Shown: one piece after another, positions 1-64,000 of the stretch
Position numbering within the stretch: position 1 is the stretch's first letter
How the letters are laid out: every line of letters begins with the position of its first letter
DNA from: Corynebacterium sp. HMSC08A12
GTDB taxonomy: Bacteria; Actinomycetota; Actinomycetes; Mycobacteriales; Mycobacteriaceae
Assembly (NCBI RefSeq): GCF_001807485.1
Contig: NZ_KV789190.1
Span: 134,089-198,088 of the forward strand
Direction of reading: 5' to 3'
Length of the DNA stretch: 64,000 nucleotides
Notes under the pieces: model-generated
The model's database searches: none
What the model saw: only the letters and a program-made list of their open reading frames with translations
What the model was told of the DNA's origin: nothing
Made by a program: the position numbers and the translations under genes

Positions 1-2779
1 GGACCCAGGCTTCATGGAGTCCGTCATGTGGGCCTTCAAGACCCTCTACGACAAGGGCCTGATCTACCAGGGCTTCCGCGTTCTCCCGTACTCCTGGGCG
101 GAGCACACGCCGCTGTCCAACCAGGAAACCCGCCTGGATGATTCCTACAAGATGCGCCAGGACCCGACCATCACGGTGACCTTCCCGATCACCGGTGCGA
201 CCGAGGGCACGGCCTCTGTGAAGACCCTGGCCGAGCACCCGGAGCTCGCCGATGCCGCATTTATCGGCTGGACGACCACCCCGTGGACCACGCCGGCGAA
301 CCTCGCTTTGGCCGTTAACCCCGAGGTGACCTACGCCACGGTGCGGATTGGGGATGACGCCGCCGGTGCCGACGGCGCGGAGGGCATGCACGGCAAGACC
401 GTGGTGCTGGCCGACGACCTGCGCGGGGCATACGCCAAGGAGCTCGGAGAGAAGGCCGAGGTTCTGGGAACGTTCACCGGCGCGGAGCTGGAGGGAATGA
501 CCTACGAGCCGCTGTTCGGGTATTTCGCGGAGCGTGCGGGCGAGAAGGCCGGCGCCGGCGAGGGTAGCGAGGGCGGCGTAGGCAGCCAGTTCAAGGCGGG
601 TGCCTTCCGCGTGCTGTGCGCCGACTACGTCACCACCGCCGACGGTACCGGCGTGGTTCACCAGGCTCCGGCTTTCGGTGAGGACGATATGTTCACCTGC
701 GAGGCAGCGGGCATCGACCTGGAGATCCCGGTGGACATGGACGGCAAGTTCACCTCCCTGGCTCCCGAATACCAGGGTCAGCTGGTCTTCGACGCGAACA
801 AGGCGATCATCAAGGATCTGAAGGCCGCTGGCCGCGTGCTGCGCCACCAGACGATTGAACACTCCTACCCGCACTCCTGGCGCTCCGGCGAGCCGCTGAT
901 TTACATGGCTCTGCCGTCCTGGTTCGTGGCCGTGACGAAGTTCCGCGACCGCATGGTGGAGCTGAACCACGAGCAGATCGAGTGGATGCCCTCCCACATC
1001 CGCGACGGGCAGTTCGGCAAGTGGCTGGAGGGCGCGCGCGACTGGAACATCTCGCGCAACCGCTACTGGGGCGCGCCGATCCCGGTGTGGGTCTCCGACT
1101 CCGAGGAGTACCCGCGCATGGATGTCTACGGCTCCCTGGAGGAGCTGGAGCGCGACTTCGGCCGCAAGCCGGCCTCTCTGCACCGCCCGGACATCGACGA
1201 GCTGACCCGCCCGAACCCGGACGACCCGACGGGCAAGTCCACCATGCGCCGCGTGCCGGAGGTGCTGGACTGCTGGTTCGAGTCGGGCTCCATGCCGTTT
1301 GCGCAGAAGCACTACCCGTTCGAGAACAAGGAGTGGTTCGATACTCACTCTCCGGCGGACTTCATCGTGGAGTACTCCGGCCAGACCCGTGGCTGGTTCT
1401 ACACCATGCACGTTCTGTCCACCGCGCTGTTCGACCGCCCGGCCTTCAAGAAGGTCGTGGCTCACGGCATCGTGCTGGGCGATGACGGGCTGAAGATGAG
1501 TAAGTCCAAGGGCAACTACCCGAACGTCAACGAGGTCTTCGACCGCGACGGCTCCGACGCCATGCGTTGGTTCCTGATGAGCTCGCCGATCCTGCGCGGC
1601 GGTAACTTGATCGTCACCGAGCAGGGCATCCGCGAGGGCGTGCGCCAGGCGATGCTGCCCATGTGGAATGCGTACTCCTTCTTGCGCCTCTACGCCTCCC
1701 AGCCCGCGCAGTACGATACGTCTTCCACTAACGTGCTGGACCGCTACATCCTGGCGAAGCTGCGCGACACGGTGCAGGGCGTAACCGATGCGCTGGACAA
1801 CACGGACATCGCCACCGCTTGCGACGAGGTCCGCTGGTTCTGCGACGCACTGACCAACTGGTACGTCCGCCGCTCCCGCGACCGCTTCTGGGCGGGCGAC
1901 GCCGTCCACCCCGAGGCTTTCAACACCCTGTACACCGTGCTGGAGACCCTGTGCCGTGCGGCAGCTCCGCTGCTGCCGATGACCACCGAGGTGATCTGGC
2001 GTGGCCTGACCGGAGAGCGCTCCGTGCACCTGGCGGACTTCCCGAAGGCCGAGAACCTGCCCGCCGATGCGGAGCTGGTCGCCGCTATGGATGCCGTGCG
2101 CGCCGTCAGCTCCGCGACGAGCTCCCTGCGTAAGGCACACAAGCTGCGCAACCGCCTGCCGCTGCCGAAGCTAACCGTCGCACTGCCGAACGCCAGCGCG
2201 CTAGAGGACTTCACGAAGATCATCGCCGACGAGGTGAACGTCAAGCAGGTCGAGTTGACCGAGGACGTCGCCCAGGTCGGCGGCTTCGAGGTCGTGGTGA
2301 ATGCCCGCGTGGCAGGGCCGCGTCTGGGCAAGGACGTCCAGCGCGTCATCAAGGCCGTGAAGTCCGGCAACTACACCGTCGACGACGCGGGCGTGGTTAC
2401 CGCCGACGGCATCGAGCTGCAGGATGGCGAGTTCACTCGGAAGCTCGTGGCTGCCGAGCCGGAGCACACGGCAGAGGTCTCCGGCCAGGACGGCCTGGTG
2501 GTGCTGGACACCCAGACCACCCCGGAGCTGGAGGCCGAGGGCTGGGCCGCCGACCGCGTGCGCGGCCTGCAGGAGGCCCGCAAGGCCGCCGACCTGCAGA
2601 TCAGCGACCGGATCCACCTGACCCTTTCCGTGCCTGCAGACAAGGAAGAGTGGGCGAGCGCCCACGCGGATGCGATCGCCAAGGAAGTGCTGGCCACGGA
2701 CGTGAAGGTTGTCGTCGGCGAGCAGCTCAGCCACGACGTCGCCGACGGCTGCTCGGCTGACATCGCGGTGGCGTCCTAA
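1..2779 (+). CDS. ileS: Isoleucyl-tRNA synthetase, 3' part (5' end outside window)
   Basis: Charges tRNA-Ile with isoleucine in the cytosol. The reading frame is open from base 2, so the start and the HIGH signature lie upstream of the window; about 925 residues remain. Visible class I features are the editing (CP1) region with [14 protein letters not shown] near the start, the [11 protein letters not shown] block, and the KMSKS loop ([11 protein letters not shown]) at about 1488-1515. An anticodon-binding domain follows. The absence of a zinc-finger tail and the overall layout fit the long actinobacterial/eukaryote-like IleRS type. dinB follows after 23 nt. Confidence 0.95.
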
Positions 2780-2802
2780 AGAAAGACCCGCAGGGTAAGC
2801 GC

Positions 2803-4149
2803 ATGCGCTGGGTGGCTCACATCGACATGGATGCGTTCTTCGCTTCCGTCGAGCAGCTCACCCGGCCGACCCTGCGCGATAGGCCGGTGCTGGTTGGCGG
2901 CCTGGGTGGCCGTGGGGTGGTCGCCGGTGCCTCCTATGAGGCCCGGGCCTTCGGCGCCCGCTCGGCGATGCCGATGGGGCAGGCCGTGCGCCTGTGCAAC
3001 AACCGCGCCGTGGTGGTCCGGCCGCGCAAGGAGGTTTACGCGGCCGCCTCCCGCCGCATCTTCCAAGTCATCCGCGCCCACGCGGGCGTGGTGGAACAGC
3101 TATCCGTGGACGAGGGCTTCGCCGAGCCGCAGGGGCTGGAAAGCACCGAGGAGGCCCGCGCCTGGGCCGAGAACCTGCAGGCCAGGGTAGAGGAGGAGAC
3201 CGGCCTGCCCGCTTCCGTCGGCATGGCCGCCACCAAGCTGGACGCGAAGATGGCCAGCGACCTGGCCAAGCCCCACGGAGTGTTCGTCGTGCCGCCCGAG
3301 GCACGCATGGAGGTCTTTGCCGACCGTCCCGTCGGCGACGTGTGGGGGATCGGCAAGGTCGCACAGGGCAAGCTGCACACCATGGGGATCGACACGATCG
3401 GCCAGTTCGTTGCCGCCGACACCACGGACGTGCGTGGTGCCCTGGGCTCGGTTGGGGTGGAGGTGCAGCGCATGGCTGCCGGCGACGACCCGCGGCCTGT
3501 TGCTCCCCGCGCGCCCGCCAAGCAGGTCAGTGCGGAAAGGACTTTGCAGGTGGACGCGCGCACCACCGCCGAGGCCATGCGCGTGCTGCACGAGACTGCC
3601 CTGGCCATGCACCGCCGCCTGCTGAAGGATGGCCGCGCCGCGCGTACCGTGACGGTCAAGACGCGCACCACCGACTTTCAGCTGCACACGAAGTCCGCCG
3701 GGCTGCCCGCGCCGACGGAGGACTTCGACAAGATCTTCGCCCTCGCTCAGCGCCTGATGCCACGTCCCGAGCAGGCCGGTGCCTTTCGCCTGGTCGGGGT
3801 GAGCGTGTCTGGGCTGGTGGCCGACCGCCAGGAGCTGCTGTTCCCCGAACTCGACGGCCCGCCGGTGCCCATCGCCGCGCCCACCGATAGCGATGTGGGG
3901 TTTAGTTCGTTGGGCGATGACGCCACCACGGCCCGCCCCGTGTGGCACGCCACCCAGGATGTATCGCACGTGGAGTTCGGGCACGGGTGGGTGCAGGGAG
4001 CCGGCAACGGGGTGGTCAGCGTGCGTTTCGAGACCGCCGCGACCGGCCCGGGGAAGACCCGCACCTTCCGCATTGACGACGAAGACCTAAGCCCTGCCAA
4101 CCCGCTGGACAGTCTGGCCTGGGATCTCGACGGGTTGGCGGAGGACTAG
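2803..4149 (+). CDS. dinB: DNA polymerase IV (Y-family)
   Basis: Error-prone translesion polymerase. The 448-residue protein opens with the Y-family motif HIDMDAFFASVE (metal-binding Asp8 and Asp10), and the second catalytic motif SVDEGF gives Asp103/Glu104. Helix-hairpin-helix and little-finger regions follow (about 170-340). The C-terminal 90 residues are a less conserved tail with no obvious beta-clamp peptide beyond possible QELLFPEL. The ATG at 2803 is chosen because the conserved domain begins within six residues. It lies 23 nt after ileS and may be co-transcribed with it. It is convergent with the asparaginase gene, leaving only 14 nt between stops. Confidence 0.93.
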   Translation: MRWVAHIDMDAFFASVEQLTRPTLRDRPVLVGGLGGRGVVAGASYEARAFGARSAMPMGQAVRLCNNRAVVVRPRKEVYAAASRRIFQVIRAHAGVVEQLSVDEGFAEPQGLESTEEARAWAENLQARVEEETGLPASVGMAATKLDAKMASDLAKPHGVFVVPPEARMEVFADRPVGDVWGIGKVAQGKLHTMGIDTIGQFVAADTTDVRGALGSVGVEVQRMAAGDDPRPVAPRAPAKQVSAERTLQVDARTTAEAMRVLHETALAMHRRLLKDGRAARTVTVKTRTTDFQLHTKSAGLPAPTEDFDKIFALAQRLMPRPEQAGAFRLVGVSVSGLVADRQELLFPELDGPPVPIAAPTDSDVGFSSLGDDATTARPVWHATQDVSHVEFGHGWVQGAGNGVVSVRFETAATGPGKTRTFRIDDEDLSPANPLDSLAWDLDGLAED

Positions 4150-4163
4150 AAACTGAGAGGGGA

Positions 4164-5153
4164 CTAGCGAGCGCGGGCGAGTTCGTAGAGCAACTCGATG
4201 CGTGCCTGGCTGGGACGCATTGCCCCGCCGCTACGGAAACCGGCGCGGGCCAGTTGAGCACCGCCGCCCGTACCTCCGTAGACGAAGGAAACCCCGCCGG
4301 TTGGCACCCGGCTGCACACTACGACCGGCAGCTCCGTGTAGCGCTCCGCGCGCCAGGCCTCCAATTCCTCGGCGACAGCCGTGGGAATGTTGCCGGAGCC
4401 CATGGCGGCCAGCACCAGGCCGTCCACGGCACCTACCTTGGCGCCAACCTTTGTGCCCTGCTCCCGCTTGTCCTGCTCTCGCAGCGCCCGAATGAGTTGC
4501 CCGTCATCGCCCGCAAAGGTGCCGATGATGGGCACGTTTAGCCCCGCTACCTGGAGCGGAGGGAGGGGGGTGCCATCCGTTTCGGGGGACTCGCCATCGT
4601 GTTTCCCGGAGTCAATCAGTGCATTGCGGAAGGCTGTTTCGGCGGTGGTGTGGGCCTTGTAAGCCCCGCGGGCGGGCAGGATGGTATCCCCGAAAACTAG
4701 GTGAACCCCCGCAGAAAGCTCCCCCGATGCAAGCGCGGCGAACGCGCGGGAAAGGTTGGCCGGGCCGTCCGGTGCGGCGTCATCACCCGGGCGCTGGGCG
4801 CCCGTAAACACAACAGGGCAGGGCAGCTCCAGGGCGCACGCGGCGGCGAGTGAGGATTCCTCCATCGTGTCGGTGCCGTGTAGTACCACGATGCCCGCCG
4901 GGGCGGGGGAGCAGAAGCGTGCGATGTGGGCGACGAGCTCGTCGATCTGGGGCAGGGTGATGGAGCTGGAGTCGATGCTCATGATGTCGTGCGGCAGGGC
5001 TTGGAAACCCTCCGGCACGCGAGCCTGATCGACGATGTCCGCGCAGGTCAGGGTTGGTACAAGGTCGCCTTCGGGGGAGTGGGTGCAACTGATGGTGCCG
5101 CCGGTGCCGAGGACGGGGATCTGCAAGTAGCTCTGCGAGGGGCTGGAAGTCAT
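4164..5153 (-). CDS. L-asparaginase (cytosolic type)
   Basis: Hydrolyses asparagine to aspartate and ammonia. The 329-residue protein has both active-site signatures: GTGGTIS near residues 16-22 (nucleophile Thr20) and VLHGTDTMEES with the Thr-Asp pair near residue 95-100. No signal peptide follows the chosen ATG. Longer in-frame starts exist upstream, but they would add about 53 Cys-rich residues not typical of the family. A TACATT box lies exactly 6 nt before the ATG, which suggests leaderless transcription. It is divergent from an Mtb12-like lipoprotein gene. Confidence 0.9.
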   Translation of the reverse strand: MTSSPSQSYLQIPVLGTGGTISCTHSPEGDLVPTLTCADIVDQARVPEGFQALPHDIMSIDSSSITLPQIDELVAHIARFCSPAPAGIVVLHGTDTMEESSLAAACALELPCPVVFTGAQRPGDDAAPDGPANLSRAFAALASGELSAGVHLVFGDTILPARGAYKAHTTAETAFRNALIDSGKHDGESPETDGTPLPPLQVAGLNVPIIGTFAGDDGQLIRALREQDKREQGTKVGAKVGAVDGLVLAAMGSGNIPTAVAEELEAWRAERYTELPVVVCSRVPTGGVSFVYGGTGGGAQLARAGFRSGGAMRPSQARIELLYELARAR

Positions 5154-5159
5154 GTGACC

Positions 5160-5165
5160 AATGTA
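5160..5165 (-). promoter_or_regulatory. Candidate -10 box of the asparaginase gene
   Basis: TACATT on the minus strand ends 6 nt before the ATG at 5153, the geometry of an actinobacterial leaderless promoter. No good -35 is visible. Confidence 0.35.
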
Positions 5166-5257
5166 CGTGACGGCCCGGACAGGACCATGTGCGCACGGGC
5201 GCAAATCACACGAATAACATCTGCAACAGCATGGCTTGTATAGTCGGAAACTGGTTC

Positions 5258-5270
5258 CCCAAATTTTGGG
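5258..5270. repeat. 13-bp palindrome in a divergent intergenic region
   Basis: CCCAAATTTTGGG is a 6+6 inverted repeat around a central T, in the 236-bp gap between the asparaginase and lipoprotein genes. A TATAGT sequence lies at 5239-5244. The rest of this gap shows only the ribosome-binding site of the lipoprotein gene (GAAGGAG, 5376-5382). Confidence 0.3.
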
Positions 5271-5389
5271 ATGTGTACTCCATGTGCACAGCTGTCTACG
5301 GCAGTGTGCCACCGAGCACCATTTTCCTACTCGGTTAATTGCACACGATCATTAGCATCACATTGTCCAACCATCGAAGGAGCATTCTC

Positions 5390-5935
5390 GTGCGTTCTAC
5401 CCAGCGCCACTCTCGCAGCACCAAGATCTTTACTCGCGCAACGGCTGTCTCCGCCGTCCTGGCTGCCGGGCTGACCCTTTCCGCCTGCGGCAACGACGAC
5501 GATTCCTCCGACAACACCTCCTCTTCCTCCGCCACCACCGCCGAGTCTTCTGAGGCGGCGGAGGACCAGACCCCGACGGCGGAGGAGCTGTCGGGAGTGC
5601 TGAACCGCGCCGTCGACCCGGAGATTCCGACCGAGGAAAAGGTGGACACGGTCGTAAACGGCGACCAGGCCCCGGAGCTCTTTGACGCCCTGACGAAGTC
5701 CCGCACCGAGTCCGGCGCGACCCTCGAGGTCGTCGACCCCGTGCTGCCAAGCCTGACCCCCGGCAACGTCAACGCAACCGTGAACCTGACCGTGCCCGAC
5801 CAAGAGCCACACGTGGTCAGCGACGTGGAATTCGTCAGCGAGGACGGCAAGTGGAAGCTGGATCAGGGCTGGGCCTGCACTCTGGTGGAAAACGTCCTGC
5901 CGGATCAGGTACCGCCGATGTGCAAGGACCTCTAG
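5390..5935 (+). CDS. Secreted lipoprotein, Mtb12-like low-molecular-weight antigen family
   Basis: Predicted 181-residue exported lipoprotein of unknown biochemical role. GTG at 5390 is chosen because GAAGGAG precedes it by 7 nt and it gives a clean signal peptide: basic n-region, hydrophobic AVSAVLAAGLTLSAC with lipobox LSAC. An acidic, Ser/Thr-rich linker follows, then a globular domain (about 60-181). That domain has the pattern of mycobacterial Mtb12/CFP-2-type proteins (PTAEELSGVLNRAVDP..., W near the end, two Cys near the C-terminus). The family assignment is by pattern recognition. It is convergent with the next lipoprotein gene. Confidence 0.75.
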   Translation: MRSTQRHSRSTKIFTRATAVSAVLAAGLTLSACGNDDDSSDNTSSSSATTAESSEAAEDQTPTAEELSGVLNRAVDPEIPTEEKVDTVVNGDQAPELFDALTKSRTESGATLEVVDPVLPSLTPGNVNATVNLTVPDQEPHVVSDVEFVSEDGKWKLDQGWACTLVENVLPDQVPPMCKDL

Positions 5936-5965
5936 GTCGCTTAGGTCACTGTTCTTTGGGGGGGA

Positions 5966-6931
5966 TTACTGTTCAGGGGTCCACTTCGACTTCGACGTGG
6001 AGGTTTGCACCACGCGGACCGGGGAATCATCCTGCCCGTAGGTAACCTTTGTCTCCACGTTGATGTGGCCCCGAGTGGGCAGCACCTTGTTTAGATCCAG
6101 AGCGATCTGCCCGCTGGACTCAGTTTCGACGTCCAGCACCTTCAGATCGGTCTGCGCCAACGTCGCTACCGCTGGTTTGCGGGAGACCTCCACCTTCAGC
6201 GAGACCGCCTGGCCTTCGCGCTCCAGCAGTGTATAGGTGACCTTCTGGGTCATCGAAATGTCGCCGTCCACACGGTTGGAAACCGTCCACTTCGCACCGA
6301 TACCCACGGGCTCGGTGGGGAGGATCAGGGGAAAGTCGTTCATCTGGTTCAGCGCGGATTCCACGCTGGCGCGGGCGGTGGCGCTGGCTTCGTCAGGGGC
6401 CGTGTAGCTGCGGGAGGTCGCGCGCCCGTCCACCTCCTGCTCGGTGGTCATCTTGAAGCCCTCGGCCGTGGCGATGTCCTCGTTCCGCTCGTCGTTGGTG
6501 CCGGTTGGCTCGCCCACGGTCACATTGGTCTGACGCCCCTTCCCGTCGGTAGTGACCTCGGCGGACAAGGGCAGGTTCATGGTGACCTCGTCGTAGTCCA
6601 GCTCGTCAACATCCGGCTGCTCGTCTTCCTTCGCCGTCTCTGAGGCGTCGGTGGCCGACGCGGTGGCGTCATCATCCTTAGCAGCACCAACAGTGTGCTG
6701 AGCGAACCCCTGGGTAGCGTGGTACGTGACCTCCTGGCTGCCCTCCTGCGAGAACCAGGCGATCGGCTCCTGGGGAGAAGCCCCGCGGCTTTGAAGCTCC
6801 ACCTTGACGCCCGGCACGGCCACATCTGCCGGCTTAGCTTGCGGCTGCTCGGATTCAGAGCATGCGACGGTCGTGAAGGCCAGACCTATGGCGCTGCAAA
6901 TAGCCAGCGCGGACTTGCTAGAAATACCCAC
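5966..6931 (-). CDS. Predicted lipoprotein, resembling DUF6263-type proteins
   Basis: About 321 residues from a GTG at 6931. This start gives a short n-region, a hydrophobic stretch and the lipobox TVAC, so the protein should be exported and lipid-anchored. The middle is acidic and low-complexity (residues about 80-115, DDDATASATDASETAKEDEQPD). The C-terminal half has the GAKWTVSNRV... strand-rich pattern seen in actinobacterial DUF6263 proteins; that match is tentative. It is divergent from lspA with only 40 bp between the starts, so the two promoters overlap. A lipoprotein gene next to the lipoprotein signal peptidase gene is a suggestive but unproven link. Confidence 0.65.
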   Translation of the reverse strand: MGISSKSALAICSAIGLAFTTVACSESEQPQAKPADVAVPGVKVELQSRGASPQEPIAWFSQEGSQEVTYHATQGFAQHTVGAAKDDDATASATDASETAKEDEQPDVDELDYDEVTMNLPLSAEVTTDGKGRQTNVTVGEPTGTNDERNEDIATAEGFKMTTEQEVDGRATSRSYTAPDEASATARASVESALNQMNDFPLILPTEPVGIGAKWTVSNRVDGDISMTQKVTYTLLEREGQAVSLKVEVSRKPAVATLAQTDLKVLDVETESSGQIALDLNKVLPTRGHINVETKVTYGQDDSPVRVVQTSTSKSKWTPEQ

Positions 6932-6934
6932 AAG

Positions 6935-6963
6935 TTCACAGCGTAACAGGCGGACATTAGACT
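6935..6963 (+). promoter_or_regulatory. Promoter of lspA cluster
   Basis: TTCACA (6935-6940), a 17-nt spacer, then TAGACT (6958-6963), 8 nt before the GTG start of lspA. This is one of the best -35/-10 pairs in the window. It occupies nearly all of the 40 bp between lspA and the divergent lipoprotein gene. Confidence 0.5.
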
Positions 6964-6971
6964 GAATAAGC

Positions 6972-7508
6972 GTGACTTCAAAACGTGCATCTTTCGCCGC
7001 CTTGACCCTGATGTTCGGGATCATCGTCGTCGACCAGATCACTAAATGGGCGGTCGTCGAAAAACTAGAGGAGCAACGGGCCTACCCCGTCATCGGCGAG
7101 TTCTTCCGGCTTTATCTGGTGCGCAACCCCGGTGCGGCTTTCTCGATGGGGACGAACGTCACCATCATCTTCTCCATATTCCAGCTAGTCGCGTTCCTGG
7201 CCTGCATTGTTCTGGCCCTGCGCACGCGCTACATGGCCGGGGCGCTACCGATCGGCCTGATCGGCGGCGGTGCGGCGGGCAACCTGCTGGATCGCATCTT
7301 TCGCGAGCCCGGGGGCATGCACGGGCACGTTGTGGACTTTCTTTCTTTCGGTAGCTTCGCGATCTTTAATGTTGCGGACGCCGCCATCACCGTCGGTGTT
7401 GTCTGCTACCTGATCTATGCGTTCTTCATTGAGCCGGCGAATCACGTGCGGGAAGAGCGGGAGGAACAGGAAGAACAGGAGGACGCCAGCGAGGAGGTGA
7501 TCCGATGA
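6972..7508 (+). CDS. lspA: Lipoprotein signal peptidase (signal peptidase II)
   Basis: Membrane aspartic protease that removes signal peptides from diacylglyceryl-modified prolipoproteins. The 178-residue protein has four transmembrane segments. The catalytic Asp pair is in GNLLDR (Asp107) and FNVADA (Asp136), with the conserved VRNPGAAFS motif near residue 50. The C-terminus is a highly charged E-rich tail ([12 protein letters not shown]). The start is GTG at 6972, with a -10-like TAGACT just upstream. The stop overlaps the ATG of rluD (ATGA), so translation is probably coupled. Confidence 0.95.
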
Positions 7509-8476
7509 CCCGCGAGAACCGAGTGATGCCCGTGCCGGACGGCCTGGCCGGCATGCGGGTGGATTCCGGCTTGTCCAAGTTGCTGGGGCTCAGCCGCACC
7601 GCCGTGGCGGAGCTGGCGGCCGACGGCGACATCCTGCAGGATCAGGCGCCGGTGGGGAAGTCCGACCGCTTGGTTGCCGGCGCGTGGCTGGACGTAACCC
7701 TGCCCGCCCCGCCGCGGGACCTGGCCGCAGAACCCGCCCGTCACGTGGAGGGCATGGACATCCTCTACTCCGACGAGGACGTGATCGTGGTGGATAAGCC
7801 CGTCGGCGTGGCCGCGCACCCCACCGTCGGCTGGGAGGGCCCCACCGTGACCTCCGGCCTGGCCGCCGCGGGCTTCCGCATCTCCACTTCCGGCCCACCG
7901 GAGCGCAAGGGGATCGTGCAGCGCCTGGACGTCGGCACCTCCGGGGTGATGATCGTCGCCGCCAGCGAGCGCGCCTACACCGTGCTGAAGAATGCCTTCC
8001 GCGACCGGGAGGTTTCCAAGACCTATCACGCGCTGGTTCAGGGGCATCCGGACCCGACCTCCGGCACTATCGACGCGCCGATCGGCCGCCACCCGTCCGC
8101 GGGTTGGCGCTTCAGCGTGCGTGAAGACGGCAAACATGCCATCACCCACTACGACACCTTGGAGGCGCACCGCCAGGCCAGCCTGCTGGAGGTGAAGCTG
8201 GAGACAGGCCGCACCCACCAGATCCGCGTGCATTTCTCTGCACTGCACCACCCGCTGTGTGGAGACCCGATGTACGGCAGCGATCCGAAGCTGGCGGAGA
8301 AGCTGGAGCTCACCCGCCAGTGGCTGCACGCCGTGGAGCTGGGCTTTCCGCACCCGGATGGCTCGTGGAAGACCATCCGCTCGCCGTACCCGGAGGACCT
8401 GCAGCTGGCCCTCGACAGGCTGCGGGATGCGAACGGCATTGCCGCGCCGGGTTCCGGTGAAGAGGCACGCCCGTGA
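7505..8476 (+). CDS. rluD: 23S rRNA pseudouridine synthase, RluA/RluD family
   Basis: Converts uridines in large-subunit rRNA to pseudouridine. The 323-residue protein has an N-terminal S4-like domain (about 12-75) and a RluA catalytic domain. That domain contains the motif QRLDVGTSG with the catalytic Asp near residue 140, and [11 protein letters not shown] at about 235-245. Its order after lspA is the usual one in bacteria. It overlaps lspA by 4 nt and the next gene by 4 nt (GTGA). Confidence 0.9.
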
Positions 8477-9117
8477 GCCAGGAGCAGCAGTATCGGGGGC
8501 GCAGCCCCCAGCAGTTGAAGGCGAATAAGAAGCGGCAGCGCCAGCTGGACTGGGAAGATACGCGCCGGCCCGCCTGGGTGGCCTGGCTTTCCGGGCTGTG
8601 CCTGATTGCGATGGGGCTGGGCGTCATCGCCATGAGCACCTCGGACCTGACCTCGAAACCGCCGAACATCAACGGCGACCAGCTCGGCCCCTTCGACGGC
8701 ACCCCGGCGCAGTACCGGGAGCATGCACGCGAGCAGCTAGATCAGATGACCGGGGACGAACCCCGCTGGGCGCTGGTTTCCCCCGACCCGGAGCACCCTT
8801 GGGACTCTAAGGGGGTGATCGACCTGGTGCAGGGGCTCGATATGCGTGTGAGTACCCTTTACTTCGGAGCGACTGCGCAGGCCGTTCTGCCCGAGCCGGC
8901 GGTGGGCCGTACCCGCGCGGATGTAATTAATCAGACGGTGGGGCGGATGGCCCGCGGTGCGCAGACCGAGCCGGACAAACTCCGGATCGACGGTGTGCTG
9001 GTCCATGCCACGCCCGAGCAGCTCCGCGAGCTCGCACAGCGCGCCTACGCCGTGGAACCCGCCGACCCCGAGGCGGTCTACGGGCGTATTGGAATTCGAC
9101 CGATGGGAGCTAGATAA
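8473..9117 (+). CDS. Hypothetical membrane-anchored protein
   Basis: A 214-residue protein that I do not recognise. It has a basic cytosolic N-terminus ([12 protein letters not shown]), one transmembrane helix at about residues 36-56 ([17 protein letters not shown]), and an extracytoplasmic part without a clear motif. The gene sits inside the lspA-rluD-rarD run. Its GTG start overlaps the rluD stop by 4 nt and it ends directly against the GTG of rarD, which points to one transcript. No catalytic residues are evident. Confidence 0.7.
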
Positions 9118-9993
9118 GTGATCTGGGGCCTGCTGTCCTACCTGATGTGGGGGCTTTTCCCCGCATTCTTCCCCCTTCTACAGCCGGCAACGCCGATGGA
9201 GATCCTGGCGCACCGCTTTGTGTGGACTCTGGTGTTTATGCTGTTGCTGCTTGCGGCGCTGCGCGGTTACAAGCAGCTGCGGGAGATCACGGCGCGTCAG
9301 TGGTGGATCGTCTCGGCCGCCGCGGTGCTGATCAGCGTGAACTGGGGCCTGTACATCTACGCGGTGAACAACAACCACGTCGCGGACGCCGCCCTCGGAT
9401 ACTTTGTAAACCCGCTGGTTAGCGTTCTGCTGGGAGTGATCGTACTGGGGGAGAAGCTGCGCCGCCTGCAGCTGGTTTCCGTCGGCATCGCCACCATCGC
9501 CGTCATTGTTCTGACTGTCGCGCTCGGTTCGCCGCCGATCATTTCTTTGGGGCTGGCCTTTAGCTTCGGGTTCTACGGGCTGGTGAAAAAGCAGGTTCGT
9601 TTGACGCCCATTCAGTCCCTGACCGCCGAGACTCTTGTACTGGCGCCGGTAGGGCTGATCTACCTGGGATTCCTGCAATCCCAGGGCACCAACACTTTTG
9701 TGCAGCTGGGCGCAGGCCACGCAGCACTGCTGATGCTGGCGGGCGTGGTGACCGCGTTGCCGCTGCTGTGCTTCGCCCGCGCCGCGCAGGAAATGTCGCT
9801 GACCAGCCTGGGAATGGTGCAGTACATCACGCCCGTGATCCAGATGCTGTGGGCGGTGTTCGTGAACAACGAACACATCGAGCCCGCCCGCTGGGTCGGG
9901 TTCGTGCTGATCTGGATCGCGGTGATCGTCTTCATCGTGGACATGGTGCGCAACCGCCCGCCGCGCGTGCGGCGGGTGAAGAAGCTGAGCTAG
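9118..9993 (+). CDS. rarD: EamA/RarD-type transporter
   Basis: A 291-residue membrane protein with about ten transmembrane helices in two EamA-like halves. The opening (GLLSYLMWGLFPAFFPLL) and the segment MVQYITPVIQMLWAVF are typical of the RarD (chloramphenicol-sensitive protein) family of drug/metabolite transporters. The substrate is unknown. It begins at a GTG immediately after the preceding stop, so translation is probably coupled. It is convergent with the aldonolactone oxidase gene, with the two ends overlapping by 4 nt. Confidence 0.85.
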   Translation: MIWGLLSYLMWGLFPAFFPLLQPATPMEILAHRFVWTLVFMLLLLAALRGYKQLREITARQWWIVSAAAVLISVNWGLYIYAVNNNHVADAALGYFVNPLVSVLLGVIVLGEKLRRLQLVSVGIATIAVIVLTVALGSPPIISLGLAFSFGFYGLVKKQVRLTPIQSLTAETLVLAPVGLIYLGFLQSQGTNTFVQLGAGHAALLMLAGVVTALPLLCFARAAQEMSLTSLGMVQYITPVIQMLWAVFVNNEHIEPARWVGFVLIWIAVIVFIVDMVRNRPPRVRRVKKLS

Positions 9994-11342
9994 GCCAGCC
10001 CGAAAACGCGATCGATCATCGCATTGCGCATCACGCCCTGCGGATCCACCTTCGCGCGGATCTCGCAGGCCCGCGCCAGATCCTCGTGCCGCTCCAGCAG
10101 ATCCTCGTGGGTGAGGGTGTGCAGCTTGCCCCAGTGCGGGCGGCCCCCGGAGGCAGCCTTGAAGATCGGCTCGATGTGACGGAACAGCGACTGATGGCTG
10201 TCCTTGTTGTAGCGGTGGATGGCGATGTAGCAGGACTCGCGGCCCTTAGCCGTGGATAGCGGCACATCGTCCGCCGCCGTGGCGCGAACCTCGATGGGGA
10301 AGAGCACCTGCTCGCCGCAGGTGTTCATGGTGTGCTGGACGTCCCGCAGGATCTCGCGGGCATCGGCCAAAGGCACCGAGTACTCCATCTCGTTGAAACG
10401 CACCCGGCGGGCGCTGACGAACACGTCGTGGGCGACGTTGGAGTACTCCCGCTGCGCCAGCGTCTTCGCGCTCAGCTTGGCGAAAGGCCGGCTAAGGGAG
10501 GGGAAGTGGTGAGCCAGATCGTTCATCACTCGGTATGCACCGTTGTTCAGCAGCTCGTCGTCCAGCACCTCCTTCCAGCGGGGGATGGGGTTGGTGGGAG
10601 TGTTGCCCGGCAGGCGGGTGTTCGTCTTCACGTGGGCTACGTCGGTGCCGGGGAACCAGTAGAACTCCAGGTGATCCTTGCCGCGCACCCGTTCGGCGAA
10701 GTTTTCCACCACATCGTCGTTCGGCTCTGCGCGCTCCACTGCGTGGAGGACGAAGGTATCCACCACGTCCAACTCCACCTCGGTGATGATGCCGTAGGCG
10801 CCCAGGGAAACGCGCGCGATGTCGTACAGCTCGCCGGCGATGCCGTCTGCGCCTGGATAGCACTCGTGCGCCTGGCCGTCCGGGGTGATGATGCGGAAGG
10901 CGCGCAGCATACCGGCGAAGCCGGTGAAGCCCAGCCCCGTGCCGTGGGTGCTAGTGCCGATCGCGCCTGCCAGCGACTGCGGATCCACGTCGCCCTGGTT
11001 GGCCAGCGCCACGCCCAGGGGAGCCAGGATGCCCGGCACGTCCCGCAGCCGGGTGCCCGCGCGCAGGCGGGCGGTCATCCTCTCCGGGTCGAAGCGGATC
11101 AGCCCGGCCAGGTTGTCCAAGCTCACCTGGATGCCCTCCGTGGCCGCCACGGAGGTGAAGGAATGGCCAGCGCCGATGGGCTTGACCCTCTCGCCGGAGG
11201 CAGCTGCCCGCTGAATAATCTGGATCAGCTCGGCCTCGTCGCGCGGGGCGACCTGCTTGCGCGGCTGGGCGGTGGAGACACCGGACCAGTTCACCCAGCG
11301 AGAGTTGTATGCGGGCTTGCGGTTCTTAGTGGTGGTGCTCAT
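9990..11342 (-). CDS. FAD-linked aldonolactone oxidase (D-arabinono-1,4-lactone oxidase family)
   Basis: A 450-residue oxidoreductase of the vanillyl-alcohol oxidase superfamily. It has an N-terminal PCMH-type FAD domain with PIGAGHSFTS (His60, the position that carries covalent flavin in relatives) and GTSTHGTG, and a C-terminal ALO domain with GRPHWGKLHTL. Relatives oxidise sugar lactones; the substrate here is not known. ATG at 11342 is used because it overlaps the stop of the upstream gene (TAATG), indicating coupling. The same two-gene pairing occurs in mycobacteria. Confidence 0.85.
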   Translation of the reverse strand: MSTTTKNRKPAYNSRWVNWSGVSTAQPRKQVAPRDEAELIQIIQRAAASGERVKPIGAGHSFTSVAATEGIQVSLDNLAGLIRFDPERMTARLRAGTRLRDVPGILAPLGVALANQGDVDPQSLAGAIGTSTHGTGLGFTGFAGMLRAFRIITPDGQAHECYPGADGIAGELYDIARVSLGAYGIITEVELDVVDTFVLHAVERAEPNDDVVENFAERVRGKDHLEFYWFPGTDVAHVKTNTRLPGNTPTNPIPRWKEVLDDELLNNGAYRVMNDLAHHFPSLSRPFAKLSAKTLAQREYSNVAHDVFVSARRVRFNEMEYSVPLADAREILRDVQHTMNTCGEQVLFPIEVRATAADDVPLSTAKGRESCYIAIHRYNKDSHQSLFRHIEPIFKAASGGRPHWGKLHTLTHEDLLERHEDLARACEIRAKVDPQGVMRNAMIDRVFGLA

Positions 11343-12520
11343 TAGACAAAACTCTTTCCTTCGCCGCGGTAGGTGGGCCACTCCGCGATGATTTCGCCAG
11401 CCGAGACGACCAGCACGGTATCGATGTATTCAGTTGCTTCGCCGGCCTTCGCGTGGCGCATCCAGACGTGGTCGCCGAGGCGGAGATTGCGCGCGGCAGG
11501 GCCGGTCAGGGGAGTCTGCACCTCACCCGGGCCTTCCAGGGGTGCCATCTTCAGATCGCGGGGCCAGTCGACGACCGGCAGTCGGTCCTTGCCAGCCGGG
11601 CCGGAGGCGATGCGGCCGCCACCGGCCACCGTCACCGTGTCCTCCGCGGGACGGCGCACGACCGGCACGACGAACCACTCCGCCGGAGTGGGCTGGAACT
11701 GCCGATAGTGGTCAAACAAGGCCGGGCCGATGATGCCGGAGCCCGCGCCGATCTCGGTGACCGCGGCCTCCGCGCTGGTGGTTTCGATGGAGCCGGTGCC
11801 ACCGCCGTTGACGAACTCCAGCGGAGGCAGACCCGCCACCCGCAGTTCCTCTTCGACGGCGGCGACGATCTTCGCGCGGCGGCCGGCCAGCTCGCGGACG
11901 GACAGCGCCTTCATCGCCGCGATCGCCGGGGAAGTGTCGGTGGTGCCCGCCACCTGGCCCTCGTAAGCCATCAAACCGACCAGGCGGAAGCCTTCGCGCT
12001 GACGGACCTGCCGGGCGATCTCACGCACCTCGTCAGCCGTGTGCAGGGGGGAACGCAGGGCTCCGATGTGAACGGGGCCGGCGCGCAGTGCGGCGTCAAT
12101 ATCAATACAGACCCGTATCTCACCGCGTTCGTGGGGCGGCACCACGGCGTCAATAAGATCCAGGTGAGCCACCGAATCCACCATCAGGGTCACGCACTCC
12201 ATGGCGCGCGCATCGTGGATCAGGCGGTGCAGGGCTTCGCGGTGGGCGGAGGGGTAGGCGACGAGGATGTCATCGCTGACCTGCTCTTCACACAGCCACA
12301 GGGCTTCGTTGAGGTTATAAGCCAAGATGCCGCGGTAGCCGGGGAGGGTGAGGACCTCCGAGATCAGCGAGCGGATGCGGAGCGACTTGCTGGCCACCCG
12401 AATCGGGGTACCGCGTGAACGGTGTGCCATGTCCTGGGCGTTGGCTCTGGCGGCATCCAGATCCAACACCGCGAAGGGTGCGTCCAGGTGCGCCACTGCG
12501 AGGCGAATATCTTTCTTCAT
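11342..12520 (-). CDS. PLP-dependent amino acid deaminase/aldolase (alanine-racemase fold)
   Basis: A 392-residue protein of the D-threonine aldolase/D-serine dehydratase-like family. DAPFAVLDLDAARAN opens a TIM-barrel N-domain, and RVASKSLR carries the likely PLP-binding lysine. FVNGGGTGSIE is the phosphate-binding loop, and the C-terminal beta-domain ends with a possible metal site (GDHVWMRHAKAGE). The substrate is unknown. ATG at 12520 is preferred because the family domain starts about ten residues later. It is coupled by TAATG to the lactone oxidase gene and divergent from dnaE1. Confidence 0.8.
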   Translation of the reverse strand: MKKDIRLAVAHLDAPFAVLDLDAARANAQDMAHRSRGTPIRVASKSLRIRSLISEVLTLPGYRGILAYNLNEALWLCEEQVSDDILVAYPSAHREALHRLIHDARAMECVTLMVDSVAHLDLIDAVVPPHERGEIRVCIDIDAALRAGPVHIGALRSPLHTADEVREIARQVRQREGFRLVGLMAYEGQVAGTTDTSPAIAAMKALSVRELAGRRAKIVAAVEEELRVAGLPPLEFVNGGGTGSIETTSAEAAVTEIGAGSGIIGPALFDHYRQFQPTPAEWFVVPVVRRPAEDTVTVAGGGRIASGPAGKDRLPVVDWPRDLKMAPLEGPGEVQTPLTGPAARNLRLGDHVWMRHAKAGEATEYIDTVLVVSAGEIIAEWPTYRGEGKSFV

Positions 12521-12559
12521 GAAAAATAACTGTATAGCGATAAGGAATCGCATGTGCCG

Positions 12560-12574
12560 AAAAATGCGATTTTT
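12560..12574. repeat. AT-rich inverted repeat in the dnaE1 divergent promoter region
   Basis: AAAAAT-GCG-ATTTTT is a 6-bp inverted repeat with a 3-nt centre, in the 77 bp between the divergent starts at 12520 and 12598. A second small one (ATGAT-5 nt-ATCAT, 12585-12599) overlaps the dnaE1 start. Confidence 0.3.
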
Positions 12575-12583
12575 GCGACGCGC

Positions 12584-12589
12584 TATGAT
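12584..12589 (+). promoter_or_regulatory. Candidate -10 box of dnaE1
   Basis: TATGAT ends 8 nt before the ATG at 12598, with no Shine-Dalgarno sequence between, suggesting a leaderless dnaE1 transcript. No convincing -35 is seen. Confidence 0.4.
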
Positions 12590-12597
12590 GGCCAATC

Positions 12598-15500
12598 ATG
12601 AGCGGTTCCTCCTTTGTCCACCTGCATAACCACACCGAGTACTCCATGCTCGATGGCATGGCCAAGGTCGATCTCTTGGCTAAAGAGGTGGTGCGGCAGG
12701 GGATGCCCGCCGTCGGAATGACTGATCACGGAAACATGTACGGTGCGGATGCCTTCTACCGGGCGATGACCGACGCTGGCGTGAAGCCCATCATCGGTAT
12801 CGAGGCCTACATCGCCCCGGAATCCCGCTTTAACCAGCAGCGCGTGCGCTGGGGCAAGCCGGAGCAGAAGTCGGACGACGTGTCGGCCTCCGGTGCCTAC
12901 CTGCACCAGACGATGATCGCGGAGAACGCGACGGGCCTGCGCAACCTGTTTTACCTGTCCTCCATGGCCAGCTACGAAGGCCAGCTGGGCAAGTGGCCCC
13001 GCATGGATGCAGAGCTGATCGCCCAGCACTCCGAGGGCATCATCGCCACCACCGGCTGCCCCTCCGGCGACGTGCAGACCCGCCTGCGCTTGGGACAGTT
13101 CGACAAGGCCCTGGAGGCCGCCGGAATGTGGCAGGACATCTACGGCAAGGACAACTTCTTCCTGGAGCTGATGGACCACGGCCTGGAGATCGAAAAGCGG
13201 GTGCGCGACGACCTGCTGGAGATCGGCCGTAGGCTCGAGCTGCCGCCGCTGGTAACCAACGACTGCCACTACGTGCTGGAGCAGCAGGCTCCGGCGCACG
13301 AGGTGATGCTGTGCGTGCAGACTGGCTCCACGCTGGACGAGCCGACCCTGGACCAGGGCGGTAAGCGCTTCGCGTTCTCCGGCACCGGCTACTACGTGCG
13401 TAGCGCCGAAGACATCCGCGCGCAGTGGGATAAGGAAGTGCCGAAGGGCTGCGACAACACCCTGTGGGTGGCCGAGCGCGTGCAGGACTACTCCGAGATC
13501 TGGGAGGAGCACCCGCACGACCGCATGCCGATCGCCGACGTGCCGGAAGGTCACACGCCGACGACCTGGCTGACCCACGAGGTGATGAAGGGCCTGGAGG
13601 AGCGCTTCCCGGGCAAGGAGGTGCCCGCCGAGTACATCGACCGCGCGAAGTACGAGATCAGCGTGATCGACATGAAGGGCTACCCGTCCTACTTCCTGAT
13701 CGTCGCCGAGCTGATTAAGTACGCTCGCTCCGTTGGCATCCGCGTCGGGCCCGGCCGTGGTTCGGCCGCCGGCGCGCTGGTCGCCTACGCCCTGACGATC
13801 ACGAACATCGACCCGATGGAACACGGTCTGCTGTTCGAGCGCTTCCTGAACCCCGAGCGCCCGTCCGCCCCCGATATCGATATCGACTTCGACGATCGCC
13901 GCCGCGGCGAGATGATCCGTTACGCCTCCGACCGCTGGGGCGAGGACAAGATCGCCCAGGTGATCACCTTCGGCACGGTGAAGACGAAGCAGGCCATTAA
14001 GGACTCCGCGCGCGCCCACTACGGCCAGGCGGGCTTCCAGATGGCCGACCGGATCACCAAGGCCCTACCGCCGGCGATCATGGCCAAGGACATTCCGCTC
14101 CACGGCATCACCGACCCCGAGCACGAGCGTTACCCCGAGGCCGCCGAGGTTCGCCAGCTGATCGAAACCGACCCTGACGTGGCGAAGATCTACAAGGACG
14201 CACTCGGCTTGGAAGGCGTGATCCGCCAAGCCGGTGTGCACGCCTGTGCCGTGATTATGTCCAGCGTGCCGCTGCTGGACTGCATCCCCATGTGGAAGCG
14301 CAAGCAGGACGGCGCGCTGATCACCGGCTGGCCGTACCCCGCTTGTGAGGCCATCGGGTTGCTGAAGATGGACTTCCTGGGCCTGCGAAACCTTACGGTT
14401 ATTGGTGACGCCCTCGAAAACATCAAGACCAACCGCGACTTCGAGCTGGACCTGGAAAACCTCGACACGGTGGATGACCCCACCTACGAGCTGCTGGCGC
14501 GCGGCGAGACGCTGGGCGTGTTCCAGCTGGACTCCGCGGGCATGCAGAAGCTGCTGAAGCGCATGAAGCCCACGGGCTTCAACGACATCGTGGCCGCGCT
14601 GGCGCTGTACCGTCCGGGCCCCATGGGTGTGGACGCACACTGGGAGTACGCCGACCGCAAGAACGGCCGCAAGCCGATTGTGCCGATCCACCCGGAGTTG
14701 GAAGAGGCGCTGCACGAGATCCTCGAGGAAACCTACGGCCTGATCGTGTACCAGGAGCAGATCATGAAGATCTCCCAGAAGGTCGCGAACTACACCGCCG
14801 GCCAGGCCGATGGCTTCCGTAAGGCAATGGGTAAGAAGAAGCCGGAGGTGCTGGAAAAGGAGTTCGTCACCTTCGAATCCGGCATGAAGGCCAACGGCTA
14901 CTCCGCCGATGCCATCAAGACGCTGTGGGATACGATCCTGCCGTTCGCCGGCTACGCCTTCAACAAGTCCCACGCCGCAGGCTACGGTCTGGTTTCCTTC
15001 TGGACCGCGTACCTGAAGGCCAACTATGCGCCGGAGTACATGGCCGCGCTGCTGACCTCCGTGGCGGATAAGAAGGACAAGTCCGCGATCTACCTGGCAG
15101 ACTGCCGCCACCTGGGCATTCGGGTGCTGTCGCCGGATGTCAACGATTCGCGCTACACTTTCCAGTCCGTCGGCGAGGACATCCGCTTCGGCCTGGGCGC
15201 GGTGCGCAACGTGGGCGAGGATGTGGTGAATTCCATCATCGCCTCCCGCGAGGAAAAGGGTGCGTTCACCGACTTCTCCGACTACCTGGACAAGATCGAC
15301 CTGGTAGCGGCGAATAAGCGCGTCACCGAGTCTCTGATTAAGGCCGGAGCATTCGACTCGCTGGGCCACCCGCGCAAGGGCATGGTGCTGGTCCACGAGG
15401 ACGCGGTGGATGCCGTCACCGCCACCAAGAAGGCCGCTGCGAAGGGCCAGTTCGACCTCTTTGCAGGCCTGGGCGGCGACGATGGCGCGGGCGATGTCTT

Positions 15501-16167
15501 CCGCGTGGAGGTTCCCGACCAAGAGTGGGAGCGCAAGCACCAGCTGGCCCTCGAGCGCGACATGCTGGGCCTGTACGTCTCCGGCCACCCGTTGGACGGC
15601 TTCGAGGACGCGCTGGATGCGCAGGTCGACACGCCCCTGACCACCGTGCTGTCCGGCGAACTGCCGAACAACAAGGACCTGAAGATCGGTGGCATCATCT
15701 CGGCCGTCGAGCGCCGTATCGACCGCAACGGCAACCCCTGGGCGATCGCCACGCTGGAGGACCAGCACGGCGCGCAGGTGGAGCTACTGGTGTTCCCGAA
15801 GACTTACCAGATTGTGGCCCCGCAGATCGTCGAGGACGCCATCGTTCTGGCTAAGGCGAAGATCAACTACCGCGAAGACGATATGCGCCTGTTCTGCCAG
15901 GACATCAAGTCGGCAGAGCTCACCGTCGGCGCGGGCTCCGGCGTGCCGCTGCGCCTGAACATCCGCGTAGACCAGGCAACTCCCGACAACATGGCCAATC
16001 TGCGCCGCGTGCTCAGCCAGAACAAGGGCGATTCGGATGTCTACCTCACCCTCATCGACGGCGAGGAGGAGGTCCAGTTCCTGCTGGCCCCGGAGATGCG
16101 CGTGAACAAGTCTCCGTCGCTCATGGGGGCGCTGAAGGCGTCCACGTGGGAGGGCATCTTCTCCTAG
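12598..16167 (+). CDS. dnaE1: DNA polymerase III alpha subunit
   Basis: Replicative polymerase, 1189 residues, normal for actinobacterial DnaE1. The N-terminal PHP domain begins [15 protein letters not shown] and keeps its His-rich metal motifs. The polymerase core has GPGRGSAAG (about 383-391) and the catalytic aspartates in [12 protein letters not shown] (about 424-435). LYRPGPMG and the tHhH/OB-fold region ([16 protein letters not shown]) follow. The start is the ATG 3 bp inside a leaderless-type promoter. It stands alone, 107 nt before the pyruvate-kinase-like gene. Confidence 0.97.
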
Positions 16168-16207
16168 AGCAGTTGCCGAGCGCAACCCCGGCCAACCTGA
16201 CACGATA

Positions 16208-16271
16208 GAAGGGACACAACGCTCGCGAGGCCGTCGACACAGCCGCGCACTTCTCAAGGAGATGTCCCTTC
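16208..16271 (+). promoter_or_regulatory. Possible leader hairpin enclosing the ribosome-binding site of the PK-like gene
   Basis: GAAGGGACA (16208-16216) is perfectly complementary to TGTCCCTTC (16263-16271), with 46 nt between. AAGGAGA (16256-16262) abuts the right arm inside the loop, and the ATG is at 16275. Formation could modulate initiation. This was seen in the sequence only; function is inferred. Confidence 0.35.
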
Positions 16272-16274
16272 ACC

Positions 16275-18116
16275 ATGCAGGTCAACAAGCAAGCCGTTCT
16301 AGAAGCGATCGAGGAACTCCTCGACGAACTCGATAGCCAAACCCTGCACTGGTACCCGGAGATTAGCGCCACCGCGCCGACCCACTTCGTCGGCGCCCGC
16401 AACCTGGTGCACTACACTACGCTGCGCACCAGCGACCGCCGCGGCCTGCAGGGGAATCTGGAGAGCCTGGGAGCCACGCGCCTGTCCACTGCGGAGCCAG
16501 CAGTCAAGGCGCGCTTGCAAGCCGCGCACAACGTGGTCTCTGCTCTGGATGGTCGCTCGCCGCAGTTCGCTGAGGAGGACGTTTCTGACGCCATCGTGGG
16601 GGCCGATGAGCTGCTTGAACAGCACACGGAGGCTCTCTTCGGGGTAGAGGCTTTGCCAGGGGACTCCTCGTACATCATGGTCACCTTGCCGATCGAGGCC
16701 GCCTACGACCAGGAGCTGGTAGCCCGGCTGGTGGATTCCGGCATGGAGCTGGCGCGCATCAACTGCGCCCATGACGGGCCGGAGGTATGGAAGCGGATGA
16801 TCGACAACGTCCGCGCGGCCGGTAAGGCCGCGGGGCGTTACATCCCCGTCAGCATGGACCTGGCCGGGCCGAAGATCCGCACTGGCCGCATCGCGCCGGG
16901 TCCGGCGGTGGTGCGCGTGCGTGTGCAGCGGGACGACGCGGGCACGGTCATCCAGCCTTGCCGCCTGTGGATGATCCCGGAGGATCGCGAGCTGGCTGAG
17001 GCCCCCATGGCGGAGAACACGCTGGGGCGCCCAATCGTGAGCGTGCACGTCTCCCGGGAGTTCTTTGATGCCCTGGAGGTTGGAGAGACGATCCGTGTGG
17101 AGGACGCACGCGGCAAGAAGCGGAAGCTGGGCGTCATTAAGAAAGACAGCGAGGGCGCCCTGGCGGAGGGACAGCAGAACATCTACCTGCAGCTCGGCGC
17201 GGAGCTGAAAACGGAGAACGCAAAGACGGCGGTGGGGTCGGTGCCGCAGGTGCTGCAGAAACTGCGGCCGCAAACCGGGGATAGGATTGTGCTTACCAGC
17301 GCCGATGTGGTGTGCGACCCGCAGGACGGTGACATCCCGAAGATCAGTTGTACGCTGCCGGAGGCAGTGCGGGCACTGGAGGTGGGCCAGCAGGTGCTGT
17401 TCGACGATGGCGCGATCGCGGCGAAGGTGGTGGGGAAGCGGGGAACCCTGGATACAGAGAGCACAGAGGAGACGGTCGAGGCGGAGCTGCTGGTCACCCG
17501 CGGCGGGGCGAAACTGGCGGAGTACAAGGGCATCAACCTGCCCGACACGGAGCTGCCGCTGCCGAGCCTGACCGAGGAGGACGAGGCCGCGCTGGCGTTC
17601 GTGGCCAAGCACGCGGATATGGCCGCGGTGAGCTTCATCCGCTCCCGCGAGGACGTGGCCTATGTGCTGGAGAAGTTCCACGAGCTGGGCGCCGACGACC
17701 TGGGCCTGGTGCTGAAGATCGAGACGATCCCGGCCTTCGAGAACCTGACCACCATCCTGCTGGAGGGCATGCGGCACGCGAAGTTCGGCGTGATGCTGGC
17801 CCGCGGCGACCTGGCAGTGGAGATGGGCTTTGCCCGCATGGCGGAGGTGCCCGGCCAGGTGATGGCGATGGTGGAGGCCGCGCACGTGCCGCTGATCATC
17901 GCCACCCAGGTGTTGGAATCGATGGCGAAGTCCGGGCTGCCGACCCGCGCGGAGATCACCGACGTGGCGTGGGCGCTGCGAGCCGAGTGCATCATGCTGA
18001 ACAAGGGGCCGCACATTCCGGAGGCCATCGCGATCCTGCGGGAGATTGGCGTGAAGATGGACCGCTCGCAGCGCAAGAACCGCATGCTGCTGCACCACGT
18101 GCGCAGCTGGCAATAA
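16275..18116 (+). CDS. Long pyruvate-kinase-like protein
   Basis: A 613-residue homologue of pyruvate kinase like the second, longer PK paralogue of corynebacteria. Residues 1-125 form an N-terminal extension of unknown function. PK-like blocks follow: VSMDLAGPKIRTG (about 190-203), GLVLKIETIP (about 477-486), VMLARGDLAVEMG (about 504-516) and IATQVLESM (about 541-549). The usual MLSGETA segment is replaced by IMLNKGPHI, and the regulatory C-terminal domain is absent. True kinase activity is therefore doubtful. Canonical pyk is also present at 46972. Confidence 0.8.
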   Translation: MQVNKQAVLEAIEELLDELDSQTLHWYPEISATAPTHFVGARNLVHYTTLRTSDRRGLQGNLESLGATRLSTAEPAVKARLQAAHNVVSALDGRSPQFAEEDVSDAIVGADELLEQHTEALFGVEALPGDSSYIMVTLPIEAAYDQELVARLVDSGMELARINCAHDGPEVWKRMIDNVRAAGKAAGRYIPVSMDLAGPKIRTGRIAPGPAVVRVRVQRDDAGTVIQPCRLWMIPEDRELAEAPMAENTLGRPIVSVHVSREFFDALEVGETIRVEDARGKKRKLGVIKKDSEGALAEGQQNIYLQLGAELKTENAKTAVGSVPQVLQKLRPQTGDRIVLTSADVVCDPQDGDIPKISCTLPEAVRALEVGQQVLFDDGAIAAKVVGKRGTLDTESTEETVEAELLVTRGGAKLAEYKGINLPDTELPLPSLTEEDEAALAFVAKHADMAAVSFIRSREDVAYVLEKFHELGADDLGLVLKIETIPAFENLTTILLEGMRHAKFGVMLARGDLAVEMGFARMAEVPGQVMAMVEAAHVPLIIATQVLESMAKSGLPTRAEITDVAWALRAECIMLNKGPHIPEAIAILREIGVKMDRSQRKNRMLLHHVRSWQ

Positions 18117-18134
18117 CCGGCCAACTGCGACCGG

Positions 18135-19838
18135 CTACTGGGCGCTGTAGCGTGCCTCCCACGGGCCGAGCCCCAGGCGATCGTGGGGCGCGTCGGCCAG
18201 GTTCACGGTTACCTTTACCAGCGATTCCGGGGCCTGATAGGTCAGCTCGATCCAGCGGCCGTGCGCCAGCTCGTCGCCCGCGTCGACCGGCGGCACCGTC
18301 GGATTTACTCCAGCCAGGGCCTCGCTGACCGGCTCCTCGCCATCGGCCCACCAGCGGATGTCCAGTAGCTCCGCCTCGGCCAGGCGGTGGGTGCGGCGGA
18401 ACTCCAGCAGATCCGTGTACCCGCGCAGCACCTCCGCGTGCGGGCGCTCCGTGCGCTCCGCCCACTGCAGCACGCTGTTCCGGAAGGTTTCCTCCGCCGC
18501 CGGGTTCGGCACGTCCTTCGGGTCCCACCCGGCGCGTGCGAACTCGCGCATGCGGCCCTCGCGGGTGGCCTGGTTGAGCTCTTCGTCCTCGTGGTCGACG
18601 AAGAACGCAAACGGGGTGGAGGCACCCCATTCCTCACCCATGAACAGCATCGGGGTAAAGGGGCTGGTCAGCACCAGCGTGGCCTTCGCCAGCTGCTGGT
18701 CGACCGACAGGTTCATGCTCGGCCGGTCGCCCGCCGCGCGGTTGCCGGTCTGGTCGTGGGTGGTCGTGTACGTCACGAAGCGCCACAGCTCCGGGTCCGT
18801 CACCGGCCTGCCGTGTGTGCGCCCGCGGAAGGAGCTATAGCGCCCGTCGTGCCAGAACACTCGCTGGAACGCCGTGGCCAGCACCTCCACCGTGCCGAAG
18901 TCGGAGTAGTAGGCGTGATCCTCGCCGGAGACCACGGTGTGTATCGCGTGGTGGATGTCGTCGTTCCACTGCGCGACCTTGTAGCTCTCGGTGTACACGG
19001 GATCGTTCTGGTCGGATTCGGCCATGATCCAGGCGGGCTCGGCTGCATCGCGGATCTGTTCGATCAGGCTCACCGCGCCCGTGTCGTCCAGCGCGTGCAC
19101 CGCGTCCAGGCGTAGGCCGTCCACCCCGAACTCCTGAGTCCACTGGTGCACGGCTTCCAGGATGTAGGTGCGCACCTCGTCGGAGTCCCGGCCCTGCAGG
19201 TTCACTACGTCACCCCAGCCGGTCGAGCCGCCGGCGGTGTAGGGGCCGAACACCCCGGTGTAATTACCGTCGGGGCCGAAGTGGTTGTACACCACGTCCA
19301 ACACCACGGCCAGGTCGCGGTCGTGGGCGGCGTCAATAAGCCTCAACAGTCCGTCCGGGCCACCGTAAACGTCCGTGACCGCGTGCCACATCACGCCGTC
19401 GTAGCCCCAGTTACGCTCGCCGCCGAAGGGTTGCACGGGCATGAGCTCGATGGCGGTGACGCCCACAGCTTTAAGCTCGTCGAGCTTCTCAATCGCGGCG
19501 TCGAAGGTGCCCTCCGGGGTGAATGTGCCGATGTGCAGCTCGTAGAGAACCTCGCCGCGCAGCGGGCGACCCAGCTGCTTGCGTGGCTCGTCGATTTGCC
19601 ACACCTCCGACAGACCGTGGATGCCGTCGGGCTGGCGCTTGGAGCGCGGGTCGGGGAAGACGGGGGAGCCGTCGACGGAGAAGCCATATCGGTCGCCGGG
19701 GTTGGCGGGAACGTCGGCGAGGAACCAGTTATCCGCCTCGCGGGTCATGGGGATGCGTTGTTCGGCACCGGTGCTTGTTTGCGCAGGTTGCAGGACTAGT
19801 TCTACGTTTTCGGCCAGGGGAGCCCACACGGAATACAT
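18135..19838 (-). CDS. treZ: Maltooligosyltrehalose trehalohydrolase
   Basis: Releases trehalose from maltooligosyltrehalose, the second step of the TreYZ route. The 567-residue protein has an N-terminal CBM48/E-set domain (MYSVWAPLAENVELV) and a GH13 barrel. DGLRLDAVHALDD carries the nucleophile Asp and IMAESDQND the acid/base Glu; LMFMGEEWG follows in the barrel. The start at 19838 aligns with the family opening, and the open frame upstream is antisense to yigZ. It is separated from treY by about 2.4 kb. It is convergent with the PK-like gene, leaving 18 nt. Confidence 0.93.
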   Translation of the reverse strand: MYSVWAPLAENVELVLQPAQTSTGAEQRIPMTREADNWFLADVPANPGDRYGFSVDGSPVFPDPRSKRQPDGIHGLSEVWQIDEPRKQLGRPLRGEVLYELHIGTFTPEGTFDAAIEKLDELKAVGVTAIELMPVQPFGGERNWGYDGVMWHAVTDVYGGPDGLLRLIDAAHDRDLAVVLDVVYNHFGPDGNYTGVFGPYTAGGSTGWGDVVNLQGRDSDEVRTYILEAVHQWTQEFGVDGLRLDAVHALDDTGAVSLIEQIRDAAEPAWIMAESDQNDPVYTESYKVAQWNDDIHHAIHTVVSGEDHAYYSDFGTVEVLATAFQRVFWHDGRYSSFRGRTHGRPVTDPELWRFVTYTTTHDQTGNRAAGDRPSMNLSVDQQLAKATLVLTSPFTPMLFMGEEWGASTPFAFFVDHEDEELNQATREGRMREFARAGWDPKDVPNPAAEETFRNSVLQWAERTERPHAEVLRGYTDLLEFRRTHRLAEAELLDIRWWADGEEPVSEALAGVNPTVPPVDAGDELAHGRWIELTYQAPESLVKVTVNLADAPHDRLGLGPWEARYSAQ

Positions 19839-19868
19839 GGGTTCAACCCTAGCTGCGATAATGGGAGA

Positions 19869-20552
19869 ATGCCTGACGATACAGCGCCGCAGAGCGCCTC
19901 CCACCCGGAACCCTCGTACGTCCGCCCGCAGTCGGGCAGGTATTCCGCGGAGGTGGAGATCAAACGCTCCCGCTTTATCGGCCTGGCCGCGCGCTGCGCC
20001 ACCGAGGACGAGGCGCGCGACTTCATAGGCGCCATCCGGCGCGAGTACCCGGACGCACGCCACCACTGCAGTGCGTTCGTGGTGCAGGTGGATTCCGCGC
20101 AACCGATCGAACGCTCCAGTGACGACGGCGAGCCTGCCGGCACCGCGGGCCAGCCCATGCTGGAAGTACTGAAGGGCTGGCACGACCCGGAGCCGCTGCA
20201 GGACGTGGCGGTCGTGGTGGTGCGCTACTTCGGCGGAGTGAAGCTGGGTACCGGCGGGCTGGTGCGTGCCTACCAGGAGGCCACCCGCGAGGTTCTGCAG
20301 CAGGTGCCGCTGGTGCTGCGCCGCCAGCTGGACTTGTACACCTGCGAGGTGCCGCACGCAGACGCCGGGCGCGTGGAAGCCGAGGTCCGCGCCGCCGGAT
20401 ACACCGTGGTGGGAGTGGAATACAAGGCCACGGCGGAGCTGGCGATCGCCTGCGAACCCGGCGCGCCGCTGCCGGACTTCTTGGCCAGTATCACCAGCGG
20501 GGCGGTGGAGGCCCACCTGGAGGGGCAGCGCTGGATCGAGGACGCGCTGTAG
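19869..20552 (+). CDS. YigZ/IMPACT family protein
   Basis: A 227-residue protein of the conserved YigZ family, relatives of yeast/mammalian IMPACT. It has the N-terminal UPF0029 domain beginning SAEVEIKRSRFIG. Conserved blocks are HHCSAFV, SSDDGEPAGTAGQPML and VVVVRYFGGVKLGTGGL. A DUF1949-like C-terminal part follows. The biochemical role is not settled; a link to translation under stress is proposed from IMPACT. It is divergent from treZ, with 30 bp between starts. Confidence 0.88.
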   Translation: MPDDTAPQSASHPEPSYVRPQSGRYSAEVEIKRSRFIGLAARCATEDEARDFIGAIRREYPDARHHCSAFVVQVDSAQPIERSSDDGEPAGTAGQPMLEVLKGWHDPEPLQDVAVVVVRYFGGVKLGTGGLVRAYQEATREVLQQVPLVLRRQLDLYTCEVPHADAGRVEAEVRAAGYTVVGVEYKATAELAIACEPGAPLPDFLASITSGAVEAHLEGQRWIEDAL

Positions 20553-20554
20553 CT

Positions 20555-20581
20555 GATTAACTACACGCCGATTAACTACAC
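20555..20581. repeat. Tandem direct repeat of GATTAACTACAC
   Basis: The 12-mer occurs at 20555-20566 and 20570-20581, with a 15-bp period (about 1.5 helical turns). The second copy runs into TACACT (20577-20582), which sits 8 nt before the ATG at 20591 and could be its -10 box. It may be an operator or a local duplication. Confidence 0.5.
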
Positions 20582-20590
20582 TGTCTAAGC

Positions 20591-20842
20591 ATGAGCAACT
20601 ATGGCAACCTGCCCGCCAATCGCCCGGGCAACGATCCCATCGCCCAGCGCAAGGCGGAGGTTCGTAAGCACTCCCGGAACATCCAGATCGCCGGTGGCAT
20701 CGGCGCGGTCAGTCTGATCGGTGGCCTGACGATCCTGCCCACCACCTTCTTCGCCATCATCGTGCCGATCCTGGCGGTGGCGTTTATCGCCTACAGCGGC
20801 TTTCAGATCAAGGGCATCGTCGAGCACAAAGATCAGTGGTGA
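20591..20842 (+). CDS. Small two-helix membrane protein
   Basis: An 83-residue protein of unknown function. The hydrophilic N-terminus (about 35 residues, NRPGNDPIAQRKAEVRK) is followed by two adjacent hydrophobic segments, about 37-53 and 55-70. The short tail reads GIVEHKDQW. It has a candidate leaderless promoter within the direct repeat described upstream. It is followed 9 nt later by an S4 RNA-binding protein gene, so they may be co-transcribed. Confidence 0.65.
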   Translation: MSNYGNLPANRPGNDPIAQRKAEVRKHSRNIQIAGGIGAVSLIGGLTILPTTFFAIIVPILAVAFIAYSGFQIKGIVEHKDQW

Positions 20843-20851
20843 CGCATCCCG

Positions 20852-21256
20852 TTGGCCAGCCCCGCAACTTCTAGCGCTTCCGGCACCTCCAGCGCTCCCA
20901 GTAAGGTCCGCATCGATGCCTGGGTGTGGGCCGTTCGCCTGTGCAAGACCCGTGCCCAGGCCGCCGCTGCCTGCCGCGCCGGGCACGTGAAGATCAACGA
21001 CGTTTCGGTGAAGCCCGCCCAGCCGGTCGTGGTGGGCGACACGGTGCGCGTGTGGATCCACCACCGCGAACACATCGTGGAGGTCACGCAGCTGCTCTCC
21101 AAGCGCGTGGGCGCGGAGCTGGCCCGCAAGGCCTATATCGACCATTCGCCGCCCCCGCCGGTGATCCCCGCCATGCCGCGCCGGGATCGGGGAGCGGGCC
21201 GCCCGACGAAGCGGGAGCGCCGCCAGCTGGAGCGCTTCAAGCGCGGCGAGCTCTAG
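20852..21256 (+). CDS. S4-domain RNA-binding protein (Hsp15/HslR-like)
   Basis: A 134-residue protein. The S4 domain spans about 19-80: RIDAWVWAVRLCKTRAQAAAACRAGHVKIND is the characteristic start, followed by the DTVRVW strand. A basic C-terminal tail (RDRGAGRPTKRERRQLERF) is typical of the Hsp15-like ribosome-recycling family. TTG at 20852 is the only start in the short open upstream region. A Ser/Ala-rich 18-residue lead precedes the domain, so the exact start is not certain. Confidence 0.8.
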   Translation: MASPATSSASGTSSAPSKVRIDAWVWAVRLCKTRAQAAAACRAGHVKINDVSVKPAQPVVVGDTVRVWIHHREHIVEVTQLLSKRVGAELARKAYIDHSPPPPVIPAMPRRDRGAGRPTKRERRQLERFKRGEL

Positions 21257-21273
21257 CTGGCTCTTTCTCGGGG

Positions 21274-22257
21274 CTAGCCAGTTTTCTGCCCCAGCTGCTG
21301 CCACCTGTTGCCCAGCCTGCCAGGGCGGGATTGCGCATTGTCGCCGATGTGTACCGTCTTGCGGATGTGCTCGCGCCCGTAGGCGAATAGCAGCATGTCG
21401 TCCACCAGTCGCACCTGGCCGGGGTTGTACGGGTAGTTCATCGCCTTGCGCAGCGCCTTCAGCCGCTTCGGCGCCAGCAGCTCGCGGAGTTGCGCGACCG
21501 TCGTGATGTCGTGGGCGGCCAGCATCTCGATGGCGTAGTGGTAGTAGTCCACGCGCGAGGTCGGGTACTTCGACCCCACAATGCGGCTCAGCACGCGCGG
21601 CAGCGACTCCTCGTCGAGCGTCCCCTCGACCTCCTCGCCGGAGGTGCCGATGATGCCCGCGATCTTGTCGAACTGCTCATCCGCCAGCTCGATCAGCCCC
21701 GCGGCCAGGGTGAATGCGCGCTGCACCTCGGGGGAGCTGGTCTCTGGATGCTGCTGGTTCTTGTAGCGCACGTCGTGTTCGAACTCGGCCCATGCGTGCT
21801 GCAGCACGGTGCGCAGTTGTATCTCTATGTACTTTGGTGACGCCCCGTCTTCAGCCGCCCACGGCTCATCCTTAGCGGAGACAATCAGGTGTTGGCTGGC
21901 GTACCCGAAGCGCCCCTCGCGGGCGGTTTCGGCGGCCTTGTCGATCACTCGCACCACTGTGAATAGGCCGGATAGCGCGTCCTTGAGCTGCGGGATCTCC
22001 GAGGAGTGGAAGGTGATCACGCGCACGCCGATCACGTCGTGGGCGTCCGTAAACGAGTCGTAGTCCGGGTATGCCTCGTTGGCGAGTTTGCGGGCGAAGC
22101 TCGTCCGGTCCTTGATGCGGACGCTCACGCGGTCAAACGTGAGGCCGGCGTCATCAAGAACATCAATAATGTGCGCCTCCAGGTCGGCGGCGACGGTGGG
22201 GTGCGCCTGAATCCAGGTGTCGTAGTCCTGCAGCGCCCGGCGGGCTTTCTTGGCCAA
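21274..22257 (-). CDS. Small alarmone (p)ppGpp synthetase-like protein
   Basis: A 327-residue protein with a RelA/SpoT nucleotidyltransferase domain and no HD hydrolase, TGS or ACT domain, which is the layout of small alarmone synthetases. Motifs are VSVRIKDRTSFARKL, HDVIGVRVITF, FGYASQHLIV (G-loop-like, about 125) and IEIQLRTVLQHAWAEFEHDVRYK (shown here in part, about 150-170). The C-terminal 100 residues are of unknown role. It resembles the RelS protein of C. glutamicum. It begins at TTG, 3 nt after the treY stop and in the same frame, so it is the last gene of the trehalose run. Confidence 0.82.
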   Translation of the reverse strand: MAKKARRALQDYDTWIQAHPTVAADLEAHIIDVLDDAGLTFDRVSVRIKDRTSFARKLANEAYPDYDSFTDAHDVIGVRVITFHSSEIPQLKDALSGLFTVVRVIDKAAETAREGRFGYASQHLIVSAKDEPWAAEDGASPKYIEIQLRTVLQHAWAEFEHDVRYKNQQHPETSSPEVQRAFTLAAGLIELADEQFDKIAGIIGTSGEEVEGTLDEESLPRVLSRIVGSKYPTSRVDYYHYAIEMLAAHDITTVAQLRELLAPKRLKALRKAMNYPYNPGQVRLVDDMLLFAYGREHIRKTVHIGDNAQSRPGRLGNRWQQLGQKTG

Positions 22258-22260
22258 GGC

Positions 22261-24624
22261 TTAAGCCCCCATGCGCGTGAGGATCGCCTGGCCGCGCTCG
22301 CTAAACAGGCTGTCCAGCGGAACCTCGCCCTCCCACATGCTGCCGGAGAGGCGATCCTCCCACACGCCCTCGGGCAGGGCTACCGTCGTGTCCGCCCAGC
22401 CGTCGCGGAGGATGTCCAGCGGGCGGCGGGTGACGAGCGTGATGACGTCCTCGCCGCGCAGGGTGCCCAGCACGTGACGCTCCATGGTGCCGGTGGCCAT
22501 GACGGGCAGGTAGCTGGCCTCGTCCAGCTCGAACTGGTTGCGGATCTGCAGGGCGGTGGCGATGACGTACAGGCGCTCGTCGTCGATGCTGCGCACGTCG
22601 CCGCGGGAGACGCGATCCAGGGCCTCCATGCGCTCGGCGAAGTCCACCTTGCGGCGGTTGTCCGGGTCCACCAGCGAGTCGGTGAAGAACTCCGTGCCCT
22701 GGTAGATGTCCGGAATGCCCGGCCCCATGATCTGCAGCAGCTTCTTGGAGATGGAGACCACCTCCGCCGCCGGGGCGATCTCCGCGACGAACGCGGTGAT
22801 CTCTTCACCCTGGGTGTCGATGGTGGAATCGATCCACTGGTGGATGGAGGCTTCGAACTCCTCGTTCACGTCGAACCAGGTGGTGTGCACGCCGGCCTCG
22901 CGCATGGCCTTTTCCGCGTAGGCGTGCAGGCGCTCCCGCAGTTCGTCGGTGACGTTGCCGTCCACCGGCCACACGCCGATCATGTTCTGCAGCAGGAAGT
23001 GGCAGGTGCCGCCGTCGACGTAATCGATGCCGTCGCAGAGCTCCGCGAAGCGCTCCGCGGATTCGGTGATGCAGCTGATGCGGCTGCGCACGTCCTCCCC
23101 GCGCTTCGTGTCGTGGGTCGTGAGCGCGGTCATCGCCTTCGGCCACAGGCGGGCGCGCTCGGCCTGCAGCAGGTGGAACTCGGCGGGGGACACGCCGAAG
23201 CGGCCCGGCGCGCCGCCGACCTCCTGCAGGCTCACCAGGCGGGAGCCGCGGTAGAAGGCGGTATCCTCCACGCCTTTGGCCATCACCGCGCCGCAGACCT
23301 GCGCGAAGCGCACGTTCGCCTCGCCGCGGGAGATCAGGGCGGTGGCGATCAGGTCCAGCGCGTCGGCGCGCTCCGGGTAGCGGATGATCATTTGGGCGAT
23401 CGCGGTGCTGGTTACGCGGGATAGGGATTCGTAGTCCGCGCGGTAGACCGGCATAGAGGCGATCAGCTCGATCAGGGTTTCGCGCAGCTCCTCGTCGGAC
23501 ACGGCCTCGCCGGAGGTGGACCAGTTGTCGCTGCGCACGGCGCGGGCCAGGCGGCGCACCTCGGCCGCGAGCTCCTGCCCGGCGACTTCGGACTTCAGCT
23601 CGTATTCGGCCTTCTCAAAGGCCTCTGCGTCCCACTCCGAGCCGGTCATGTCCAGCGCCAGGTTAGCCATCGTGCCCACGGCCGGGCGGTGAACGAACAC
23701 GCCGTCCAGCTCGCGCAGCGCGTCGTAGCCGGTGGTGCCGTCGACCGTCAGGCGGGGATCCAGCGGCTCGGGGACCCCCAGGATCTTCTCCACCAGCAGC
23801 CAGCGCTCGTCGCCGATCAGCTTGCGCAGCTGCTTTAGGTAGTTAAAGGGGTCCGCCAAGCCATCCGGGTGGTCCACGCGCACACCGTCGATGATGTCCG
23901 CCGCGATCAGTTGGTTCAGGATGCGGTGGGAGTGCTCGAACACCACCGGGTCTTCCTGCCGCAGGCCCGCCAGCCCGTTGATGCTGAAGAAGCGGCGGTA
24001 GTTGATCACCCCGTCGCGCCAGTACATCAGGCGGTAGTGCTGGCGATCGTGCACCTCCTGCGGGGTGCCGCCGAGCGTGCCCTCGGCGATGGGGAAGCGG
24101 TTGTCGTAGTAGCACAGCATCGGCTCTGTCTCTGTGCCCTCTGTGCCTTCTGTGCCATCTTCGATCCGCAGTTCTGCGACATCGTCCTCGCTGCCCAACA
24201 CCGGCAGGCCCAGCCGTCCGCCTGCGCCGTTGTCCTCGGACCAGTCGACGTCGAAATACTCCGCGTACTCGGACTCCTTGCCGTTTTTCAGCAGATCCCA
24301 CCACCAGGGGTTCAGCTGCGGATCGTCCACGCCAACGTGGTTCGGCACGATGTCCAGCAGCAGCTTGATGCCTGCCTCGTGGGCTTTCTCGGCCAGGGAC
24401 CGCAGACCGTCGATGCCCCCGAGCTCGGGGTTGATGACCGACGGGTCGGTGACGTCGTAGCCGTGGGTGGATTCCTTCGGCGCTTGCATCACCGGGGAGA
24501 GGTAGAGGTGCGAAACGCCGAGGCGGGAAAAGTAGGGCAGGTGCTCTTCCGCATCTGCGAAAGTGAAGGCTTGGGTGGGGTCGGATCCGGGTCCGCGGAG
24601 CTGAAGGCGATAGGTCGCTGACAT
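22261..24624 (-). CDS. treY: Maltooligosyltrehalose synthase
   Basis: Intramolecular transglycosylation of the reducing-end glucose of maltodextrins to an alpha,alpha-1,1 link. The 787-residue GH13 protein starts SATYRLQLRGPGSDP. It shows DIVPNHVGVDDP, GVRVDHPDGLADP (nucleophile Asp), LVEKILGVPEPL (acid/base Glu) and GIPDIYQGTEF near the end. A small strand-rich domain closes it. It lies 18 nt after the BRCT gene stop and is followed directly by the alarmone synthetase gene. An internal EGTEGTEGTETE stretch (about residues 155-165) is a low-complexity insertion. Confidence 0.95.
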   Translation of the reverse strand: MSATYRLQLRGPGSDPTQAFTFADAEEHLPYFSRLGVSHLYLSPVMQAPKESTHGYDVTDPSVINPELGGIDGLRSLAEKAHEAGIKLLLDIVPNHVGVDDPQLNPWWWDLLKNGKESEYAEYFDVDWSEDNGAGGRLGLPVLGSEDDVAELRIEDGTEGTEGTETEPMLCYYDNRFPIAEGTLGGTPQEVHDRQHYRLMYWRDGVINYRRFFSINGLAGLRQEDPVVFEHSHRILNQLIAADIIDGVRVDHPDGLADPFNYLKQLRKLIGDERWLLVEKILGVPEPLDPRLTVDGTTGYDALRELDGVFVHRPAVGTMANLALDMTGSEWDAEAFEKAEYELKSEVAGQELAAEVRRLARAVRSDNWSTSGEAVSDEELRETLIELIASMPVYRADYESLSRVTSTAIAQMIIRYPERADALDLIATALISRGEANVRFAQVCGAVMAKGVEDTAFYRGSRLVSLQEVGGAPGRFGVSPAEFHLLQAERARLWPKAMTALTTHDTKRGEDVRSRISCITESAERFAELCDGIDYVDGGTCHFLLQNMIGVWPVDGNVTDELRERLHAYAEKAMREAGVHTTWFDVNEEFEASIHQWIDSTIDTQGEEITAFVAEIAPAAEVVSISKKLLQIMGPGIPDIYQGTEFFTDSLVDPDNRRKVDFAERMEALDRVSRGDVRSIDDERLYVIATALQIRNQFELDEASYLPVMATGTMERHVLGTLRGEDVITLVTRRPLDILRDGWADTTVALPEGVWEDRLSGSMWEGEVPLDSLFSERGQAILTRMGA

Positions 24625-24642
24625 GCCCTCTAGGCTACTTGC

Positions 24643-25443
24643 CTACTTGATTAGCTGCAGGAACTCCTGGAACCCAATGATCTGCAGCTCCTGGCCCTTA
24701 TCCTGCAGCTCGCGGGCGCGCTTTTCCTTCGAGGTCATGGAGTGCCATTCGCCGACAATCAGCATCGTCGTCTTCTTCGTCACGTTCTTGGCCACCACGC
24801 CGCCGCGGGAGGCGATCATGTCCCACACCTCGCCCTTGTCGTAGGGCTCCACGTCGCCGGTCACGCACACCGTCTGCCCGTAGATGGGCCCGTCGATGTC
24901 CGCCTCCTCGTTCGTCTCGGGGACTTCGTCAGGAGTGGCTACCTTCGCCCACGGCGCCGGCGCGCGCTGTTGTTGCTTCTTTGGTGTCTTTTTCGGTGAC
25001 GCCCCCTCGTTCCCGCCGCCGGCGGATTCAGCGAAGCTGACCCATTCCGCGGCGGAGATCTCCGTGTTCTCAGTGTTCGCAGAGTCTGCAGAGCCAGCAG
25101 CGTCTGCAGTGTCTGCCCCGGCAGATCCAGACCCGGCTTCCAGGGGGTAGCCCGCCTGCAGGTTGGTGAGCTGAAGATCCAGCGCGGCGAACTCCTCGGC
25201 TTGTGAGGGAGAGAAGTTCACGCGGGGACGTTCGGCGTCAAAAAGCAATTGGATGTACCCCGGCGAACAGCCTTCGGGCGCCTGCTTGTACCAGCCGATG
25301 AGCTCGTCGGCTGGGCGAGCGACATCCGGGTACAGCGAGGAAGCCAGCGGCGAGCGGGTCACCCGGATCTCCTCGGTGGTAAGGGTGACTTCCGCGCCGC
25401 GGGCGGGGAAGGTTGCGGGGGAGGGGGACGAAGCGGCAGCCAT
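24643..25443 (-). CDS. BRCT-domain protein of unknown function
   Basis: A 266-residue protein. The first 85 residues form an uncharacterised domain (EIRVTRSPLASSLYP..., LIGWYKQAP). An Ala/Ser/Asp/Glu-rich linker with two Lys-rich clusters follows (SPKKTPKKQQQ). The C-terminal BRCT domain spans about 180-266 (VCVTGDVEPYDKGEVWDMI, GGVVAKNV, FQEFLQLI). BRCT domains of this bacterial type occur in DNA ligase and in exonucleases, but no enzyme domain is visible here. ATG at 25443 lies 2 nt after the glgX stop; the longer open frame upstream is only antisense shadow of glgX. Confidence 0.7.
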   Translation of the reverse strand: MAAASSPSPATFPARGAEVTLTTEEIRVTRSPLASSLYPDVARPADELIGWYKQAPEGCSPGYIQLLFDAERPRVNFSPSQAEEFAALDLQLTNLQAGYPLEAGSGSAGADTADAAGSADSANTENTEISAAEWVSFAESAGGGNEGASPKKTPKKQQQRAPAPWAKVATPDEVPETNEEADIDGPIYGQTVCVTGDVEPYDKGEVWDMIASRGGVVAKNVTKKTTMLIVGEWHSMTSKEKRARELQDKGQELQIIGFQEFLQLIK

Positions 25444-25445
25444 GC

Positions 25446-27659
<2,214 letters not shown>

Positions 27660-27660
27660 T

Positions 27661-28242
27661 CTAACGGCTAAGACCGCGCAGTATTGTTTCTACTCCCAGC
27701 ACTACTTCCTGGCGTGCGCGAGCTTCGGAAGGTACACCTTGTTCCTGGTCTTTATCCTGTTTCTGTTCGCCCACTGACGCCCCCAAATTCACGGCGACGC
27801 TTTGGCGTGCCTGGAGTTCCAGCACAGAACCGAAAACAAAGCGCAGGAGGAGCTTCGCGCCGTCCAACGCGCTGTGTTCCTCACTGTGCTCTGCGCCCAG
27901 CTCCGCGCTGAGCTCTGCACTTACTTCCTCGGCCAAGTCCCGGTCAAGCGTCCCGCTGGCCACCGCCGCCAGCGTGATGTCGGCACCGTCGCGCAGGGAG
28001 GTGAGGGCGTCAAAAAGAAAAGAACAATAATCCGCTGCACTGCCGGGGTGGGCGGGCACGGCGGTGAGGATCGACTCGGCGATACCTCCCAAAAGCGCCT
28101 GCTTGTTGGGGAAATGCCAGTACAGGGCGCCAGGGGCGACGTCGAGAGCGCGGGCGAGCCGCCGCATCGTGAGGTCGGCCAGGCCGTACTGCTGCAGGAT
28201 GTCGACTGCGGTGCTCACGATTTTCTTGCGGTTTAACTGCAC
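27661..28242 (-). CDS. TetR-family regulator heading the glgX-treY run
   Basis: A 193-residue repressor-type protein. The N-terminal helix-turn-helix spans about 8-52 ([38 protein letters not shown] in part). The variable ligand domain contains an E/S-rich stretch ([16 protein letters not shown]). GTG at 28242 is preferred over a longer ATG at 28287, because the latter would put the palindrome at 28254-28265 inside the coding region and would overlap the divergent start. It is followed after one base by glgX. The ligand is unknown; control of its own operon is inferred from position. Confidence 0.8.
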
Positions 28243-28253
28243 GGTGTCCAAGG

Positions 28254-28265
28254 GTAGTGGACTAC
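28254..28265. promoter_or_regulatory. Palindrome, candidate TetR operator
   Basis: GTAGTGGACTAC is a perfect 5-bp inverted repeat with a 2-nt centre, lying between the divergent tetR (GTG 28242) and lipoprotein (ATG 28286) genes. It overlaps a TACATT -10-like box (28263-28268) of the lipoprotein gene. The position suits autoregulation; binding is inference. Confidence 0.4.
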
Positions 28266-28285
28266 ATTGCCGTAGGGTGAGCGAC

Positions 28286-28834
28286 ATGAAGATTCGGAAG
28301 ACATGCCTAGCTGCCCTGTGCACCCTGCCCCTCGCACTCACGGCGTGTGGGTCGGGCGACGGGGATAACAGCGGCGAGTCGAGTCCAGCGAACGAAGCTA
28401 GCCAGGCCGAAGAAGCGATGCCCGAAGGGCCGGTCTACGCAACCCCGGCCAGCGACGAAGACAAGCAGCAGATCGTCAACCTGCTGCACGAGCTGAGCAA
28501 CGGTGCCCGCCCCATGGACGAGTACCTGCACTGGACCATCGACAACACCTGCCGAGCCGACATCGAGCAGCAGGGCGGCGAGGAAGCTGCGCGCGAACAG
28601 GCCGATGCCTCCGCTGGGCAGGGCAACTTCGACGAACAGCCGGGCCGCACCCCGAACATCACCGACATCGAGGAAGTGATGGCCGAGGGCGACAACGCAC
28701 ACGCCACGGTCACCATCTCCGAGGCCGAGCGCGAGGACTCCAACCGCATGTACTTCAAGCGCGAGGACGAGAAGTGGAAGTTCTGTCACGCCGTGGGCAT
28801 GCCAGAAACCGCGGAAACCCAGGACGGCGAGTAG
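28286..28834 (+). CDS. Predicted lipoprotein of unknown function
   Basis: A 182-residue exported protein. The signal peptide MKIRKTCLAALCTLPLALTAC ends in lipobox LTAC, and a Ser/Glu/Asn-rich linker follows. An acidic domain of about 120 residues (LHELSNGARPMDEYLHW..., FKREDEKWKFC) resembles small NTF2-like or corynebacterial lipoproteins without a firm match. The start is supported by GGGTGAG about 4-5 nt upstream. It is divergent from tetR, so it could share that regulator. It is followed 10 nt later by a membrane protein gene. Confidence 0.7.
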   Translation: MKIRKTCLAALCTLPLALTACGSGDGDNSGESSPANEASQAEEAMPEGPVYATPASDEDKQQIVNLLHELSNGARPMDEYLHWTIDNTCRADIEQQGGEEAAREQADASAGQGNFDEQPGRTPNITDIEEVMAEGDNAHATVTISEAEREDSNRMYFKREDEKWKFCHAVGMPETAETQDGE

Positions 28835-28844
28835 GTATAGCGCA

Positions 28845-29354
28845 TTGAGCAGAAGTTTCAAGATCCCCCGCCCGATCGGGGAGGCGGCGCAGGTCCTCTT
28901 TATTACCCTGGTGAGCTTCCTGCTGCTGGGAGTGCTGTGGGGTGTGATCCACCCGACCTCCGAGCTAGTGGTGACCGCCGACGGCGGTGCGGAGATCGCG
29001 CCGGGAACCGAGGATGCCTCGTTCCGCGGGTTTACCTACTACGTGGCGCTGACGGCGCTGGGTGGCATCGCAGTGGCGCTGTGGGCGTTTCGCACGCGCA
29101 TGCGGGGGCTGCTGATGATGCTGTGGACCACCCTGGCTGTGCTGTGGGGCGCTGTGGCGGCCTGGACGGTGGGCGTCAGCGTGGCCGAGAGGCTGCACGC
29201 CGACCCGCTCCCCGAGCACCCGCAGGTGGGCGATGTCTTCCACATTTTGGACGCCGCGGGCCCCTCTGTGGGGATGGTCGTGGCCCCGGCGCTGGCGCTG
29301 ATTGTCTACTGGATGGCGGCGACTTTCGCCGACCCGGAGGACTTTGAGGATTAG
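28845..29354 (+). CDS. Four-helix membrane protein (possibly DUF2567-like)
   Basis: A 169-residue integral membrane protein from a TTG at 28845. Hydrophobic segments lie at about 18-36, 66-83, 89-110 and 142-158. There is an extracytoplasmic loop after the first helix, and an acidic end (DPEDFED). The size and helix pattern resemble actinobacterial DUF2567 proteins, but I could not confirm this from motifs. It lies between the lipoprotein gene and nadA, 34 nt before nadA. Confidence 0.6.
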   Translation: MSRSFKIPRPIGEAAQVLFITLVSFLLLGVLWGVIHPTSELVVTADGGAEIAPGTEDASFRGFTYYVALTALGGIAVALWAFRTRMRGLLMMLWTTLAVLWGAVAAWTVGVSVAERLHADPLPEHPQVGDVFHILDAAGPSVGMVVAPALALIVYWMAATFADPEDFED

Positions 29355-29388
29355 GTAGAAACGCGCTGCTAGGGACTAAAGTGGGGGA

Positions 29389-30417
29389 ATGCTTAACAAA
29401 ACCATAGAGAGTATTACTCGCGTGGATGGCCTTTGGACCATGCCGGATAGCATCTCCACCGACGAGTGGGCCGCGGAAGTCCGCCGGCTGAAGGAAGAGA
29501 AGAATGCGCTGATTCTGGCGCACAATTACCAGCTGCCGGAGATCCAGGACATTGCCGACCACACCGGCGATTCCCTCGCCCTGTCGCGCATCGCGGCGGA
29601 GACGGACGCTGACGTGATCGTCTTCTGCGGCGTGCACTTTATGGCCGAGACGGCGAAGATCCTGTCGCCGGAAAAGACTGTTCTTATTCCTGACGCCAAC
29701 GCGGGGTGCTCCCTGGCCGATTCCCTTAGCGCCGACGAGCTGCGCGAGTGGAAGGCCGAGCACCCGGGGGCCGTGGTGGTCAGCTACGTGAACACCACCG
29801 CCGACGTGAAGGCACTGACGGACATCTGCTGCACCAGTTCCAACGCGGTGGACGTGGTGGCAAGCCTGCCGGAGGACCAGGAGGTGCTGTTTGGCCCCGA
29901 CCAGTTCCTCGGCGCTCACGTGCGCCGCGAGACCGGGCGGGACAACATCCACGTCTGGGCGGGCGAGTGCCACGTGCACGCCGGCATCTCCGGCCAGGAG
30001 CTGAGCCAGCAGGCGCACAACAACCCGACGGCGGACCTGTTTATCCACCCGGAGTGCGGCTGTGCCAACTCCGCCATCTACCTGGCGGGCGAGGGCATTG
30101 TGGAGCCGGAGCGGGTGAAGATGCTTTCCACCGGCGACATGATCTCCCAGGCCAAGTCCACTAACCAGTCCACCGTGCTGGTGGCCACCGAGGTCGGCAT
30201 GCTGCACCAGCTGCGCCAGGCCAACCCGGAGGTGGACTTCCGCGCCGTGAACGACCGGGCGGCCTGCACGTACATGAAGATGATCACCCCGGCGGCCCTG
30301 CTGCGCTGCCTGGCGCTGGGCGAGGACGAGGTGACGGTGGACGAGGAGACCGCCGCAGCGGCTCGTCGTTCCGTGGAGCGCATGATCGCCATCGGCAACC
30401 CGGGAAGCGGGGAGTAG
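29389..30417 (+). CDS. nadA: Quinolinate synthase
   Basis: Condenses iminoaspartate with dihydroxyacetone phosphate to quinolinate in NAD synthesis; a [4Fe-4S] enzyme. The 342-residue protein has [49 protein letters not shown] and [11 protein letters not shown]. These hold the cluster cysteines and substrate-binding histidines. GGGGGA before the ATG and TAAAGT 6 nt before it give either a Shine-Dalgarno or a leaderless start. nadC follows after 2 nt. nadB (aspartate oxidase) is not in the cluster. Confidence 0.95.
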
Positions 30418-30419
30418 GC

Positions 30420-31340
30420 GTGGAAGAGCAAGCAGTGGAACTTCCCTACCCGGCACAGCTGACCGATCCCACCCGCATCCGCGCAGCGTATCTGCGCATG
30501 GCGAAGGTCGCGTTGGAGGAGGACTTCGGCGACGGCGCGGACGTCAGCACCCTGGCGACCGTACCCGCCGACGCTACCGGCACGAAGGTCATGCGCGCCC
30601 GCCAGGCCGGTGTGATCAGCGGGCTGGATGCGCTGGCCATCGTCGCGGAGGTCGCGGACGAGCGGCACGTGGAGCTCGTCCCGCTGGTCGCTGACGGTGA
30701 CCGCGTGGAGGCCGGGGACGAGGTTGCCCGGGTGGAGGGCAAGATCCAGCACATCCTCATGCTCGAGCGCACTCTGCTGAACATCCTGAGCCACGCCTCC
30801 GGCATCGCCACGCAGACCCGCGCGTGGGTCGATGCGGTCGAGGCCACGGCCACCAGCCCGCGCGGCTGCAAGGTCCGCGATTCCCGCAAGACCCTGCCCG
30901 GCATGCGCATGCTGGAAAAACGCGCGATCGTCCACGGTGGTGGCTACCCGCACCGCTACAACCTGGGCGACCAGGTGATGGTCAAGGACAACCACGTGGA
31001 GCTCTCGAATGCAGCCGAGGCGTATGCCCGGGTGCGGGAGTTCTTGGGGGAGGACGCCACCACGTGGGTAGAGGTCGAGGTGGATACCCTGGATCAGCTC
31101 TCCGACCTGCTGGCGGAGGGCAAGGCTCGCCCGCCGCAGGTGCTGCTGGATAACTTCACGGTGGAGGACACGCGCAAGGCCGTGGAGCTGCGCGACCAGC
31201 TGGCTCCGCAGGTGCTGTTGGAATCCTCCGGCGGGCTCACTCTGGACGTCGCCGGGGACTACGCCGCCGCGGGCGTGGAGTCCGTGGCCGTGGGCGGGTT
31301 GACCCACAGCGTGCGGGCGCTGGACATCGGCCTGGACTAG
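30420..31340 (+). CDS. nadC: Nicotinate-nucleotide pyrophosphorylase (carboxylating)
   Basis: Quinolinate phosphoribosyltransferase, converting quinolinate and PRPP to NaMN. The 306-residue protein has LEEDFGDGADVST near the start. The catalytic region contains KVRDSRKTLPGMRMLEKRA, HGGGYPHRYNLGD and MVKDNH. SSGGLTLD and VGGLTHS bind phosphate. The GTG start lies 2 nt after nadA, so they are co-transcribed. No nadS-type cysteine desulfurase gene follows; the next gene is convergent. Confidence 0.95.
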   Translation: MEEQAVELPYPAQLTDPTRIRAAYLRMAKVALEEDFGDGADVSTLATVPADATGTKVMRARQAGVISGLDALAIVAEVADERHVELVPLVADGDRVEAGDEVARVEGKIQHILMLERTLLNILSHASGIATQTRAWVDAVEATATSPRGCKVRDSRKTLPGMRMLEKRAIVHGGGYPHRYNLGDQVMVKDNHVELSNAAEAYARVREFLGEDATTWVEVEVDTLDQLSDLLAEGKARPPQVLLDNFTVEDTRKAVELRDQLAPQVLLESSGGLTLDVAGDYAAAGVESVAVGGLTHSVRALDIGLD

Positions 31341-31352
31341 GGTCCTGGCTTT

Positions 31353-32609
31353 TTAGGCTTCCCAGCGTTCCAGCGCCGCCCGTCGGCGCTCGTCGAGTTC
31401 TGCGGCTATTTCCGCGTAGCCCAGCTCCGCGGCGGCGACCAGCGCCATGGAATAGCCGCCGATGGTGCGCTCGTCGTCGGCGCTGAACTCCGACCACTCC
31501 GCCACCAGGCGCGCGTTCGCCAGGGCTTCCTCAAAAAGTCCGCAGTTCAGGGCCGCCTCTGCCAGGGTGTAGCGCAGGTTCAGGATGGCGGGAGATAGGG
31601 GGCAGCCCTCCGTGGCGGCCAGCTCCGCGCTGGCGAGCTCCCAGGCCTCGCCCTCGCGCCCCTCGCCAAGCAGGGCCATCGCCGCCAGGCCTGCGCACTG
31701 CAGGGCGATGACCTCCGCGTCCAGCTTCCCGGCCAAGCGCACGCACTCCTTCCAGTGATCCGCCACGGCGGCCAGGGAGGAATCATCGCCGACGCTTTCG
31801 GTGGCGCGGAACATCTCGAAGTGCGCCAGCATGTCGTGCGCCTCGTAGAGGGAAACTATCTGCGCGTCTGTGTTGCCGCCCAGCAGAGAATCCTCCTCCA
31901 ACCGGTCGATCAGCGCCGTCACCCGGTCGTAGGCCTCCTCGCGCCGCCCGCGGAACCAGGCCTCCTGCGCGAACCACAGCTGGCGGTCGGCCGTGCTCGG
32001 GGGTTTCGAGCCGAACCTCCGCACGAGTTGGGCAAAGGTGTCGGCGAAGTCGAAGGCTGTGGCGTCATTATCAGCGTCATCAGAAGAACCAGAAAGATTC
32101 GTGGCCACAGCAAAGCCCGTCGTAGCGGCCGAGGTCAACCGCGCGGCGATCGACCTGGGCAGGTCGCGGTGGGTGATGTGCGGGGCCTCGGCGAGGGTGG
32201 GGGAATCCGGGTCCGGGCGAAAGTCGGCGAAGCCCTGGGCCAGCTGTGCCAACATTTCGCGCGGTGAATGCAGCTCGGCCAAGGTGCCGGGGCGCTCCTG
32301 AAGAGTCAGCGACTGGTGAGTCAGCAGCGCCAAAGCCTCCAGCGCTAGCGCGTGATCGTCGTTACTGCGCGCCCAAACCCGCAGATCTCGCAAGGCGGCG
32401 ATGGCCTCGTCGGCAAAACCCAGGTGATCCGCGGCGCTGGCCCGCATGCTGTAGAACTCGCCCATCAGCTCGTCCGGCACCTCGTCGGGAGTGGCCAGCC
32501 AGTACTGCCGGGCGAAGTCGCTGGCCAGGCGCCAACTCGTCGCCGCGGAAGCCCCCGATTGCGCGGCGGTGCGGCTGTCCCGGAGCAGTGAAAGGAGTGT
32601 CTGGGCCAT
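31353..32609 (-). CDS. Helical-repeat (TPR-like) protein of unknown function
   Basis: A 418-residue soluble, almost entirely alpha-helical Ala/Leu/Glu-rich protein with TPR-like spacing of A, L, G and Y residues. Examples are about 55-90 (LGFADEAIAALRDLRVWAR) and the C-terminal third (NLRYTLAEAALNCGLFEEALANA). No enzyme motif was found. ATG at 32609 is preferred over 32633, because TAAAGT lies 7 nt upstream and gives a leaderless promoter. It is divergent from hisD; homologues may be restricted to corynebacteria. Its role in this position is unknown. Confidence 0.6.
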   Translation of the reverse strand: MAQTLLSLLRDSRTAAQSGASAATSWRLASDFARQYWLATPDEVPDELMGEFYSMRASAADHLGFADEAIAALRDLRVWARSNDDHALALEALALLTHQSLTLQERPGTLAELHSPREMLAQLAQGFADFRPDPDSPTLAEAPHITHRDLPRSIAARLTSAATTGFAVATNLSGSSDDADNDATAFDFADTFAQLVRRFGSKPPSTADRQLWFAQEAWFRGRREEAYDRVTALIDRLEEDSLLGGNTDAQIVSLYEAHDMLAHFEMFRATESVGDDSSLAAVADHWKECVRLAGKLDAEVIALQCAGLAAMALLGEGREGEAWELASAELAATEGCPLSPAILNLRYTLAEAALNCGLFEEALANARLVAEWSEFSADDERTIGGYSMALVAAAELGYAEIAAELDERRRAALERWEA

Positions 32610-32616
32610 GGCGTAA

Positions 32617-32622
32617 ACTTTA
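32617..32622 (-). promoter_or_regulatory. Candidate -10 box of the helical-repeat gene
   Basis: TAAAGT on the minus strand, 7 nt before the ATG at 32609. The 63-bp divergent gap also carries CATAAT (32641-32646) and AAGGAAG (32655-32661) for hisD. Confidence 0.35.
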
Positions 32623-32672
32623 GCCGAGTACATAACCGCACATAATCATTCAGTAAGGAAGCTGCGTACACG

Positions 32673-34025
32673 ATGACTAGCGCCCAGCTGGACTTTAGCC
32701 GGATCGATCTGCGGGGTCAGGCCCCGACTACCGCCGAGCTGCGCCATCGGCTGCCGCGCGGTGGCACGGACGTGGACTCGGTGATCCCCACCGTCGCACC
32801 GATCGTCGACCAGGTGCGCGAGGGCGGGGCACGCGCGGCGCTGGAGATCGGGCAGCGCTTCGATGGCGTGACCCCGGATTCGGTGCGGGTTCCTGCCGAG
32901 GTTATTGACGCCGCCGTGGGGACTTTGGCCGCAGATGTCATCGCTGCACTCGAAGAGGCCATCAAGCGGGTGCGTGCATTCCACTCCGCCATCCGGCCCG
33001 AAGATACGCAGGTGGAGGTCGCGCCGGGCGGCATTGTGACCGAGCGCTTCATCCCCGTACAGCGCGTAGGCCTGTACGCGCCGGGCGGCAACGCGGTGTA
33101 CCCGTCGAGCGTGATCATGAACGTCGTGCCGGCCCAGGAGGCCGGGGTGGAGTCCCTCGTGGTGGCCTCCCCGCCGCAGGAGGGCGGCTGGCCGCACCCG
33201 ACCGTGCTGGCGGCCTGCAAGCTGCTGGGCGTGGACGAGGTCTGGGCCGTCGGTGGTGCGCAGGCCGTGGCGCTGCTCGCGCACGGCTCCGCGGCAGAAG
33301 GCGGCGAGGAGCTGGAGCCGGTGGATATGGTGACCGGCCCGGGCAACATCTTCGTCACCGCTGCCAAGCGGCTGTGCCGCTCTGTGGTGGGCATCGACTC
33401 CGAGGCGGGCCCGACAGAGATCGCCGTGCTGGCCGACGAGAGCGCCAACGCGGTGGAGATCGCCTACGACCTGATTAGTCAGGCGGAGCACGACACGATG
33501 GCGGCCTCCGTGCTGATTACGGACAGCGAGAAGCTGGCCGACGAGGTTGTGGCGGAGATGAACGAGCGCTACCACATCACCGAAAACTCCGAGCGCGTCG
33601 CCGAGGCCTTGAGCGGACAGCAGTCCGGAGTGGTGCTCGTGGACGACATCGCCGCGGGCATCCGCGCGGCGAACGCCTATGGCGCCGAGCACCTGGAGAT
33701 CCACACCGAGGACGCCCACGGGGTAGCAGCGCAGATCACCAACGCCGGCGCGATCTTCATCGGCCGCTTCAGCCCGGTACCGCTGGGAGACTATGCCGCT
33801 GGCTCCAACCACGTGTTGCCGACCTCCGGGACGGCGCGGCACTCCTCGGGGCTGTCCACGCTGACTTTCCTGAAGTCCGTGCACGTCATCGACTACAACG
33901 AGGAAGGCCTGCGGGGCGTGGCCGACACGGTAATCACCCTGTCGAAGTCCGAGGGGCTGCCCGCCCACGGTGAAGCCATCAGTGCACGCACCAGCACCGC
34001 AAACACCAACGGAACGGAGGTCTAG
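32673..34025 (+). CDS. hisD: Histidinol dehydrogenase
   Basis: Two-step NAD-dependent oxidation of L-histidinol to histidine, the last pathway step; a Zn enzyme. The 450-residue protein shows [50 protein letters not shown] and [19 protein letters not shown] (catalytic Glu/His and metal ligands). AAGGAAG lies 11 nt before the ATG. It is the first gene of hisDCB, with hisC 3 nt downstream. No leader peptide or histidine attenuator is visible in the 63 nt upstream. Confidence 0.96.
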
Positions 34026-34028
34026 ACC

Positions 34029-35150
34029 ATGGCCGAGCAGAACAACCAGATCTCCCTGGCCGACCTGCCACTGCGCGAGGAGCTGCGCGGCAAGTCCGCC
34101 TACGGAGCCCCGCAGCTTTCCGTAGCCAACCAGCTGAACACCAACGAGAACCCCTACCCGCCGTCGCCGGAGATTGTCGAGGGCATCGCCCGCCGCGTGG
34201 CGGAGCTGGGCAAGCAGCTGAACCGTTATCCCGACCGCGACGCAGTGGGGCTGCGCGAGGCCCTGGCGGCGTACGTTAGCCAGCAGACGGGTGTGGGCGT
34301 CACTAAAGAACAGGTATGGGCAGCCAACGGTTCCAACGAGGTATTGCAGCAGCTCCTGCAGGCTTTCGGTGGGCCCGGGCGCAGCGCGATGGGCTTCGTG
34401 CCGAGCTACTCCATGCACCCGATCCTGGCGGCGGGCACGCAGACGGAGTTTGTTACGGTCGAGCGCCGCGCCGAGAACCGCTTCGACATCGACGTGGACG
34501 AGGCACTCGCCGCCATCGACGAGCGCCAGCCGAACGTCATCTTTATTACGACGCCCAACAACCCCACGGGCAACAGCACACCGTTGGCCGACATCGAGCG
34601 GATCCTGCAGGCAGCCCCCGGCATTGTGATTGTGGACGAGGCCTACGCGGAGTTCTCCGACGAGCCGAGCGCGGTGGGGCTGCTGGAGCAGTACCCGACG
34701 AAGCTGGTGGTTTCCCGCACCATGTCCAAGGCCTTCGACTTCGCCGGCGGGCGGCTGGGCTACTTCGTGGCCCACCCGGCGTTTATCGAGGCCGTGATGC
34801 TGGTGCGCCTGCCGTACCACCTGGCGACCCTGTCGCAGGCAGCGGCGGAAGTGGCGCTGGAACACTCCGCGGCCACGCTGCAGACGGTGGCGAAACTGCG
34901 CCAGGAGCGCGACCGAGTGGTTGCCCGCCTGCGCGAGCTGGGCTACGACGTGATCGACTCGCACTCGAACTTCGTGTTCTTTGGCGGCTTTGCCCACGTC
35001 GGCGATTCGGCCGCGGTGTGGCAGCGATTCCTGGACCAAGAGGTGCTGATCCGCGACGTCGGTGTGGCAGGCTGGCTGCGCGCGACGATTGGACTGCCGG
35101 AGGAAAACGATGCGTTTCTTGCCGCCGCCGCCAAGATGATGGACGATTAG
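34029..35150 (+). CDS. hisC: Histidinol-phosphate aminotransferase
   Basis: PLP-dependent transamination of imidazoleacetol phosphate. The 373-residue fold-type I aminotransferase has [41 protein letters not shown], and [17 protein letters not shown] with the PLP lysine. It begins 3 nt after hisD with an AACGGAGG-type ribosome-binding site at the end of hisD. hisB follows after 66 nt. Confidence 0.95.
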
Positions 35151-35216
35151 ACACATTAGACAGACGTTTCAAGAGCTTTTAGAGAACGAGACCAGAGAGG
35201 TAGGTGCAAAGCCACC

Positions 35217-35831
35217 GTGGCCACGAACCCCACCCCGCGCATCGGGAAGGCCCAGCGCGCCACCAAAGAATCAGACATCCAGGTCGAGTGGAACCTGGAC
35301 GGAACCGGCAAGACCGACATCGATACGGGAGTGCCGTTCTTCGACCACATGCTGACCGCCCTCGGCGCGCACGGTTCCTTCGACCTGAAGGTGCACGCCC
35401 GCGGCGACGTGGAGATCGACGCGCACCACACCGTCGAGGACACCGCCATCGTCATGGGGCAGGCCCTGGCGCAGGCGTTGGGCGACAAGGCGGGGATCCG
35501 CCGCTTCGGCGATGCTTTCATCCCGATGGACGAGACGCTGGCGCACGCTGCTGTGGACGTGTCTGGCCGCCCGTACTACGTGGGCGTGGGGGAGCCTGAG
35601 CAGATGCTCAGCGCGGTGATCGGTGGGCACTACGCCACCGTCATCAACCAGCACTTCTTTGAGACCCTGGCGCTGAACTCGCGCATTGCCCTGCACGTGC
35701 GCTGCCTGTACGGCCGCGACCCGCACCACATCACCGAGGCGGAGTTTAAGGCCGTGGCCCGCGCGCTGCGCGCCGCCGTGGAGGACGACCCGCGCGTGGG
35801 CGGGGTTCCGTCGACCAAGGGAACACTGTAA
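35217..35831 (+). CDS. hisB: Imidazoleglycerol-phosphate dehydratase
   Basis: Dehydrates IGP to imidazoleacetol phosphate using two Mn sites. The 204-residue protein is the monofunctional actinobacterial type without an N-terminal phosphatase. Motifs are [24 protein letters not shown], and [18 protein letters not shown]. The start is GTG at 35217, since the conserved domain begins about ten residues in. AGGTAGG lies about 9 nt upstream. Its stop overlaps the ATG of the MFS gene by one base (TAATG). Confidence 0.94.
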
Positions 35832-37180
35832 TGGCGCGCCCGAAGGCGCTGACCATTGAAGAACTAGAAAAGATCGATTCCGTGTGGAAGGCCCCCGGCC
35901 TTATCGCCACACTGGTGTCGGTCTTCTGTGCGTTCGGTGGCTGGGCGCTACTCCTGCCGGTCATCCCCCTGGCCGTGATCGATGGGGGCGGAACCGATAG
36001 CGTGGCGGGCCTGTCCACGGGCGTGTTCATGGCCGCCACCGTGCTGACGCAGGCCTTCACCCCGCGCCTCCTGCGCGCCGTGGGCTATGCGCCCGTGATG
36101 CTGGGTGCCGCGCTGCTGCTGGGCTTCCCGGCATTGGCGTATGTGGCCGACATGTCCGCGGTGACGGTGCTGGCCATCGCCGCCGTGCGCGGCGTGGGCT
36201 TCGGTGCGGTGACGGTGACGGAGGCCGCGCTGATTGCGGAGCTGGTGCCGCCGCGCCTGGTGGGGCGCTCCTCTGGCGTGTTCGGCGCGACGGTGGGTGT
36301 GACACAGCTGATTAGCTTCCCGCTGGGTATGTGGCTCTACGGCAGCTTCGGCCTGGTCGGAGTGTGCTCGGCCGCGGCGCTGTACTCGGCCGTGGGTGCC
36401 CTGGCTGCGCTGCAGCTGCCGAAGGTCGAGCGCGAGAACTCGCCCGGTGTGGCCGCCGATATTCCCGACAATGCAACCTCGCAGACGGACTACACGCCGG
36501 AGGCGCCGCGCGTGGCCACGTGGAAGCTGGCCACCGTGCCGGGGCTTTCCATCGGTGCGGCCGCCGTGGGCTTCGCCGGGTTCAGCACGTTCCTGGCGCC
36601 CGCCGCCGGCGAGATCGACGTGGCAGTGGCCGCCACCATCTCCGGCTTGGCGCTGAGCGTGGTGGGCTTGATGCAGATCGGCTCCCGCCTGTTCAGCGGT
36701 TGGTACGCCGACCGCGTGGGCGAGCCGGGTCGCCTGAACGCGCTGGGCCTGGTGCTGTGCGTGGTGGGACTGGCCTCCGCGGCGATCATGCTGGCCGTGC
36801 ACCCCACGGGCGGGGTGTTGCTGCTCTGGTCGCTGCTGTCGGCTGCGTTCTTCGGCGCGGGCTTCGGCATCAACCAGACCGAGGCGCTGCTGATGCTCTT
36901 TGACCGCCTGCCCAGGGCCGAGTCCGCCAAGGCATCGGCGCTGTGGAATATGACCTTCGACGGGGGCACCGGTGTGGGCGCGATCCTGCTGGGCTTTGTG
37001 GCCGGTGCGCTGACCTACCAGGGGGCCTTCATCACCGCCGGGGTGGTCGCCGCGTTTGGTTTCGTTGTGGCTATCCTCGACCGGATTGTGGGGCGTCACC
37101 GCGTCGCCGAGTACGGCAATGTGCGCGAAACATTGCGTCGAGTCCGACGGCGTGAACTGCGCTCCGGTAAGTCCGGCTAG
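35831..37180 (+). CDS. MFS transporter embedded in the his operon
   Basis: A 449-residue protein with about twelve transmembrane helices and a central cytosolic loop (about 200-225). The MFS-type motif GWYADRVGEPGRLNALG is around residues 290-306. The cytosolic C-terminal tail is basic. It is translationally coupled to hisB (TAATG) and followed by hisH after 11 nt. Corynebacteria commonly carry a transporter at this place in the his genes, which suggests export or uptake of histidine or a related metabolite. The substrate is not known. Confidence 0.8.
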   Translation: MARPKALTIEELEKIDSVWKAPGLIATLVSVFCAFGGWALLLPVIPLAVIDGGGTDSVAGLSTGVFMAATVLTQAFTPRLLRAVGYAPVMLGAALLLGFPALAYVADMSAVTVLAIAAVRGVGFGAVTVTEAALIAELVPPRLVGRSSGVFGATVGVTQLISFPLGMWLYGSFGLVGVCSAAALYSAVGALAALQLPKVERENSPGVAADIPDNATSQTDYTPEAPRVATWKLATVPGLSIGAAAVGFAGFSTFLAPAAGEIDVAVAATISGLALSVVGLMQIGSRLFSGWYADRVGEPGRLNALGLVLCVVGLASAAIMLAVHPTGGVLLLWSLLSAAFFGAGFGINQTEALLMLFDRLPRAESAKASALWNMTFDGGTGVGAILLGFVAGALTYQGAFITAGVVAAFGFVVAILDRIVGRHRVAEYGNVRETLRRVRRRELRSGKSG

Positions 37181-37191
37181 GATAACCAGTT

Positions 37192-37920
37192 ATGAATTCT
37201 TCTCTTTCTTCTCGACGCCCACATGTCGCCCTCCTGGACTACGGCAGCGGAAACGTACGCTCCGCCCAGCGAGCGGTTGAAAGGGCAGGCGCCGAGGTCG
37301 AGGTGACCCGCGACCCGGAGGCGGTACAGCGGGCCGACGGGCTGCTAGTGCCGGGTGTGGGAGCCTACAGTGCGTGCATGAAGCAGCTGCACAGCGTGTA
37401 TGGGGACCGTCTGATCGGTCAGCGACTGGCGGGCGGGCGCCCGGTGCTGGGCATCTGCGTGGGAATGCAGATCCTCTTCGACCGGGGAGTGGAGTTCGCG
37501 GAAGGCACGGGAGAAGCTGGCGCGGGGGAGGCAGCCTTTACGGAGGGCATGGGCGAGTGGCCCGGCACCGTGGAGAAGCTGGATGCCGATGTGCTGCCGC
37601 ACATGGGATGGAACACCGTGGGGGTCGGCGATGGTTCGTCGGCCAGCGCGCTGGGCAAGCCAGCTGCCGAACCGACGAAGATGTTCGCCGGGATCAAGGA
37701 GTCCGAGCGTTTCTACTTCGTCCACTCCTATGGTGTGCAGGAGTGGGAGCTGTTGACCGACGGGCGTACCGAGCCGCCACTGGTGCACTGGGCGACCCAC
37801 GGCCGCAGCCGCTTCGTCGCAGCCGTGGAAAATGGCCCGCTGTGGGCCACGCAGTTCCACCCCGAGAAGTCCGGCGATGCGGGGCTAAAGCTACTGCAGA
37901 ACTGGGTGGACACGCTCTAG
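37192..37920 (+). CDS. hisH: Imidazole glycerol phosphate synthase, glutaminase subunit
   Basis: Class I glutamine amidotransferase that feeds ammonia to HisF. The 242-residue protein has [27 protein letters not shown], the nucleophile Cys in VLGICVGMQ, and the His-Glu pair in [12 protein letters not shown]. An insertion of about 25 residues ([21 protein letters not shown] in part, around 105-125) makes it longer than the usual 200-210 residues. It lies 11 nt after the transporter gene and 69 nt before hisA. Confidence 0.94.
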
Positions 37921-37976
37921 CTCTAGAAATAGCACTAGTTTTCATTGATTTAATCGTCGCCGACCTCGATACACGT

Positions 37977-37982
37977 TAGGAT
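37977..37982 (+). promoter_or_regulatory. Candidate internal -10 box before hisA
   Basis: TAGGAT ends 7 nt before the hisA ATG at 37990, in the 69-bp gap after hisH. It would allow leaderless transcription of hisA-impA-hisF-hisI. No clear -35 is seen. Confidence 0.3.
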
Positions 37983-37989
37983 TCTCCCT

Positions 37990-38766
37990 ATGGCTTCTAC
38001 TGATAATTCCCGTGCTCTGACCCTGCTTCCCGCCGTCGACGTAGCCGACGGCCAGGCCGTCCGCCTAGTACAGGGCGCGGCGGGCACGGAAACCAGCTAC
38101 GGAGCACCGATCGAGGCCGCCCTGGCCTGGCAGAACGCGGGCGCGGAGTGGATCCACCTGGTGGACCTCGACGCAGCCTTCGGCCGGGGCAGCAACTTCG
38201 AGCTGCTGAAGGAGGTCACCGGCCAGCTGGACGTGAACGTGGAGCTGTCCGGCGGCATCCGCGACGACGAGTCGCTGGAGCGCGCTCTGTCCACCGGCTG
38301 CCGCCGCGTGAACATCGGCACCGCTGCGCTGGAGGATCCGGACTGGTGCGAGTCCGTCATCTCCCGCTACGGCGACAAGGTGGCCATCGGCCTGGACACC
38401 CGCGAGGTCGACGGCGAGTGGCGCCTGCGCGGCCGCGGCTGGACCTCCGACGGCGGCGAGCTGTGGGAGGTACTGGAGCGCCTGGATTCCCAAGGGGTTT
38501 CCCGCCTGGTGGTCACCGACGTCAGCCGCGACGGCATGCTAAACGGCCCGAACATCGACCTGCTGCGTGAGGTGGCTGCTGCCACCGACGCGCCGGTAGT
38601 GGCCTCCGGTGGCATCTCCAGCCTGGACGACATCCGCGCGCTGGCGGCTGTGGTGCACGAGGGCGTGGACTCCGCGATCGTGGGCAAGGCACTGTACGCG
38701 GGCAAGTTCACCCTGGAGGAGGCCCTGGAAGCGGCCCGGGAAACGGCAAGGGGGAGCGACAACTAA
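37990..38766 (+). CDS. hisA: ProFAR isomerase HisA, with residues of bifunctional PriA (HisA/TrpF)
   Basis: A 258-residue TIM-barrel Amadori isomerase. Compared from memory with mycobacterial PriA, all key positions are present with a +6 offset. These are Asp17, Arg25, Ser87, Asp136, Arg149 and Trp151 in RGRGW, Thr176, and Asp181 in VSRDG. PriA acts on both ProFAR (histidine) and PRA (tryptophan). No trpF is in the window and trpC is unfused, consistent with dual function, though a trpF elsewhere is not excluded. The stop overlaps the ATG of impA by one base. Confidence 0.9.
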
Positions 38767-39743
38767 TGACAGCCTTCCACGGACTGTCCCCGGAGGAACT
38801 GGATACCCGCTCGCTGCTGGCCATCGCCGAGGCGGCGGTGGACGAGGCCGAGACGACGTTTACCGCCGCCGTCGGCGCGGAGCCGGAGGTAATCAAGTCC
38901 CCCGGCGACTTCGCCACCGAGGCGGACCTGAGTGTCGAACGCCAGCTGCGCACGCTGCTGACGCAATACACCGGCCTGCCCGTGCACGGCGAGGAGTTCG
39001 GCACGGTGCGCCCCGGCGAGATCCCGGGGGAGAACATCACCGAGCCGAACCCTAATGACGCGATGGCGGACGGCCTGGACGGCCCGCGCCGCAAGTCGCT
39101 CGAAGCCGGGGACCAGGAACTGCCGGAGACCTTCTGGGTCGTGGACCCCATCGACGGCACAGCCAACTACGCGGTGGGCAATCCTTTTGCCTGCATTCTC
39201 GTTTCTTTGGTGCACCAGGGGCAGACCATGGTCTCCGTCACCGAGATGCCGCTACTGGGCAAGCGCATCACCGCCCGTCGCGGTGAGGGGCTGCTGGTGG
39301 ACGGCCACCCGGCCCGCGCCATGCCGCCGTCGGATCCGGGAGTGACGCAGATCAGCTTCGGCTCCATCCTGTCGCAGCGCCGCGGCAACCTGCCGATTTC
39401 CTATCGTCAGGACATGCTGAACGAGATCGGAAAGTCCTACCCGCGCATGCGCGTCACCGGCTCGGTGGGCATCGACCTGGCCTTCACCGCCGCCGGCGTG
39501 TTCGGCGGTACGGTCACCTTCAGCCCGAACCTGTGGGACAACGCGGCGGGCATCCTCGCAGTGGAGGAAAACGGTGGCGTTGCCACCGACTTCGCGGGCA
39601 ACCCGTGGCGCCCGGGCGTTTCCGGCCTGGTCGCAGGCGAGCCGGAGGTGCACGCCACCATCCTCCAGCACATTCAGGCCGTGCCGATCGGCACGGCCGC
39701 CCGCAACGCCCAGGAGATCCGCGACCGAGGGGGCATCCGATGA
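38766..39743 (+). CDS. impA: Inositol-monophosphatase-family phosphatase in the his operon
   Basis: A 325-residue Mg-dependent phosphatase of the IMPase/FBPase fold. Motifs are [33 protein letters not shown] (metal-binding DPIDGT) and [17 protein letters not shown]. It is longer than typical 260-residue family members, with an extra loop at about 85-115. It lies between hisA and hisF as in other corynebacteria and mycobacteria. Histidinol-phosphate phosphatase activity is possible but unproven; in C. glutamicum the dedicated enzyme is encoded elsewhere. It overlaps hisF by ATGA. Confidence 0.88.
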
Positions 39744-40522
39744 GTGTTACCGTGCGCGTTATCCCGTGCCTGGACGTGGACAACGGCCGCGTCGTCAAGG
39801 GCGTGAACTTCGAGGGCCTGCGCGATGCTGGAGACCCCGTCGAGCTGGCCAAGCGCTACGACGCGCTGGGCGCCGACGAGCTGACTTTCCTGGACGTATC
39901 CGCCTCCAAGGACGGGCGCGGCACCATGCTGGACGTCGTACGCCACACCGCCGACCAGGTGTTCATCCCGCTGACCGTCGGCGGGGGAGTGCGCAGCGAG
40001 GAGGACGTAGACGCCTTGCTGCGCGCCGGCGCGGACAAAGTCAGCGTCAATTCCTCGGCTGTCGCCCGCCCCGAGCTGCTGCGCGAACTTTCCCAACGCT
40101 TCGGCGCGCAGTGCATCGTCCTGTCCGTGGACGCCCGCCGCGTGAAAGACCCCGCGGAGGCGGACAAGTACCCCTCCGGCTTTGAGGTCACCACCCACGG
40201 CGGCACCAAATCCGCCGGGCTGGATGCCATCGAGTGGGCCCGCAAGGGCGAGGAGCTGGGCGTGGGGGAGATCCTGCTGAACTCCATGGACGGCGACGGC
40301 ACCAAGGCCGGCTTCGACATCGAGATGCTGCAGGCCGTGCGCAAGGCCGTCTCTATCCCCGTCATCGCCTCCGGCGGCGCGGGCGCCCCGGAGCACTTCC
40401 CGCCCGCCGTGGAGGCCGGCGCGGATGCCGTGCTGGCGGCCTCCATCTTCCACTTCGGCGAGGTCGAGATCCGCGAGGTCAAGCAGGCCCTGGCCGATGC
40501 GGGCTACGAGGTACGGCTGTGA
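39740..40522 (+). CDS. hisF: Imidazole glycerol phosphate synthase, cyclase subunit
   Basis: Forms IGP and AICAR from PRFAR using ammonia from HisH. The 260-residue TIM barrel has the catalytic Asp in [13 protein letters not shown] (near residue 11), [17 protein letters not shown] (second Asp), [16 protein letters not shown] and [13 protein letters not shown]. It starts at the ATG overlapping the impA stop and ends overlapping the GTG of hisI. Confidence 0.95.
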
Positions 40523-40890
40523 GCAGTGCAGACTCCAACACAGACCCGGCAAGCTACGAGCTAGACCGCGCCATCGCCGAGCGCGTCCGCTTTAACGCAG
40601 ACGGCCTGGTGCCCGCCATCGTCCAGGACATCACGAATGGTGACGTGCTGATGATGGCGTGGATGAACGACCACGCCCTAGCTCACACCCTGGCCACCAA
40701 GAAGGGCACCTACTGGTCCCGGTCGCGCCAGTCCTACTGGATCAAGGGCGAGACCAGCGGCCACACCCAGCGCGTCGAAGAGGTGCGCCTGGACTGCGAC
40801 GGCGATACGGTGCTGCTGAAGATCGAGCAGACCGGCGCGGCCTGCCACACCGGCGACCGCACTTGTTTTGACGCCGACCGCTTGGCCTAA
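40519..40890 (+). CDS. hisI: Phosphoribosyl-AMP cyclohydrolase
   Basis: Opens the adenine ring of PR-AMP; a Zn/Mg enzyme. The 123-residue monofunctional protein has [27 protein letters not shown] in part. Zinc and magnesium ligands are in [11 protein letters not shown] and [12 protein letters not shown]. Its GTG start overlaps the hisF stop (GTGA). hisE is not fused and not in the window. trpE follows with a single base between stop and ATG. Confidence 0.94.
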
Positions 40891-40891
40891 C

Positions 40892-42463
40892 ATGTCAGAC
40901 ATGGGTGACAACACTTCCAGCAAGTCCATCGGCGACCTGACAAGCCTTGAGACCTTCCGCGAGCTCGCGGCCAACCACCGCGTGGTGCCCGTGGTTCGCA
41001 AGGTCCTCGCCGATGGGGAGACCGCCCTGTCCGCCTACCGGAAGCTCGCCGACGGCCGACCCGGCACGTTCCTGCTGGAATCGGCAGCGCACGGCCAGTC
41101 GTGGGATCGCTACTCCTTCATCGGCACCGGAGCCCGCTGCGCGCTGACCGCCAAGGGTGGCGTGGATGGTGGCGCGGCACGTTGGATCGGCCAGCCTCCG
41201 GTGGACATCCCAGAGGGCACCGACCCGCTAGATGCGATCCGCAACACGCTGGCACACCTGCAGACCGCCCCGATGCCCGGACTGCCACCGCTGACCAGCG
41301 GCCTGGTGGGCTACATGGGCTACGACATGATCCGCTACATCGAAAATGTGCCGGACACCTGCACCGACGACCTGAACATTCCCGACATGGTGCAGCTGCT
41401 GGTGGAGGACATGGCCGTCGTCGACCACTACGAGGGCACCATCTGGCTGATCGCCAGCGTGATCAACTGGGATAACTCCGACGAGCGCGTGGACGAGGCA
41501 TACGCCGAGGCAGTCACACGTCTAGACACCATGGTGGAACGGCTGGCCACAGGCGTGGCAGGGGGCGTCACTACCTTCGAAACCCCCACACCTAAGTACC
41601 GCAGGCAGCGCACCTACGACGACCACCGCGAGCGCATCGGCAAAGTCAAGGAGCACATCAAGGCCGGCGATGCTTTCCAGGTGGTGCTCTCGCAGCGCTT
41701 CGAAATGGAGACCGACGTCGACCCGATCGACATCTATCGCATGCTGCGGGTATCGAACCCTTCGCCCTACATGTTCCTGGTTAACGTGCCTACCGAGGGT
41801 TTTGACGCCACCGCGTTCCACATCATCGGCTCCTCCCCGGAATCGCTGGTGCAGGTCCGTGACGGCAATGTCACGACGTTCCCCATCGCCGGATCCAGGC
41901 CGCGCGGCGAGACGGTGGAGCAGGACTTCGCCTTCGAGCGCGAGCTGGTCAACGACGAGAAGGAAAACTCCGAACACCTGATGCTGGTGGACCTGGGTCG
42001 CAACGACCTCGGAAGGGTCAGCGAGCCCGGCACGGTGGAAGTGCACGACTTCCGCCACGTGGAGCGCTACTCGGCGGTGATGCACCTGGTATCCGGTGTC
42101 AGCGGCAAGCTGGCCGCGGGGAAGACGGCGGTGGATGCATTCAATGCGACGTTCCCGGCCGGGACCCTGTCGGGCGCGCCGAAGCCCTCGGCGCTGAAGA
42201 TCATCGACACGCTGGAGGACACGCGCCGCGGAGTGTACGGCGGCACAGTCGGCTACTTCGACTTTTCCGGCAACACCGACCAATCCATAGCCATCCGCAC
42301 CGGGCTGTACAAGGACGGCACCGTGTACGTCCAGGCCGGCGGAGGAATCGTCGCGGACTCCGACCCGGAGGCGGAGGACCTGGAGACCCGCAACAAGGCC
42401 GCGGCGGTGCTGCGGGCGGTTGCTGCGGCGGAGACCATGAAGAACGCAGGGGAGAAGCAGTGA
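40892..42463 (+). CDS. trpE: Anthranilate synthase component I
   Basis: Makes anthranilate from chorismate with TrpG. The 523-residue protein has the tryptophan-feedback motif LLESA (about residue 55) and the chorismate-binding core: DAFQVVLSQRFE, IAGSRPRGET, DLGRNDLGRV, VSGKLA, FPAGTLSGAPK and GIVADSDPEAED. ATG 40892 is one base after the hisI stop; a second ATG at 40901 is possible. No trp leader or attenuator can fit here, so expression must come from the his transcript or an internal promoter. trpG and trpD are not in this block. Confidence 0.94.
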   Translation: MSDMGDNTSSKSIGDLTSLETFRELAANHRVVPVVRKVLADGETALSAYRKLADGRPGTFLLESAAHGQSWDRYSFIGTGARCALTAKGGVDGGAARWIGQPPVDIPEGTDPLDAIRNTLAHLQTAPMPGLPPLTSGLVGYMGYDMIRYIENVPDTCTDDLNIPDMVQLLVEDMAVVDHYEGTIWLIASVINWDNSDERVDEAYAEAVTRLDTMVERLATGVAGGVTTFETPTPKYRRQRTYDDHRERIGKVKEHIKAGDAFQVVLSQRFEMETDVDPIDIYRMLRVSNPSPYMFLVNVPTEGFDATAFHIIGSSPESLVQVRDGNVTTFPIAGSRPRGETVEQDFAFERELVNDEKENSEHLMLVDLGRNDLGRVSEPGTVEVHDFRHVERYSAVMHLVSGVSGKLAAGKTAVDAFNATFPAGTLSGAPKPSALKIIDTLEDTRRGVYGGTVGYFDFSGNTDQSIAIRTGLYKDGTVYVQAGGGIVADSDPEAEDLETRNKAAAVLRAVAAAETMKNAGEKQ

Positions 42464-43167
42464 GCAAGAGCACGGCAGAGGACATAAAAGGGGACGTAAC
42501 GCAGAAGGCCAAGCGCATCCGGCAGATCGCGCTGCTGTGCGTGGTGCTGAGCGCGGCGGGCCTGTGGGGCGCGAGCCGCCTGAAATTCGTGACCGTGGCC
42601 GTCGACGACGACAAGGCCGGGGCCTCCACCAAGGAGCTCGTGGGATCCGTGTGGGACCCCGCGCTGGTGCCGCTGGCGCTGGCGATGGTGGCCGCGCTGA
42701 TCCTCTCGATGGCGGTGCAGCCCATGGTCCGGCGGGTGCTGGGTGTGGTGATCGTCGCGCTGGCGGCCACCGCCAGCTTCCGCGCAGTGCAGCTTCTAAG
42801 CAGCGACGTGGACCTGGCTCGCGCGCAGAGCCTGCTGCGAAGCGGCGCGGCCACGCAAAAGGAATCCGACCCGGTGCAGATCTCCGAATGGGCGCGAGTG
42901 ATCAGCGGTGATGTGCACTCGCTGGGCATCGTGCTGGTGCTTGTCGCGGCGGCAATCGGTGTGATCGGTGGTGCGATCCTGATTCTGCGACCCGGCCAGG
43001 AATCCAAGGGACATAGCCGCTACGAGACCCCGGAGGTGCGCCGCGCGGACGCGGAGGAGGACCTCGCGGAGAATCCAGATTCAACCCGCGTTCTGTGGGA
43101 TGCCCTGGATGCGGGGGTGGATCCGACCGAAGAATCCGATTTCTCCCGCACCAAGCAGGGGCGATAA
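42460..43167 (+). CDS. Trp biosynthesis-associated membrane protein (TIGR02234-like)
   Basis: A 235-residue protein with four predicted transmembrane helices (about 22-40, 68-84, 90-110, 160-182) and a hydrophilic acidic C-terminal tail. The position between trpE and trpC is that of the actinobacterial Trp-associated membrane protein family (Rv1610 in M. tuberculosis). No biochemical role is established. The GTG start overlaps the trpE stop (GTGA). I rely on context plus topology for the family call. Confidence 0.8.
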
Positions 43168-43186
43168 GCTCAGGGGTGTGACACAC

Positions 43187-43996
43187 ATGACTGTTCTCGA
43201 CCAGATCATCGCCGGGGTGCTTGAAGACCAGGCCGAGCGGGAAGCCAAGATCCCATACAAAGAGATCAAGGCCATGTCCCTGGACGCACCTCCGGCGCTC
43301 GACGCCCACGCCGCGCTGGCCGCCCCCGGGGTCAGCCTCATCGCCGAGGTGAAGCGCGCCAGCCCCTCTAAGGGAGATCTCGCCGAGATCGCCGAGCCGG
43401 AAGTGCTGGCTAAGGCCTACGAGGACAACGGGGCCACCGCCATCAGTTGCCTCACCGAGCAGCGCCGCTTCAAGGGCTCCCTCGAGGACTTCGACGCGGT
43501 GCGCCGCGCGGTGAACATCCCGCTGCTGCGCAAGGACTTCACGGTGAACCCGTACCAGATCCACGAGGCCCGGGCGCACGGCGCGGACATTGTGCTGCTC
43601 ATCGTCGCCGCCCTCGAGCAGCAGCGCCTGGAATCCCTGCTGGACCGCACCGAGTCCCTGGGCATGACCGCCCTGGTGGAGGTCCACACCGCCGAGGAGG
43701 CCGAGCGCGCTGTCGCTGCCGGCGCCAAGGTCATCGGCGTCAACGCCCGAAACCTCAAGACGCTGGACGTCGACCCGCAGGTGTTCAGCAAAATCGCCCC
43801 AACACTTCCGGACGACGTAGTGAAGATCGCAGAATCGGGCGTCAAGAATAAAAACGACCTCAACGCCTATGCCGCAGCGGGCGCGGACGCAGTGCTCGTC
43901 GGCGAAGGCCTGGTCACCGCAGGTAACCCAGCACAGGCGTGCCGGGACCTTGCCGCAGCGGGGAAGCACCCCGCCTGCCCCCAAAAAAATTCCTAA
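43187..43996 (+). CDS. trpC: Indole-3-glycerol phosphate synthase
   Basis: Ring closure of CdRP to indole-3-glycerol phosphate. The 269-residue protein is unfused, unlike the TrpC-TrpF fusion of C. glutamicum. Motifs are [13 protein letters not shown] (catalytic Lys), [25 protein letters not shown] and IAESGV. ATG 43187 has AGGGG 10 nt upstream; a GTG at 43178 would be too close to it. The frame ends in a run of seven A (PQKNS end). trpB follows after 18 nt. Confidence 0.94.
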
Positions 43997-44014
43997 GCGA
44001 TAGCATATAAAACT

Positions 44015-45304
44015 GTGACTACCGAGAAGACCTTCAAGAACGCCGACGCGCAGGGCAAGCGTCTGCCGACGGTAGGCGAGATCCTGGCGACCGCCACCCA
44101 CCACGAGCCCGACGAGCGCGGACACTGGGGTGACTTCGGCGGCCGCTACGTCCCCGAGGCCCTCATGGCAGTGATCGAGGAGATCACCGATGCCTGGGCG
44201 AAGGCCCGCTCGGACCAGGGCTACCTGGACCAGCTCGACGAGCTGCACCGCACCTACACCGGCCGCCCGTCGCCGCTGTACTACGCGGCCCGCTTCTCCG
44301 AGGCCGTGGGTGCCGAAGTGTGGCTGAAGCGCGAAGACCTCAACCACACCGGCTCCCACAAGATCAACAACGTGCTGGGGCAGGTGCTGCTGGCCAAGCG
44401 CATGGGCAAGACCCGCGTGATCGCGGAGACCGGCGCGGGCCAGCACGGTGTGGCCACGGCGACGGCCTGTGCGCTGCTCGGCCTGGAATGCCGGATCTAC
44501 ATGGGGGCTGTGGACGCCGAACGTCAGGCCCTCAACATTGCCCGCATGCGCCTGCTCGGCGCCCACGTGGAGGTAGTGGAGATCGGCTCCCGCACCCTGA
44601 AGGACGCCATCAACGAGGCCATGCGCTTCTGGGTTTCCAACGCCGACGACACCTACTACTGCTTCGGCACCGCCGCCGGCCCGCACCCGTTCCCGCAGAT
44701 GGTGCGCGACCTGCAGCGCGTGATCGGTGTGGAGGCGCGCCAGCAGCTGCTGGCCGAAACCGGCAAGCTGCCCGACGCCGTGGTGGCCTGTGTGGGCGGC
44801 GGCTCCAACGCGATCGGCCTGTTCCACCCGTTCATCGAGGACGAAGGCGTGGACATCGTCGGCGCTGAGGCCGCGGGCGACGGTGTGGAGACTGGGCGCC
44901 ACGCCGCGCCGATCAACCTGGGGCTGCAGGGCGTGTTCCAGGGTTCCTTCGCCGACCTGATGCAGGACGAGGACGGGCAGATCATCGAATCGCACTCCAT
45001 CTCCGCCGGGTTGGACTATCCGGGAGTGGGGCCGGAGCACTCTAAGCTGCACGCGGAGGGGCGCGCCCGCTACCTGCCGATCACCGACTCCGAGGCCATG
45101 GACGCCTTCAAGCAGCTGACCCGCCTGGAGGGCATCATCCCCGCCATCGAGTCCTCTCACGCCGTGGCCGCCGCCATCAAGGTGGCCGCGGAGAAGCCGG
45201 GCGCCACGCTGATTGTGAACATTTCCGGCCGCGGCGACAAGGACGTCAACACTGCCGCGAAGTGGTTCGACATGCTGGATCAGAAGAGCGAGAAGGACAG
45301 CTAA
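44015..45304 (+). CDS. trpB: Tryptophan synthase beta chain
   Basis: PLP enzyme joining indole and serine. The 429-residue protein has [13 protein letters not shown] and the PLP lysine in [54 protein letters not shown] and NISGRGDKD follow. The start is GTG 44015. A TAGCATATAAAA stretch directly upstream could contain an internal promoter. trpA begins 3 nt after the stop. Confidence 0.96.
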
Positions 45305-45307
45305 CCC

Positions 45308-46078
45308 ATGACCTCCCGGCTTTCTAAGGTTTTCACCGACGCGCGCGCCGAGGGGCGAGCCGCACTCGTGGCCTACTTCCCGGCCGGCTATCCCACGGTG
45401 GCTAAGTCCAAGGAGCTTGTCGCCGAACTGGCCCAGCACGCCGACCTGATCGAGGTGGGTATTCCGTTCACTGACCCGATGATGGACGGCCCGACCATCC
45501 AGGCCGCCGCCAACGAAGCGCTGGCCAATGGTTTTCGGGTGAAGGACACTCTCGACGTCGTCCGCGCCGTTACCGAGGCCGGCGGCCAGGCCGTCATCAT
45601 GTCCTACTGGAACCCCGTGCTGCAGTACGGCCCGGAGAAGTTCGCCGCCGACCTGGCCGCCGCCGGGGGACTGGGCTCCATCATCCCGGACCTGCTGCCG
45701 GAGGAAGCCGGCCGTTGGGCGGAGGCCTGCAAGGCCAACGACCTATCGCCGGTCTATCTCGTCGCGCCCTCCACCACGCCGGAGCGCATGGCCCTTACTG
45801 TTGACGCCGGCGACGGCTTCATCTACGCCGCATCCCACATGGGTGTGACGGGCGCGCAGGACGAGGTCTCCAGTTCCGCCGAGGAGCTGGTCGCCCGCGT
45901 TCGCGAGGCCACGGACCTGCCGGTGGCAGTGGGGCTGGGCGTGAAGACCGGCGAGCACGCGGCGAACATCGCTTCCTACGCCGACGGCGTGATCGTCGGC
46001 TCCGCGCTGATCCAAGCCGCAGCCGAAGGCAACCTGGGCGAGCTGGCCGCAGAGCTGGCGCGAGGCGTTCGCGCATGA
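45308..46078 (+). CDS. trpA: Tryptophan synthase alpha chain
   Basis: Cleaves indole-3-glycerol phosphate to indole for TrpB. The 256-residue TIM barrel has [19 protein letters not shown] (catalytic Glu and Asp), [23 protein letters not shown] and [22 protein letters not shown] and VGSALIQ form the phosphate-binding end. It starts 3 nt after trpB and ends overlapping the lgt ATG by ATGA. Confidence 0.95.
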
Positions 46079-46938
46079 TCGCGGCGGCCATTCCTTCGCC
46101 ACCGCAGGGTGTCTGGGAGCTAGGGCCCATTCCCATCCGCGCCTACGCGCTGTGCATCCTCACAGGTGTGATCGTGGCCTACTTCTGGACTCGCCGCCGC
46201 TACGCGAAGCTGGGCGGGGACCCGGAGGTCACCGTCGACGCGCTGCTCGTCGCCGTGCCCGCGGGCATCATCGGCGCCCGGATTTACCACGTGATCACCG
46301 ATCACGACAAATACTTCGGCGAGGGCAAAGACCCCACCCAGGTGTTCAACATCACCAACGGCGGTTTGGGGATCTGGGGCGGAGTGGTTCTAGGGTCCCT
46401 GGCCGTGTGGCTGCTATTCAAGGCCAAGGGGCTGCCGCTGGGCACTCTCGCCGCCGCCGTGGCGCCGACAGTGCCGCTTGCGCAGGCCATCGGCCGGCTG
46501 GGCAACTGGTTCAATCAGGAGCTCTACGGCGGGCCCAGCGACGCACCCTGGGCGCTGGAGATCTATCGCCGTGTGGATGAAAGCGGCTACACCGCGCCGA
46601 TCACCGGCCGCTCCACCGGGGAAGTGCTGGCCACCGTCCAGCCGACGTTCCTCTACGAGTTGATCTGGAACCTGCTCGTGGTCGTACTGCTGCTCGTCGC
46701 GGAACGCTACTGGCGCGTTGGCGGGGGCAGGCTGTTCACCCTCTACGTCATGGGCTACACCTTCGGCCGCTTCTTCATCGAAAACATGCGAACAGACGCC
46801 GCCACCACCGTATTCGGCGACGTGCGCATCAACGTTGTCGTTTCCGCAGTGGTGTTCCTCGCCGCGACAGCACTGTTCGTCTGGTGGACAGTGCAGCAAC
46901 GCAAGGCTGAGGGCGTCACAAAAGAAGAAACGAAGTAG
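46075..46938 (+). CDS. lgt: Prolipoprotein diacylglyceryl transferase
   Basis: Attaches diacylglycerol to the lipobox cysteine of prolipoproteins; inner-membrane enzyme with seven helices. The 287-residue protein has [26 protein letters not shown], the Lgt signature [17 protein letters not shown], and a late [16 protein letters not shown] block. It is translationally coupled to trpA, an arrangement shared with mycobacteria. It acts upstream of LspA (encoded at 6972) on the several lipoproteins in this window. Confidence 0.95.
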
Positions 46939-46958
46939 CGGGGACAACGGTGCGGGAC

Positions 46959-46964
46959 TATCCT
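46959..46964 (+). promoter_or_regulatory. Candidate -10 box of pyk
   Basis: TATCCT ends 7 nt before the GTG start of pyk at 46972, inside the 33-bp gap after lgt. It would give a leaderless transcript. No clear -35 is seen. Confidence 0.35.
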
Positions 46965-46971
46965 CGAGTCC

Positions 46972-48390
46972 GTGAATAGAAGAACCAAGATTGTTTGCAC
47001 CCTGGGCCCCGCGGTCGCTTCGAAGGAGCAGATTCGCGGGCTCGTAGACGCAGGAATGAACGTTGCGCGCCTCAACTTTTCCCACGGCGAGCACGCAGAC
47101 CACGAGCAGAATTACAACTGGGTTCGACAGGCCACCGATGAATCCGGCAAAGCCGTCGGTATCCTCGCCGACCTGCAAGGCCCGAAGATCCGCCTCGGAC
47201 GCTTCGCAGAGGGCGCAACCGTCTGGGCGACCGGCGAGACCGTACGCATCACCGTCGACGACGTTCAGGGCACCCACGACCGTGTATCCACCACCTACAA
47301 GGGCCTGGCCCGCGACGCCCGCCCCGGCGACCGCCTGTTGGTCGACGACGGCAAGATCGCGCTGGTGTGCAAGGAAGTCGACGGCAACGACGTCGTGTGC
47401 GAGGTCATCGAGGGAGGCCCGGTTTCCAACAACAAGGGTGTCTCCCTGCCGGGCATGAACATCTCCGTGCCGGCGCTGAGTGAGAAGGACACCGAAGACC
47501 TGCGCTTCGCCCTGCAGCTGGGCGTGGACTTCATCGCCCTGTCCTTCGTGCGCAGCCCCTCCGACGTGGAGCTGGTGCGCGACATCATGGACGAGGTTGG
47601 CCGCCGCGTGCCGGTGATCGCCAAGCTGGAGAAGCCGGAGGCAGTCGACGCGCTGGAGCCGGTTATTCTGGCCTTCGACGCAATCATGGTCGCCCGCGGT
47701 GACCTGGGCGTGGAGGTGCCGCTGGAGGACGTGCCGCTGGTGCAGAAGCGCGCCATCCAGATCGCCCGCGAGAACGCCAAGCCGGTGATCGTGGCAACGC
47801 AGATGCTGGACTCCATGATCGAGAACTCCCGCCCGACGCGCGCCGAAGCCTCCGACGTGGCCAACGCCGTGCTCGACGGTGCGGATGCCGTGATGCTCTC
47901 CGGCGAGACCTCCATCGGCAAGCACCCGATCACCACCGTGGAGACGATGGCCCGCATCGTCCGCGCCGCGGAGATCGACGGGGAAGTACCGCCACTGACC
48001 CACCGCCCGCGCACCCGCCGCGGCGTGATTTCCTACGCAGCCAAGGACATCGGCGAGCGCCTGAACGCGAAGGCACTGGTGGCCTTCACCTCCTCCGGCG
48101 ATACCGCCAAGCGCGTGGCGCGCCTACGCTCCCACCTGCCGCTGCTGGTGTTCACGCCGTCGCAGGCCGTGCGCTCGCAGCTGGCGCTGACGTGGGGCGT
48201 AGAGACGTTCCTCATCGAAGACGTGAAGTCCACCGACGAGATGATGGACACCGTCGACCACCACCTGCTGGCCATGCCGGAGTACAAGTACGACGACATG
48301 ATGGTCGTCGTCGCCGGCTCCCCACCCGGGATTTCCGGCAACACCAACATGATCCAGGTGCACCTGCTGGGTCAGGAGCGGAAGAGGTAA
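46972..48390 (+). CDS. pyk: Pyruvate kinase
   Basis: Converts phosphoenolpyruvate and ADP to pyruvate and ATP. The 472-residue protein is of normal length with all core motifs: TKIVCTLGPA, MNVARLNFSHG, LQGPKIRLG, IAKLEKPEAVD, IMVARGDLGVEVPLE, VIVATQMLDSMIE, GADAVMLSGETSIG. A C-terminal effector-binding domain is present (about 350-472). This is the canonical enzyme, in contrast to the divergent 613-residue homologue at 16275. Its end overlaps the convergent amidohydrolase gene by 19 bp. Confidence 0.96.
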   Translation: MNRRTKIVCTLGPAVASKEQIRGLVDAGMNVARLNFSHGEHADHEQNYNWVRQATDESGKAVGILADLQGPKIRLGRFAEGATVWATGETVRITVDDVQGTHDRVSTTYKGLARDARPGDRLLVDDGKIALVCKEVDGNDVVCEVIEGGPVSNNKGVSLPGMNISVPALSEKDTEDLRFALQLGVDFIALSFVRSPSDVELVRDIMDEVGRRVPVIAKLEKPEAVDALEPVILAFDAIMVARGDLGVEVPLEDVPLVQKRAIQIARENAKPVIVATQMLDSMIENSRPTRAEASDVANAVLDGADAVMLSGETSIGKHPITTVETMARIVRAAEIDGEVPPLTHRPRTRRGVISYAAKDIGERLNAKALVAFTSSGDTAKRVARLRSHLPLLVFTPSQAVRSQLALTWGVETFLIEDVKSTDEMMDTVDHHLLAMPEYKYDDMMVVVAGSPPGISGNTNMIQVHLLGQERKR

Positions 48391-49604
48391 CTCAGCGTCG
48401 CGGCCAACGCCGCGTCGGTGGAGGTGCCCAGCGCCTCAATGCGCGGGGCGAAAGCACCGTGGTGGTTGCCCGGCACCGGATCCCCGGAAGCCCACAGCTC
48501 CGGATCCGTGGTGCCGATAGTCCAGAAAAGGTAGGGCACGTCGAAGTGACGGGGGATCTCCGAGAAGTCCTCGGAGGCTGTCCAGGGTTCGGCGTCAATA
48601 GAATCCTCCCCGAAGACCGCATCGAACACCGGGCGTACGTGCTCGAACGTGCTGGGGGTATTGTCGGTGAGCTCGCCGTGGGCGGAGTACTCGAACTCGG
48701 GCGGAAGCTCGCAGCCGGAAGCATCGCACTCGGCGCGGACGACCCGCTCGATGGCGGCGTAGGTCTTGTCGCGTACGTCCGTGTCGTAGAAGCGGCAGTT
48801 AAGCACCAGCGTGGCATCTTCCGGGATGGTGTTGTTCGTGTGCCCGGAGGACAGAGTGCCGACGGTGATGACGGCGAAGTCCGACGGGGCAACCTCGCGG
48901 CCGACGATGCCCTGCAGGCGGACAACGATCATCGCTGCCAGGAACGTCGGGTCGATTGATTCCTGCGGGCGCGAGCCGTGGGAGGACTTACCGTAGAGCT
49001 TGATGGTGATCGTGTCGCAGGCTGCCAGCACCGGACCGGGCGCGGACATGACGGTGCCGAGGCGGCCGGGTAGGACGTGCTGGCCCAGGCACACATCGGG
49101 GGTGGGGATCTTCTCCGCCAGGCCGTCGTTGATCATGTTGCTGGCGCCGGCGGTGACCTCCTCCGCGGGTTGGAACAGCGCAATGAAGGTGCCGTGCCAG
49201 GCATCGCGGCGCTCGTCGAGAACCGCACACAGACCCATGAGTGCCGCGGCGTGCATATCGTGGCCGCACGCATGCATCACCCCGTCGTTCTTGGAGGCAT
49301 AGGGCAGCCCCGTCGTTTCCTGCACAGGTAGGGCATCGAAATCGGCGCGCATAAGCACGGTCGGCTCGTCTGCGCTGGTTGCCTCGCTGCTCGGGTTACG
49401 GAACACGGCGGTGACGCCATAACCCCCGATACCCGTGGTCACCTCACAATCCATCTGCGCTAACCGCGCGGTAATGTGCTTGGCGGTTTGCTCCTCCTGC
49501 AGCGACAACTCGGGGTTCTCGTGCATCCACTGGTAGAAGCTATCCTGCCAGCTCAGATCCACGCCGTGGTTTGCGATGAACTCTGCAATATCTGCGTTGC
49601 GCAA
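48372..49604 (-). CDS. M20-family amidohydrolase (N-acyl amino acid hydrolase type)
   Basis: A 410-residue peptidase-M20/amidohydrolase. Metal and catalytic motifs are HACGHDMHAA (about 112-121), FQPAEEVTAGA (about 143-153, catalytic Glu pair), LGQHVLPG, and a dimerisation domain with GKSSHGSRPQESIDP. ASEDFSEIP holds a late metal ligand. Relatives remove acyl groups from amino acids or hippurate; in skin corynebacteria such enzymes can release odorants from Gln conjugates, but specificity cannot be read here. TTG is chosen as start; AAAGGA lies about 11 nt upstream. It follows the DUF4921-type gene by 33 nt. Confidence 0.85.
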   Translation of the reverse strand: MRNADIAEFIANHGVDLSWQDSFYQWMHENPELSLQEEQTAKHITARLAQMDCEVTTGIGGYGVTAVFRNPSSEATSADEPTVLMRADFDALPVQETTGLPYASKNDGVMHACGHDMHAAALMGLCAVLDERRDAWHGTFIALFQPAEEVTAGASNMINDGLAEKIPTPDVCLGQHVLPGRLGTVMSAPGPVLAACDTITIKLYGKSSHGSRPQESIDPTFLAAMIVVRLQGIVGREVAPSDFAVITVGTLSSGHTNNTIPEDATLVLNCRFYDTDVRDKTYAAIERVVRAECDASGCELPPEFEYSAHGELTDNTPSTFEHVRPVFDAVFGEDSIDAEPWTASEDFSEIPRHFDVPYLFWTIGTTDPELWASGDPVPGNHHGAFAPRIEALGTSTDAALAATLSYLFRS

Positions 49605-49623
49605 AGCGAAACTTGTCCTTTCT

Positions 49624-49646
49624 AGCGGATTAGCGGATTAGCGGAT
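49624..49646. repeat. Tandem 8-bp repeat AGCGGATT (2.9 copies)
   Basis: AGCGGATT is repeated head to tail at the end of the DUF4921-type gene. The stop codon of that gene (49638-49640) and two further TAA-like units lie in it, just upstream of the amidohydrolase ribosome-binding site. It probably arose by replication slippage. Confidence 0.55.
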
Positions 49647-51005
49647 GGCCGGGTTGTACTTCAGCATGTTGGGGCGGGTGGCGCAGTCGTCGCCAAGGCG
49701 GATACCCGGGGCCAGCTGACCTTCCTCCTGAGCCTTAACCAGGGCATTGAGCACGCGCTCCCGGAGGTCCGCCGGGGAAATGGTGTTGATGAAAATCTTC
49801 GTGCCGCCTTCGAAACCGGCCATGGTGGACACACGCCACTTAATGACAATGCGCCAGGGCATCGGGACGTCAACGTCGAGGGGACGGTGCAGCCACTCCT
49901 CATTGCAGGAGATGTGCGGCCCGGCGGCGACGTGGCAGGCGTGAACCAAGTCCGAGACGGCATCGCGTTCGGCGTCAGACATCAGCCAAGGCTCGGTCGT
50001 GGCGGACTTGGAGAAAACCTCGAGGGTCGGCCAACGGTGCCCAAAACCAGCAAACGCGATGGCGTGGTCGTTTTCGGCGATGACGAGGTTGTGGCGGGCA
50101 GCGTAGTCGACGGCCCACTCGTTGTACATGTTCGGGTTCGCGCGGACCTGGGCGATCTCGAGCTCGTTCTGCAGGCCGTGCTCGTCGATGGCGACGAGCT
50201 GCTTGTGGAGGTGCTCGAAGCTGGCGCCCGCCGGGGCAAGCCAGTTCTGGAACGCGGCGACGTAGCGGACGTAACGGTTGGCGCGGTAGAGGCGATCCAT
50301 GCCGTCGACGGTGAAGGCGATGAAGTGGCGGTGGTTCTCCCAGCTGAGAGTGCCACTGGAGGCCAACTGGTCGGTAGTGTCTGCGCCGGGGACGTAGTGG
50401 TCGCGGGCGATGATCACGTCGTGGCCGCCGGCGAAGAGCCCGGCGCTTTTCTCGTAGAGGGTTTGCATGCGACTTTCGGGGGAGAAGAGCTCGTCGAGTT
50501 CTTCTTGTGTGGTGCCGCCGGCGGACCACTTGGCGCGCAGGATCTGCTCGACGTGGTCCTGGCCGGCTTCCTCGGACAGGTAGTCGGTCATGTGCTTGGC
50601 GGCGGCGGGGTTCATCCGGTAGCCGTAGTTCAGGAGCCAGTAGTCGTAGGTAAGGATCTCGAAAAGGTTCGCCACGCGACGGAACAGCGGTTCGGTTTCC
50701 TCCAGCTTGCTAACCGGCAGTCCGCGCAGGATGTGTGCCTGCCCGTCCTCGTCGAGCACGAGGCGGGACTTCTCCGGCGGGGTGTCCAGCTTGCGGTTCA
50801 GGCCGAATGCGGTGGCGGAGTCGCGGTCGCCGACGGTGCGCACCTCTGGGCGGTGCTCGGCGATGGGGCGGTTGCCGCGGCCGGGTACGGTCCACACTTC
50901 GGTGCCGGAAAACGGGTTGACCTGTTTGATCGTTCCGTCCGGCAGGGTGGTCAGGGGCGGTACGGGCGCGGGGTGCGAAGCATGGGAACCAATCACGGCA
51001 AACAT
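49638..51005 (-). CDS. DUF4921-family protein (GalT/HIT-like fold)
   Basis: A protein of about 455 residues. The opening TTLPDGTIKQVNPFSGTEVWTVPGR and the later NWLAPAGASFEHLHKQL match the corynebacterial DUF4921 family. The latter is a His-x-His-type motif like that of galactose-1-phosphate uridylyltransferases and HIT proteins. Nucleotidyl transfer is a reasonable guess, but no substrate is known. Start is uncertain: ATG 51020, ATG 51005 and GTG 50993 are all possible. It probably shares a transcript with the amidohydrolase gene downstream. Confidence 0.75.
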   Translation of the reverse strand: MFAVIGSHASHPAPVPPLTTLPDGTIKQVNPFSGTEVWTVPGRGNRPIAEHRPEVRTVGDRDSATAFGLNRKLDTPPEKSRLVLDEDGQAHILRGLPVSKLEETEPLFRRVANLFEILTYDYWLLNYGYRMNPAAAKHMTDYLSEEAGQDHVEQILRAKWSAGGTTQEELDELFSPESRMQTLYEKSAGLFAGGHDVIIARDHYVPGADTTDQLASSGTLSWENHRHFIAFTVDGMDRLYRANRYVRYVAAFQNWLAPAGASFEHLHKQLVAIDEHGLQNELEIAQVRANPNMYNEWAVDYAARHNLVIAENDHAIAFAGFGHRWPTLEVFSKSATTEPWLMSDAERDAVSDLVHACHVAAGPHISCNEEWLHRPLDVDVPMPWRIVIKWRVSTMAGFEGGTKIFINTISPADLRERVLNALVKAQEEGQLAPGIRLGDDCATRPNMLKYNPAIR

Positions 51006-51103
51006 TCTAGTAGGTTTCATGTCCTGAAGATCACACCGCCGTGCACTGCGCCGACCCACCGCCGTGCTTGCTGTTCGCTGCTGCGTGCTGCCACACTAGG
51101 GGA

Positions 51104-51493
51104 ATGCCAAAGATTATTTTCAGGCTGCTGGCTAACCAGGAGCAGCTGGCCGCTATCGAGCAGGATTTCCGCTCCATGATCTCCGCCCTCGGCGAAGCGT
51201 TCGAGGGCACGCTAAATCTCCAGTCCGGGCAAGCTGCAGACCCCGAACTGGTCACTACCTGGGTGGAGCTTTTCGGCGAGAGCCCCGACGAGGGCAATGA
51301 CCCCGCCACCGGCGCCGAGCTAACCGTCGACGTTGTCCGCTATGAAATCGGCTCCGTCTCCGGCCTAGCGATGCACTTCGCCGAGCTCCTCACGGTCCGC
51401 GAGAAGGAACCTGCCGAGCCGCTTCTGCGCCAGGTCCAGGACGACCCTGGCACACCCCGCGTGCCTTGGCACGTCACTGTGGCTTCGGTATAA
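51104..51493 (+). CDS. Small hypothetical protein
   Basis: A 129-residue soluble acidic protein that I do not recognise. MPKIIFRLLANQEQLAAIEQDF begins an alpha/beta-looking N-terminus. The end PRVPWHVTVASV is strand-like. ATG at 51104 is preceded by AGGGGA with short spacing; the longer open frame upstream lacks support. It is divergent from the DUF4921-type gene, and its end overlaps the convergent HNH-protein gene by 20 bp. Confidence 0.6.
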   Translation: MPKIIFRLLANQEQLAAIEQDFRSMISALGEAFEGTLNLQSGQAADPELVTTWVELFGESPDEGNDPATGAELTVDVVRYEIGSVSGLAMHFAELLTVREKEPAEPLLRQVQDDPGTPRVPWHVTVASV

Positions 51494-52595
51494 CTCCTCT
51501 CGCGTGGGTGGTGAACTGCTCCCCGTGGTGGTTCACCCACTTGATCGTCCAGCCGCCATCGCTAGTGCTGGCTCTCCACTGCCCGTTGGTTTTCAAACTG
51601 TGGTGGGCGCGGCATAAGCACTGCATATTTCGCACATCCGTCGCGCCTCCCGCCGAGGGGTCCGTGTGGTTGTACGGCACGATGTGGTCTTTGTCGCACA
51701 TCGGCGCGGGGTGTTCGCATCCGGGGAACCGGCAGGTGCCGTCCCTGCCGATGAGGAATTCCTTCATTTCCCTGCTTGGCGTGTACTGCTCCACGGCCGG
51801 CGGCACCGTCACGCTGTCCACGCGTTTGGCGAAGCTTTCGTACACGTCGGCCTGCTCGGTGCTGATTGCCCCGACTCCCGGGATGAACCCTGGGCCGCCT
51901 TCCCACCGGAAGACGTGGACGTGCACTACCGTGTTGGTTTCTTCGCCGCTGATCAGCCCCGCGATCACGTCCATCCGTGCTTGCGCGAGGTCGCAGTCTA
52001 GCTCCCCGGCCAGCACTTTCGCCTTCTTCGTTACTGCTTCCCACATGCGCTGCGATTGGTCTTTCGGCATGTTCAGCGTCCACCGGGAAAGCTCGGCGGT
52101 TCCGCCCAGCGTCGTCACGGATCCTTTAGTCGCGGAGCGTTCCTCCGCCGCCGCCTTTTCGCCTTCGGCAAATGGGGTGGGGAAGTCCCGCGCGATCACT
52201 TCGCACAGGTATTCGCCCAGTTCCTTCGCCGTCGGCCCCTCCTCGCGTGCACTGATGCAGTCCACCGCGTGCTTCTCCAGGTAGCGGTTGAACTGTTCTA
52301 TGTCCATGATCGCCTGCCCCGCCTCGTCGGGCTCTGTCAGCTGTGCCGCGTAGGCGTTGCGCACCCGCCACACTTGCTCGAGGTGCCGCACGCCGATCAC
52401 CCCGGCTTTCAGCGCCGCCAGCCCGAGCATGTTCATCACGGCGAGTATCTGCGCCGCGTGCGAGAACACTATCGCATCCGCCGTCCCCGCCTTCCGCAGC
52501 GCTTGTATCCGCGCCACGGTCGGGGCGTCGATCACGCTGTAGGCATACGCCGCGTCGACCCTGTTGCACATCCGCCGCATCTCGTCGGCATCCAT
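51474..52595 (-). CDS. HNH endonuclease-like protein with DUF222 (13E12-type)
   Basis: A 373-residue protein with an N-terminal helical DUF222 region (about 1-250). The C-terminal HNH nuclease domain has GTCRFPGCEHPAPMCDKDHI, the His-rich VPYNHTDPSAGG, and NMQCLCRAHHSLKT, with zinc-type cysteines and catalytic His. Such genes are multicopy in actinobacteria and are also found next to mobile elements. No flanking repeats were seen here, so mobility is not shown. ATG 52595 opens the conserved region. It is monocistronic, 92 nt downstream-facing from the ABC genes. Confidence 0.85.
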   Translation of the reverse strand: MDADEMRRMCNRVDAAYAYSVIDAPTVARIQALRKAGTADAIVFSHAAQILAVMNMLGLAALKAGVIGVRHLEQVWRVRNAYAAQLTEPDEAGQAIMDIEQFNRYLEKHAVDCISAREEGPTAKELGEYLCEVIARDFPTPFAEGEKAAAEERSATKGSVTTLGGTAELSRWTLNMPKDQSQRMWEAVTKKAKVLAGELDCDLAQARMDVIAGLISGEETNTVVHVHVFRWEGGPGFIPGVGAISTEQADVYESFAKRVDSVTVPPAVEQYTPSREMKEFLIGRDGTCRFPGCEHPAPMCDKDHIVPYNHTDPSAGGATDVRNMQCLCRAHHSLKTNGQWRASTSDGGWTIKWVNHHGEQFTTHARGVIPKPQ

Positions 52596-52687
52596 TTTTG
52601 CCCCCTTCTTGTCCGAGCGCCGCTTACCTTACACACGGCCCCGGACAACCCCTCGCCCTTCTTAGTGACGCCCCCTCATTTTCACCC

Positions 52688-53461
52688 CTAGAGCAGGCTC
52701 GATAGGAACTCTTGGGTGCGTTCGTGCTGCGGATTTCCAATGACTTCCGCGGCCGGGCCGTGCTCGACGATCACGCCGCCGTCCATGAAAGCAACCTCGT
52801 CGGCGACTTCGCGTGCGAATCCCATCTCGTGGGTCACGACCAGCATCGTCATGCCGTCATCGGCCAGGCGGCGCATCACGTTCAGCACCTCGCCGACCAG
52901 CTCGGGGTCCAGCGCGGAGGTCGGCTCGTCGAAGAGCATCAGCTTCGGCCGCATTGCCAGTGCGCGGGCGATGGCCACGCGCTGCTGCTGTCCGCCGGAG
53001 AGCTGCACGGGGTAGGCGTCGGCCTTGTGGGCGAGCCCCACCTGGTCCAGCAGCTTGCGCGCATGCTCGATTGCCTCGTCCTTGTTCTCTCCGCGCACCT
53101 GCACGGGCGCTTCGATGATGTTCTCCAGCACGGTGCGGTGGGTGAACAGGTTGAAGTGCTGGAACACCATTCCGATGTCCACGCGCTGCGCCGCTGCCTG
53201 CTTCGGCGTCAGCTCGTAGAGGTTGCCGTTCTTCTCGCGGTAGCCGATCAGCTCGCCGTCTACTTCAATCCGTCCGGAGGTGACCTTCTCCAGGTGGTTC
53301 ACGCAGCGTAGCAGGGTGGACTTGCCGGAGCCGGAGGGACCGATCAGGCAGGTCACGCCGCCGCGGGGGACTTCCAGGTCGATGCCTTTCAGAACGTCGA
53401 GCCGGCCGTAGCGCTTCCACACGTTCTTGATGGCAATCATCGGTGCGTTGGTTTCAGACAT
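52688..53461 (-). CDS. Polar amino-acid ABC importer, ATPase
   Basis: A 257-residue ATPase energising import. Walker [10 protein letters not shown] (about 42-50), Q-loop VFQHFNLF, signature LSGGQQQR, Walker B LMLFDEP and the switch His in VTHEMGFA are all intact. It is of the GlnQ/HisP (PAAT) family. It is the last gene of a three-gene set, 8 nt after the permease gene. The amino acid transported is not evident. Confidence 0.92.
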
Positions 53462-53469
53462 GGTGGTTA

Positions 53470-54417
53470 CTAGTCCTTCTTTTCGTTCGGCCCGACGGTG
53501 ATATTGCGTGGGGGTACGCCTTCGGCGTCAGCAAGGGCGGCGAGTTGGCGCTGCGTGAGCTGGCGCGACGATCCGCGAGAGAAGTAGCGCTCAACGTAGA
53601 ACTGCCCAACCATCAGAATGCTGGTGATCACCAGGTACCACGTGGCGGCGACGAGCAGCAGCGGAACGGGCTGGAACAGTGAGTTAGAGATGTCGGTGGC
53701 GCGGCCGTAAAGCTCAGCGGTATAGGGCACGGCAATAACCAGCGAGGTGGTCTTCAGCAGCGAGATGAACTCGTTGCCCGTCGGCGGAATGATGATGCGC
53801 ATGGCCTGCGGCATCACGGTGCGGCGCATGTTCTGTCCCCAGGTCATGCCCAGTGCCTTCGAGGCTTCGGACTGTCCTTCGGGAACGGCCTGGATGCCGG
53901 CGCGGACGATTTCGGCCATGTAGGCGGCTTCGTTCAGGCCGAGGCCCAGCACGGCCAGGATGAAGGCGTTCTGCAGTACCTGCTCGAGGTCGATTTCGGC
54001 GAAGCCCACGCTCACGGACTGGTAGAGGGAGCTCAGCAGGCCCCAGAACACCAGCTGCACGTACACGGGCGTGCCGCGGAAGACCCACAGGAACAGCCAC
54101 GCCACACCCTGCAGCACGGGGTTCGGCGACATGCGCAGAACCGCGACGATCGCACCGATGACCACGCCGATGATCATCGCCAGAATCGTCAGCGCGATGG
54201 TGTGCATCGCCGCCTTTACGATGCGGGTATCCAGCAGGTACTGGAAGTAAGTGTCCCAGTGGTAGGCCTCGTTTTGGGCTGCGGAGATGATGAACCACAC
54301 CACGAGGGCCGCGAGGATGACCGCCGCGATCCAGCGGCCGGGGTGGCGTAGCGGGATCGCTTTGTTCTCGGTGGGGCGCCTACGCTGCGTTGCGGAGGAG
54401 GCGTTTGGGGTGCTCAC
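53470..54417 (-). CDS. Polar amino-acid ABC importer, permease
   Basis: A 315-residue HisM/GlnP-type permease with about five transmembrane helices. The conserved cytosolic EAA loop reads [22 protein letters not shown] (shown in part, about 180-200). The N-terminal 40 residues are a basic cytosolic extension. GTG 54417 is used because it overlaps the stop of the binding-protein gene (GTGA), so translation is coupled. There is only one permease gene, so it probably forms a homodimer. Confidence 0.9.
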
Positions 54418-55370
54418 TTGGTGCCTTCTTTCGGTTCGAGCGTGTGGGGCAGTTGGTAGGGCTTGAGGTTGAACGTCACTGCGTCTAACCCGCCATCTTC
54501 GAGTTCCCATTGTTTGAGGATGGCCTCGTAGGTGCCGTCGTTCATCATGGTCTGCATCGTTGCGGCCAGGGCTTTTCCAAGCGGGTTGTTCTTTTTGACG
54601 CCCATACCGAACGGGGCGGTATCGAAAGGTTCGCCAACCCGCACCAATTTGCCGTCAGAGCGGGCGATGGCGAAGTCGATCACCGGCGAGTCGGAGCTGT
54701 AGGCGTTTGCCTTCTTCAGAATGGTGGCGGTGGCGGCGGCGTCGGCCTTTTCGTAGACCAGCTTCTCAATCGGCTCCTTGCCCTGGGCTTCGCACTCGTC
54801 GGAGCGTCCCTGCACTTCGTCCGTGTCGGAGTAGGTGCCTTTCTGCACGGCGACCTTTAGGCCGCAGGCGTTGTCGGGGTCGATGTTGTCCTCGTTGCCG
54901 GGCTGGGTGGCCCAGGAGATCCCGGCGCTGTAGAAGTCGACGAAGTCGTAGTTTTTCTGCCGCTCTTCGGTGTCTGTGAAGGCGCTGGCTCCGACGTCGA
55001 CGGATCCGGCGCTGATGGCCGGCAGGATCAGGTTGAAGTCCATTTGGTTGACTTCGACGTCGAGGCCCATCATGGCACCGGCGGCGCGGATGAGGTCCAT
55101 TTCGAAGCCGATGATGTTTCCGTCGGAGTCTTTAAACTCGTTGGGTGCGTAGGGCGGGTTGGTGCCGACGGTAATTTTTCCCTTGGCCTGGACGTCCGGG
55201 GGCACAAGGGCGGCGAGCTGCGGGTTCTTCGCCGGGAGGATTTCCTCCCAGCCTTCCGGGTTGCCGAGTTCTTCGTTGGTCACACACCCCGCCAGCGATG
55301 CTGAAAGCAGGATCGCAAGGGTGCCCTTGGCCACGGTACGGGCCACAGAGCGTGGGTGGCTATGTTTCAT
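54414..55370 (-). CDS. Polar amino-acid ABC importer, substrate-binding lipoprotein
   Basis: A 318-residue extracellular binding protein of SBP family 3. The signal peptide ends in lipobox LAGC at about residue 26-29. The ligand-binding domain has GTNPPYAPNEFKDSDGNIIG, EVNQMDFNLILPAISAG, FTDTEERQKNYDF and KVAVQKGTYSD. A consensus TATAAT lies 7 nt before the ATG, giving its own leaderless promoter although the PepSY gene ends just 8 nt upstream. Substrate unknown. Confidence 0.92.
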   Translation of the reverse strand: MKHSHPRSVARTVAKGTLAILLSASLAGCVTNEELGNPEGWEEILPAKNPQLAALVPPDVQAKGKITVGTNPPYAPNEFKDSDGNIIGFEMDLIRAAGAMMGLDVEVNQMDFNLILPAISAGSVDVGASAFTDTEERQKNYDFVDFYSAGISWATQPGNEDNIDPDNACGLKVAVQKGTYSDTDEVQGRSDECEAQGKEPIEKLVYEKADAAATATILKKANAYSSDSPVIDFAIARSDGKLVRVGEPFDTAPFGMGVKKNNPLGKALAATMQTMMNDGTYEAILKQWELEDGGLDAVTFNLKPYQLPHTLEPKEGTK

Positions 55371-55377
55371 ACCGTGG

Positions 55378-55383
55378 ATTATA
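55378..55383 (-). promoter_or_regulatory. -10 box of the ABC importer operon, overlapping the PepSY gene stop codon
   Basis: TATAAT (minus strand) lies 7 nt before the ATG at 55370. The stop codon TAA of the upstream PepSY gene is contained in it. A weak -35 (TTAAAG) lies 18 nt upstream. Confidence 0.5.
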
Positions 55384-56773
55384 TCGGAGTATGTGAATAT
55401 TCTTTAATGGCTTTTGTGCCCTCTGCCTCCGCGTTGGTCCTGCCGACCTTGTTTCCGCCGCGCAAGTCGAGAGCTAGGGCAATGACGAACAGGATGGCAC
55501 CACTAACAGCAAACAGGGGAGCGATCACGCTGTATCCACCGAGCAGGATCACCAGCGCTGTCCAGTGCTTCCAGGTGAGTTCCCGAAGATCCACGCGGGC
55601 GCCGTTGTTCTTGCCGCCGCGCCTGCGCCACCACATGATGTATCCGTAGATCACGAGCGCGCCGATGCCCAGTGCCAGCAGTGCCAGTGCGATTTGGCTG
55701 ACCAGCCCGAACAGGGTTCCCATGTGCAGCTGGATGATCCAGCTGGTCAGCTGGGCTGCGATGGGCCAGGAGCTAAACGGCAGGCGGTCGATAACGTCGC
55801 CGTTGTCGCCATTCACCGTGATTGCGTCGTTGTGCATCTTGTACGCCTGGCGCGGTTCGCTGACGGTCCACGCCTGGCCGGTTTCGCTCGGGGGAGCCAG
55901 CTGCAGGGTGCCGGTCAATCCCTCGTTACGGCCAACCTGGAGGGCCGTATCGGCCTGTGCCAAGTCGACCTCTGCATTTCCGCTGTGACCCGCGTGCCCT
56001 GCGTGCTCGCCGTGGCCGGCGTGACCAGAGCCGCCGATTTGCGCAGACTGTTCGCCGCTGATGTTCGTGTTCGGTTCGGGCGCCATCCAGTTCAGTTCTT
56101 CGCGGACAGTCGCGATGTTGTCGCCTGCGAAGTGGGACCAAGTCAGGCCGGAGACGCAGAGGAAGACCAGCCCCGGTGCGGCTATCAGCCCTATGAGAGT
56201 GTGTCGCTGCATGGCCTGGCGGCGGGACTTCTTCTTGGGCTTGCGCGGGTTTTTCTGCTTGCGCATGAACCACCACATGGCCACGCCGGTGACGGCCATG
56301 GGGCCTAGCCACGTGGCGGCGGTTTCGGAGTAGATGCGGCCGGGCTCACCCAGCCATAGGTTGCGGTGGCCTTCGGATAGCCAGGCGCGGAACGGCAGGG
56401 AAGCGGCGCTACCGTACTGAGTTAGCTCTCCGGTGATGTGCAGGTCGCCCGGATCCACGAACACTGCGCGGCTGTAGCTTTCCGAGGACAGTGACGGGTC
56501 GGTGAAGAGCACGCGAGTGGTCTTGCCCTCTTCGTCTGGGATCTGCACCTTAGCAACATCGAGGTCGGGGTGGATGCGCTTTGCGGCCTCTATTTGCTTG
56601 GCTACCGGCTGCGCTGGACTGCTTGAGGTGGCAGTCAGCTCAGACTTGTAGACCCACGTTTCGATGGTGGGGGCGAGTGCGTAGAAGAAGCCGGAGAAAG
56701 CGGCTACAAGGATGAGGGGTGCGATGAAGAGCCCAGCGAGGGTGTGGACTCTGCGAATAATTCTGCGAGACAT
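55379..56773 (-). CDS. PepSY-associated transmembrane protein with His-rich loop
   Basis: A 464-residue membrane protein. It opens RRVHTLAGLFIAPLILVAAFSG, the PepSY-TM pattern with a helix carrying His. Further helices lie at about 150-168, 190-212, 345-370 and 400-425. The extracytoplasmic loop contains five His in GHAGHGEHAGHAGH (about 248-262), a likely metal-binding stretch. Relatives are linked to iron/siderophore or copper handling. A TetR-type gene lies 69 nt upstream on the same strand. Confidence 0.82.
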   Translation of the reverse strand: MSRRIIRRVHTLAGLFIAPLILVAAFSGFFYALAPTIETWVYKSELTATSSSPAQPVAKQIEAAKRIHPDLDVAKVQIPDEEGKTTRVLFTDPSLSSESYSRAVFVDPGDLHITGELTQYGSAASLPFRAWLSEGHRNLWLGEPGRIYSETAATWLGPMAVTGVAMWWFMRKQKNPRKPKKKSRRQAMQRHTLIGLIAAPGLVFLCVSGLTWSHFAGDNIATVREELNWMAPEPNTNISGEQSAQIGGSGHAGHGEHAGHAGHSGNAEVDLAQADTALQVGRNEGLTGTLQLAPPSETGQAWTVSEPRQAYKMHNDAITVNGDNGDVIDRLPFSSWPIAAQLTSWIIQLHMGTLFGLVSQIALALLALGIGALVIYGYIMWWRRRGGKNNGARVDLRELTWKHWTALVILLGGYSVIAPLFAVSGAILFVIALALDLRGGNKVGRTNAEAEGTKAIKEYSHTPI

Positions 56774-56842
56774 GCTCCATTAGTCGCATGCTTGGCGGGA
56801 TCGGTTCCCAATAGTGAAGAACGGGGTAGCGCCCGGGGGGAT

Positions 56843-57454
56843 CTAGTAGGAGGGGCGGTTCGTCTCTAGCGCCTGGAAAACGAAGTCCAGCTTCTTGTCG
56901 AGGATTCGCAGCGCCATCTCCTCGTCGTCCTCGCGGTCGGCGGGCAGCGAGTCCGTCATTGCGAAAAGCTCGAAGGAGTGTCTGAAAGGCCCGGAGCTGA
57001 AGACGAAGTTCGTTACAACGTCGATGGCGAATAGGGCCTGTCCGCGGCTGAAGCCGGCGTCATTAAGCCTTTCCAGAAGATTCGTGACGTGCTTTCGGTA
57101 GGCGAAAAGGCTGTTCGGGTGGCTCAGCAGGGCTTGTGCGAGGCCCGGGTAGGTGGAGCACATCCGCGATAGGTAGTAGGCGTAGTCGCGGAGCAGTTCC
57201 TTCCAATCGCCATCGGGGTACTCCCGTGGGCTATCGGTGATGTGCTCGATGCAGGCGGTCAGGAGCGTGTCGCGGCTGTAGATTCGGTACAGCGCGGACG
57301 TGGCCACTCCCAGGCCTTTGGCGACCTCAGACATGGTGAATTTATCAAGACCGATTGCGAGTGCCTGGTTGATGACGTCTTCGCGGTCGAAGGTGGGCTT
57401 CGGGCCGGTCTTGCGGTGAGGGCGTTTTCCTTCTGAGGGAAGCGGGGTGGACAT
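56843..57454 (-). CDS. TetR-family regulator upstream of the PepSY gene
   Basis: A 203-residue regulator. The basic N-terminal tail (KRPHRKTGPKPTF) precedes the helix-turn-helix at about 25-65 (FTMSEVAKGLGVATSALYRIYS, shown in part). The ligand-binding C-terminal region is of the TetR_C type. A TGAAC-4 nt-GTTCA palindrome lies 4 nt before the ATG and overlaps its -10-like TAATGT, which suggests autoregulation. It probably controls the PepSY gene downstream; the ligand is unknown. Confidence 0.82.
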   Translation of the reverse strand: MSTPLPSEGKRPHRKTGPKPTFDREDVINQALAIGLDKFTMSEVAKGLGVATSALYRIYSRDTLLTACIEHITDSPREYPDGDWKELLRDYAYYLSRMCSTYPGLAQALLSHPNSLFAYRKHVTNLLERLNDAGFSRGQALFAIDVVTNFVFSSGPFRHSFELFAMTDSLPADREDDEEMALRILDKKLDFVFQALETNRPSY

Positions 57455-57458
57455 GCAG

Positions 57459-57472
57459 TGAACATTAGTTCA
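57459..57472. promoter_or_regulatory. Palindromic operator candidate upstream of tetR
   Basis: TGAACATTAGTTCA is a perfect 5+5 inverted repeat with a 4-nt centre. On the minus strand TAATGT (57467-57462) overlaps it and lies 7 nt before the ATG. A TATAAA stretch lies further upstream in the AT-rich 126-bp gap. Confidence 0.45.
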
Positions 57473-57520
57473 TTTTTTATTTATATTGCTAACAGGTGCC
57501 CCCGGAAAGAAAAGCAATTA

Positions 57521-57551
57521 CCCCTGCTCTTTAAATGTTAAAGAACAGGGG
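57521..57551 (-). terminator. Rho-independent terminator of the Q/N-rich membrane protein gene
   Basis: A 14-bp stem (CCCCTGCTCTTTAA / TTAAAGAACAGGGG) has a single mismatch and a 3-nt loop. On the minus strand it is followed by TAATTGCTTTTCTTT. It lies 29 nt after the stop at 57581. It is the clearest terminator in the window. Confidence 0.75.
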
Positions 57552-57580
57552 CGGTTGTAGTGCCGTTTTAGCCGTTTAGA

Positions 57581-58480
57581 CTACTGCGGGTTCTGCGGGT
57601 TCTGCGGAGCGTTGCCCTGCCAGCCCTGGTTCGGCTGCTGGCCGTAGTTGTTCTGACCGTAGTTGTTCTGGTCAAAGTTGTTCTGCGGCTGCTGGCCGTA
57701 GCCCTGCTGACCAAAGTTCTGCTGGCCGAAGTTCTGCTGGCCGTACCCCTGCTGCGCGAAAGCCTGCTTCGGAGCTTGCGGGTTGTTCTTGCGGTCGTTG
57801 AGCAGTGCGAGCACGCCGAAGGCGATGATGGCGATGGAGGCCAGCAGAATCAGGATCAGGCCTGCGCCGACGCTTACGTTTACAACGTCCTCGTCAAAAT
57901 CACCGGCCTTAGAGCCGATGCTGGCCCAGTCGATGATGGAGATCAGCAGAAGGATGGCGCCGATGGCGATCACTGGAATGGCGCGCCACCACTTCTGGGC
58001 CAGCTGCTCTACGAACAGGTAGGCAGCGATTCCGCCGATGATGATCAGGGACAGGAACATGGTGATAATGCCGTCACCGTCGGTGCCGGAGACCGTGATG
58101 GTGCCGTAGAAGGGAACCGAGACCTTGCCCCATGGCATGAAGCTGCCGATGAAGCTGATCAGAGCGGCACCTGCGGCGCAGAGCAGCCAGATTACGGACT
58201 TGTTGGAGAAGTCCAGGTACTGCTTGATGTCGAACTGTGCGCCCTGGCCGTTCTGCTGGTTCTGGCCGTTGAAGCCCTGCTGGTTCTGGAAGTTGTTCTG
58301 GCCGTAGCCGTTCTGTGCACCCTGCTGCGGAGCGCCATATGCATTCTGGCCTTGCTGCTGCGGTGCCGGGTTCTGCTGGCCGTAGGGGTTCTGGTTCCAG
58401 TCCTGGCCCTGCGGCTGTTGCGGTGCACCGTTGTTGCCGTTGTTGGCCGGGTCGTTGGAACCGAAGTTCTCGTCCGTCAT
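57581..58480 (-). CDS. Four-helix membrane protein with Q/N/G/Y-rich arms
   Basis: A 299-residue protein of unknown function. Residues 10-82 are a low-complexity Gln/Asn/Gly/Pro/Tyr arm. Four transmembrane helices follow (about 95-113, 133-150, 160-176, 195-222). The C-terminal arm (about 228-299) has FGQQ/YGQQ/YGQNN repeats. ATG 58480 is preceded by GAGGAGAA. It has its own terminator. The arms resemble prion-like or phase-separating sequences; the membrane part is like other corynebacterial small membrane proteins. No enzymatic motif is present. Confidence 0.75.
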   Translation of the reverse strand: MTDENFGSNDPANNGNNGAPQQPQGQDWNQNPYGQQNPAPQQQGQNAYGAPQQGAQNGYGQNNFQNQQGFNGQNQQNGQGAQFDIKQYLDFSNKSVIWLLCAAGAALISFIGSFMPWGKVSVPFYGTITVSGTDGDGIITMFLSLIIIGGIAAYLFVEQLAQKWWRAIPVIAIGAILLLISIIDWASIGSKAGDFDEDVVNVSVGAGLILILLASIAIIAFGVLALLNDRKNNPQAPKQAFAQQGYGQQNFGQQNFGQQGYGQQPQNNFDQNNYGQNNYGQQPNQGWQGNAPQNPQNPQ

Positions 58481-58713
58481 GGTTCTCCTCGCGTCAAGAA
58501 TCTGTCTTAGCACCCCTTAAGAAAGGGCTGCGTGATTTCTTCGCGACTTATATTAACGGACAACCTTCGAGCCCGACGGGTTTGGTGATGGTCGCGGCAT
58601 GTCGGGGGTGCTGCCCTTTTCTTATTGACGCCTATATTCCAACGAACGAAAAGTCATCTCACGTATTCAGGGCGGGCTGCCTAAGTTTCCTAATCTTGCA
58701 TCAGCCTGTGGAA

Positions 58714-58719
58714 TATAAT
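58714..58719 (+). promoter_or_regulatory. Candidate -10 box before the 73-residue gene
   Basis: A consensus TATAAT lies 40 nt before the ATG at 58760. The spacing to TTGCAT (58696-58701) is too short for a normal -35. The rest of the 279-bp gap from 58481 shows no gene. Confidence 0.4.
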
Positions 58720-58759
58720 CACGGGAAGTGCTGTAATGCTGCTCGGAAAGGAAAACACC

Positions 58760-58981
58760 ATGAGTGTTTTGCACGACTATCTCGCGGGTAAGGCGACTGC
58801 GGAGGATGTGAAGGCCGAGGTTGCGCGCCAGAGGGTAGGCATGCGCAAGGAACAGCCACCCTACAGGCAGCCAGATTTGAACGATGTGAAGTGGACGCCA
58901 CCGTCAATCTTCGAGGACGTGACCATCGCACAGGCACTGGGAAAGCTCAGTAGGGAAGAGGCGGATTACCTCTTGGAGTAG
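58760..58981 (+). CDS. Orphan 73-residue protein
   Basis: A small soluble charged protein (SVLHDYLAGKATAEDVKAEV..., ending LSREEADYLLE), mostly helical by appearance. AAAGGA lies about 8 nt before the ATG at 58760, which decides against an upstream in-frame ATG at 58736. I do not recognise it. An antitoxin-like or phage-derived origin is possible, but no partner gene is adjacent. It lies in an AT-richer patch beginning near 58.5 kb. Confidence 0.55.
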   Translation: MSVLHDYLAGKATAEDVKAEVARQRVGMRKEQPPYRQPDLNDVKWTPPSIFEDVTIAQALGKLSREEADYLLE

Positions 58982-59063
58982 TTTTGGGGCGCTGTTGTCT
59001 GGGGATAGGCTGGTATCCGCGCGAATCTGTTTTTCTGATTAGTCGGTATATAGTTACTTAATT

Positions 59064-59678
59064 ATGGCCAAGAAAATCACGTTCGCCGCTGGTGGGTTTA
59101 TCCTGGTTCTCGCTTTGCTGGGCGGCGGGTTCCTGTGGGGGAAGTCAACTATCCTCAATTCTCCGGTAGAAACCGTCACTGAGACAGACAACTCGGAGGT
59201 TATCCTCGCGGTGCAACGCCGTGAAGAGGTTGTGCTGCTCTCCACCTCTACCCAGGGGATCTACACCACGCAAAACACTGCGAAACTCTTCAAGTGGGGT
59301 GTCCCCGGAAGTCGGAAGACGAATATCCTGCAGTACAAGTTCACCGCCAAACTGGGGCTCGATGGCAAGAAAGTAAAGGTCGAGGAAACAGCTCCCGGTC
59401 ACTTCAAGCTCACCATTCCTCCCTTTAAATTTATTGGCTTCTCTGATCCGGAATTCAAAACTGTGCACCAGCATGGTCAGGTTTTGAGCTTCGCTACGGC
59501 GGATATTGATACCGCGGAGGGTATCAACGAGGTCCTGAATGAGGGAAAGCGTAAGGAACACATCCAGCTGAACCATGAACTATTGAAGGAACAGGCCAAG
59601 ACTTTCTACGAAGGCATCATCCGCGCTATCGACACCGAAGCAAAGATAGAGTTCGAGTTCCAAACTGCTGCCAAATAG
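59064..59678 (+). CDS. Membrane-anchored protein, DUF4230-like
   Basis: A 204-residue protein with one N-terminal transmembrane/signal-anchor helix (about 7-26, AAGGFILVLALLGGGFLWG). An extracytoplasmic strand-rich domain follows (EVILAVQRREEVVLLSTSTQGIY in part, KVEETAPGHFKLTIPPF). This pattern resembles DUF4230 proteins; the match is tentative and function unknown. It is noticeably more AT-rich and uses more A/T-ending codons than the neighbouring genes, suggesting acquisition. A 20-bp palindrome follows its stop. Confidence 0.65.
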   Translation: MAKKITFAAGGFILVLALLGGGFLWGKSTILNSPVETVTETDNSEVILAVQRREEVVLLSTSTQGIYTTQNTAKLFKWGVPGSRKTNILQYKFTAKLGLDGKKVKVEETAPGHFKLTIPPFKFIGFSDPEFKTVHQHGQVLSFATADIDTAEGINEVLNEGKRKEHIQLNHELLKEQAKTFYEGIIRAIDTEAKIEFEFQTAAK

Positions 59679-59680
59679 CT

Positions 59681-59700
59681 GGTCGTGACTAGTCATGACC
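59681..59700. repeat. 20-bp near-perfect palindrome
   Basis: GGTCGTGACTAGTCATGACC is symmetric except for one base pair, with no loop. It lies 2 nt after the DUF4230-like stop and upstream of the next gene. There is no T-tract, so an operator is likelier than a terminator. Confidence 0.45.
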
Positions 59701-59757
59701 ACCAAGGTTCAAGAGAAAAGAGCGGCACCATAGGACTTTTGGGTTTTGGGAGGCGTC

Positions 59758-60081
59758 ATGAGTTGCTACCCAGAGATTAATCTCTTGCAGACAGATGTTT
59801 CTACTGCGGAATTTGCCAGCTTTCTACCGCCGGTAATTGAATCGCAGGGGTTCTTTAAGCTTGAGGAGCTCGTGGATGGAGAGCGAAAGTTCACCCTGCA
59901 TAGTCTCGCCGATGAGTATTTGGATCAATTCAACGCGTTATTCAAAAGGATGATTGCGCAAACAGACTGGGCCTTGACTCTCGACTGGGACGGATTGGAT
60001 GAAGAATCTGATTTCCCGTATAAGTCTCTGAGTCGCCCTGCCGGGGCAAAAGCTCCAATGCTCCTCTGGCCGGACGACTAA
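59758..60081 (+). CDS. Orphan 107-residue protein
   Basis: A small acidic soluble protein (SCYPEINLLQTDVSTAEFASF..., ending APMLLWPDD). ATG 59758 is supported by GGGAGG five nt upstream. A weak promoter (TTCAAG-17 nt-TAGGAC, 59708-59736) precedes it. I do not recognise a family. It is AT-richer than the surrounding chromosome and part of the patch between the Q/N-rich gene and the tRNA. Confidence 0.5.
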   Translation: MSCYPEINLLQTDVSTAEFASFLPPVIESQGFFKLEELVDGERKFTLHSLADEYLDQFNALFKRMIAQTDWALTLDWDGLDEESDFPYKSLSRPAGAKAPMLLWPDD

Positions 60082-60086
60082 TTCGT

Positions 60087-60368
60087 TTGAGAGAGCCTCG
60101 CTCTGCTTCGGTGGTTCGGGATTTTCGCGTGTCCGAACGGTACCGCACCGAAAACAAGGAACTCCGCCCACTAGCGGAGCGAGCTAAGGAAGCCGAGGAA
60201 GCAGGCAAGAGTGAACTGCAGAAAGCACAGGAACGCATAGCCGCCCTAGAAGCGGAAAAGCAAGAGAGCGTTCTTGCTGCGGCTCGGATAGCACCGCTCC
60301 CCGGTGGGGACATTTTGTGTTTGTGTGGCACGTTTTCGCCACGACAATCCCACGACATAAGGGACTAA
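60087..60368 (+). pseudogene. Fragment resembling a phage capsid scaffold protein
   Basis: An open stretch without a good start (TTG 60087 or GTG 60129) or ribosome-binding site. Its middle, about 60129-60285, encodes a charged coiled coil (RTENKELRPLAERAKEAEEA, ELQKAQERIAALEAEKQE). This is the pattern of tailed-phage scaffold proteins. The end becomes Cys-containing and unrelated (GDILCLCGTF), as after a truncation. It lies about 100 bp from a tRNA gene, a common phage integration target. I judge it a prophage remnant; it could also be a short helical protein. Confidence 0.4.
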
Positions 60369-60463
60369 ACCAGGCTTGAAGAGACTTAACGAGCGGGGGT
60401 GGTAGACAAAGCAAACCCCCGCCTGAATAGCATTTACGCTGGTCGGGGACGGGGGCGAAATCG

Positions 60464-60537
60464 TGCCCCAGGTGAGACTCGAACTCACACTGGACGGGTT
60501 TTGAATCCGTTGCCTCTGCCAATTGGGCTACTGGGGC
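60464..60537 (-). tRNA. tRNA with CAA anticodon (Leu by anticodon) but short variable arm
   Basis: A 74-nt cloverleaf on the minus strand. The acceptor stem is GCCCCAG/CTGGGGC with discriminator A. The D arm is GCC...GGC, and the T arm GTGAG-TTCGAGT-CTCAC. The anticodon loop TTCAAAA gives CAA, which reads UUG (Leu). The anticodon stem closes with an A-C mismatch. The variable loop is only 5 nt, whereas bacterial tRNA-Leu normally has a long variable arm. The D arm and upper anticodon stem look more like tRNA-Gln. No CCA is encoded. Divergent from polA; the amino-acid identity is uncertain. Confidence 0.75.
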
Positions 60538-60599
60538 GAAAAGTGCTTACCGGAGCATAATACGCCACGGCCATTCAGCCAACCAAAACCGCACTCCGT

Positions 60600-60605
60600 T
60601 AGAGT
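60600..60605 (+). promoter_or_regulatory. Candidate -10 box of polA
   Basis: TAGAGT ends 7 nt before the ATG at 60613, consistent with a leaderless transcript. No clear -35 is seen. Confidence 0.3.
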
Positions 60606-60612
60606 TGAGCGC

Positions 60613-63192
<2,580 letters not shown>

Positions 63193-63210
63193 CCACGCGC
63201 GCCAGCCGCG

Positions 63211-64000
63211 TTAGCTGGCGTCTGCCTGCGTGGTCTTCGCGTTCGAGGCCCTCTCGGCCGCCAGCATCGCCACGACGATCACCGCGCCCAGCAGGAACAG
63301 GCCGATCGCGGCGCCCAGGTGTTCGCCCGGCGCCTGCAGGTTCGCATCCCCGTCCTGCCACGGCCACAGCGCACGCAGGGAGCCCAGCATCAGGCCCGTC
63401 ATTACGAACAAAGTGATGGTGCGGTGGTTGTTAAGCAGGTATTCCAGCAGGCGCACAAAGCACACGATTCCGGTGATCGCGCCCAGGAAGAACACGCCGA
63501 GGTAGACCAGGTTCCTATCGTCCACCGCCGCCATCGTCGCGGAGTATAGGCCCACGGCCAGCAGGAAGAAGGAGCCGGATACGCCCGGCAGCACTAGCGC
63601 ACACACTGCAATCGCCGCAGCCGCGAAAACCCACAGCAGGTTCGGGTCGGACTGCGGGGCACTGGTAACGCCGGTCAGGAAGAACGTGGCCGTTGCCGCT
63701 ACAACCAAGCCGAGGATCGCCATCGGCAGCCGCCGGCGTGCGTCCTCCTTATCCGTCATGCCAATCGGCACGGCCAGGGAGAGCAGCACCATGCCGAAGA
63801 ACAGCGCGCGCGAGTGCACCGGCTTGTCCGTCACGAAGCTTTCCATCACGCCAGCCAGCGAGAGCACCACGGCCGCCATGCCGACCACCATCGGCAGCAA
63901 CAGCAACCAGTCCAGTGTTTTGTACTGGGCAAACGCAGCCTTGCGATCCTTCGGCAGCTTCTTCGTGGCATCCAGGAAAAGGTTCGCCTGGTGCAAGACG
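63211..64000 (-). CDS. DUF368 membrane protein (5' end outside window)
   Basis: A polytopic membrane protein of at least 262 residues with about seven helices visible. It has the second-half DUF368 signature VLPGVSGSFFLLAVGLYS. The family's first PGVSGGT repeat should lie beyond the window edge, so the gene is partial. A proposed role of DUF368 proteins is flipping of polyprenyl phosphate; that is family knowledge and is not shown here. It is convergent with polA, with 18 nt between. Confidence 0.85.
   Translation of the reverse strand, partial: VLHQANLFLDATKKLPKDRKAAFAQYKTLDWLLLLPMVVGMAAVVLSLAGVMESFVTDKPVHSRALFFGMVLLSLAVPIGMTDKEDARRRLPMAILGLVVAATATFFLTGVTSAPQSDPNLLWVFAAAAIAVCALVLPGVSGSFFLLAVGLYSATMAAVDDRNLVYLGVFFLGAITGIVCFVRLLEYLLNNHRTITLFVMTGLMLGSLRALWPWQDGDANLQAPGEHLGAAIGLFLLGAVIVVAMLAAERASNAKTTQADAS

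Follow-up and report, generated by a model that had tools for sequence, protein, structure and literature searches.

The window, i.e. the whole 64,000-nucleotide stretch of DNA from Corynebacterium sp. HMSC08A12 that was analysed, contains a single tRNA called by ARAGORN, a tRNA-Leu(CAA) on the minus strand. The Rfam tRNA family (RF00005) matches the same bases (60537–60464; 54.5 bits, E-value 5.7e-9) over model positions 1–71 of 71, i.e. over its full length. The gene, its parts and its neighbours are as follows:

60464..60537, minus strand: class I-shaped tRNA-Leu(CAA), 74 nt (ARAGORN; Rfam tRNA, 54.5 bits; DNA match in genomes of the genus)
60501..60503, minus strand: anticodon CAA, reading UUG (ARAGORN, anticodon at tRNA position 35)
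60489..60493, minus strand: 5-nt variable loop CCAGU, its last base being U48, the partner of A15 (direct reading)
60512..60528, minus strand: 17-nt D arm GCC-CAAUUGGCAGA-GGC with C13 (direct reading)
60498..60506, minus strand: anticodon loop with the closing A31.C39 mismatch (bases 60506 and 60498; direct reading)
60464, minus strand: discriminator A73 (direct reading)
60557..60562, minus strand: TATTAT, a possible -10 element of the tRNA promoter (found by eye; weak)
60613..63192, plus strand: 859-aa frame, which we take to be polA (DNA polymerase I); divergent neighbour and marker of the locus
60087–60368, plus strand: 93-aa frame on the 3' side of the tRNA, with a weak match to phrog_1793, a phage head-scaffold family (E-value 1.2e-5)

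The sequence-only reading of this DNA had described a 74-nt gene with a CAA anticodon and a 5-nt variable loop, which is borne out by ARAGORN, Rfam and direct reading and is now placed on the minus strand. Of the two hallmarks of bacterial tRNA-Leu, the gene exhibits the leucine anticodon (CAA), while the long variable arm of class II is replaced by the 5-nt loop. The anticodon loop reads UUCAAAA, and CCA is not encoded in the gene. The single mismatch noticed earlier in the anticodon stem was identified as A31.C39; it is common to 17 of the 37 CAA copies and to none of the 40 UAA copies in alignment A3, which comprises 81 hand-chosen 74-nt class I copies (79 distinct), forms with longer or shorter D-loops having been left out. 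The proposed likeness of the D arm to tRNA-Gln did not survive comparison with the tRNAs of the same genome: its length and its AA..GG.AGA motif are those of the six leucine tRNAs, and the motif is found also in tRNA-Lys(CUU), tRNA-Trp and tRNA-Ala(UGC). The two tRNA-Gln lack the motif, but possess the A15-U48 pair; descent from tRNA-Gln was dropped, as both the D motif and G73 differ.

The TATTAT hexamer is identical in the own locus and its five closest loci in the genus. A scan for promoter and terminator consensus sequences around the tRNA detected nothing, and a hairpin downstream of the gene was not supported as a fold (z 0.03). The minimum-free-energy fold of the unmodified window transcript is not a cloverleaf; when three single unmodified class I tRNAs were folded in this way only the UAG gene approached one, and the method is uninformative here.

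The source genome is a draft (2.21 Mb, 99.9% complete, 30 contigs, with N gaps), in which Rfam identified 51 tRNA matches, all of which were read. ARAGORN called 49 of them, corresponding to 46 distinct strings; the other two are interrupted by Ns, and outside the gap their sequences are similar to tRNA-Arg(ACG) and tRNA-Val(GAC). The leucine tRNAs fall into three class I genes (CAA, UAA and UAG, 74 nt each) and three class II genes (CAG, GAG and UAG, 82–86 nt). Neither CAA nor UAA is represented by a class II gene among the 51 matches of the draft, thus the UUG and UUA codons depend on the class I pair (CAA, UAA). The UAG anticodon occurs in both a class I and a class II gene (L071 and L072). 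A covariance model of class I genes (R1), built from six sequences including the three of this genome, scored those three at 89–103 bits, and the next tRNA at 56.5 bits (35 loci given); the next-best scores are nearly equal, with tRNA-Arg(ACG) at 56.5, class II tRNA-Leu(UAG) at 54.6 and tRNA-Lys(CUU) at 54.2 bits.

In E. coli, the leucine determinants are A73, A15-U48, G18-G19, A20a and the contacts of the D- and T-loops, and the long arm is not among the known ones (PMC9976931). A73, A14, A15-U48, G18-G19 and A20a are all present in the window gene. Compared with the class II tRNA-Leu of the E. coli type (PMC9976931), it shares the leucine anticodon, A73, A14, A15-U48, G18-G19, the length of the D arm and the AGA, and differs in the missing long arm and in C13, where G13 or A13 is found in the class II leucine genes of the genomes sampled (31/31); C12-G23, found in nearly all class I copies of A3, is a further difference. 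The meaning of the codon was assessed from an alignment of PolA from 15 members of the genus (the own sequence and those of 14 of the 29 other loci): UUG is aligned with leucine in 584 of 766 pairs with non-UUG codons, UUA in 139 of 216 pairs and, for comparison, CUG in 1184 of 2192. Each of nine genomes searched (9/9) has one LeuRS gene over the cut-off. The LeuRS frames fall into a long group (952–1018 aa; G000, G234, G517, G544) and a short one (836–864 aa; G436, G446, G498, G554, G567). An insertion in LeuRS was considered as the partner of the class I body and rejected, since the length of LeuRS does not follow the tRNA class: G544 has the long form and showed no class I tRNA-Leu, while G436, G446 and G498 have the short form and did show it.

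We consider the window gene very probably a working leucine tRNA without a long arm, and we assign a probability of roughly 0.93 to its being the regular tRNA-Leu(CAA) of the cell, with a class I body, charged by LeuRS and reading UUG as leucine. The class I body would keep the parts that bacterial LeuRS reads (A73, A14, the A15-U48 Levitt pair, G18-G19 and the A of AGA), so that the single LeuRS could charge it with leucine; it would read UUG, while its class I sister with the UAA anticodon would read UUA and probably UUG. The earlier suggestion of a functional isoacceptor with unusual charging is strongly supported in its first half, through conservation, covariation, the lack of other UUR tRNAs in the genome and the replacement by class II genes, whereas unusual charging appears unnecessary, as the E. 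coli determinants are kept. A tRNA charged by another synthetase, which would turn UUG partly into another amino acid, is suggested by the class I shape and by the likeness to tRNA-Lys; however, the CAA anticodon lacks the U35/U36 that LysRS reads, UUG is aligned with CUN codons for leucine, and in sister genomes a class II tRNA-Leu(CAA) takes the place of the class I gene, which makes such recoding scarcely credible.

A 94-base query gave matches in 199 of the 201 genomes of the genus, the own one included, of which 189 are strong (E-value 8.3e-20 or better) and 10 weak; two genomes have no match. Among the best 30 loci of the genus (including that of the window) the mature tRNA hardly varies, in contrast to most of the flanks, which have diverged, and the changes at pair 6-67 are compensated or result in a wobble pair. 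In A3, 98.5% of the cells are in standard pairs and 19 of 20 base pairs show two-sided changes, values reached in none of 500 shuffles, although the fitting of A3 to the model somewhat favours the structure. This is not the relaxed constraint of a tRNA pseudogene, in view of both the near-invariance in the 30 loci read and the compensated pairs, and it contradicts the earlier idea of a decayed tRNA. A decayed or silent gene would account for the A31.C39 mismatch, the non-cloverleaf minimum-energy fold and the missing consensus promoter, but the mismatch is shared by other copies and the genome has no other CAA tRNA; together with the conservation and covariation this leaves the pseudogene explanation hardly tenable.

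The linkage to polA, which the sequence-only reading had proposed to check in related genomes, was found in 21 of the best 30 loci of the genus, own included. Beyond the genus such proximity is uncommon, polA being close by in 8 of 59 CAA loci (a count that includes the locus of the window itself), and the linkage is therefore a trait of the genus. A second, diverged class I CAA copy, with G-U pairs in the anticodon stem, was noticed at one locus (L060:2493–2567), 1 kb from the first.

The same conservation bears on the proposed acquisition from a phage, which was not supported for the window gene. Phages do carry class I tRNA-Leu, and the 93-aa frame 3' of the tRNA, with its weak similarity to a head-scaffold family, could be a trace of a phage or another mobile element. 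Yet the match extends to 199/201 genomes of the genus, polA lies near the gene in most of the best 30 loci, the identity at the best-matching places of 282 phage records does not exceed 90–95%, and the four other nearby frames have no match in PHROGs (none of the five matched Pfam over the cut-off), hence a recent acquisition of this kind is very improbable. An ancient phage origin of the gene, or its use as an attachment site, may nevertheless be considered. The tRNA-Leu-CAA gene of M. smegmatis functions as attB-11, with phage Gaia supplying a copy of its own (PMC10865867, which also calls the mycobacterial tRNA set minimal and non-redundant); taken together with the weak scaffold match, this case provides a hint that the window gene serves as an attachment site, and the 93-aa frame is possibly a remnant of a prophage integrated there. 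The attP half-site of the Omegavirus Courthouse includes the anticodon loop, a 5-nt variable loop and the T arm, hence the CAA gene of M. smegmatis would also be of class I if the Courthouse attP mirrors attB as it does for Omega.

Class II UUR genes were sought with a pattern that requires a GCG/CGC D stem and consequently misses other D stems, such as that of bldA. The pattern is present in 37 of the 197 genomes of the class, and all 30 of its loci that were read are of class II (26 CAA and 4 UAA). Class-wide, it occurs in 4/113 genomes with at least two class I matches, in 21/60 with one and in 12/24 with none (p 1.6e-10, overstated by the relatedness of the genomes). In the genus the same pattern is found in 11 of 201 genomes, as tRNA-Leu(CAA): it is present in 10 of the 12 genomes that lack a strong class I CAA match versus 1 of the 189 with it (Fisher p 3e-14, overstated in the same way), the single genome with both being G185. 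The remaining two of the 12 are G168, which has a diverged class I CAA gene, and G118, which is 53% complete; G118 aside, the other 11 were searched again with R1, and all of them (11/11) have a class I UAA gene. The loci of ten of the eleven pattern genomes were read (not that of G127), and in nine of the ten polA lies in the same 3-kb stretch as the class II CAA gene, divergent and about 0.1–0.9 kb off; the tenth locus, without polA, is that of G185. Class I and class II CAA genes with an identical acceptor stem are seen in G034 and G048, though there is no polA at the G034 locus.

Thus, the class I and the class II form of the CAA gene stand in for one another in one neighbourhood, and for this reason they most likely do one job. 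This reciprocal replacement is the most telling indication that the class I form functions as tRNA-Leu(CAA). Odd gene forms were also observed among these genomes. In the class I CAA gene of G168 (L404) the inner 15 bases of the anticodon arm are those of the class II CAA genes, and it is possibly a recombinant intermediate. G176 (L405) and G124 (L406) have odd extra class I CAA genes beside the class II CAA gene, with an odd tRNA-Gln near L405.

The distribution of the class I form was analysed with R1 (E-value 1e-12 or better), which gave a match in 142 of 150 genomes of the order, in 173 of 197 of the class and in 84 of 246 of the phylum; the counts represent upper bounds at their weak end, where R1 matches may be other isotypes. 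The loci read, which were best matches or were picked by place and in part recur between the sets, were class I tRNA-Leu in 29/29, 19/20, 24/24, 20/20 and 23/23 cases, the twentieth of the second set being a placeholder range. Twenty further loci of the phylum, many of them from the weak tail, comprised 12 class I tRNA-Leu, 7 tRNA-Lys, -Met or -Arg and 1 class II tRNA-Leu. Altogether 113 distinct class I sequences were read from 177 locus entries, a count that includes forms with other D-loop lengths. Within the genus the codon of the window gene is usually served by the short form, which is also common across the bacterial class. Short UUR leucine genes with a class II-like GCG/CGC D stem (the stem being required by the search pattern) are found also in other phyla, by record title e.g. 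in Acidobacteria, Planctomycetes, Chloroflexi and Lachnospiraceae MAGs.

The two forms are combined in different ways in individual genomes, as revealed by a class II model (R2) run over eight of them (E-value 1e-8 or better). At this threshold R2 detected no class II UUR gene in G234, G436, G446 and G498. G567 has a class II CAA and a class I UAA gene, while G544 and G554 have both CAA and UAA in class II form and are absent from the R1 matches of the phylum. The tRNA-Leu(UAA) encoded by bldA reads UUA in Streptomyces, a high-GC actinomycete; in G517, apparently a Streptomyces-like genome, the bldA-like UAA gene is of class II, unlike the window gene, and it is accompanied by a class I CAA gene.

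The lack of the long arm is associated with a particular base in the D stem. A73, A14, A15, U48, G18, G19 and A20a are present in 81 of 81 copies of A3; in the 113 distinct class I sequences C13 occurs in 113, A14 in 113, A15 in 112 and U48 in 111, the two exceptions to A15-U48 being L210 (A15/C48) and L216 (G15/C48). Named genomes were also scanned with position 13 left free, and all 80 stretches listed, from a total of 97, were read. Among the 67 tRNAs called in them, C13 is found in 35 of the 37 short ones and G13 in the other 2, while G13 occurs in all 30 long ones; this tally excludes 14 of the 81 pattern matches, for which no tRNA was called, and the C13 counts overstate the strength of the rule, as related sequences are not independent. 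We infer that arm loss goes with C13, which could pair with the conserved G of AGA and rebuild a core of the class I type with one bulged A.

As to the origin of the class I form, derivation from a class II leucine tRNA appears to be the preferable explanation. Alternatively, the body of another class I tRNA, e.g. of the tRNA-Lys type, could have been recruited by a change of its anticodon to CAA or UAA, followed by the gain of one D-loop base and of leucine identity. The own tRNA-Lys(CUU) has the same A73, A15-U48 and D-loop motif, hence descent from a class I tRNA is possible, and the near-equal R1 scores of tRNA-Arg(ACG), class II tRNA-Leu(UAG) and tRNA-Lys(CUU) (56.5, 54.6 and 54.2 bits) agree with it. 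However, the 17-nt D arm fits that of leucine tRNAs without a gap, the short UUR leucine genes of other phyla exhibit the GCG/CGC D stem of class II (albeit set by the pattern), and within one genus both forms of the CAA gene are found close to polA, the acceptor stem being the same in G034 and G048 (G034 without polA). Recruitment is thus unlikely, though it deserves more attention than the alternatives discussed above, and derivation from class II remains our preferred reading.

Several known systems are partially similar to the window gene. The tRNA-Leu(UUR) of animal mitochondria is likewise a leucine tRNA without a long arm, is recognized via A73 and A14, and has an anticodon arm that is floppy in vitro (PMC9976931), but the window gene resides on the chromosome of a bacterium that also has class II leucine tRNAs for CUN and a LeuRS of the bacterial kind. 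A copy derived from tRNA-Met also combines the CAA anticodon with the lack of a long arm; it is recent and hardly expressed (PMC8450103), whereas the window gene is conserved and represents the sole CAA tRNA of its genome. Class I tRNA-Leu genes of Mycobacterium, Rhodococcus, Citrobacter and Lactobacillus phages have the same short loop and a similar D arm; their anticodons in the four genes read (L359, L360, L361 and L362, from Citrobacter, Rhodococcus, Lactobacillus and Mycobacterium phages) are UAG (three) and CAG (one), in contrast to CAA in the window. A 2023 review places leucine tRNAs without a long arm only in animal mitochondria. It has been stated generally that class I structures took over some functions of class II (PMC2265525), and type II tRNAs have been reported to be processed to type I (PMC6214036), the UUR leucine tRNAs being named in neither of the passages concerned. 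Our searches of the open-licence literature revealed no report that the UUR tRNAs of Actinobacteria are class I leucine tRNAs. Since phage records already label such genes plainly as tRNA-Leu, the actinobacterial class I tRNA-Leu is an overlooked variant rather than a new kind of molecule.

A broader interpretation, which we regard as somewhat favoured, is that bacterial leucine tRNA may have two interchangeable body plans, and that the UUR set of Actinomycetota could have switched class on several occasions, following the C13 rule and, within one genus, in the vicinity of a single landmark gene. One LeuRS would then serve both plans, while the UUR pool would be inaccessible to SerRS and could be regulated separately. 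If true, two body plans would put an end to the rule that leucine tRNAs of bacteria belong to class II: a long variable arm is regarded as a defining feature of these tRNAs, and a class I match is found in up to 173 of the 197 genomes sampled from the class. A natural experiment on the arm requirements of LeuRS, SerRS, EF-Tu and the enzymes that modify tRNA is provided by sister species in which either the class I or the class II form lies near one landmark. Class I leucine genes may also be scored as odd by isotype models that presuppose a long arm.

Class I tRNA-Leu(UAA) genes were observed also in some Streptomyces, including Streptomyces bluensis (L339) and the loci L286, L300, L321 and L331. 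In S. bluensis about 500 bases separate the class I UAA gene from a class II tRNA-Leu(UAA) resembling bldA (L339:3458–3532 and 4034–4117), and a second reader of UUA in Streptomyces could bypass the control exerted by bldA. Finally, three sequences from Maricaulis and Oricola (L291, L332 and L336) combine a 5' half like that of class II tRNA-Leu(UAA) with a class I-like 3' half; they are not called as tRNAs and look like attachment-site mosaics.
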